A stretch of DNA of 34,723 nt from Chloroflexota bacterium. GTDB lineage: Bacteria > Chloroflexota > Anaerolineae > J036 > Brachytrichaceae. The notes beneath the pieces were generated by a model. That model was given only the letters and a program-made list of their open reading frames with translations, did no database searches and was not told the origin of the DNA. This document shows positions 1 to 34,723 of the stretch, piece after piece. The stretch's first letter is position 1. Each line of letters begins with the position of its first letter. The translations under genes were made by a program, and so were the position numbers. The DNA is taken from the NCBI GenBank assembly GCA_025354985.1, contig JANXLU010000079.1:1-34723 (forward strand), written 5' to 3'.

Positions 1-160
1 GGTTGAGGAAAGCGCCGAGGTGAATGTCTGCCGCCTCTACCTTCGGGAGAGGTGTGATGTGAGGGATAAACATCCGCATATTGTAGACCGCGATCCCCTC
101 ACTCCCGCGCCGTGTGAATGGCATCCCATTCTGGCCCTGACATGGATCCGAGTGAGTCAT
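1..160 (-). CDS. Possible partial hypothetical gene leaving the window (N-terminal 53 codons)
   Basis: On the minus strand an ATG at 160-158 follows a very strong Shine-Dalgarno sequence (AAAGGAGGTGA just upstream) and opens a frame that stays open to the window edge. The predicted start is MTHSDPCQGQNGMPF. I recognise no domain. The frame runs through a short UUCG hairpin (34-52) that recurs elsewhere in the window as an intergenic element, so the coding reading may be wrong or the gene may be small and decayed. The plus-strand stretch from 161 to 385 holds no convincing gene; the 65-codon frame starting at 192 there looks like chance. Confidence 0.3.
   Translation of the reverse strand, partial: MTHSDPCQGQNGMPFTRRGSEGIAVYNMRMFIPHITPLPKVEAADIHLGAFLN
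34..52 (+). repeat. UUCG-tetraloop hairpin, copy 1
   Basis: CCTCT at 34-38 pairs with AGAGG at 48-52, and CC/GG closes a TTCG loop at 42-45, with A39 bulged. The 12-mer CCTTCGGGAGAG (40-51) recurs at 59-70 of the 23801 block (23859-23870) beside tRNA-Gly. It resembles the dispersed hairpins common between genes in this kind of genome. Confidence 0.5.
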
Positions 161-385
161 TTCACCTCCTTTCGGTAACCCACAAAATAACATGAAGCTC
201 GAAACCCCATCAGGACGAATGTGGGCCAAACCCATACATCCAACCGCGCCCGCGGCGCTCCTCACGGCTCTCATAACCTCGGCCAAATCGCTGCAAAAAT
301 GGCCTGCGCCCACCTTGTTCCTTAACGCTTGCTTGGAAAACTTCGGTTCTACGACCCAAAAATCTGCCGCATACTTGGCCCCTCT

Positions 386-1174
386 ATGAATATTGGAAAT
401 GACTTGTCGGGGAAGGTGGCGCTTATTACCGGGGGTTCGCGGGGAATTGGCGCGTCTATCGCCCACGCGTACGCGCAGGCGGGTGCACGCGTGGTGTTGG
501 CGAGCAGAACGCTCGCCAGCTGCGAAGCCGTCGCAACCGAGGTGCGCGCCGCCGGCGGCCAGGCCCTCGCTATCGCCTGTCACACCGGTGATCGCAAGCA
601 GATCGACGCGATGGTGCAACGGGTGCTGGCGGACTATGGGCGCATCGATATATGCGTCAACAATGCCGCGACCAATCCGCATTTTGGCGCACTGTTGGAC
701 GCTACGGATGAGATGTGGGACAAGACCCTGCAAGTCAATATCAAGGGGTATTTTGCCGTGGCGCAGCTGTGTGCCCGGGCGATGTTGCAGCGGCGGGTCG
801 CCGGCTCGCACGACAGCATTGGCAAGATCATCAACGTGGCCTCGGTGGCCGGGCTGACGCCCGGTCGGCACATGGGGGTGTATTCTGTTACCAAGGCGGG
901 CGTGATCATGCTGACCAAAGCCCTGGCTCAGGAACTGGCCACGCAGGGCATCCAGGTAAATGCCATCGCGCCTGGCGTCATCCAAACCAAATTCAGCAGC
1001 ACACTTTGGACAAATGAGGCACTCACCACTCAGGTGACCGACAAGACCGGCCGGTTGGGCCAGCCCGACGACATTGCGGGGGCGGCCCTGTTTTTGGCGA
1101 CATCTGCGTCGGATTACGTAAATGGGTCCGTCATGGTGGTGGATGGCGGTCTCGAAGTGGCCGGGACGTTTTAA
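386..1174 (+). CDS. SDR-family oxidoreductase (LvaD-like position)
   Basis: Classical short-chain dehydrogenase/reductase of 262 residues. It has the cofactor loop TGGSRGIG at residues 15-22, the NNAA motif near 92-95, the structural Asn118 (QVNIKG), and the catalytic Ser153, Tyr166 and Lys170 (YSVTK). The C-terminus has the usual V-x-V-D-G-G turn. The family catalyses NAD(P)-dependent interconversion of an alcohol and a ketone in the cytosol. I chose ATG 386 because homology begins there; an in-frame ATG at 329 would add 19 unlikely residues. A CATACT hexamer lies 10 nt upstream and no Shine-Dalgarno is visible. The next two genes follow at 2 and 5 bp, so the three form one operon. The context suggests reduction of a 4-oxoacyl-CoA or oxidation of a 3-hydroxyacyl-CoA. 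The substrate is inferred, not visible. Confidence 0.93.
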   Translation: MNIGNDLSGKVALITGGSRGIGASIAHAYAQAGARVVLASRTLASCEAVATEVRAAGGQALAIACHTGDRKQIDAMVQRVLADYGRIDICVNNAATNPHFGALLDATDEMWDKTLQVNIKGYFAVAQLCARAMLQRRVAGSHDSIGKIINVASVAGLTPGRHMGVYSVTKAGVIMLTKALAQELATQGIQVNAIAPGVIQTKFSSTLWTNEALTTQVTDKTGRLGQPDDIAGAALFLATSASDYVNGSVMVVDGGLEVAGTF

Positions 1175-1176
1175 TC

Positions 1177-2361
1177 ATGATCAACTTGGATGAACTCAAT
1201 CAGTTTGTGCGTGCCGAGATCGTGCCTCTTGAGCAAAGGTTTTTGCAGGATGGGTTTGGCGCGGTGCTACCCGCGGTGGAGCATGTTCGCACGATGGTTC
1301 AACAACGCGGTTGGTGGTGCCCGCCAATGCCGGTCAACCTTGGGGGCATGGGCATGCCGCTGACCGAGTTTGCCCATGTAAGCGAGGCGCTTGGACGTAC
1401 GCCCATCGGGCATGTTTGTTTTAACGTGCAGGCGCCGGATATTGGCAACATGGAGCTGCTCCATGGGCACGGGTCCACCGCACATCACGCTGATTGGTTG
1501 GCCCCGCTCGCCGCCGGGCGCACGCGAAGCTGCTTCGCGATGACCGAGCCTGAGTTCGCGGGCAGTAACCCTGTGCACATGGCTACGCTTGCCCGCGACA
1601 CCGGTGATCACTACGAGATCACCGGTCACAAATGGTTTACCAGCGCAGCCGATGGCGCCGCCTTCGCTATTGTCATGGCGGTGACTAACCCGGACGCCGC
1701 GCCCCACCTGCGGGCCAGCCAGATCATTGTGCCAATGGACGCGCCGGGGATGACCATCGTGCGTAATATCAAAGTGATGGGTGAGCCGGGTGAGGGCTGG
1801 GCCAGCCACGCCGAGTTGCTGCTGGATCGGGTGAAGGTGCCCAAGACCAACCGCATTGGGGCCGAGGGCGCCGGGTTCACGCTGGCCCAGGAGCGGCTGG
1901 GGCCCGGGCGGATCCACCACTGCATGCGCTGGATTGGCATTTGCGAACGCGCCTATGCGCTTATGTGTGAGCGGGCCGCGACGCGTGCTCTGGCGCCCGG
2001 GCGGATGCTGGGCGAGAAACAAAGCGTGCAACACGCCATTGCGGATAGCCGTGCGGAGATATCCGCTGCGCGATTGTTGGTGCTGGATGCCGCGGAAAAA
2101 ATCGAGAAGCGCGGTCAGCGTGAGGCGCGGATTGAGATCGGGATGATCAAATACTTTGTGGCCGGGGTGCTGCAACGTGTGTTGGATCGCGCAATCCAGG
2201 TGCATGGCGCGCTCGGCGTAACCGACGATACGCCGCTGTCTTATTGGTATCGCCATGAACGCGCAGCGCGCATCTACGATGGCGCGGATGAGGTGCACAA
2301 GAACGTGGTCGCACGACACGAGCTGCGCAAATTTGGTCTGGATGTGCGATCGGAGGCTTAG
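1177..2361 (+). CDS. Acyl-CoA dehydrogenase, ACAD10/11-like
   Basis: FAD-dependent acyl-CoA dehydrogenase of 394 residues, the normal family length. The N-terminal helical domain is followed by the middle-domain signature CFAMTEPEFAGSNP (119-132), the HKWFTSAADG strand (about 151-160) and the C-terminal IQVHGALGVTDDTPL region. The end reads RIYDGADEVHKNVVAR (365-380). Canonical short- and medium-chain enzymes have Tyr-Glu-Gly-Thr at the catalytic base; here it is Tyr-Asp-Gly-Ala (Asp368). A D-G-x-D-E-V-H stretch is, as I recall, typical of the ACAD10/11 branch. The start lies 2 bp after the SDR stop and the kinase gene follows after 5 bp. With that kinase next door, a role in turning 4-phospho/4-hydroxyacyl-CoA into an enoyl-CoA or 3-hydroxyacyl-CoA is more likely than ordinary beta-oxidation. 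This role is inferred. Confidence 0.93.
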   Translation: MINLDELNQFVRAEIVPLEQRFLQDGFGAVLPAVEHVRTMVQQRGWWCPPMPVNLGGMGMPLTEFAHVSEALGRTPIGHVCFNVQAPDIGNMELLHGHGSTAHHADWLAPLAAGRTRSCFAMTEPEFAGSNPVHMATLARDTGDHYEITGHKWFTSAADGAAFAIVMAVTNPDAAPHLRASQIIVPMDAPGMTIVRNIKVMGEPGEGWASHAELLLDRVKVPKTNRIGAEGAGFTLAQERLGPGRIHHCMRWIGICERAYALMCERAATRALAPGRMLGEKQSVQHAIADSRAEISAARLLVLDAAEKIEKRGQREARIEIGMIKYFVAGVLQRVLDRAIQVHGALGVTDDTPLSYWYRHERAARIYDGADEVHKNVVARHELRKFGLDVRSEA

Positions 2362-2366
2362 CCGCC

Positions 2367-3422
2367 ATGATGGATGAGGCAACACGGGTGCGCCCTGGCG
2401 AGGAGCTGGATATTTCCCGGCTGGAACCATACGTGCGGTCAAGCCTGGGTACGGGCGCCGGATCCACCTTCGCCGTGTCGCAGTTCCCCGGTGGCTTCAG
2501 CAATCTGACGTATGCGCTGAACCTGGACGGCCGCGCGCTGGTGCTCCGACGCCCGCCATTTGGTGCGCACGTAAAGGGCGGACATGACATGTCCCGCGAG
2601 TTTCGTATTTTGAGCGGGCTGGCGCGGGGTTATGGCAAGGCGCCCAAGCCCGTGCTGATGTGTGAAGACGTCACCGTTATTGGTGCGCCGTTCTACGTGA
2701 TGGAACGTGTGGCGGGTGTGGTCTTGCGTGCCGGCACAAAGCAACCGCTGGACCCAACCATGATGCGCAACGCCAGCGAGGTGTTGGTGGACACCCTGGC
2801 CGATCTGCATACCCTTGATCCGGGTGCGCTCGGTCTGGGTGATCTTGGGAACCCGGTGGGCTACGTGGCTCGTCAGGTGAGCGGTTGGGCCGGGCGCTAT
2901 GACCGGGCGCAAACCGATGAGATCCCCGAGTTGCACGCGTGTGGCCGTTGGCTGGCCGATCACATTCCCGCCGCAATCGCGCCACCCGCGCTTATCCACA
3001 ATGACTTCAAATATGACAACGTCATGTTTGACGCTGCGGATCGCATCCGTATTGTCGCCGTGCTGGATTGGGAGATGGCCACGATTGGTGACCCGCTGAT
3101 GGATCTGGGCACCACGCTCGGCTATTGGTCTCAGGCGGAAGATGACGGGGTGTTGCGGGCGTTTAACCTGACCAGCCTGCCTGGCAACCTGGATCGATCC
3201 CAGGTGGTCGCGCGGTATGCCGCGCGCACCGGAGCAGAGGCCGGCAACATCGTCTTCTATTACGTGTTTGGGCTGTTCAAGATTGCCGTGATCGTGCAAC
3301 AGATTTACGCCCGATACCGGTGTGGTGCCACGACTGACCCACGATTCGCCCGGCTGGGTGCGCTTGTGGTCGCGATGGCGCGTCAGGCCACGCGGGCGAT
3401 TGATTCGGGGCGCTTGCAATAG
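2367..3422 (+). CDS. APH-family phosphotransferase (LvaA / ACAD10-11 kinase-domain-like)
   Basis: Kinase-like protein of 351 residues in the aminoglycoside phosphotransferase fold. An N-lobe glycine stretch (FPGGFSNLTYAL) and the RRPPFGAH segment at 61-68 precede the catalytic loop HNDFKYDN (211-218; Asp213 is the likely base). The metal-binding motif follows in LDWEMATIGDP (233-243). In mammals and many bacteria this domain is fused to or encoded beside an ACAD10/11-type dehydrogenase and phosphorylates 4-hydroxyacyl-CoA. Here it lies directly behind that dehydrogenase. Antibiotic resistance is therefore an unlikely role despite the family name. The start is ATG 2367; the second ATG at 2370 is equally possible. 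The gene ends the trio; the next gene points the other way. Confidence 0.9.
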   Translation: MMDEATRVRPGEELDISRLEPYVRSSLGTGAGSTFAVSQFPGGFSNLTYALNLDGRALVLRRPPFGAHVKGGHDMSREFRILSGLARGYGKAPKPVLMCEDVTVIGAPFYVMERVAGVVLRAGTKQPLDPTMMRNASEVLVDTLADLHTLDPGALGLGDLGNPVGYVARQVSGWAGRYDRAQTDEIPELHACGRWLADHIPAAIAPPALIHNDFKYDNVMFDAADRIRIVAVLDWEMATIGDPLMDLGTTLGYWSQAEDDGVLRAFNLTSLPGNLDRSQVVARYAARTGAEAGNIVFYYVFGLFKIAVIVQQIYARYRCGATTDPRFARLGALVVAMARQATRAIDSGRLQ

Positions 3423-3447
3423 CGGCCCGCACCTTACGGTCCCAACC

Positions 3448-4113
3448 CTATCCAGGCTGGATGCGTCGACCGACCAGCCGGTTGATAAGCTGGAAGAAAA
3501 GAATCAGTACGATCAACAACAGCATGACGCCTGCTGCGTTCAACAGCGCGCGCGGATAGCCGATGGTGGTCACGTCGATAAAGAAATACGGATACGAATT
3601 CAGGATCGCGCCCCGCACAAACACATACGCCAGATAGAACAACGGATACCACATGAGGGTGGGCCAGCTGGCTGGCATCAGGCTGATGCCACGCCGGGGA
3701 ACTGTCAGCCACCAAAACACCACCGTGAAGAACGGAACAATGTAGTGCAGCGCCAAATCGGCCCAGAATTGTGCGCCTTGCAAGCCCCCTGGTTTTCGCA
3801 GGACAAAGTGATACACCGACCACACCACCATGATGGATGCGGCCGCCGCAGTAAGGTTCTGTGGGCGCCGCAGAAACCGCCAGACGCCGGGAGCGATGGA
3901 CGCCAACCCGTGTGCGGCAAAGATCAGCGCCGCGAACATATTCGTGAGGATGGTGAAGTAGCCAAGATATTCGACCAGACCCGCGAAGGCGCCCGCGCCG
4001 TTGACAATAGCGGCGGAAATGGTGAGGTAGGCCTGCAACAGCAGCGCGAGCGCGGCAAATACCGCGGCGGCGGGGCCGATTCGGTGCGGCAGGGTGGATG
4101 TGCGATGTGTCAT
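3448..4113 (-). CDS. Pr6Pr-family integral membrane protein
   Basis: A 221-residue protein with about six hydrophobic helices. It carries patterns I associate with the Pr6Pr (FAR-17a/AIG1-like) family: FTILTNMFAAL after the second helix, W-S-V-Y-H-F-V-L in the middle, LHYIVPFFTVVFWW, and WYPLFYLAYVFVRGA followed by YPYFFIDV. No enzymatic function is established for the bacterial members that I know of. It is transcribed divergently from the ABC permease, with 53 bp between the start codons. A longer overlapping frame (3434-4168) on the same strand does not encode this membrane pattern and was rejected. Confidence 0.85.
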   Translation of the reverse strand: MTHRTSTLPHRIGPAAAVFAALALLLQAYLTISAAIVNGAGAFAGLVEYLGYFTILTNMFAALIFAAHGLASIAPGVWRFLRRPQNLTAAAASIMVVWSVYHFVLRKPGGLQGAQFWADLALHYIVPFFTVVFWWLTVPRRGISLMPASWPTLMWYPLFYLAYVFVRGAILNSYPYFFIDVTTIGYPRALLNAAGVMLLLIVLILFFQLINRLVGRRIQPG

Positions 4114-4166
4114 GGTGTTGGCGCAAAAGCCCCGCTACAATATTACTTGACAACAATACCGGCCAC

Positions 4167-5123
4167 ATGGTTCAATACATTCTCCGCCGCGTGCTCATCA
4201 ACATACCGGTTTTAATTGGAATCACCCTGGCGGTATTCCTATTGATCTCATTGGCTCCCGGTGATCCTCTGTCGGCCTACATCAGTCCGGAGCTGGGTCG
4301 CGACCCGGCCACGATTGCCGCGCTTAGAACCAAGTTCGGCTTTGACCAACCGCTCCCGGTGCGCTATCTGAATTGGCTGGCGCAAGCCCTGCAAGGGAAT
4401 CTGGGCTATCGGATCAAGACCTATGACCCGGTCTGGGCGGTTATCCTCCAACGTATTCCAGCCACGCTGATGCTGATGGTGACCGCGCTCGGCATTGGCA
4501 TCGTTGTGGGCGTGCCGCTTGGCATCTTCTCCGCGCTGCGAAAATACACGCTGCCGGATATGGTCCTCACGGGTGGGGTCTTTCTCGGTATCAGCACGCC
4601 CGCGTTTCTGGTTGGTTTGGGGTCGTTGTTTGTCTTTTCGCTTGGGTTGCGGCTGTTTCCGGCTGGCGGGATGCATACGCTCGGTCGGGACGAAAGCGTT
4701 ATTGACACAATTCATCACCTTGCGCTGCCAGCACTGATACTGAGCGCCAACTACATTGCCAGTATGCTTCGCTACACGCGCGCAAGTATGCTGGATGTGA
4801 TTGGTGAACAATACGTAATTACGGCGCGGGCCAAAGGGCTGCCCGAGCGGATGGTAATCCTCAAGCACGCGTTGAGCAATGCCTTGATCCCAATCGTCAC
4901 GGTCATTGGTTTTTCGATTCCCAATCTGCTCGCTGGCGCGGTCTTCACCGAAACCATCTTCGCCTGGCCGGGCATGGGCTCACTGTTCGTCGATGGCGTC
5001 AACTCGCGGGATTTCCCCCTGATGATGGGTGTAACGCTCGTCACCGCCACGGCAGTCCTGTTCTTCAATTTGTTGACCGACATCGCCTATGCGTTGATCA
5101 ACCCCAAGGTTCGCTACGCGTGA
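4167..5123 (+). CDS. ABC transporter permease, DppB/OppB type
   Basis: Inner-membrane permease of 318 residues beginning MVQYILRRVLINIPVLIG, the usual opening of DppB-like subunits. The N-terminal APGDPL motif follows the first helix, and the EAA coupling loop ITARAKGLPERMVILKHAL lies near residues 212-230. The end is NPKVRYA, typical of the family. A longer in-frame start at 4098 would add 23 residues with no homology. A TACAAT hexamer lies at 4136-4141 and no Shine-Dalgarno is seen. Its stop overlaps the start of the second permease (GTGA), so the two are translationally coupled. The substrate class is peptides, nickel or oligosaccharides; the neighbours favour a sugar- or peptide-derived compound. 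Confidence 0.95.
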   Translation: MVQYILRRVLINIPVLIGITLAVFLLISLAPGDPLSAYISPELGRDPATIAALRTKFGFDQPLPVRYLNWLAQALQGNLGYRIKTYDPVWAVILQRIPATLMLMVTALGIGIVVGVPLGIFSALRKYTLPDMVLTGGVFLGISTPAFLVGLGSLFVFSLGLRLFPAGGMHTLGRDESVIDTIHHLALPALILSANYIASMLRYTRASMLDVIGEQYVITARAKGLPERMVILKHALSNALIPIVTVIGFSIPNLLAGAVFTETIFAWPGMGSLFVDGVNSRDFPLMMGVTLVTATAVLFFNLLTDIAYALINPKVRYA

Positions 5124-6040
5124 ACCGGGCGAAAACCAACATGCAATCACCAGCTTCCGCCCAAAACCTGGCGACCGGCAATTCAACCAGCCGACGCGCG
5201 TGGCGGCGCTTCCGGCGCAGCAAGCTCGCCTTTGTCGGCCTCGTCGTTGTCGCGCTCATGGCAATTCTCGCGCTCGCGGCCCCGCTTGTGGCCCAACAGG
5301 ATCCGCTAAAGAATGACCTGCTAAACCGGTCCAAGCCGCCTTCCGCCGAGCATATTTTTGGCACGGATCGTACCGGTCGGGATGTCTTCTCGCGCACGAT
5401 TTATGGCGGGCGCATCTCTCTTCTTGTGGGTCTCGTGGCCGTCACGCTATCGGTCTCGATCGGAACCGTGCTTGGGCTCGTGTCGGGCTTCTACGGTGGT
5501 TTGGTCGATAACATCGTGATGCGGCTCACCGACGTCATCATGGCCTTTCCGCCGATCATCATCATCATGGCCGCGGTCCCAATTGTCGCCAACTTGCTCC
5601 CGAGCGAAGCAACCATCTACGGCATCATGGCGGTTATCGGCTTGCTCACCTGGCCGCAATTGGCCCGCCTGATCCGCGGCCAAACGCTGGTGCTCCATGG
5701 CGCCGAATATGTAATCGCTGCTCAAGGCTTGGGCGCGAGCAAGGCCCGCCAGATGTTCGTGCACATCCTTCCGCAGACCCTGGCCTCGTTGCTGGTGTTT
5801 GCCACATTTGGAATTGCCAGCGCGATTCTGCTCGAAGCCGGCTTGAGTTTTCTTGGGCAGGGCGTGCAGCCACCCACCCCCAGTTGGGGCAATATGGTCG
5901 AAACCGCACGCAGCCTCGACATTCTGGAAAATCTGCCTTGGACCTGGGCTGCGCCGGGCATGGCGATTGTTATCACGGTAATATCAATCAACTTTATCGG
6001 AGATGCGCTGCGCGATGCAGTCGACCCCAAATCCAAATGA
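5120..6040 (+). CDS. ABC transporter permease, DppC/OppC type
   Basis: Second permease subunit, 306 residues, starting at GTG 5120 inside the stop of the first permease. An N-terminal basic stretch (RRAWRRFRRSK) precedes helix 1. HIFGTDRTGRDVFSR is the conserved segment ahead of the permease domain. The EAA loop is IAAQGLGASKARQMFVHILP, and GLSFLGQGVQPPTPSWGNM is the hallmark DppC motif. The C-terminus is GDALRDAVDPKSK. It should form the membrane channel with the preceding subunit. The two cognate ATPases are not in the window and the binding protein lies about 3.2 kb downstream. ATG overlap (ATGA) links it to the following oxidoreductase. Confidence 0.95.
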   Translation: MNRAKTNMQSPASAQNLATGNSTSRRAWRRFRRSKLAFVGLVVVALMAILALAAPLVAQQDPLKNDLLNRSKPPSAEHIFGTDRTGRDVFSRTIYGGRISLLVGLVAVTLSVSIGTVLGLVSGFYGGLVDNIVMRLTDVIMAFPPIIIIMAAVPIVANLLPSEATIYGIMAVIGLLTWPQLARLIRGQTLVLHGAEYVIAAQGLGASKARQMFVHILPQTLASLLVFATFGIASAILLEAGLSFLGQGVQPPTPSWGNMVETARSLDILENLPWTWAAPGMAIVITVISINFIGDALRDAVDPKSK

Positions 6041-7134
6041 AGACATACAAAGCTGCCGTTATCGGCCTCAGTCACATCTCGCAGGCGCGCTCGCCGAGCC
6101 CTCTGTCGCTCCCTTCGGTTGATCCCATGCCACGCTCGCACGTCGCCGCATATGCCGGGCATCCGAGGGTTACGCTGGTTGGCGCCTGTGACCTGATGCC
6201 CGCCGCAATCGACAGGTTTAACGCCACCTGGCGCGATGTCCATCCCGCTACGCGGATGTATACGGATTATCGCGAGATGCTGGACAAGGAGAAACCGGAT
6301 ATCGTCAGCGTTATCACCCCCGATGACCGGCACGCCGATATCGTCGTAAATGTCGCCAATGCCGGCGTCGCGGGCATTTGGTGCGAGAAGCCGATAGCCA
6401 CCACCCTCGCTGACGCCGACCGGATGATCGAGGCGGTGGAGCGCAATGGCACGGCCATGACGGTTAGCCACACCCGGCGCTGGATGCCGCTGTATCACAA
6501 GGCCCGCGAGCTGGTGCGCGACAAGACGTATGGCGAGCTCAAGGTGCTTACCGCAACCATGTACTACGCGCGGGCAATGCTGTTCCGCAACGGCACTCAT
6601 ATCTTTGACATGCTGTGTTTCCTGGCCGATGCCCGCCCGGAGTGGCTGATCGCCGAGCTTGAAGACGGCTTTGACGGCTTTGATCGCTATCGTGGTGACG
6701 GCGGAAACGAGATCTCGAGCGAACCATCGGCCAACGCCTACATCAAGTTTGCCAACGGCGTGCGTGCCAATTTGATGATGCAAAAGAGCAATAACCTGAC
6801 CAATGTGATCGAGATGGTGTTTGAGAACGGAGTTGCCCGCATCGTGGGCGACGGGCAAATCATCATCAACCGTGTGGACGGCGGCCCATCCACCTCAACC
6901 CGCAGCGCGATCAGCATCGCACAGACGCTCGGCCATGAAGATTGGGTGGCCGACCGTGAATTGGGCATCCTGTCGGAAATCGTGCATGCGCTGGACACGG
7001 GAACCAAGCCAATGCTTTCTCCACCACGGGCAGCCCGTCAAACCCTGTCGATTCTGCTGGCCATTCTCGAATCGCACGCCAAAGGCAATGCCAGGGTCAC
7101 AATCGATGCCGGTCCCGCGTCCATCGCGTCATAA
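6037..7134 (+). CDS. Gfo/Idh/MocA-family oxidoreductase with divergent cofactor loop
   Basis: A 365-residue protein beginning MKTYKAAVIGLSHIS at ATG 6037, which overlaps the permease stop. The family-defining CEKPI (116-120) sits at the expected place after SVITPDDRHADIV, and a C-terminal alpha/beta domain follows (RRWMPLYHKARELV, then FRNGTHIFDML with the expected H-I-F-D). The family oxidises or reduces sugars and related polyols with NAD(P). The nucleotide loop is odd: after the first Gly it reads L-S-H-I-S and is followed by about 15 extra residues rich in Ser and Pro before SHVAAYAGHPRVTLVGACD. Cofactor binding may therefore differ from the family norm. A longer frame upstream (from 5884) is only the overlap with the permease gene. 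Confidence 0.9.
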   Translation: MKTYKAAVIGLSHISQARSPSPLSLPSVDPMPRSHVAAYAGHPRVTLVGACDLMPAAIDRFNATWRDVHPATRMYTDYREMLDKEKPDIVSVITPDDRHADIVVNVANAGVAGIWCEKPIATTLADADRMIEAVERNGTAMTVSHTRRWMPLYHKARELVRDKTYGELKVLTATMYYARAMLFRNGTHIFDMLCFLADARPEWLIAELEDGFDGFDRYRGDGGNEISSEPSANAYIKFANGVRANLMMQKSNNLTNVIEMVFENGVARIVGDGQIIINRVDGGPSTSTRSAISIAQTLGHEDWVADRELGILSEIVHALDTGTKPMLSPPRAARQTLSILLAILESHAKGNARVTIDAGPASIAS

Positions 7135-7143
7135 TCAATTACT

Positions 7144-8196
7144 ATGAAGGCTTTGCTGGTCGGTCCAGAGAACCCGCATTTTATCGGGCATTTGCGCACG
7201 TTGCAGTGTCTTGACGAAGTGTCCGAGATCCACCTCGCGGCCTGCGATGATGGCGACGCGCCGCTGCTCGAAGAAGCACGGCTGGCACATCCCGCCAAGG
7301 TGATGAGCACGGGCGCGGATGTGGCGACCATGCTCCAGCATCATAAGTTTGACTTTGTGGTTGGTTGCCCGCGTAATGACCGCTGCGCCAGTGTTTACGA
7401 ACGCGTGCTCGGGGCGGGCATACCCTTACTCGCCGAAAAACCCATCGGGCGCAATGCGGCTGAAGTAGTGCGTGTGGTTGAGCAGGCCCACCGCGCCGCT
7501 GTGCCGCTCGGCGTCTTCTATGTAAATCGCCTGCATCCGGCGGTCCAGGCCGCGCGCAACTTCGTGCGCGATGGCTTGTTGGGTGAGCTCATGGCGGTTG
7601 AGTTGCGCTGGTATACCACCCAGCCAAAATTTCGTGATCCGAAGCACTGGCTCTTCAATCGTGCACAGTCGGGTGGCGGCATCGTGCAGTGGCTGGGCTG
7701 CCACCTGATCGATTTGGCGCACCACGTAACCGGCGAGGAGATAACCAACGCGGCGGGTGCGCTGGCAACGCGCAGCGGTGAAGCTATTGATGTTGAAGAC
7801 GCGGCCGCGATTATTATGAAGTTTTCCGGTGGCGCGGTTGGCAGCCTTGATTGTGGTTTTGTGCTCGCCCAAAGCGGGGCCGGTTATTACAACCGCGCGG
7901 GCAACGATACACATGTGGCGTTCATTGGCACACAGGGCCGGGTATGGTGGACGCCCACCGAATCACCCTGCGTGGTGCATTTTGAGAGCACCCAGGCAAG
8001 CTGGGCTCACACGCCGCGCCGTGAGCTTCAGTTTGAGTTGCCGGAATCGCCCGCTTACGGCGGGGTTCACGGCCTCGCGTTTGTCCAGGCTTTTATGCGC
8101 GCAACGCAAGGCGCAGGCGCGCCCGTCGCCACCGGCGAAGACGCATTGCGTGTTGCGCGTATCACGGATTTAATTTATGCCAATGCGATTACTTGA
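7144..8196 (+). CDS. Second Gfo/Idh/MocA-family oxidoreductase
   Basis: A 350-residue paralogue of the previous gene, 9 bp downstream. It has LLAEKPIG (95-102) and the C-terminal-domain stretch NRAQSGGGIVQWLGCHLIDLAHH, where the His and Asp of H-L-I-D-L are the usual active-site pair. The N-terminus MKALLVGPENPHFIGHL has no GxGxxG. As in the upstream paralogue the dinucleotide loop is not canonical. A CATAAT hexamer lies 8 nt before the ATG and there is no Shine-Dalgarno. Two adjacent oxidoreductases of this family in a transporter cluster suggest successive steps on one carbohydrate-like substrate, or a heteromer. That is inference. Confidence 0.88.
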   Translation: MKALLVGPENPHFIGHLRTLQCLDEVSEIHLAACDDGDAPLLEEARLAHPAKVMSTGADVATMLQHHKFDFVVGCPRNDRCASVYERVLGAGIPLLAEKPIGRNAAEVVRVVEQAHRAAVPLGVFYVNRLHPAVQAARNFVRDGLLGELMAVELRWYTTQPKFRDPKHWLFNRAQSGGGIVQWLGCHLIDLAHHVTGEEITNAAGALATRSGEAIDVEDAAAIIMKFSGGAVGSLDCGFVLAQSGAGYYNRAGNDTHVAFIGTQGRVWWTPTESPCVVHFESTQASWAHTPRRELQFELPESPAYGGVHGLAFVQAFMRATQGAGAPVATGEDALRVARITDLIYANAIT

Positions 8197-8236
8197 CAGT
8201 CTAATGGACTTTTATGCCAGGTCACTGCATTAAAAC

Positions 8237-8243
8237 AAAGGAG
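8237..8243 (+). promoter_or_regulatory. Strong ribosome binding site of the FAH-family gene
   Basis: AAAGGAG lies 5 nt before ATG 8249. It is one of the few clear Shine-Dalgarno sites in the window and fixes this start. Confidence 0.8.
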
Positions 8244-8248
8244 AACAC

Positions 8249-9166
8249 ATGAAATTTGTCACATTTAAAACCGCAACAACGCCGGCGCGTGCCGGCATGG
8301 TGCATGGCGGCATGGTCTATGACCTTGCCAACACCGCGGAGGCCGTGGGTGTTCAATTGCCCGCGAGCGTGCTCGCTTGGTTGCACCTGGGCGCGCCCGG
8401 GCATCAGCTCGCTGCCAAGGTTCTGGCGCTTGCGCTAGACCGCGGGTTGCCGGGTTGTCCCATCACTGAAGCAGTGATGCTGGCGCCTGTCACCGATCCG
8501 CCCAAGATCCTGGCGCTGGCGGGCAACTATCAGGCCCATATCCAGGAGGCCGGGCACAAGGCGGTTGACAAAAACGCCATCACGCCGCGTGTGTTTATGA
8601 AGCCGATCACCACGCTGGTTGGCACCAAGGCGCCCATTCTGCTGCCACCCATCTCCAGGCACGTGGATTATGAGCTCGAGCTGGCGATTGTGATCGGCGC
8701 CCAAGGCAGCCGCATCCCGGTGGCAAATGCCCTGGATCATGTCGCGGGTTATGCCGTTTATAACGATGTATCCAGCCGCAAGTTGGTGATCTCCGAGGGT
8801 CGATCGGTGCGCGATGGTGATGGCTTCTACGACTGGTTGATGGGCAAGTGGCAGGATAACTCCGGCCCTATGGGGCCGTATCTGGTGACCAGGGATGAGG
8901 TGCCCGATGGCGACAATTTGGATATGAAGCTGTGGGTAAATGGCGAGTTGCGCCAGAACTCAAACACGTCCAAAATGATCTTTAACATCCCGGAGATCGT
9001 AGCGTTTTGTTCCACCCTGGTCACGTTGCAGGTGGGCGACATCATCGCAACGGGCACACCAAGCGGCGTGGGTGATGCCAGCGGCACCTATCTAAAAGCC
9101 GGGGATGTGGTTCGCTGCGAAATCGAGATGCTGGGTGTGCTGGAGAACACCGTGCAGGGCGGATAG
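8249..9166 (+). CDS. Fumarylacetoacetate hydrolase (FAH) family protein
   Basis: A 305-residue enzyme of the FAH superfamily. The core begins at KILALAGNYQAHIQEAG (about 87-103). The metal-binding acidic residues lie in VDYELELAIVIG (139-150) and YNDVSSR (171-177). It ends with the family signature VGDIIATGTPSGVG, then GDVVRCEIEMLG. Members cleave or decarboxylate C-C bonds in 2,4-dioxo acids using Mg2+ or Mn2+. They act in aromatic catabolism and in the non-phosphorylative breakdown of sugars such as L-fucose and L-rhamnose. With two Gfo/Idh enzymes and an ABC transporter beside it, the sugar-acid role is a reasonable guess. The start is set by the strong ribosome site at 8237-8243. Confidence 0.93.
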   Translation: MKFVTFKTATTPARAGMVHGGMVYDLANTAEAVGVQLPASVLAWLHLGAPGHQLAAKVLALALDRGLPGCPITEAVMLAPVTDPPKILALAGNYQAHIQEAGHKAVDKNAITPRVFMKPITTLVGTKAPILLPPISRHVDYELELAIVIGAQGSRIPVANALDHVAGYAVYNDVSSRKLVISEGRSVRDGDGFYDWLMGKWQDNSGPMGPYLVTRDEVPDGDNLDMKLWVNGELRQNSNTSKMIFNIPEIVAFCSTLVTLQVGDIIATGTPSGVGDASGTYLKAGDVVRCEIEMLGVLENTVQGG

Positions 9167-9174
9167 CACCTTGT

Positions 9175-9202
9175 TTGACAGGACCCCTGCGATCACTATA
9201 AT
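9175..9202 (+). promoter_or_regulatory. Near-consensus sigma70-type promoter for the substrate-binding protein
   Basis: A perfect TTGACA (9175-9180) and a perfect TATAAT (9197-9202) are separated by 16 bp, in the 51-bp gap between the FAH gene and the binding-protein gene. This is the strongest promoter seen in the window. It would give the binding protein its own, higher expression, which is common for transporter binding proteins. Confidence 0.85.
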
Positions 9203-9217
9203 GAAAATCGGTCAACT

Positions 9218-10933
9218 ATGGTCAACCACAGTATGAACAATATGACAACAAAACTTTTTTCCGTTGCTGCGGCAACTGCACTGCTGCTGGCCGCCTGTGC
9301 ACAGCCAACCGCTGAGCCCACCAAGGCGCCCGCACCAGTTGCAACGGTGGCGCCGGCTGCACCCGCGGCCACAACCGCTCCTGCGCCGGCGGCGGCGCCT
9401 GCAAATTCGGGAAACATCATCATCGGTGCTTTTGATCAGGGCCCGGGCGGGTTCCCTGAGCGTTTTAACAATTTCCAGGCTGGCGCCGGGCACTATGTGT
9501 TTGAGCTGTATTTCAGCAAACTCGTGCGTTACTGCGACACCTCGCTGAGCAAAATGTGTGGCGATATGGCGGAGAAGTGGGAAGTGACGCCGGATGGCAA
9601 GACGGTGACGTTCAGCATCCGCAATATGAAGTGGCACGATGGCAGTGCGGTCACTGCGGATGATGCGGCTTTTACGATTGAGCGCCAATTCAACAAAGTT
9701 GACAGCCGTTATTCGGGTAACTTTGCCGCAATCTCAGGCTCCGCCGGATTTGATCCCGCGAAGGGCAAACTGTCCGGCCTGACCGTTGTCGATGCGAAGA
9801 CGCTCAAGATTTCGCTCGACAAGCCGCAACCGGCGCTGCTTGACACGCTGTCATTTATCGCCATCATCCAGAAGAAGCAATGGGAGAAAGTCGCCCCGGG
9901 TGACATGAACGGCAGCGATATCTGGAAGAACGGCATTATCGGCAGCGGCCCGTTCGTGTTCAGCAAGTATGTCCCCGGGCAGTACACCGAGTTCCTGCCG
10001 TTTGCCGACTACTACGGTGGCAAGCCCAAGGTTGACAAGCTGATAAACCGCTACTTCCCCGAGGCCGGCACCGCCCTCATCGCTGTCCAGAAGGGGGAGA
10101 TCGATTTCACCTATGTAACGGTCGACGAGTTGGACAAGATCAAGACCAACGCCGATCTCAAAATCATCGAGGGACCATCCCTGGTCGGCCAGTCGATGTA
10201 TTTCAATCTGCGCACAAAAGGTTTCGACAACGTCAAGGTCCGCCAGGCAATCATGTTTGCGGTTGATCGCGATCTGATCATCAAGACCCTGTGGAAGGGC
10301 ACCGCGCTTCCGAGCAACTGCTTCTTCTCTCCCGCCGGCCCGTATAACTACAAGGATTCGAACCCATATAAGTTCAATCCGGATAAGGCCAAGGCATTGT
10401 TGAAGGAAGCGGATTTCGATCCTGCCTCGCTTGGCGAGCTACAGTTCTTGACGTACTACGGCGATCAGCTCACCAAGGACATGTTGGCCGTCATTACCGA
10501 GCAGCTTAGCGCCATCGGCTTCAAGACCAAAATGCGCTATGTGGACGTGCCGACATTTAATAGCGAGTTCTACACCGCCGACCCGAAGTGGACATTTGGC
10601 TGGGTGGGCGCTGGCAACGGCCCGGAGCCCGACAACGTCTACACCTCCCACCACTCGTCTGAAGAGTGGCCAAAGGGCATAAACATCAACGTGATCAAAA
10701 ATGCTGATCTTGACAAGCTCCTCGACGCCGGTCGCATTGAACTGGATCCGGCCAAGCGAACTGAGATATACCAGAATGTGTGCAAGCTGAGCAATGACCT
10801 GGCGCTTCGAGGATACATGCTGGAGAGCACGCGCTACGGCACGGCCAGCAAAAAGCTCGGCAACTTCATCTACACGCCTTCCCCGGGTGGTGGTCGTTAC
10901 CTGGCTTTCCCGGAGAAGTGGACCAAGGGCTAA
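9218..10933 (+). CDS. ABC transporter substrate-binding lipoprotein, family 5 (peptide/oligosaccharide type)
   Basis: A 571-residue extracytoplasmic binding protein. A lipoprotein signal ending in the lipobox L-A-A-C (Cys27 counted from ATG 9218) is followed by a linker rich in Ala, Pro and Thr to about residue 65, then the SBP_bac_5 fold. Family motifs include FELYFSKLVRYC, MAEKWEVTPDGKTVTFSIR, KWHDGSAVTADDAAFTIER, GSGPFVFSKYVPG and the hinge-side VRQAIMFAVDRD. The start could also be ATG 9233 or ATG 9242; 9242 gives the neatest signal peptide (MTTKLFSVAAATALLLAAC). It probably feeds the permeases at 4167-6040. The ligand cannot be read from sequence. Confidence 0.95.
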   Translation: MVNHSMNNMTTKLFSVAAATALLLAACAQPTAEPTKAPAPVATVAPAAPAATTAPAPAAAPANSGNIIIGAFDQGPGGFPERFNNFQAGAGHYVFELYFSKLVRYCDTSLSKMCGDMAEKWEVTPDGKTVTFSIRNMKWHDGSAVTADDAAFTIERQFNKVDSRYSGNFAAISGSAGFDPAKGKLSGLTVVDAKTLKISLDKPQPALLDTLSFIAIIQKKQWEKVAPGDMNGSDIWKNGIIGSGPFVFSKYVPGQYTEFLPFADYYGGKPKVDKLINRYFPEAGTALIAVQKGEIDFTYVTVDELDKIKTNADLKIIEGPSLVGQSMYFNLRTKGFDNVKVRQAIMFAVDRDLIIKTLWKGTALPSNCFFSPAGPYNYKDSNPYKFNPDKAKALLKEADFDPASLGELQFLTYYGDQLTKDMLAVITEQLSAIGFKTKMRYVDVPTFNSEFYTADPKWTFGWVGAGNGPEPDNVYTSHHSSEEWPKGININVIKNADLDKLLDAGRIELDPAKRTEIYQNVCKLSNDLALRGYMLESTRYGTASKKLGNFIYTPSPGGGRYLAFPEKWTKG

Positions 10934-10935
10934 AG

Positions 10936-10941
10936 TATCAT
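10936..10941 (+). promoter_or_regulatory. Possible -10 element (TATCAT) for a near-leaderless gene
   Basis: TATCAT ends 7 nt before ATG 10949, directly after the stop of the binding-protein gene. No Shine-Dalgarno fits between them. The transcript would begin at or next to the start codon. Confidence 0.4.
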
Positions 10942-10948
10942 TATTACC

Positions 10949-11368
10949 ATGCAAGACCCAAACAGCCCGCCGCCGTTTCCGCCTCCTCCGCCACCGATGG
11001 GCGACCCGCCCGAAAATATGCCACCCGTGGGCATTCCCCCGGTTTCGGTGCCGCCCATGCCCAACATGCAGCCCATGCTGGGCACGCCGATTTCGGTTCC
11101 GACCAATCAGAATGCCATCATCGCCTTGGTGGCCATGATCGTGTCCTGGTTCATCCTGCCTGTGATCGCCGCCATTGTGGGTGTCATCATTGGCAACAAT
11201 GCCAAAAAGGAAATTGCCGCCAGCAATGGCACCCAATCGGGTGACGGCATGGCGAAGGTCGCCGTGATCGGTAGCTGGATCAACATCGGGTTCTGGGTTC
11301 TGTTCGGTTTGTGTATGTGTGGATTGATTGCAACCGGCACCATCGCCGGGCTGAACAACTCCCGCTAA
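10949..11368 (+). CDS. DUF4190-like small membrane protein with proline-rich N-terminus
   Basis: A 139-residue protein. The first 50 residues are dominated by Pro, Met and Gly (NSPPPFPPPPPPMGDPP and several P-P-V or P-P-M repeats) and are probably disordered. Two hydrophobic helices follow (AIIALVAMIVSWFILPVIAAIVGVIIG and, after NNAKKEIAAS, WINIGFWVLFGLCMCGLIATG). This two-helix hairpin with a short polar G-N-x-A-K/R-x-E loop is the usual DUF4190 layout. The function is unknown; the family is often found as a membrane anchor with a variable N-terminal part. It sits between the transporter cluster and a terminator. Confidence 0.75.
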   Translation: MQDPNSPPPFPPPPPPMGDPPENMPPVGIPPVSVPPMPNMQPMLGTPISVPTNQNAIIALVAMIVSWFILPVIAAIVGVIIGNNAKKEIAASNGTQSGDGMAKVAVIGSWINIGFWVLFGLCMCGLIATGTIAGLNNSR

Positions 11369-11380
11369 CGCAGGTGACTT

Positions 11381-11423
11381 CTCCCCTCCCCGGCGCATGC
11401 GCCGCGGAGGGGAGTCTATTTTT
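11381..11423 (+). terminator. Rho-independent terminator
   Basis: CTCCCCTCC (11381-11389) pairs with GGAGGGGAG (11406-11414). Between them lies a further perfect palindrome, CGGCGCATGCGCCG (11391-11404), which gives a long GC-rich stem. A T-run TCTATTTTT (11415-11423) follows. It should end transcription of the upstream genes. Its T-run touches the start codon at 11425. Confidence 0.8.
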
Positions 11424-11424
11424 C

Positions 11425-12612
11425 ATGAGCAACGCCATAACGCGACAGAAAGTCAACCAAGCCATTGGCTTGTTGCAGGCCACCGATATCGACGTCTGGC
11501 TGACGTTCGCCCGCGAAACATCGCAAACCCCGGATCCGGCGCTTGATCTAATTCTGGGGCATGGCGTGACGTGGGACTCGGCGTTTATCCTGGCTCGAAC
11601 GGGTGAAAAGATTGCAATCGTCGGGCGCTATGAAGCCGACAATGTGCGCAATACCGGCGCCTATGACGAGGTGCAAACTTATGACCTGGGTATTGCGGAT
11701 TTGTTGCGGCAAACGTTGACGCGCCTGGGTCCAAAGAAGATCGGGTTGAACTATTCGCTGAGCGGTAGCGAAGCGGATGGTCTGACGCATGGCAATTTCC
11801 TGCGATTGACCGCGATGCTCCACGAGCTCAACGTTGATTTTGTAAGCGCAGAGGACATCATCCGGCGCATCCGTGAACAAAAGAGCGCCGATGAGCTGGC
11901 CTTGATCGCCGCCATAACCAAGACCCAGGAGCGTGTATATGCGGAGATGTTCAAGCTGCCACTGCGCGGGATGAGTGAGGTCGAGATTCAAACACGCTCC
12001 CATGCGATCATCGCGGATCATGGGTGCGAACCGGATGGCGGAGCGAATGCCAATCCAATTGTCAACGCAGGTCCGGATTCTTCGATCGGCCACGGCATGC
12101 CAAATCCAAACCTAACCGTGCAGTCGGGCCAGATTTTGCACTTTGACATGTGGCTGCGAGACAAGCAGGGTTATTGTGCTGATCTGCAGCGCTGCGCCTA
12201 TGTGTTGCGCGCCGGTGAGACGGAGGCGCCGGACCTGGTGCGCCGGGCATGGGATGCCTGTTGGATTGCGTTGGAGGCCGGGCGCGCCGTGTTGAAGCCG
12301 GGTGTTCAGGCGTTTGAGACTGACTTGGCGGCGCGTGAAGCGCTGCAGGAATGCGGCTATCCGGAATACATGCACGCGCTGGGTCACCATATTGGCCGCA
12401 AGACCCACGATGGCGGCAGCGTGCTTGGTCCGCGGTGGGAGCGCTATGGTGACCGGCCGTTTAAGCGGATCGAGGCGGGAAACGTCTTCACGCTTGAGCT
12501 GGGGACCATCGTGGAGGGGTACGGCTATATCGGCTTGGAAGAGATGGTGGTGGTGACCGATAATGGCACGGCATGGCTGAGCACCCCGCAGCGCCACATC
12601 GCGCTGATTTAG
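11425..12612 (+). CDS. M24-family metallopeptidase (Xaa-Pro peptidase-like)
   Basis: A 395-residue pita-bread-fold protein with an N-terminal creatinase-like domain (to about 150) and a C-terminal catalytic domain. All five expected metal ligands are present: Asp241 (HFDMW), Asp253 (YCADLQR), His321 (HALGHHIG), Glu358 (TLELG) and Glu372 (GLEEMV). The enzyme is therefore probably an active di-metal hydrolase; family members remove N-terminal residues before proline or act on creatine-like substrates. The start at ATG 11425 is set by homology. A longer frame from 11311 runs backwards through the terminator and is unlikely. There is no Shine-Dalgarno. The next gene overlaps by 40 bp. Confidence 0.93.
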   Translation: MSNAITRQKVNQAIGLLQATDIDVWLTFARETSQTPDPALDLILGHGVTWDSAFILARTGEKIAIVGRYEADNVRNTGAYDEVQTYDLGIADLLRQTLTRLGPKKIGLNYSLSGSEADGLTHGNFLRLTAMLHELNVDFVSAEDIIRRIREQKSADELALIAAITKTQERVYAEMFKLPLRGMSEVEIQTRSHAIIADHGCEPDGGANANPIVNAGPDSSIGHGMPNPNLTVQSGQILHFDMWLRDKQGYCADLQRCAYVLRAGETEAPDLVRRAWDACWIALEAGRAVLKPGVQAFETDLAAREALQECGYPEYMHALGHHIGRKTHDGGSVLGPRWERYGDRPFKRIEAGNVFTLELGTIVEGYGYIGLEEMVVVTDNGTAWLSTPQRHIALI

Positions 12613-15600
12613 AGCGGTTGCGCGAAGCGCCAACACCCATCCAACGCCTCGTTTCACATAGTTCGCGGCGCGTAGACGTCGGCGTTATCGCTGCGCTGTG
12701 CATCGGCCTGTTGGCCTCGCAGCCCCTGTTTTTTGGCGGGTTGGCGGCCGGGCCCGACACGTCGTTTCACCTGAATCGCCTGTGGCAGGTGCTGGAACTA
12801 TGGCGGCACGGAATCCTATATTCCCGCTGGGCCCCGGACCTGCTATTTGGTTTTGGCTATCCGGTCTTTAATTACTACGGGCTGCTGTCCTACTTTGTTG
12901 CCGGTGGGTTTGCGCTTGCGTCCGGCAGCATCGTGGGTGGCATCAGTGGCGCGTTTGTGTTGGCCAACCTGCTGGCGGCATCCGGCATGTTTGTCTGGCT
13001 GCGCCGTGTGTTTGGCGATTCCGGTGCGCTTGTGGCGTCAGCCGCCTATGTGTTTTCACCGTATCTGGTGGGAAATATGCACCTGCGTGGCATGCTCCCG
13101 GTCGTGCTGGCTGTCGCGTGCGTGCCGTGGGTGATGGCGGGGCTGCGCGGCTATGTAACAGACGGATCGCATAAACACGCGCTGCTGTTGGTCATCTCGT
13201 TTGCGGCCACCTGTCTCACGCACAACGTCACCGCGCTGATGCTCGCGGTGGCATACGCGCTGTATGGCGTGATTCTTTCCGGAGCGTCACCAAGGCGTCT
13301 GGCCGCCGCCGTGTGCCTGGCGCTTGCAGGCTTCGCTTTGGCGGCTTTTTACCTGCTTCCCGCACTGTTGGAAGCCAATCAGGTGCAGTTGTCGTTGATC
13401 TACGCCAATCCGAACTATGACTACGGCAACAATTTTCTGTCGTTGACCAATATCTTCGACGGTCCGGTGGCCTTTGATCCGAATGCAATCCGTGGCTACG
13501 AGAAGGTCTTTGTTGGAATCGTCCCTGCAGTTCTTTCGGTTGTGGGGTTGGCCGGCTTGGTTGCTTGGAAGCGTCTGTCGCGTGACCATGTTCATCATGT
13601 GGTGTTTGGACTGCTCGGATGCGGGTTGTGTATTTATCTCTCCGCTTCGGTGTCGCGACCGGTGTGGGATGCGCTGCCGTTTATGCGGGTGCTGCAGTTT
13701 CCCGATCGTTGGCTTGCCCTGAACAGCCTGTTCCTGGCTGTCCTGGTCGGCGCGGGTGTAGGTTGTGTCGCCCGGCTTAGTGCTCACGTGTGGCCACAGG
13801 TGTTTGCGGGCGGCCTTGGCGTGATTCTGGTCAGCTCCTATGCCTTTCCCATGATGTTTGTCCCTTCGCGCGTGGACAAGAATTACACGACCGATGCCCG
13901 GACGATTACCGCCATGGAGAAGCAATTTGAAGTGTTGGGCACCACTAATACGGGCGAATATCTGCCTGTTGCGGTAAAGGCGGTGCCTCCACTGGCACTC
14001 AGCCCGCAGACGCGCAACTTTGATCCATTTGACCCCGCTTCGCTTCCGGTGGGCGCCACGGTAGCTGATGCTGAATACCGACCGCTGGCATATGCGCTCA
14101 CTGTTGATGCAACGCGCCAGTGGCGGGCGCAGTTCGCCACGTTTTACTTCCCTGGCTGGCGGGCCACGGTCGATGGCGCGAGCACGACGATTGATCCAAG
14201 CGACCCATACGGTTTGATTCAAGTGACTGTCCCTGCGGGTCGGCATCGCCTGGAAGTGTGGTTTGGTTCCACGCCCCTGCGCACTGTTGCATTGCTGATT
14301 TCTGTTGCCACTTTGGTCGGGTTGGCACTCGTCACAGTTTTTACCTTTCGCGGGAGGAACACAGTCACCGACGCGCGACAGGGTGCAGAGCAAGCGCGCC
14401 CGGTTACCGGGCTTTTCATTGCGGCCGTTGTGATTGGGCTCTTTGCATTAAAAACGTCTGTCGTTGATAACTTGGATACGCCATTCAAATTCAGCCGGTT
14501 TGACGGCCAAAAAGTGACTGCGCTTCAACATCAGGCTGACGTCAATTTTGACAACCGCATCGTCTATCTGGGCTCGGAATTCGCACCAAAGGTTGAAAGT
14601 GGCTCACAGGTATTCATTGCCGCGTTTTGGCGCAACCCGGCTCCCGGTGGAACCGTGGACACAAGTTTGGCTTACGAATTGCTGGATCTCAGCGGTCGTG
14701 TGGTGGCTCAATCGACCCGGCAACATCCTGCGGATACCCCATCACATGTATGGCAGGCTCACCAATATGCCCGGGATGCCGTAACCCTCTTGGTGCCCGG
14801 CGGGACGCCGCCCGGTGACTATGAATTGCGCGTGGCCGCGTTTGGCTATGACGCGTTTGCCGCGCCGCTATCTGTCCGCAACACCAGCGGTGGCGTGTCC
14901 GGCGTATACGCCACCATGGGTCGTGTGCGGGTGGAACGTGGCATCTTTGGCGCCGGAAGCGTCACCCCGCCAGTAGTGGCACGCGTTGCAGCCACGGCGT
15001 CCAGCGAGAGCGTGCTGCTAATGGGTCAGGATGCCTTGCCATCATCGGTGCACACTGGGGATCGGCTGCAGCTGGTCTTATATTGGCGCGCCCGCGTATC
15101 CCCGTCCGGCGACAGTAACGTGAGGATCACCGTGGTTGGGAGCGACGGAACCAGCGTTGCGCTTCCTCCCATGTCGCTTTCTCCCGGCTTTCCAACCAGC
15201 CAATGGCGCGCAGGCGACGAATGGCGCGTCCCGCTAGACGTCATTGTCCCGGCCACGCTCGTTAGTGGGGAGTATCGTCTGCGGGTGCAGGTGGATAGTG
15301 GGCAAAGCTATGAGCTTGGTTCGGTCGCGGTGCAATCGCCCGCGCACGTATTCTCTGCGCCGGACGAACTGGCTGAGAGGACCGGGCAGGCGGCCCAATT
15401 TGGCGATCTGGCAGAACTGGTCGGCTATGCGGTTTCGGGCACAATCAAACCTGGGCAGACGCTGCCGCTTACATTGGTTTGGAAGGCGCTAGGAGCATCC
15501 GCCACCACGTATAAGGTGTTCGTGCATCTGCTGGACGATCATGAAACCCTGGTGGCCGCCGATGATCGCGGGCCGGCCGGATGGTCCCGCCCGACGACCG

Positions 15601-15782
15601 GCTGGGTGGCTCCAGAATATATTGTCGACCATCACGACCTGGTGTTGCCGGCTTCCACACGGCCCGGTCGTTACGTCGTTGAAGTCGGACTTTACGAGGA
15701 CGGTGGCGCGGGCGCGCGTTTGCCGCTGACCAATGGCGCCACGTCTATCCGACTTGCGACTACTGTATTTGTGGGGTCTTGA
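12573..15782 (+). CDS. Very large polytopic membrane protein (PTPS-related / GT-C-like) with C-terminal beta domains
   Basis: A 1069-residue protein. The first ~600 residues hold some ten or more hydrophobic helices. They include the stretch GPDTSFHLNRLWQVLEL followed by YSRWAPDLLFGFGYPVFNYY, which I associate with the 6-pyruvoyl-tetrahydropterin-synthase-related membrane family and with YfhO/GT-C glycosyltransferases; an acidic first loop (GPDTSFH) fits a GT-C active site. A soluble insertion near 430-560 is followed by more helices. The last ~400 residues look like repeated beta-sandwich modules (L-V-L-Y-W-R, L-T-L-V-W-K and Y-K-V-F-V-H-L-L-D, each with P-G-x-Y-x-L/V-x-V-G). The ATG overlaps the upstream gene by 40 bp, with no good later start. 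A role in surface glycan transfer is inferred. Confidence 0.8.
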   Translation: MAEHPAAPHRADLERLREAPTPIQRLVSHSSRRVDVGVIAALCIGLLASQPLFFGGLAAGPDTSFHLNRLWQVLELWRHGILYSRWAPDLLFGFGYPVFNYYGLLSYFVAGGFALASGSIVGGISGAFVLANLLAASGMFVWLRRVFGDSGALVASAAYVFSPYLVGNMHLRGMLPVVLAVACVPWVMAGLRGYVTDGSHKHALLLVISFAATCLTHNVTALMLAVAYALYGVILSGASPRRLAAAVCLALAGFALAAFYLLPALLEANQVQLSLIYANPNYDYGNNFLSLTNIFDGPVAFDPNAIRGYEKVFVGIVPAVLSVVGLAGLVAWKRLSRDHVHHVVFGLLGCGLCIYLSASVSRPVWDALPFMRVLQFPDRWLALNSLFLAVLVGAGVGCVARLSAHVWPQVFAGGLGVILVSSYAFPMMFVPSRVDKNYTTDARTITAMEKQFEVLGTTNTGEYLPVAVKAVPPLALSPQTRNFDPFDPASLPVGATVADAEYRPLAYALTVDATRQWRAQFATFYFPGWRATVDGASTTIDPSDPYGLIQVTVPAGRHRLEVWFGSTPLRTVALLISVATLVGLALVTVFTFRGRNTVTDARQGAEQARPVTGLFIAAVVIGLFALKTSVVDNLDTPFKFSRFDGQKVTALQHQADVNFDNRIVYLGSEFAPKVESGSQVFIAAFWRNPAPGGTVDTSLAYELLDLSGRVVAQSTRQHPADTPSHVWQAHQYARDAVTLLVPGGTPPGDYELRVAAFGYDAFAAPLSVRNTSGGVSGVYATMGRVRVERGIFGAGSVTPPVVARVAATASSESVLLMGQDALPSSVHTGDRLQLVLYWRARVSPSGDSNVRITVVGSDGTSVALPPMSLSPGFPTSQWRAGDEWRVPLDVIVPATLVSGEYRLRVQVDSGQSYELGSVAVQSPAHVFSAPDELAERTGQAAQFGDLAELVGYAVSGTIKPGQTLPLTLVWKALGASATTYKVFVHLLDDHETLVAADDRGPAGWSRPTTGWVAPEYIVDHHDLVLPASTRPGRYVVEVGLYEDGGAGARLPLTNGATSIRLATTVFVGS

Positions 15783-16194
15783 CCAGCGGCACGGGCGCAA
15801 TCGGCGTCACGGTTTCCGTCACAGACATGCGGTCATCGCTGCTGTTTACAATCTCGTGGATATCCACGGTAACCGTGCGGGTCTTGACGTCTTTGATGGA
15901 AATAGTAAGCGCGTTATCCTTGATCGATAGCACGGTGGCGCGCTCGGTCAAGATTATTTTGTTCGCGCGGTGACGCCACAAAATTGATCCACCAACCTTG
16001 ATTCCGCGCTGTTCGGGCGTGCGTGAATCGCGTTTTTGGTCGCTTTGCCAGTCTTCAAACGTCTTGTACACACGGGGTTGATAACCTCGTTTTAACGCAA
16101 TTGACTTTGGTCGGGGCTTGGTTGGAGGTGCAGGCTGGGGGGCTAACGGCACCACAGGCTGCTCTGGGGGTGGTGTGGCGGTGGATCGAGGCAT
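15760..16194 (-). CDS. Hypothetical protein with Pro-rich N-terminus and beta-rich core
   Basis: A 144-residue protein I do not recognise. Residues 1-30 are rich in Pro and Ala. The middle has YQPRVYKTFEDWQSDQKR and an R-G-I-K-V-G-G-S-I-L-W stretch. A run of likely beta strands follows (IILTERATVLSI, ALTISIKDVKTRTVTVDIHEIV), and the tail is rich in Pro, Val and Thr. No signal peptide or membrane helix is visible. It is the last gene of a minus-strand run, 27 bp after the helicase gene, and its 3' end overlaps the convergent membrane-protein gene by 23 bp. The upstream neighbours (translation GTPase, helicase) do not reveal its job. Confidence 0.65.
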   Translation of the reverse strand: MPRSTATPPPEQPVVPLAPQPAPPTKPRPKSIALKRGYQPRVYKTFEDWQSDQKRDSRTPEQRGIKVGGSILWRHRANKIILTERATVLSIKDNALTISIKDVKTRTVTVDIHEIVNSSDDRMSVTETVTPIAPVPLVKTPQIQ

Positions 16195-16221
16195 ATTTAC
16201 GTCATCCTAACACAAACCGGG

Positions 16222-18423
16222 TCAAATCTTCTTAATTCCACTAATAGTAGCGCTAATGCGCTTCTTTCCAGAGGTGTCAAAGAACACCTCCACCTCTTCA
16301 TCATCCCGCAGTTTGACTGACTTCAGCACCACGCCTTCCCCAAACTTTTGGTGATAAATCCGGTCGCCTGGTTTGAAGGCCGTTTGCGCGGCAAAGTCGG
16401 TTGTGCGTGGAGACACGGGTTTTTGCCAGCTTGCGGGTGACGTAGATGATGTGGATGACCTCGGGGTTTGCGATGATGGCCACAGAGACATGCTGTCTAT
16501 CGCGCCCGCGGCTCTCTTGATAACGCCGTCCACGAGTGCCATGGGTAAATCCGCCAAAAAGCGCGATGGTTCGCTGTAGTCCGATGTTCCCCATTGCCCA
16601 CGACGAAATGCCCGCAACAAATACAGGCGTTCCTTCGCCCGGGTGATGCCCACATACATAAGCCTTCGCTCTTCTTGCAGGGCTTCCGGATCATCCAGGG
16701 TTCGGCTGTGCGGCAGCACGCCTTCCTCTAATCCAACCAGGAACACCACGCGAAATTCGAGACCCTTGGCGGCGTGCAGGGTGAGCAGGGTGGGCGCGCT
16801 GGCACCTTCTTCATAATTGTCTGTTTCGCTGACCAGGGCCAGTTCGGCCAGAAATTCCGGCAGCAAGGTGTCACCCGCGCCAGCAGTAACGTTGCGCAAT
16901 TCAACCACGTTGCCCCACCGTTCCAGACCCTCGTCGGTGCCGTCGTTCAGGTGGGTTTGCAGATCGATGTCCTTGAGAACGCGATCAAACAAGTCGCCCA
17001 CGTTCAGCTCATCCTTCGTGGCCACCCAGGTCCGCCACATCGCGCCAAATCCGGCCATGGTTTTTGCGGCGCGCCCCTCAAGGTTGCCACGCGTGAGCGC
17101 GTCAAAACAGCTGATTCCGGCCGAGCGCGCGGCGGTCTCAAGCTGCTCGAATGACTTCTCACCTATCCCGCGCGCTGGCACGTTGATGATTCGCTTCAGG
17201 CTCACCGCATCCGCGGGGTTGTTGATGACTTTGAGAAATGCCAGCGCGTCCTTTACTTCCTTTCGCTGATAAAACCGGGTGGCGCCCACCAGCCGATACT
17301 TCATTTTGCCGCGCACAAACGCGTCTTCCATGGCGCGGCTCTGGGCATTGGTGCGATACATCACCGCAATGTCGCCGGGTTCCGCGGCTTTTTCGCGCGC
17401 GAGCTCGCGAATGGTGTCCACCACATACTGTGCCTCTTCGGCCTCGTTAAACAGCTCGCGCAGCACAATTTTTGGCCCGTGACCACGGTTGGTAAAGAGA
17501 TTGACGTGCACCCGATTCGGGTTCTTCTTGATCACCGCCATCGCGGCATCCAGAACGGTCTGGGTGCTGCGGTAGTTTTGCTCCAGCGGGATCGTGGTCA
17601 GATTGGGATAGTCGTCCTTCAGGCGAATGAGGTTGCGATAGTCCGCCCCGCGCCAGCTGTAGATGGATTGATCCATATCGCCCACGCAGAAGATGTTTTT
17701 GTTGCGTGCGGCGATCTGGTTTACAAACTCATATTGGGCCTGGTTTGTATCCTGAAACTCGTCAACCAGCACCTGGGCATATCGCTCCTGCATCCGTTCG
17801 CGCACGGATGGCACGGTGCGCAACAGCAGCACGCTTTCCATAAGCAGGTCGTCAAAATCGACCGCGTTGTTGGCCCGCAGGATTGCGTTGTATCGGGCAT
17901 AGACGCGCTTGACGATTTCGTCAAAGTAACTGCCGGCCACAAAATCATCGGGTGATTGCAGTTCGTTCTTGGCGGTGCTGATCCGGGCATGCACGGCCTG
18001 CGGCTTGTATTTTTTGTCGTCCAGGTTCTGCTCGCCCAACACCGTCTTGACCACAGCCACCTGATCGTCACTGTCATAAATCGCAAAGTTGCGATCCAGA
18101 CCGACGTGCGCCGCCTCGCGCCGGATCAGCCGTCCGCAAATGCTGTGAAAAGTGCCAAGTGCGACGTCGTCCGCCGCGGTTTGGCCGATGATTCGGCCCA
18201 GCCGCTCCTTCATTTCGCGGGCGGCCTTGTTGGTAAACGTGACCGCCATGATCCGGTATGGGAACACGTTGCGCTGACCGATCAGCCAGGCAATCCGCTG
18301 AGTCAGCACCCGGGTTTTACCGCTGCCCGGACCGGCAATCACCAAAGTCGGGCCGTCGGCGGCCTCAATCGCCTTGCGCTGGGCGCTATTAAGTGTGTCT
18401 GAGGATTGGGTCCCCGCGCTCAT
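16222..18423 (-). CDS. pcrA: UvrD/PcrA-type superfamily 1 DNA helicase
   Basis: ATP-dependent 3'-5' DNA helicase of 733 residues, the usual PcrA length. Visible motifs in order: the Q-motif region LNSAQRKAIEA; Walker A GPGSGKT (31-37); motif Ia AVTFTNKAAREM; Walker B VDEFQDTN (about 220-227); motif III GDMDQSIYSWRGADY; motif IV LEQNYRS; motif V LLTLHAAKGLEFRVVFLVG; motif VI EERRLMYVGITRAKERL. A Ser/Thr/Pro linker leads to the C-terminal Tudor-like domain FKPGDRIYHQKFGEGVV, which in PcrA/UvrD contacts RNA polymerase. It acts in nucleotide excision repair and replication-fork clearance. The start lies 2 bp after the typA stop, so the two genes are co-transcribed. Confidence 0.97.
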   Translation of the reverse strand: MSAGTQSSDTLNSAQRKAIEAADGPTLVIAGPGSGKTRVLTQRIAWLIGQRNVFPYRIMAVTFTNKAAREMKERLGRIIGQTAADDVALGTFHSICGRLIRREAAHVGLDRNFAIYDSDDQVAVVKTVLGEQNLDDKKYKPQAVHARISTAKNELQSPDDFVAGSYFDEIVKRVYARYNAILRANNAVDFDDLLMESVLLLRTVPSVRERMQERYAQVLVDEFQDTNQAQYEFVNQIAARNKNIFCVGDMDQSIYSWRGADYRNLIRLKDDYPNLTTIPLEQNYRSTQTVLDAAMAVIKKNPNRVHVNLFTNRGHGPKIVLRELFNEAEEAQYVVDTIRELAREKAAEPGDIAVMYRTNAQSRAMEDAFVRGKMKYRLVGATRFYQRKEVKDALAFLKVINNPADAVSLKRIINVPARGIGEKSFEQLETAARSAGISCFDALTRGNLEGRAAKTMAGFGAMWRTWVATKDELNVGDLFDRVLKDIDLQTHLNDGTDEGLERWGNVVELRNVTAGAGDTLLPEFLAELALVSETDNYEEGASAPTLLTLHAAKGLEFRVVFLVGLEEGVLPHSRTLDDPEALQEERRLMYVGITRAKERLYLLRAFRRGQWGTSDYSEPSRFLADLPMALVDGVIKRAAGAIDSMSLWPSSQTPRSSTSSTSPASWQKPVSPRTTDFAAQTAFKPGDRIYHQKFGEGVVLKSVKLRDDEEVEVFFDTSGKKRISATISGIKKI

Positions 18424-18425
18424 CT

Positions 18426-20291
18426 CTACCCTTTGGCCGCCTTGTTGGCCTTGGCCCGGTCATCCTTGCGCAGGATCTTCTTGCGCAGGCGAATATTCTC
18501 CGGCGTCACCTCAACCATCTCGTCTTCGTTGATAAATTCGATGCAATCATCCAAAGACATCTGACGAATCGGCGGCAACCGGCTGGTGTCATGATCCACC
18601 GCACGGGTGCGCACCGCACTCAGCATCTTGGTCTTGCAGATGTTGATCTCCAGATCGCCCGGCCGCGCCTGCTCGCCAATGACCATTCCCTCATATACAT
18701 GGGTGCCGGCCTCGATAAACAGTTGTCCGCGCTCCCATGCCACGCGCAGACCATACGTCACGGCTTCGCCGTCTTCCCAGGCGATCAGCGAACCGCGATC
18801 GCGCTTGCTGATCTCGCCGCCGGCAAGCGGCTCGTAGCCGCTAAACAGGGTATTCATGACGATGGTGCCGCGGGTGGCCGTCAGCGCCGCGCCGCGGAAG
18901 CCAAGCAACCCACGGGTTGGGATCTTGTAATGCATGGTCACGATGTTGCCCAGACTGCCCTGCGCGCCGCTGTGCTTCATGTCCTGCATTTGTCCGGCGC
19001 GTTGCGCCAGCATCTCAACCATCGCGCCTAAATACTCCTCGGGCACTTCCACATACAGGTCTTCGAATGGCTCAAGGGTGTGACCCTGTGCGTCGGTGTG
19101 ATAAATAACTTCGGGCTTGCCAACTTCAAACTCATACCCTTCGCGGCGCATGGTCTCAATCAGCACGACAAGGTGCAGCTCGCCGCGACCACTCACGATA
19201 AACCGGTCGGCGCTTATGCCGTCCTCTACCTTTAGCGACACGTTGCTCTCGAGTTCCTTATACAGGCGCTCACGCAGCTTGCGGCTGGTGCTCCAGGTCC
19301 CTTCTCGCCCGGTAAATGGGCTGGTGTTCACGCCAAATGTCATGCGCACGGTCGGCTCTTCCACCCGGATTGGTGGTAATCCGACCGGGTTCGAAGGATC
19401 GGCGATTGTTTCGCCAATAAAAATATCCGGTAGTCCGGTCACTGAAACAATGTCGCCGGCCTCAACAAAAGGCAGCTCGACGCGTTCCAGACCAACGTGG
19501 GTAAACACCGATGCCAGCTTGGCTTTGAACTGTTGTCCATCCGTGCCAATCCGCACCACTTCCTGATACTTGCTAAATTTGCCGGCAAACATCCGACCGA
19601 TCGCGATGCGACCCTTGTAGTCGTCATAACCCAGGGTGGTCACGAGCATTTGACCGGTGGCGTCCGGGTCTACCATCGGTCCCGGCAGATAGCTGATCAC
19701 CGTGTCAAACAGCACGTTTAGGCCCTTTTCGCGGTCGGCTTCGGTCAGCACCGGGGCCAGGCTTGCCACGCCTTCAATGGCGTTTGTGTAAACAATTGGA
19801 AACTCGGCCTGCGCATCGCTGGCGCCGAGCTCGATAAACAAGTCAAACGTGGCGTTGGTCACATAGTTTGGCCGGGCGGTGGGCCGGTCAATTTTGTTGA
19901 CGACTACGATCGCTTTGCGCCCAAGCTCAAGGGCCTTGCGCAGCACAAACCGTGTTTGGGGCATTGGGCCGTCAACCGCGTCCACTAGCAGCAAAACGCC
20001 ATCGACCATATTCATAACGCGTTCCACTTCGCCTCCAAAGTCGGCGTGCCCGGGTGTATCCACGATGTTAATCTTGATGTCGTGATACGTGACCGAGGTG
20101 TTTTTGGCCAGGATCGTGATACCGCGCTCGCGTTCGAGATCGTTGCTGTCCATCACGCGCTCGGCCACCACCTGATTGGTGCGGAAAACATGACCCTGTT
20201 TCAACATGCCGTCCACGAGCGTCGTCTTTCCATGGTCTACGTGGGCGATGATCGCGATGTTGCGGATGTCCTTTCGTTCAATTAATGCCAT
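18426..20291 (-). CDS. typA: Translational GTPase TypA/BipA
   Basis: Ribosome-associated GTPase of 621 residues, normal for the family. The G domain shows G1 AHVDHGKTT (16-24), switch I with ERERGITI, G3 [15 protein letters not shown] and G4 VNKIDRP. EF-G-like domains follow, with the TypA-typical SGRGELHL and the C-terminal [19 protein letters not shown] and [18 protein letters not shown]. It acts in ribosome assembly and stress or low-temperature growth. It heads the typA-pcrA-hypothetical run on the minus strand. Its ~150-bp upstream region carries a perfect 10-bp inverted repeat (20311-20355). Confidence 0.97.
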
Positions 20292-20310
20292 AAGTCAAAA
20301 TACACAATAA

Positions 20311-20355
20311 GTGCCCGGCACAGTGGGTGATCTGATGTCACGCGGTGCCGGGCAC
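20311..20355 (-). promoter_or_regulatory. Perfect 10-bp inverted repeat in the typA leader or promoter region
   Basis: GTGCCCGGCA (20311-20320) and TGCCGGGCAC (20346-20355) are exact inverted copies separated by 25 nt. They start 20 bp upstream of typA. The element could be a leader stem-loop, the terminator of the upstream gene without a T-run, or a dimeric repressor site. A TACAAT hexamer read on the minus strand lies further upstream near 20388, but no convincing -35 accompanies it. Confidence 0.55.
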
Positions 20356-20447
20356 GCCAATTACTAAAATCTGCGGACAACTATTGTACCGTGCCGTCAG
20401 AGCCCGGTTCATGCTTGGTTAATGTGGCGGGCGTTCGTTGTCGCTTC

Positions 20448-21704
20448 TTATCTCTGCAAATCCTCCAGCGTCCTCACCACCGCGATCCGATCCACAAACT
20501 CATGGAGCGTGGCGCTCCGCGCCCGCAACGCCTGAACCGCCGGGCCAATGGGATCCCGTCCGCTGGCCGGCGAGCCCCCGGCATCCGCGTTATATGCGCC
20601 ATAAAAGGCAAAATATGCTTGGTTCAACTTTCGAATGGCATAGCCATTTTTGACAAACAGCCCGCGCCGCGTCTCCATATACTGCTCGGCCTCACCAATG
20701 CGACCAGCGTCCAACAGTTCATCCGCCCGCACCCGCGTCTCGCGCATCTCCTTGCGAAAGTCAAACGCGGTTTGCCCGGCCGGGCTCGCCACCCCCGCGC
20801 CCCGACCCTCGCGCTCGGCGGCCGGCAGATCCGGGTAATATCTGGCGAGCACTTTCGGCGCAATTTCACGCTCGGTAATCACCGCCGTGGTCTCGTTGAT
20901 CGTCTGCGCCAGCGGATTACTCGTATAGTTCACCGCCACCCAGGCCAGCCGCCACACCAAATAGTTGTGCAGCCACTCGTGCGTTGCCACTGAAATTGCA
21001 AATGGCAGCGCGGGCGTCTCGGGCAGCATGGTCGGATAGGCGCCCAACCCGCCGATCGCGGTCACAAACGACGACACGCCAAATTGCCGGTCGGTCTCGC
21101 GTTCGATCCGGTCCTGCTCGTCCACGGGCAGGTTGGGTTCAAGAATACGCTGGTCTATCCGCTGGATTTTGTCACGCCGGGAGATAATCATCACGTCCGG
21201 CAATCCCGTAAATTTAAACCGGTTTGGCGGCAGCACCTGACCGCCAAACGCAAACCCATTGTCCCGCAACACGCTCTCAATCTGTTGCTGGATAATTGCC
21301 TCGGTGATGGGCATCCGTGCATCAAGCGTTGCCTGCAACTCATCGCGCTGGGCGCGCAGTGCCGCCGTGGCCTCCCGGGCATTTGGATTACGCACAAATG
21401 CCTGCTTCATTTGATCGTCAAGACTTTGTTGCCGCTGAACCACCGCGAGCGTGTCACGCACAAACGCCGACCGTGCCTGATCGGTCATCCCGGCCTCTGA
21501 TTCCGTCAGCTGCTGACCAAGCTTTTGCAGGTTTGCCCGGGCCATCCAACCCACAATCCCGAAAACGCGCCATCCAAGTTGCCGATCCAGCATGGCATCA
21601 CGGTCTCCAGTTATAGGCACGTCATACGAAAGATTGATAAACAACAATCCAATGAAACATAGTTGCAGCAGCCTGAATCCCAACCTCAACTTATGCACAC
21701 CCAT
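20448..21704 (-). CDS. Membrane-anchored putative zinc metallopeptidase (HEWLH)
   Basis: A protein of 418 residues from ATG 21704; a GTG two codons earlier at 21710 is an alternative start. One N-terminal hydrophobic helix (LLQLCFIGLLFINL) suggests a membrane anchor with the rest outside. A long helical, Gln- and Arg-rich region (about 60-150) precedes the core. The zinc-binding motif H-E-W-L-H lies at about 242-246. About 25 residues later comes N-E-T-T-A, whose Glu would be the third ligand, a gluzincin-like spacing. The C-terminal part (LNQAYFAFYGAYNADAG, then a helical end) is conserved-looking but unassigned. I cannot name the family. It precedes typA on the same strand with a 156-bp gap. 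Confidence 0.75.
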   Translation of the reverse strand: MGVHKLRLGFRLLQLCFIGLLFINLSYDVPITGDRDAMLDRQLGWRVFGIVGWMARANLQKLGQQLTESEAGMTDQARSAFVRDTLAVVQRQQSLDDQMKQAFVRNPNAREATAALRAQRDELQATLDARMPITEAIIQQQIESVLRDNGFAFGGQVLPPNRFKFTGLPDVMIISRRDKIQRIDQRILEPNLPVDEQDRIERETDRQFGVSSFVTAIGGLGAYPTMLPETPALPFAISVATHEWLHNYLVWRLAWVAVNYTSNPLAQTINETTAVITEREIAPKVLARYYPDLPAAEREGRGAGVASPAGQTAFDFRKEMRETRVRADELLDAGRIGEAEQYMETRRGLFVKNGYAIRKLNQAYFAFYGAYNADAGGSPASGRDPIGPAVQALRARSATLHEFVDRIAVVRTLEDLQR

Positions 21705-21782
21705 TTCCACAATGCGTTCTACTATATCCTTATGGAAAATCCACGTGTCGTGCCATCGTTGACATATTTAATGTACCGGCAA

Positions 21783-21812
21783 TTGACAAATGTGGACAAA
21801 CCCTGCCTTATA
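21783..21812 (+). promoter_or_regulatory. Candidate promoter for the glycosyltransferase gene
   Basis: TTGACA at 21783-21788 is followed after 18 bp by CTTATA (21807-21812), giving a ~43-nt leader to ATG 21862. The spacing is slightly long and the -10 is imperfect. A second hexamer, CATAAC at 21851-21856, lies 5 nt before the ATG. Confidence 0.35.
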
Positions 21813-21861
21813 GGGGATAACTGACTGACTTTGGGGACAACTCCCGTTTACATAACAATCG

Positions 21862-22959
21862 ATGAAAGCCTTAATCGACTGCCGCCTGATGTATTACCGC
21901 AAGGCCGGCATCACCCAATATACCCGCAGATTGGTGCGCGCCATGTTCTCCACAGGCGTGCACCAGCCTTTTTTGCTCCTGGATCGCCGAGATAACAATT
22001 TGGGTTGGGTACCCGCAGCTGCGCGCGTGGTGCGCGCGATAACACCGGCACATCATCGTCTGGAACGGTGGGCGCTCCCGCTCGAGCTCCGGGTCCTAAA
22101 CCTGCGTCACCCGTTTGACATTCTGCACTCGCCGGATTTCATCACCTGCGCAGGTCGCTTCAAAAAGGTCATCACAATCCACGATTTGTACTTTATGCAC
22201 AACGCGTCGGTCATGGATTCGGCGGGTGCGGGTTACTATCACGCCGTCGGTCGCTCGGCCCGGGTTGCGGATCAGGTTATCGCGGTCAGTGACTTTACCA
22301 AGTCCGACATCGTCCAGTTGCTGGGCGTGCCTGCGACAAAGATCATGGTTGTCTACGAGGCCGCCGATGAGCCGCGATCCCGCGAAACCATAAGCGATGG
22401 TCCGGCCGCTGCGGGGAACCAACCCGCCGAACCTTATGCCTTGTTTCTGGGTACCATCGAACCGCGCAAAAACCTGCCGACGTTGTTGCGTGCATTGGCA
22501 CTTGCACCGGGCGTGCGCCTTGTGTTGGCCGGGGCGGCAGGGTGGGGCGATGACAACTTGGATGCGCTTGCCCGCGAATTGCGTGTCGTTGATCGACTCA
22601 CGTTTGTTCCGCAGGTCGATGACGCCGAACGCGACCGCTTGCTGCGCCATGCCCGCTGCCTCGTACTGCCGTCGCTCTACGAGGGGTTTGGCCTGCCGCC
22701 GCTCGAGGCCATGGCGCGCGGTGTGCCGGTCATTTGCAGCAACGCGGGTTCATTACCCGAGGTCGTGGGTGACGCCGCATTCATGCATGATCCGTTGGAC
22801 CATGCCGCCTTGGCGGCGCACCTTGCGTTGCTGTGGTCCGATCCCGGCGTACGCGACAACCTTGCCGCCAAGGGACGCGCCCAGCAGGCTCGCTTCTCGT
22901 GGGAGCGAGCCGCCGGGCTGACCGAGGCGGTCTATCGCAGAGCAATTGGCGCTCCGTAA
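21862..22959 (+). CDS. Family 4 glycosyltransferase (GT-B fold)
   Basis: A 365-residue glycosyltransferase. The N-terminal half has the glycine-poor acceptor loop KAGITQYTRRLV, FDILHSPDF and ITIHDLYFMH, followed by ADQVIAVSDFTKSDI, which is characteristic of family 4 mannosyl/glucosyl transferases. The C-terminal nucleotide-sugar domain has PYALFLGTIEPRKNLPTLL and the E-x7-E motif EGFGLPPLE (274-282). It transfers a sugar from a nucleotide donor to a glycan or lipid at the cytoplasmic membrane. No other glycan genes are adjacent, so the acceptor is unknown. It converges on the methyltransferase gene with an 11-bp gap. Confidence 0.93.
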   Translation: MKALIDCRLMYYRKAGITQYTRRLVRAMFSTGVHQPFLLLDRRDNNLGWVPAAARVVRAITPAHHRLERWALPLELRVLNLRHPFDILHSPDFITCAGRFKKVITIHDLYFMHNASVMDSAGAGYYHAVGRSARVADQVIAVSDFTKSDIVQLLGVPATKIMVVYEAADEPRSRETISDGPAAAGNQPAEPYALFLGTIEPRKNLPTLLRALALAPGVRLVLAGAAGWGDDNLDALARELRVVDRLTFVPQVDDAERDRLLRHARCLVLPSLYEGFGLPPLEAMARGVPVICSNAGSLPEVVGDAAFMHDPLDHAALAAHLALLWSDPGVRDNLAAKGRAQQARFSWERAAGLTEAVYRRAIGAP

Positions 22960-22970
22960 ACCGCCGGATC

Positions 22971-23732
22971 TTAATGCACCGCTTGCGGTCCGCGCTGCCG
23001 CATCACTTCAAACGCCAGCACCCCGGTTGCGCCGGCCGCCCCAAGGCTGTGCTTAAAGTCCCGGGCGTAGGGGATGCGCAGGATGCCATCAACCAATTCA
23101 AGCGTGGCGCGCGAGATGCCGCGACGTTCGCCGCCAATCAGCAGGAACAGCGGGACGGTGAGGTCGGCATCATAAAGTGCGCGCGCGTTCTTTTCATCGC
23201 CGGTTGCCAACACGGCCAGCTTAAGCCCACGGAAGTATCGCGCCGCTTCTTCCGGGCCATCCATCAGCGCGGTGGGCATCAGCTCGCTGGCCCCGGCGCT
23301 GGCTCTGGCCACGGTGCCGGCCGCGCTCATCCAGTTGCGTCTGCGCACGACCAGCCCGTGGCAGCCCGCGGCATACAACGCACGGGTGGCCTGGCCAAAG
23401 TTAAACGGGTCTTCAATGCCATCCAGCATGGCGACAAATGGCGCTTGCCCCCTGGGCGCGCCAAGCGTCAGCTGATCTATGGGTATGAACGTGCGCGCAC
23501 CCACATGGGCGATCATCCCGCCGTGGCTGCTCCCGCTCACCACCGCGGTGATCGCGTCCGTATCCTCCCGGCGCACCCGAATGCCTGCCCGTCGCGCCGC
23601 GCGTTCCAGCATCAATGCGTCATGGTCGCGCTTGTCATGCGCCAGCACTAGCTCATGGATCGGCCGGTTTCCCGCCTGCATCGCCGCCTGAATCGATATG
23701 GCGCCCTCGAGAATAGCGCTGTCTTGCTCCAT
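22971..23732 (-). CDS. SpoU/TrmH-family RNA 2'-O-methyltransferase
   Basis: A 253-residue SPOUT methyltransferase. An N-terminal substrate-binding part (EGAISIQAAMQAGNRPIHEL to about residue 90) is followed by the knot domain. Motif 1 is LDGIEDPFNFGQATRALYAAG with the expected Asn and Arg. Motif 2 is LLIGGERRGIS. Motif 3 reads RIPYARDFKHSLGAAGATGVLAFE. The usual S-L-N of motif 3 is S-L-G here, so one SAM-loop residue differs from most relatives. The target is a 23S rRNA or tRNA ribose. The start ATG (23732) lies only 24 bp from the divergent tRNA gene. Confidence 0.88.
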   Translation of the reverse strand: MEQDSAILEGAISIQAAMQAGNRPIHELVLAHDKRDHDALMLERAARRAGIRVRREDTDAITAVVSGSSHGGMIAHVGARTFIPIDQLTLGAPRGQAPFVAMLDGIEDPFNFGQATRALYAAGCHGLVVRRRNWMSAAGTVARASAGASELMPTALMDGPEEAARYFRGLKLAVLATGDEKNARALYDADLTVPLFLLIGGERRGISRATLELVDGILRIPYARDFKHSLGAAGATGVLAFEVMRQRGPQAVH

Positions 23733-23737
23733 TTGGG

Positions 23738-23743
23738 TATAAT
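23738..23743 (+). promoter_or_regulatory. -10 element of tRNA-Gly
   Basis: A perfect TATAAT ends 13 bp before the mature tRNA, matching a start site 6-7 nt upstream of it. No good -35 is visible 17 bp upstream. On the other strand the same stretch offers a GATTAT hexamer 6 nt before the methyltransferase ATG, so the two divergent genes may share overlapping promoters. Confidence 0.6.
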
Positions 23744-23756
23744 CTCATAAACGTCC

Positions 23757-23828
23757 GCGGGCATAGCTGAGCGGTACAGCGTCTGCCTTCCAAGCAGAAG
23801 ACCACGGGTTCAAATCCCGTTGCCCGCT
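23757..23828 (+). tRNA. tRNA-Gly (anticodon TCC)
   Basis: A complete 72-nt cloverleaf. The acceptor stem GCGGGCA/TGCCCGC is fully paired with discriminator T. The D arm is GCTGAGCGGTACAGC. The anticodon stem TCTGC/GCAGA holds loop CTTCCAA with anticodon TCC (23789-23791). The T arm is ACGGG-TTCAAAT-CCCGT. The 3' CCA is not encoded. It reads GGA glycine codons and, with wobble, GGG. Confidence 0.97.
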
Positions 23829-23856
23829 TTACAAACCAAGTCTTATCCTGTTCCCC

Positions 23857-23868
23857 CTCCTTCGGGAG
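23857..23868 (+). repeat. UUCG-tetraloop hairpin, copy 2
   Basis: CTCC-TTCG-GGAG forms a short tetraloop hairpin 28 nt after the tRNA. It shares the 12-mer CCTTCGGGAGAG (23859-23870) with the hairpin at 34-52. There is no T-run, so a terminator role is doubtful; a dispersed intergenic repeat is more likely. The rest of 23829-24006 shows nothing else I can name. Confidence 0.45.
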
Positions 23869-23991
23869 AGTTGCTGGCCGGTAGACCGGGTTGGGGTGAA
23901 GCTTATGTTGACTGGTGCAGATTCCCCGCTATTTGCTCACCTGCGAATCTGAATTAGTGCTCCTGTTCTCACCAGCACGCCTTTAAACACG

Positions 23992-23997
23992 TATACT
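23992..23997 (+). promoter_or_regulatory. -10 element (TATACT) of the first pentapeptide gene
   Basis: TATACT ends 9 nt before TTG 24007. The same hexamer lies 9 nt before the TTG start of the second pentapeptide gene, which supports both starts and suggests leaderless transcripts. Confidence 0.5.
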
Positions 23998-24006
23998 TAT
24001 TGCGCG

Positions 24007-24747
24007 TTGCCCCACGCCATTGAATTTTCTTGGATTTCAGTTCGGGTTCACACAGATAGATGTGCGCTCGGCGCCTGCCTTTTGCTTTGCGTTGGTCTGG
24101 CGTTTGCACCCGGTCCTGTCAGTGGTGTTGAACCACAACTCATTGCTGGCGATTGCACCGCGCTCGCTGCCCCCGGAGTAGATTGGTCGGGCTGTGACAA
24201 AAGCGGGGCTGTTCTGCAAGCAGTGGACTTTACAAATGCCACGCTGATTGGCACAAATTTTGCCGGCGCGTCGCTGTTTGGCTCCCGGTTTGCCGGCGCA
24301 AATATGTCCAATGCAAATTTGTACCAGGCGAATATGTCGCGCACCTATCTTGCAAATTCAAATCTGGCAGGCGCGAATCTGACAGGTGCCACAATCTTCA
24401 CCGCCACGCTCGACTTCATGTCGCTCACCGACGCCAAATTGGACGGCGCAAATTTCAGGGCGAGCAGCGGCGTGCCAATCGGAAATGGCGTAAGTGCGGG
24501 GTATAACAACACTACCTGTCCAAATGGCACGGTCGTGTCACTGCCCGTCTGTTGGCCTGCCAATGGCCTGCCTACGCAAACACCCACTGCAACCCAGACC
24601 GGATCATCAACTCAGACCCCTACGCCAACCATTCACGCCACTGCGACAGCCACACCAATGATCACGATGACCGCCGTGGTCACGCCGGTTCCAACAGGGG
24701 AGAAACAACCGCCCCACATCGTTTATCTTGCAGTGGTTGTTCGCTAG
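24007..24747 (+). CDS. Secreted pentapeptide-repeat protein with Thr/Pro stalk (1)
   Basis: A 246-residue protein read from TTG 24007. An N-terminal hydrophobic signal ([16 protein letters not shown]) is followed by PGVDWSGC. Next come about ten pentapeptide repeats of the A-(N/D)-(L/F/M)-x-x type (for example [20 protein letters not shown]; about 65-155), which form a right-handed quadrilateral beta-helix. A Cys-containing cap follows (NNTTCPNG, then PVCWP), then a Thr/Pro-rich stalk and the C-terminus [10 protein letters not shown]. That end resembles the Y-L-P-L-V-x-R tails of many Chloroflexota exported proteins, so cell-surface retention is plausible. The gene lies directly before a paralogue. 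The biochemical role is unknown. Confidence 0.82.
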
Positions 24748-24797
24748 GTGCACCCACTCACTTTCTAAAGGCGGATGAAGCCCGAGCACACCCTCGT

Positions 24798-24803
24798 TAT
24801 ACT
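24798..24803 (+). promoter_or_regulatory. -10 element (TATACT) of the second pentapeptide gene
   Basis: TATACT ends 9 nt before TTG 24813, the same geometry as in front of the first pentapeptide gene. Confidence 0.5.
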
Positions 24804-24812
24804 AAATCCACT

Positions 24813-25901
24813 TTGCACCCAGTTCTGGCCATCTCCGTACGCACGCTCCGCATCGTTCTTGTAATCGCCATACTCACGGCGTGCGGCTTTGCCACCGCGC
24901 TGCTGCGGGGTAACGAGCCGGTTGAGGCCAGGCAACCAAGTGTTGCGGCCGTATGTTTGCCAGTACCTGCACCTAATGTGGATTGGTCCGGTTGCAACTT
25001 TGCCAACATGGCGTTTATTGGGGCAAACCTGTCCGGTGCAAATCTGTCCGGCACAATCCTTACCGGCGCAGACTTGACCAGCGCAAATATGTCCAGCGCC
25101 AAAATGGCTGGCGTAAATTTGTTTGGCGCAAAGCTCGGTGGTGCAAACATGACCAATGCCACAATGACCGGTGCTGATTTGGAAAATGCCACCGCCAGCT
25201 CGGCATCATTTTTGGGCGCCGACCTTACGGACGCCAAGATGGGCTTGGCCACCCTGACCGGGGCAAGCTTTCGCATTGCGATCATGCTTCGGGCAAACCT
25301 GACGCTGGTCAACGCGGGCAAGGCGGACTTTGGTGGCGCCAACCTGGATACCGCACTGCTAAACGGCGCGTCGCTGGTCGGCGCCAATATTCATGTCGCG
25401 AACTTAGCCAACGCTACGCTCTCGCAAACCGATTTGTCCGGTGCCACCGGATTGCCGTCGGGATATTCCACCGCAACCTATTTTCACACCACCTGCCCCG
25501 ACAAGGTTATGGTCGATGCGCCCGCGTGTTGGCCATCCCGCGGCATAGGTACTCAGACGCCCACTGCCACCGCCACCGTTACCCGCACGCCGACAAACAC
25601 GGCCCAGCCAACCAACCTGCCCACCCGAACACACACGCCCACGAATACTCCGACGCAAACCGCTACGCCAACTGTCACCAACACACCAACCCAAACCGGC
25701 ACGCCCACCCAAACCGGCACGCCAACACAGACGCCGACTATCACACAAACACCCACGGTGACCTCTACGCCAACGGTCACCAGCACCCCAACTCAAACAC
25801 CGACCGCGACCCAGACAAGCACCCCCACGCAAACGCCCACCATTACGCCAACCCCGAAACCGGCCTCCCACCGCGTATTTATCGGAATCGTCCTCCGCTA
25901 A
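24813..25901 (+). CDS. Secreted pentapeptide-repeat protein with Thr/Pro stalk (2)
   Basis: A 362-residue paralogue of the previous gene, starting at TTG 24813. A much longer frame on the same strand reaches back to 24552, but its first 87 codons overlap the first pentapeptide gene in another frame and lack any signal, so I rejected it. A hydrophobic N-terminus ([13 protein letters not shown]) ends in a possible lipobox L-T-A-C at residues 21-24. PNVDWSGC then opens about 30 pentapeptides (61-215, for example [20 protein letters not shown]). The cap TTCPDK...PACWP leads to a ~90-residue Thr/Pro stalk. The end [10 protein letters not shown] parallels the tail of the first protein. A surface-exposed beta-helix on a stalk is the likely architecture. 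Ligand and function are unknown. Confidence 0.82.
25689..25724 (+). repeat. 18-bp tandem duplication inside the Thr/Pro stalk
   Basis: Two adjacent 18-bp units (25689-25706 and 25707-25724) differ only in the last base. They encode a repeated six-residue Thr/Gln/Gly/Pro unit. The surrounding 25550-25860 is full of degenerate ACxCCx units, so stalk length is likely to vary by slippage. Confidence 0.7.
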
Positions 25902-26000
25902 AAATAGCTTCGATCTCGTCGTTCAGTGTGGATGGCCCAAATCATCATGACCATAGGCGTTCGTGTTTCAGACCCATGCCCTGGTCCGAGACCCCGCCGC

Positions 26001-26026
26001 GGTCGCTGAGCGGAGCCGAAGCGACC
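26001..26026. repeat. Dispersed palindromic element
   Basis: GGTCGCT (26001-26007) and AGCGACC (26020-26026) are perfect inverted copies around GAGCGGAGCCGA. The sequence closely matches a short palindromic intergenic element (GGTCGCTGAG...CGAAGCGACC) that I recall from many unrelated bacterial genomes. It sits in the 244-bp gap between the pentapeptide genes and phnW. Confidence 0.6.
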
Positions 26027-26100
26027 CTGCTGACTGGGTGACGTAACCTCTATCTCACCAATCCCCCAACTTAATTTACTTTTAGCATCTCCAAGCTACG

Positions 26101-26130
26101 CTAACCTCCGCTAACCTCCGCTAACCTCCG
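26101..26130 (+). promoter_or_regulatory. Three perfect 10-bp direct repeats upstream of phnW (possible operator)
   Basis: CTAACCTCCG occurs three times head to tail, directly before the -10 element. The period is close to one helical turn, so each unit faces the same side of the DNA. The repeats occupy the -35 region, where no TTGACA-like hexamer is present, as expected for an activator-dependent or repressed promoter. Confidence 0.6.
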
Positions 26131-26133
26131 CCC

Positions 26134-26139
26134 TATAAC
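26134..26139 (+). promoter_or_regulatory. -10 element (TATAAC) of leaderless phnW
   Basis: TATAAC ends 6 nt before ATG 26146, so transcription should start at the A of the start codon. No Shine-Dalgarno is present. Confidence 0.55.
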
Positions 26140-26145
26140 GCCTCG

Positions 26146-27258
26146 ATGCCACGTATCAAACTCCTTTTCACACCCGGCCCGCTGACCACCAGCCGCACCG
26201 TCAAGGCCGCTATGATGCGCGACCTCGGCTCGCGAGATGCCCAATTTATTCAGATGATCCGCGACATTCGCGCCCGCCTGCTCGCCCTTGGCCAGGTTTC
26301 CGCCCCGGAATATGGCACTATCCTGATGCCGGGCAGCGGCACAAATGGCATCGAAGCCGTGGTGTCATCCACCATTCCGCGCAGCGGAAAGGTGCTGGTC
26401 GCCATCAATGGCGCCTATGGCCGGCGCATCGCGCAGATCGCGGAGACCCTGACCATTGATGTCGCGACGATCACGGTCGAGGAAAACTGCAAAATCACAC
26501 CCGAGGCGGTTGACCGCGCGCTTGCCGCCGACGCCGCGATCACGGATGTTGCGGTGGTTCATTGCGAGACCACGTCGGGCATCCTAAACCCGGTCACTGA
26601 AATTGGCGCAGTTGTAAAGCGCCATGGTCGGCGCTACTTTGTGGACGCCATGAGCAGCTTTGGCGGTATCCCGCTAAATGTGGATGCGGCGCACATAGAT
26701 TACCTGGTCTCATCCGCAAACAAATGCGTGCAGGGGGTTCCGGGCTTCTCATTTGTGCTCGCCCGTCGCGCCACGCTCGAGGCAACCGCCGGCTATGCCC
26801 GCAGCCTAAGCATGAATTTGCTGGCTCAGTTTCAGGGGCTTGAGACCGATGGGCAGTTTCGCTTCACCCCGCCGACGCACGCCCTGTTGGCCTTTCACCA
26901 GGCGCTCAACGAACTTGACGCCGAGGGTGGGGTGCACGCGCGCGCCGTGCGCTATGAGAGCAATCATCAATTGTTGGTGGCCGGTATGCGCGCGCTGGGT
27001 TTTGGAGAATACCTGGCGCCCGTGGATCAAGGCCCCATCATCACTTCATTCCGTTATCCGGCCGATCCCAAATTTGACTTCAAGACGTTCTATCAGCGCC
27101 TGAGTGACCTGGGCTGCGTCATCTACCCGGGTAAGCTCACGAGTGCGGATTGCTTTCGGATTGGTCATATCGGCCATCTGGGTGCACGAGAAATAAACAC
27201 GCTGCTCACGGCTGTACGAACCACCGTGCACGACCTGGGTCTGCAGATGCGAGCATAG
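26146..27258 (+). CDS. phnW: 2-aminoethylphosphonate--pyruvate aminotransferase
   Basis: A PLP-dependent class V aminotransferase of 370 residues. It converts 2-aminoethylphosphonate plus pyruvate to phosphonoacetaldehyde plus alanine. It begins KLLFTPGPLTTSRTVKAAM, which is the PhnW opening, and has the cofactor-contacting PGSGTNGIEA, VHCETTSGILNP and VDAMSSFGGIP (Asp167). The Schiff-base Lys193 lies in SSANKCVQGVPG. The C-terminal YPGKLTSADCFRIGHIGHL carries the substrate-binding Arg. The downstream phnX starts 6 bp later and confirms the pathway. Three direct repeats and a -10 immediately upstream suggest regulated, leaderless expression. Phosphonate uptake genes are not seen in the window. 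Confidence 0.96.
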   Translation: MPRIKLLFTPGPLTTSRTVKAAMMRDLGSRDAQFIQMIRDIRARLLALGQVSAPEYGTILMPGSGTNGIEAVVSSTIPRSGKVLVAINGAYGRRIAQIAETLTIDVATITVEENCKITPEAVDRALAADAAITDVAVVHCETTSGILNPVTEIGAVVKRHGRRYFVDAMSSFGGIPLNVDAAHIDYLVSSANKCVQGVPGFSFVLARRATLEATAGYARSLSMNLLAQFQGLETDGQFRFTPPTHALLAFHQALNELDAEGGVHARAVRYESNHQLLVAGMRALGFGEYLAPVDQGPIITSFRYPADPKFDFKTFYQRLSDLGCVIYPGKLTSADCFRIGHIGHLGAREINTLLTAVRTTVHDLGLQMRA

Positions 27259-27264
27259 TAATCA

Positions 27265-28095
27265 ATGGACATATTCTTTCATAGAACATATCGTGGCAAA
27301 GTGCAGGCGGCAATACTGGACTGGGCCGGCACAACCACGGATTTTGGCTGCTGCGCACCTGTCGCCGCGTTTATGCGCGCGTTTGAAAAGCATGGCGTTC
27401 CCATCAGCGTGGCCGAAGCCCGCGGCCCGATGGGCATGGGCAAACGGGATCACATTCGCACCATTCTGGCCGCCAAACCGGTCGCCGCCAACTGGCAAAA
27501 GCGCTTCGGTCGCACCGCCACCGCCACCGATGTGGAGCAACTGCATGACGATTTTGAGGCGTTTCTGACCAGCTCGATTGTGGAGTATGCCGACCTGATC
27601 CCCGGCACCGTCGAGGCTATTCACGGTTTTCACGCCCGAGGCATGAAGATTGGCACGACCACCGGCTACACCCGTGCGTTGATGCAGCACGTCGTGCCTG
27701 CTGCCGCCGCACGTGGCTATGCGCCCGACTGCGTGGTGTGCGTGGATGACGTCGCGGCCGGCCGCCCCGCGCCGTGGATGGCCTTGCGCGCAATGACCGA
27801 TCTTGGCGTCTACCCGGCGGCCTCGGTTGTCAAGATCGGCGACACCATCCCGGATATCGAAGAGGGTCGTAATGCCGGCATGTGGACCGTCGCCGTTATT
27901 GAAAGCGGCAACGAGCTGGGTCTGACCAAGGCGGAGCTTGACAAGCTCTCACCGGCCGATCGCGCCATTCGTCGCGAAGCGGCCCGGGCGCGCCTCGCCA
28001 CCGCCGCGCCGCACTTTATCGTAAATAGCATTGCCGATTGCGACCCGGCGCTCGACGAGATCAATGACTTGTTGATCCGCGGCATGTATCCCTGA
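27265..28095 (+). CDS. phnX: Phosphonoacetaldehyde hydrolase (phosphonatase)
   Basis: A HAD-superfamily enzyme of 276 residues. It hydrolyses phosphonoacetaldehyde to acetaldehyde and phosphate. The nucleophile Asp19 is in LDWAGTTTDFG. The Schiff-base lysine is Lys60 in GPMGMGKRDHIR; the 41-residue distance between them matches the well-studied enzyme. The cap domain is followed by TTTGYTRALM and the Mg-binding KIGDTIPDIEEGRNAGMW. The end region (FIVNSIADCDPALDEIN) is typical. It is in one operon with phnW and completes carbon, nitrogen and phosphate recovery from aminoethylphosphonate. No Shine-Dalgarno precedes the ATG. Confidence 0.96.
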   Translation: MDIFFHRTYRGKVQAAILDWAGTTTDFGCCAPVAAFMRAFEKHGVPISVAEARGPMGMGKRDHIRTILAAKPVAANWQKRFGRTATATDVEQLHDDFEAFLTSSIVEYADLIPGTVEAIHGFHARGMKIGTTTGYTRALMQHVVPAAAARGYAPDCVVCVDDVAAGRPAPWMALRAMTDLGVYPAASVVKIGDTIPDIEEGRNAGMWTVAVIESGNELGLTKAELDKLSPADRAIRREAARARLATAAPHFIVNSIADCDPALDEINDLLIRGMYP

Positions 28096-28096
28096 A

Positions 28097-28160
28097 GGCA
28101 CAGGGACGGTTACCCTGATCATGGAAGCAGGCTAGGGTGCCGGAGTAGCGACGTTTGGTC
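28097..28160. repeat. REP-like remnant between convergent genes
   Basis: GGCACAGGGACGGTTACCCTG (28097-28117) contains the hairpin CAGGG-N7-CCCTG and is followed by GATCATGGAAGCAGG. The wording GGCACAGGGACGGTT resembles repeats that flank REP-associated tyrosine transposases in many bacteria. No transposase frame is present, so this would be a solo or decayed copy. The hairpin may also serve as a weak two-way transcription stop. Confidence 0.35.
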
Positions 28161-28175
28161 GTAGTTGGGAAAATT

Positions 28176-29009
28176 TCAGGAATGCTTGACGGGCTTTGCG
28201 GCGACACCTGATGCGCTGTCCGGGGTTTCGCGCGCGACAGGTTGGTTCGCAGAAAAGCGGGGCTTGCCCCAACGGTAAACCAGGACGGTTGCGGTGAGCC
28301 AGACACTGCCCAGCAAATAGGCTGCCATGACGTCACTGGGCCAATGCTGGCCCATATAGACCCGCGACACGCCAACCAGCGTTACCATCGCGCCGAGTAC
28401 AAGCAGTATTGCCGACCGCCACCAGGAAGGTTTAAGCAGGGTGTAGGCCAAAAACATCTGAAATCCAAAGAACACAGTAAAGAACAACACGTGACCGCTT
28501 GGAAAAGAGAAATCATTCAACTGGCTGAGGACGTTTACCAAATCCGCGCTCGGACGAGGGCGGTCGACCAAAACCTTAAGGGCGAGGCCAAGAGCAGTGC
28601 TGCCAGCAACGCTTATTGCCGATACCGCAGACTCCCACTTTAAGCCGCTTACAAAGAGGGCCACCAACACAAGCAACGTGATCACGTAAGCCTGGGGTCC
28701 AAATCCGATCCAGGTCAATGTGCGCATCAGCACGTCAAACCACGCAGGATGGAATGACTGAATGAGCTGGGCGATGGACAGGTCGAACGTGAAATATGCG
28801 ACCGTTTTCGCAAGCACCGCCAGGACCAGAAAGACGATCACGGCGACAACCAGGTAGGCAAGGAAGATATTGGCACGATAGCGTCGCCATGGTTTCCCGA
28901 CGACCGCGCCTGCCTCGCCAAGAATCCTGCGCCATTTGTTGACGGGCTCGGTGACCACCTGTACGGCAACGGCCACTGGTGGTACTACTGGTTCGTTTTG
29001 TTTAGCCAT
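28176..29009 (-). CDS. PAP2-family membrane phosphatase (1)
   Basis: A 277-residue integral membrane phosphatase with all three signature motifs. These are K145-x6-R152-P153 (KVLVDRPRP), PSGH at 170-173 and S215-R216-x5-H222-x3-D226 (SRVYMGQHWPSD). Five to six helices surround them, after a ~45-residue polar N-terminus. The family dephosphorylates phosphatidate, undecaprenyl pyrophosphate or related lipid phosphates at the membrane outer face. It is the last gene of a minus-strand lipid-phosphate operon, 65 bp after the kinase. Because its motifs are intact it should be active. Confidence 0.93.
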   Translation of the reverse strand: MAKQNEPVVPPVAVAVQVVTEPVNKWRRILGEAGAVVGKPWRRYRANIFLAYLVVAVIVFLVLAVLAKTVAYFTFDLSIAQLIQSFHPAWFDVLMRTLTWIGFGPQAYVITLLVLVALFVSGLKWESAVSAISVAGSTALGLALKVLVDRPRPSADLVNVLSQLNDFSFPSGHVLFFTVFFGFQMFLAYTLLKPSWWRSAILLVLGAMVTLVGVSRVYMGQHWPSDVMAAYLLGSVWLTATVLVYRWGKPRFSANQPVARETPDSASGVAAKPVKHS

Positions 29010-29074
29010 ATTATGTTTCCCCGCTCCCGCGCACCGCGAATGATCGCAGGCGATGGATCAGTTTGATATGTCGT

Positions 29075-30106
29075 TCAGGGCTGTGGGACCGGTCCTTTCC
29101 CGTCCATGCTGACTTCCGCTGGTGGTACCGCGTGGCCGGCGGGGACGGGCAGAACCTTGATGGCTTCTGTTTGCGGTTTTTCGATACCCCGGCCTGGTTT
29201 TGGCGCGATTACCCGGAGGGCACCAGCGCGCACCTTAATGGTCACCTTGCCTTTGCCCAGCATGACTCCGTCAGCCATGACCTGCATTTTGGGATCGGTC
29301 TTTATGGTCAACGTGCTTGAGCGATAGCGCTGTATGCCCTCATCCATGGTCTTGCCCTCGTGCACGGTTTTTGCAAAGTAGGCAGCGAGTTGGGTCTTGC
29401 TGAATTCTGGATACACGGAAATATCCAGAAGTCCATCATCAAGGCAGGCATCCGGAGCCACCAGGAAATTCAAACCAATGAGCGGAACGTTTGAGACCGT
29501 CACCATCATCGTCTCAACCGTGATCTTGCTGCCACCGTCCATGGTCAGCGACACCTTGGGCGTGGTTTCTGCCTGCAAGAGGGTGGACACCACATCTTTG
29601 ATCTTCAACAGGCTACCCTTGCGGATATCTTCCGCCGCCGGGTAAATGGCCGCTGCAATTCCGATAACCGCCAATTCGAAGAAGTGAAACTTCTTGCCAT
29701 CTTTTACCCGTATCTGACCAAGATCCAGCTTTCGCACGTGACCCGAAGAAATCACTTCACACGCCTCTTCCAGAACATCCGGGATCCCCAGGCTTTTGGC
29801 AAGATTATTGGCTGTGCCGGCGGAAATGATGCCGAGAGGCGTTTTTGAGCCCGCCAACCCCCGGATAATGGCTTCGATCGTGTCATCCCCCCCCATCGCG
29901 ATCACCACCTTGTAGCCATCCTTGACCGCCTTTCTTGCGATGCCAATGGCTTCCTCCTTGGGCTTGGCAATTGCCACATCCAGCTTGACGCCATTTTGTT
30001 GCAGGCAGCGGGTGGCTTGTTCAATAAGCGCGGTCCTGCTGGAGGCGGTGCCTGAACCGGGGTTGGCGATCAGGAGGCTCGTCTTGTTTTTATTGTTCTT
30101 TGACAT
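29075..30106 (-). CDS. Diacylglycerol kinase-like lipid kinase (DAGK_cat family)
   Basis: A 343-residue lipid kinase of the DgkB/YegS/sphingosine-kinase group. N-terminal TSLLIANPGSG is the usual first strand and loop. The nucleotide motif reads AMGGDDTIEAIIRGL (70-84), where relatives have G-G-D-G-T-x-N-E; the second Gly is Asp here. IISAGTANNLAKSLGIP (93-109) is the conserved G-T-x-N-D/N-x-A segment. The C-terminal beta-sandwich domain includes APDACLDDGLLDISV. The last ~35 residues are Pro-rich. The start is supported by AAGGA upstream of ATG 30106, and the gene overlaps the upstream phosphatase gene by 17 bp. It would phosphorylate diacylglycerol or another membrane lipid. Confidence 0.88.
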   Translation of the reverse strand: MSKNNKNKTSLLIANPGSGTASSRTALIEQATRCLQQNGVKLDVAIAKPKEEAIGIARKAVKDGYKVVIAMGGDDTIEAIIRGLAGSKTPLGIISAGTANNLAKSLGIPDVLEEACEVISSGHVRKLDLGQIRVKDGKKFHFFELAVIGIAAAIYPAAEDIRKGSLLKIKDVVSTLLQAETTPKVSLTMDGGSKITVETMMVTVSNVPLIGLNFLVAPDACLDDGLLDISVYPEFSKTQLAAYFAKTVHEGKTMDEGIQRYRSSTLTIKTDPKMQVMADGVMLGKGKVTIKVRAGALRVIAPKPGRGIEKPQTEAIKVLPVPAGHAVPPAEVSMDGKGPVPQP

Positions 30107-30839
30107 GTGAAACGATCCTTTTCTTAAAAATCAACTCGACCACTGTGTAGGCCAGTCCGCACCAGGCAATACCAAGCGCATAGCCGGCTAAAACATCCGT
30201 TGGATAGTGGTCACCAACAAAGACGCGACTAAATCCGATAAATAAAACGATGAGCCCGGCGGCCATGATTACAGCCGCCTTCCCCATCCGCCCGGGCACC
30301 AGCGGTACCAGCAAATACGCGAGCAGACCAAAACACATGACCGCACTGATGCTGTGACCACTGGGGAACCCGGGTGCGGTCATTTGACGCCACACCGATA
30401 CATCAAACACGGGCCGTTGGCGGTGAAAGTATCCCGAGAGCACGAGCCACATCGAGGCTTCACCGGCCCAGGCGACGACTACCATGATCAGCTCGGGCCA
30501 GAAACGCTTGTAAATAAAGTACACACAGAGGGCGGCGCCAATGAGCGCGATGGCATGTTCGCCCAGGTAAAAGCCAAAAATCATGACATCACGCACCCAG
30601 GGTGCACTTTGTAGCGCAATTGCATGGAGACCATTGGCCACCAGGACATCCATCTGAATGAGCAGCCCATTGGTTGTCAGGCTCAACGCCAGCACGCCGA
30701 ATAAGCTTCCACCCAAAATGAGCATCACGAGCCCGATCATTGGCCGCCGTGCGAAGACCCCCGGGGAATGCAAACCTCCGCGGATGGCCGCGCCAGGTCG
30801 CGTTAGATGATCGGGTGTTGTCGATGTCATTGTGCTCAT
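30090..30839 (-). CDS. PAP2-family membrane phosphatase (2)
   Basis: A 249-residue polytopic membrane protein. Motif 2 is PSGH (159-162) and motif 3 is S204-R205-x5-H211-x3-D215 (SRVFVGDHYPTD). Motif 1 keeps R142-P143 (HRQRPVF), but the position of the usual Lys, seven residues before Arg142, is Ser135. Catalytic His residues are therefore present with a changed phosphate-binding motif. It is the second gene of the operon and overlaps the lipid kinase by 17 bp, which suggests linked translation. A lipid-phosphate substrate is likely. Confidence 0.92.
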   Translation of the reverse strand: MSTMTSTTPDHLTRPGAAIRGGLHSPGVFARRPMIGLVMLILGGSLFGVLALSLTTNGLLIQMDVLVANGLHAIALQSAPWVRDVMIFGFYLGEHAIALIGAALCVYFIYKRFWPELIMVVVAWAGEASMWLVLSGYFHRQRPVFDVSVWRQMTAPGFPSGHSISAVMCFGLLAYLLVPLVPGRMGKAAVIMAAGLIVLFIGFSRVFVGDHYPTDVLAGYALGIAWCGLAYTVVELIFKKRIVSHVKEQ

Positions 30840-30878
30840 TTTTCCATTTATTCCAAGCTATCAACACGGCGCATTCAT

Positions 30879-31742
30879 TTAGCGCTTTAGCCGGAGCCAG
30901 AATCCGCTCATGATTGAATACGCACCGAAGGCAATCAGGCCCAAAGCCACGATGCCCAGCAACAACGGCCCGACCGGTGCGTGTAATATTGCCGACAGCA
31001 CACCATCCAGATTCTGCACACGGCTGGCATCCCGCGTATAGGCCGCCAGCAGCAGGAACGCACCCACGAGGGCAACCACCAGACCGCGCGCGGCCATGCC
31101 AAACCGGCCAAGTCGCATAATCCATTGTCGTTGGTTACCTGTCAGCGCGTACATATTGAACTGCTGACCAAATTCCATCCGGAATCCCTCATACATTTGC
31201 GCCAACCCGACCCCCACGATGATCACCGCCACCACGCCTAGCACCAACATACCCATCGGTTGGGCGAGGACAGCGGCTGCCGCCCGCTGGGCTTGGGCGG
31301 GTTGCGCCGCCGCCCCTCCGAAGATCAGCGAAAAGGTTGCCAGCGCCAGGAGCAGGTAGGACGCACCGCTCAGCGCGTAGCCAATGCGCTCCGCGATACC
31401 CTTGGGTTGGGTTCCCTTGTGGAGTGGGTCGGCAATGGCGCGTACAAAGCCCCATAAGCCATATCCAAATAGACCGACCAAAATGAAGTATAGCGGGAAC
31501 TTACCCAAGCCTGTTTGTCCCATGATGATGATCGCACCCTGCGGGTTTGTGAGCGCGCCACCGCCACCCAGCACCAGTTGGAGCGCCAGGAGGCCAACAA
31601 CACCATAAACCAGGCCACGCGTAACATATCCCAGCCGCATAAGACTTTCCATCACTTGGCTCGTCGACGCAGACCATGCCATTCCACTGCCTCGTTGCTT
31701 CAAATCATGCGTTTGTTTTCGGACCCTTGTCGATATGCTCAC
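30879..31742 (-). CDS. DUF1206 membrane protein
   Basis: A 287-residue protein built of three repeats of about 90 residues with two helices each. The repeats begin LGYVTRGLVYGVVGLLAL, IGYALSGASYLLLALATF and FGMAARGLVVALVGAFLL, which is the DUF1206 pattern (x-G-x-x-x-R/S-G-x-x-Y/V). The function is unknown. The start is GTG 31742 with GGAGG (complement of 31751-31755) 8 nt upstream; an ATG further up leads straight to a stop. It heads the operon with the two phosphatases and the lipid kinase, so a role at the membrane linked to lipid phosphate balance is possible. Confidence 0.9.
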   Translation of the reverse strand: MSISTRVRKQTHDLKQRGSGMAWSASTSQVMESLMRLGYVTRGLVYGVVGLLALQLVLGGGGALTNPQGAIIIMGQTGLGKFPLYFILVGLFGYGLWGFVRAIADPLHKGTQPKGIAERIGYALSGASYLLLALATFSLIFGGAAAQPAQAQRAAAAVLAQPMGMLVLGVVAVIIVGVGLAQMYEGFRMEFGQQFNMYALTGNQRQWIMRLGRFGMAARGLVVALVGAFLLLAAYTRDASRVQNLDGVLSAILHAPVGPLLLGIVALGLIAFGAYSIMSGFWLRLKR

Positions 31743-32256
31743 TTGTTCATCCTCCGTTCACCCTTAAGCCCTTCTTTTTCAACTGCCGACCAGACATCCA
31801 TGGAATCAGCCGCCACGCAGTTGCAATCGCCAACGCCGATCGGCATCGCGCCCGGCAAACTCAGGAAGGCAGACTTGAGTGCAGCGAGTACCCAAGTGCG
31901 CAATGTGTCCGCAGTCGGCAAACCGTGGCCAATCCATCTGCCGAAATCTCAACCTGATTATTTCGGGTTTGATCCAATATAAAGAATAGATTAAGTCTTA
32001 CATTGACAGTAACGGCCATCCGTTGGCCGAGCAATAGGAAGACAGCGCGATGGGTCGTATCGGATTCTTACAGCCAACGGAATTTGGCCTATACCGCACT
32101 AAGAGGGTTCAACGGTTGGATTGGGACGTGGGGTGTGGGTCCTGACGTGCAGGGGCGGGGGATGCGCAACGCGAACTGCATGTGATAATTCCAGCCGTGG
32201 TCCTGACTTCTTTTGTAGTCGGGCGGGTTAACACTTTCGGAGCTTCATCAAAACAC
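31743..32256. other. 514-bp divergent intergenic region
   Basis: No frame here looks like a gene. A small frame at 32003-32185 has no recognisable content. Visible pieces are a TATAAA hexamer at 31978-31983, a TTGACA at 32003-32008 with no matching -10, and a hairpin CGGCCA-N5-TGGCCG at 32013-32029. The region should hold the promoters of both flanking genes and possibly a gene remnant. Confidence 0.4.
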
Positions 32257-34377
32257 ATGACACTACCAATCGATTACGTTCAACGCGTCTATGCCGGTGT
32301 GTTGGGCAAAATAATCGGTGTGTATCTGGGCCGGCCATTTGAGGGTTGGTCGAACGAGCGGATTGAGCGCGAGCTCGGCCAGGTTGACTACTACGTCAAC
32401 CAGCGCATGGTCGGCCGTCCGCCGCTGGTGATCACCGATGATGACATCAGTGGAACGTTTACGTTTTTGCGCGCATTGTCCGACTATGGTTACGACAAAC
32501 TCATTACAGCTCGGCAAATTGGGCAGACCTGGCTGAACTACATCATTGAGGACAAAACCATCCTGTGGTGGGGCGGCATGGGCAACAGCACCGAACACAC
32601 CGCCTATATTCGGCTGAAGCACGGCGTTCCCGCCCCGCATAGCGGGTCAATCGCGGTCAATGGCAAAGTGGTTGCGGAACAAATCGGCAGCCAAATTTTT
32701 ATCGACGGCTGGGCTATGGTGGCGCCGGGCAATCCCGGGCTGGCAGCGGACCTGGCGCGGCGCGCAGCCAGCGTCAGCCATGATGGGGAGGCAATCCACG
32801 GCGCCGTCATGATCGCGGCCATGGAAGCCCAGGCTTTTGTTGAGCCCAACCTGAACCGCCTAATCGAGACGGGTCTGTCGTTTATTCCAACCGACTCCGT
32901 CATCGCGACCATGATCAAAGATATTCGCGAGTGGCACGCTGAAATTGGCGACTGGCGCGCAAGTCGCACGTTGCTGGATAAATACTACGGCTATCACAAA
33001 TACGGCGGCAATTGCCACATGGTGCCCAATCACGGCGTCATCCTGCTGAGTTTGCTGTATGGCGCGGATGATTTTCAGAAGTCGTTGATGATTGCAAACA
33101 CCTCGGGCTGGGATACCGACTGCAACAGTGGCAACGTAGGGTGCTTGCTGGGTATCAAGAATGGCTTGACAGCCATTGATTCCGGCCCGGATTGGCGTGG
33201 TCCGCTGGCGGACCGACTGTATTTGTCAACCGCCGAAGGTGGCCGCGCAATTACCGATGCGGTGATTGAAACCTATCACGTGGTTAACACGGCACGCGCC
33301 TTGCAGGGCGACACCGCGCTCTCGCCCAAAAACGGCGCCCGGTTTCACTTTGAATTGCCGGGCAGCACGCAGGGCTTTGAGGCTGCGCCCGGGGCGCTCG
33401 GTGCGCGCGTCCGCCTGACCAATGAGGTCGGGCACAGCCGGGATGGCATCCGCAGCCTTGGAATCCACTTTCAGGACGTGGCCATGGGAACACCGGCCCG
33501 CGTGACCACACCCACCTTTATCCCGCCGGAAGCGATCAACATGACCGGCTACAGCCTGGTGGCCACGCCGACGCTTTATGCCAGCCAAACCGTGCACGCC
33601 CGGCTTGAGGCAGGCCCTGCGAACGACTTGCCGATCAAAGTTGGTCTGGTCATTGACGTTTACAACGGCGCCGACACACTTACACCGATCTACGGTCCGG
33701 TGGCCACACTTGCGGCGGGGCAGGCGATTGAGTTCGCCTGGGAGATTCCCGACACGGACGGTCAGCCAATTGCAGCCATTGGGTTTGAGCTTAGCTCCGA
33801 CGTGCGTTGCAACGGCAGTGTGTTTCTGGATCAGCTTGGTTGGAGTGGGACGCCAGACATCACCTTTAAGCGACCCGCGGATGCCGGCAGCATGTGGCGC
33901 AGGATGTGGGTGGACGCCACCGACCATTTTGATCGCTGGTGGACCGAGTCGTATCGGGTGGTGTCGGATAAAGGCACGGGTCTGCTGCTGACCGGTTCGC
34001 GCGAATGGACGGACTATGACGTTCGGGCCACGTTGACCCCGCACATTTGCACACGGTTCGGGATTGCCGCGCGCACCCAGGGGCTGGAACGCTTCTATGC
34101 GCTGCTATTGTGCGCGGATGGCATGGCGCGGCTGATCAAGGCGCTTGATGGCGAGACCGTGTTGGCTGAATCACCGTTTGAGTGGCAGCTCGGCGACGCT
34201 TACGCATTTGAGCTAACCGTCGTGGGTTCGCGGATTCAGGGTTGCATCAATGGCCGGGTGGCCGTCGCAGCAACCGACGAACTGGCACCCCTCCGCGACG
34301 GCGGGATCGCGCTGGTCTGTGCCGATGGCCGGATGGGCACGAACGAGGTGATCGTCAGCAGGCGGCAGGCAGAGTAG
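32257..34377 (+). CDS. ADP-ribosylglycohydrolase-fold protein with C-terminal LamG-like domain
   Basis: A protein of 706 residues from ATG 32257 (MTLPIDYVQRVYAGVLGK); a longer frame from 32182 adds 25 unlikely residues. Residues 1-340 are an all-helical ADP-ribosylglycohydrolase domain: GKIIGVYLGRPFEGW, metal-site TDDD (60-63), APGNPGLAADLARRAASVSHDGEAIHG, and the second metal site GWDTDCNSGNVG (284-295). A middle beta region (about 345-535) follows. The C-terminal ~165 residues (from about FDRWWTESYRVV to the end) look like a concanavalin/LamG fold (LLTGSREWTDYDVRATL, FGIAARTQ, YALLL, GDAYAFELTVVGSRIQGCING). Long members of this family with sugar-binding modules may act on glycosides rather than ADP-ribosyl proteins. 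No signal peptide is evident. Confidence 0.88.
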   Translation: MTLPIDYVQRVYAGVLGKIIGVYLGRPFEGWSNERIERELGQVDYYVNQRMVGRPPLVITDDDISGTFTFLRALSDYGYDKLITARQIGQTWLNYIIEDKTILWWGGMGNSTEHTAYIRLKHGVPAPHSGSIAVNGKVVAEQIGSQIFIDGWAMVAPGNPGLAADLARRAASVSHDGEAIHGAVMIAAMEAQAFVEPNLNRLIETGLSFIPTDSVIATMIKDIREWHAEIGDWRASRTLLDKYYGYHKYGGNCHMVPNHGVILLSLLYGADDFQKSLMIANTSGWDTDCNSGNVGCLLGIKNGLTAIDSGPDWRGPLADRLYLSTAEGGRAITDAVIETYHVVNTARALQGDTALSPKNGARFHFELPGSTQGFEAAPGALGARVRLTNEVGHSRDGIRSLGIHFQDVAMGTPARVTTPTFIPPEAINMTGYSLVATPTLYASQTVHARLEAGPANDLPIKVGLVIDVYNGADTLTPIYGPVATLAAGQAIEFAWEIPDTDGQPIAAIGFELSSDVRCNGSVFLDQLGWSGTPDITFKRPADAGSMWRRMWVDATDHFDRWWTESYRVVSDKGTGLLLTGSREWTDYDVRATLTPHICTRFGIAARTQGLERFYALLLCADGMARLIKALDGETVLAESPFEWQLGDAYAFELTVVGSRIQGCINGRVAVAATDELAPLRDGGIALVCADGRMGTNEVIVSRRQAE

Positions 34378-34459
34378 GTGGGCGCTGCTGGCGCCGGGGT
34401 TCTGCTCGTGCAGGAATAGCGTGCAGGCTTTCGCCCTGTAGGGTTACAACCCCGCGTTT

Positions 34460-34723
34460 TCATGCCTTATCAGGTGCCGGATTACGCCAGTTCCAGGCCA
34501 GCCAAACAATAACCAGCGTCGACGCAATTTCGATCACGCTGTAGAACACGTAGTACATGGCCGGCGGGGTCACGAACAGCGTGATGGCCTGTACGATTGT
34601 CATAAAGATGCCGACGATGATAATGCTTCAGCAACCCGGAATCCATCATCGAGATCACATCGCAATAGAGATGGTTGAACACCACAAAGATCCAGATGGT
34701 TGAGAGCAGCACTTGGCGTGGGT
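34460..34723 (-). pseudogene. Broken DUF6326-like membrane protein gene (partial, internal deletion and frameshift)
   Basis: The minus strand enters from the window edge in one frame encoding LLSTIWIFVVFNHLYCDV and then ISMMDSGLLK. Around 34627 the coding sense jumps to another frame that reads IIIVGIFMTIVQAITLFV, then PPAMYYVFYSVIEIASTLVI and VWLAWNWRNPAPDKA, and stops at 34460-34462. Both halves match what I remember of one four-helix family (DUF6326), but about 50 residues of the middle (helix 2 and the loop) are missing at the junction. This is best explained by an out-of-frame deletion or an assembly error. The gene start lies outside the window. Confidence 0.65.

Follow-up and report, generated by a model that had tools for sequence, protein, structure and literature searches.

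Three adjoining genes near one end of a Chloroflexota contig encode an SDR, an acyl-CoA dehydrogenase (ACAD) and an APH-fold kinase, the enzyme types that also occur together in the levulinate (lva) operon of Pseudomonas. We asked whether these genes form a module for 4-hydroxyacyl-CoA breakdown and whether such a module belongs with the lva operon, with ACAD10 and ACAD11 of animals, or with neither.

Layout of the locus

The stretch of DNA that we analyzed (the window, 34,723 nucleotides) is the entire contig C97, and the three-gene string begins 385 bases from its left end. The features of this end are the following:

1-385: 5' region, gene-free and probably with a promoter, matching the end of contig C90 at ~97% identity
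386-1174, forward strand: SDR open reading frame (ORF), ATG at 386, 262 amino acids
1177-2361, forward strand: ACAD ORF, 394 amino acids
2367-3422, forward strand: APH-fold kinase ORF, 351 amino acids
3448-4113, reverse strand: convergent gene for a Pr6Pr-family membrane protein, the downstream limit of the operon and outside the module

A preliminary description of this DNA had reported an SDR-ACAD-APH trio on one strand with gaps of 2 to 5 bp, and the ORFs and Pfam matches confirmed this arrangement and excluded chance. The ORF map gives 2 bases between the SDR and ACAD genes and 5 bases between the ACAD and kinase genes. The Pfam matches are adh_short_C2 for the SDR (8.8e-58), Acyl-CoA_dh_1 together with the middle and N-terminal domains for the ACAD (1.5e-37), and APH for the kinase (5e-46). 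The Pr6Pr gene was considered as a part of the module and rejected, as it is convergent and a same-genus relative has a TauE/SafE protein next to its kinase gene instead.

The first ~650 bases of C90, a contig of the same genome, match window positions 558 to 1 in reverse at ~97% identity, in two blocks with a short unaligned stretch between them, and we infer that C90 adjoins the left end of the window. Beyond the overlap, C90 carries a gene that points away from the trio, so no further co-transcribed gene is visible upstream. Profile searches found neither a CoA ligase nor DUF6285/LvaB within the window, in agreement with the earlier remark that both are absent nearby. If the join with C90 is correct, the trio is a closed three-gene operon without a CoA ligase or LvaB.

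The dehydrogenase belongs to a third bacterial clade of the ACAD10/11-LvaC superfamily

When the ACAD protein was searched against the PDB, the best match was human ACAD11 (258 bits), followed by Mycobacterium 4hr3 (241 bits); ordinary ACADs scored 127 bits or less, about half the ACAD11 value. A careful tree of 64 ACAD proteins, with which a larger quick tree agrees, resolved five groups, each set off by a single branch: ordinary ACADs (100/100), LvaC (100/99), an actinobacterial group (100/100), ACAD10/11 (100/99) and the group of the window protein (96/95). The window ACAD is a member of the ACAD10/11-LvaC superfamily, but it lies outside both the LvaC clade and the ACAD10/11 clade and represents a third bacterial clade. 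The preliminary description had called it an ACAD10/11-like dehydrogenase and had proposed a tree against ordinary short-chain ACADs as a check. That tree splits the two apart at 100/100 and, together with the residues described below, upholds superfamily membership; membership in the ACAD10/11 clade itself falls, the two clades being separate.

In ACAD11, D753 is the catalytic base, and R626, H634 and R637 are ligands of the 4-phosphate that are "not found in conventional ACADs"; R631 has a general role (PMC12440821). By alignment, the window protein has R240, R245, H247, H248, R251 and D368, of which D368 is the equivalent of D753; R240, H248 and R251 are the equivalents of the three phosphate ligands; and R245 is the equivalent of R631. 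We extended this residue alignment to 117 proteins, comprising 104 superfamily members and 13 ordinary ACADs. The phosphate-binding Arg/His/Arg set with the base Asp was present in every member of the window clade (43/43), the ACAD10/11 clade (49/49) and the LvaC clade (5/5). The base position is Asp in 104/104 superfamily members versus Glu in 13/13 ordinary ACADs, and none of the 13 ordinary proteins has the Arg/His cluster. LvaC resembles the window ACAD in its Asp base and its Arg/His residues, with the exception of H633, which is Thr in LvaC. The separation of the window clade from the ACAD10/11 clade (96/95 versus 100/99) is accompanied by diagnostic positions of its own, with differences from ACAD10/11 at positions 129, 131, 132, 168, 210 and 364. 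We propose that the window ACAD is a phosphate-eliminating 4-phosphoacyl-CoA lyase that would yield a 2-enoyl-CoA.

The kinase groups with kinases from loci without DUF6285

The closest solved structure to the window kinase is PDB entry 9o56, named "aminoglycoside phosphotransferase" (324 bits), with the ACAD11 kinase domain (167 bits) and the Ralstonia-type 3dxp next. Entry 9o56 groups with Bacillaceae kinases from ACAD10/11-type loci, and the ACAD partners of these kinases belong to the ACAD10/11 clade, unlike the ACAD of the window. Window kinase residues R77, E78, R169, D213, N218 and D234 correspond to ACAD11 R86, the helix-C Glu, R176, D220, N225 and the metal-binding Asp. The equivalents of the catalytic Asp/Asn and of the CoA-contacting Arg residues (D213, N218, R77 and R169) are present in all 34 kinases of window-clade loci.

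A kinase tree rooted on the other APH proteins of the genome had long branches, with 3 to 9 changes per site; we rejected it and rebuilt the tree without these proteins. The window kinase lies in a set of 21 rows (97/93) together with kinases from the same operons, and both LvaA (100/98) and the ACAD11/3dxp group (100/99) fall elsewhere in the tree. The kinase groups match the ACAD clades imperfectly, and a few loci of the window and ACAD10/11 clades have swapped kinase types. Antibiotic and choline kinases had been named beforehand as the relatives against which the kinase should be checked. With the distorted outgroup tree set aside, the sequence scores make it ACAD11-like, and the NCBIfam models for antibiotic and thiamine kinases reached at best 31.7 bits against a cut-off of 299.45 and 26.5 bits against a cut-off of 390.

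Background on LvaB was taken from PMC6692424. A profile search for DUF6285 (PF19802) found no match in the genome of the window, which is 95.8% complete. The domain occurs in 13 of 400 genomes of the phylum, with none from the class of the window among the matches listed. A tree of 81 kinases, in which part of the DUF6285 set had been retrieved through DUF6285 itself, separates the 21 kinases that have DUF6285 in their locus, as one branch, from the 60 that do not, the window kinase included. The Arg176-Gln motif is found in 0/21 of the former versus 59/60 of the latter; LvaA is without the R176 motif, whereas the window kinase has the equivalent residue. We do not count this split as an independent correlation, because the tree needs one change (100*) and so records a single event; the small p value that accompanies it carries no independent weight either. 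A single ORF of Actinomycetospora (L072) encodes both the kinase and DUF6285. The division of the kinases shows that absence of LvaB marks a kinase type and not a reduced pathway. The preliminary suggestion that the missing LvaB reflects a compact version of the pathway is therefore not borne out, absence being the norm for this type.

We propose that the window protein is an ATP-dependent 4-hydroxyacyl-CoA kinase that would act independently of LvaB. A more tentative reading, which we favor somewhat less than its contrary, is that there are two mechanistic kinase types. The LvaA type would do without the R176-type motif and have DUF6285/LvaB recognize the CoA substrate instead; the ACAD11/window type would hold the CoA itself and never need LvaB. 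On this view, the window clade would represent a third bacterial lineage of the pathway, one free of LvaB, in phyla with no earlier description of it.

The SDR recurs beside the kinase and dehydrogenase genes

The best NCBIfam model for the window SDR was NF005446/PRK07035 (285.7 bits, below the curated cut-off of 373), and the SDR of the Spirochaetia locus L068, from the same SDR clade, exceeded that cut-off (379.2 bits). The nearest model to the SDR of the lva operon is PRK06949. In the SDR tree, the window protein falls in a clade of 28 (98*), all encoded beside ACAD genes of the window or ACAD10/11 groups, in Chloroflexota, Bacteroidota, Pseudomonadota and Spirochaetota. This clade is separate from LvaD (99*) and from the other SDRs of the genome, and the window SDR is not the counterpart of LvaD by descent. 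The recurrence of one SDR clade across ACAD loci ties it more firmly to the kinase-ACAD pair than adjacency in one genome would. Three same-genus relatives have the ACAD-APH pair without an adjoining SDR, so the SDR is not essential; in the one that is annotated, an aminotransferase-family gene lies upstream of the pair.

In four Bacteroidota loci (L041, L050, L051 and L054, the last from Aquiflexum lacus), SDR, ACAD, APH and a 3-hydroxyacyl-CoA dehydrogenase form one gene string, and in L068 a 3-hydroxyacyl-CoA dehydrogenase is likewise in the string with an SDR of the window's clade. The presence of this enzyme agrees with a product destined for beta-oxidation; with a dedicated enzyme beside it, the SDR is less likely to have that activity itself.

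Relation to the lva operon and to ACAD10 and ACAD11

Reference lva operons were picked by their content: L118 (Pseudomonas), L124 (Stutzerimonas), L192 (a Pseudomonas aeruginosa plasmid) and L125 (Azoarcus). The DUF6285 gene of L192 is annotated lvaB, "4-hydroxypentanoyl-CoA kinase subunit LvaB." The lva operon (LvaA-LvaB-LvaC-LvaD-LvaE, with a regulator and a symporter) resembles the window in its SDR, ACAD and APH types and in the chemistry proposed for them. However, identity to the L118 proteins is 35% for the ACAD, 28% for the kinase and 37.5% for the SDR. Taken with the position of the ACAD outside the LvaC clade and the different lineage of the SDR, these values do not support the view in the preliminary description that the trio closely mirrors lvaD-lvaC-lvaA. 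LvaE or another CoA ligase, a PrpR-like regulator and a cation-acetate symporter, which are present in L118, L124 and L192, were found neither in the window nor upstream on C90.

The ACAD10 and ACAD11 proteins and their bacterial homologues, which have no LvaB, share catalytic, phosphate-contacting and CoA-contacting residues with the window kinase and ACAD. In animals, the kinase and ACAD are fused; in the window, they are two ORFs, with the ACAD stop codon ending at 2361 and a new ATG at 2367. Some bacterial ACAD10/11-clade loci (Marinobacter, Salinisphaera and Burkholderia) have an SDR from the SDR clade of the window. Burkholderia pseudomallei homologues substituted for the ACAD10 domains in an in vitro assay with 4-hydroxyhexanoyl-CoA as substrate, and LvaB is not named in the purification and assay passages (PMC11342911). 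These closest tested relatives are ~43% (ACAD) and 34% (kinase) identical to the window proteins, as judged on a Burkholderia cenocepacia locus that is perhaps not their ortholog.

Proposed pathway and alternatives

We consider it likely that the trio is a self-contained 4-hydroxyacyl-CoA catabolic module in which the kinase phosphorylates, the ACAD eliminates the phosphate and the product goes to beta-oxidation. The gene content, the key residues, the trees, the recurrence of the operon and the presence of beta-oxidation genes are observed here, whereas we infer the kinase and elimination chemistry from characterized relatives, every reported key residue being in place. One of the several CoA ligases of the genome would form the CoA ester. 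The SDR may then reduce 4-oxoacyl-CoA to 4-hydroxyacyl-CoA or work in both directions, which is its most likely role. This step would open the use of keto acids and possibly also of the unfavored stereoisomer. With ATP, the kinase would phosphorylate the 4-hydroxyl of 4-hydroxyacyl-CoA, and the atypical ACAD would eliminate the phosphate by means of FAD and Asp368, without net oxidation. The resulting 2-enoyl-CoA would pass into beta-oxidation, for which other loci of the genome supply hydratases, 3-hydroxyacyl-CoA dehydrogenases and thiolases. The genome has a single copy each of this ACAD and this kinase, at least eight AMP-binding proteins that are candidates for the CoA ligase, six strong enoyl-CoA hydratases and three strong 3-hydroxyacyl-CoA dehydrogenases, as well as thiolases. 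The function guessed in the preliminary description mostly stands; the trees and the 81 kinases amend it, in that the locus represents a third branch of the family, the SDR does not derive from LvaD and the absence of LvaB is typical.

For the SDR, the proposed NAD(P)-dependent interconversion of 4-oxoacyl-CoA and 4-hydroxyacyl-CoA is tentative in both role and direction. The SDR could instead serve as 3-hydroxyacyl-CoA dehydrogenase in the beta-oxidation that follows, an activity common among SDRs and one for which the window operon has no gene of its own. We think this rather unlikely, as it would be redundant where the Bacteroidota operons and L068 carry a dedicated enzyme beside the same SDR clade. 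The kinase-elimination chemistry might also apply to a hydroxyl at a different carbon, or to an acyl group of an unusual kind, be it branched, aromatic or derived from a natural-product acid, with the SDR acting on that compound. The diagnostic residues by which the window clade differs from ACAD10/11 would fit such a substrate, as would the relative L055, which lies next to a gene of the HpaB family within a cluster for beta-oxidation. However, the phosphate-contacting residues are all identical to those of ACAD11, which argues for the phosphate at the same place, and a 3-hydroxyacyl-CoA dehydrogenase is next in several operons; this substrate difference is accordingly unlikely.

The 4-hydroxyacyl-CoA module could still be a true levulinate pathway whose natural substrate is 4-oxopentanoate, given three matching enzyme types in one operon and compatible LvaD, LvaC and LvaA chemistry. 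We rejected membership in the lva operon, and regard this substrate assignment as improbable, on the low identities, on the position of the proteins outside the LvaC, LvaA and LvaD clades, and on the lack of LvaB in the genome and of LvaE, the regulator LvaR and the cation-acetate symporter beside the trio. Last, the Pfam annotation is only generic and would also suit an ordinary short-chain acyl-CoA dehydrogenase next to an unrelated kinase of the antibiotic or choline type. The 100/100 split in the tree, the Glu-to-Asp change, the Arg/His cluster and the antibiotic and thiamine model scores below their cut-offs leave that combination next to no probability, and we rejected it.

Distribution of the window clade

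ACADs of the window clade were found in Chloroflexota, Bacteroidota, Gemmatimonadota, Thermodesulfobacteriota and other phyla, often as SDR-ACAD-APH. Of 42 window-clade loci, 33 have a recognized kinase gene and 19 a recognized SDR gene, counts in which many loci are shortened by contig ends. The proposed pathway is of a kind known from ACAD10/11 and lva but belongs to a separate, widespread bacterial branch of the enzyme family. If our reading holds, bacteria that degrade 4-hydroxy and 4-keto acids by way of a phosphorylated CoA intermediate are far more widespread than the lva operon of Pseudomonas would lead one to expect, and occur in Chloroflexota, Bacteroidota, Gemmatimonadota, Thermodesulfobacteriota, Myxococcota, Spirochaetota and other phyla. 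Genes that are annotated in those genomes as "acyl-CoA dehydrogenase," "aminoglycoside phosphotransferase" and "SDR" would gain a testable function, and there would be a possible reason why some organisms depend on LvaB while others, animals among them, lack it. Closer to the window, this ACAD type is present in all three same-genus genomes, in 1 of 24 other members of the family and again in other families of the class, and its patchy spread within the family suggests loss or horizontal transfer.

Left end of the window

At ~97% identity, positions 1-558 of the window align with the end of a second contig from this genome (G000:C90:1-652), in two blocks separated by a short unaligned stretch. 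The mismatch probably reflects strain variation within the assembly, and C90 is therefore the likely upstream neighbour of the window.

Genes associated with the kinase-ACAD pair

A single ORF of Actinomycetospora chibensis (L072:4457-7183) encodes the APH kinase and DUF6285 (LvaB) domains on one polypeptide, with an ACAD10/11-superfamily gene downstream. This fusion supports LvaB as a partner of the kinase.

The kinase-ACAD pair is repeatedly adjoined by a histidine phosphatase gene, both within lva operons and within clusters of the Deltaproteobacteria type:

L124:5243-6004, histidine phosphatase gene (Stutzerimonas lva operon)
L125:9381-10058, histidine phosphatase gene (Azoarcus lva operon)
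L129:9894-10592, histidine phosphatase gene

Within the window clade, the gene lies by the pair at L045, L046, L052, L056, L058, L062, and L068; the window itself has none. Its product possibly clears wrongly phosphorylated acyl-CoAs.

In locus L055 (L055:4255-14098, a single-cell Bacteroidetes genome), one string of genes encodes three SDRs, MaoC, enoyl-CoA hydratase and the ACAD of the pair, then a member of the HpaB family, the kinase, and a further two ACADs. The HpaB-family gene may encode a second enzyme acting on hydroxyacyl-CoA.

Other genes in the window

3448-4113, minus strand, membrane protein of the Pr6Pr family, its gene in convergent orientation to the trio
4170-10933, all on the same strand, OppB/OppC-type permeases, two Gfo/Idh/MocA oxidoreductases, FAH-family hydrolase, and SBP_bac_5 binding protein
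28176-30839, minus strand, diacylglycerol-kinase-like protein (YegS/LCB5 type) between two PAP2-superfamily phosphatases

The gene set at 4170-10933 looks like one for import and degradation of a sugar acid or glycan; its FAH-family hydrolase is near the 2,4-didehydro-3-deoxy-L-rhamnonate hydrolase model.
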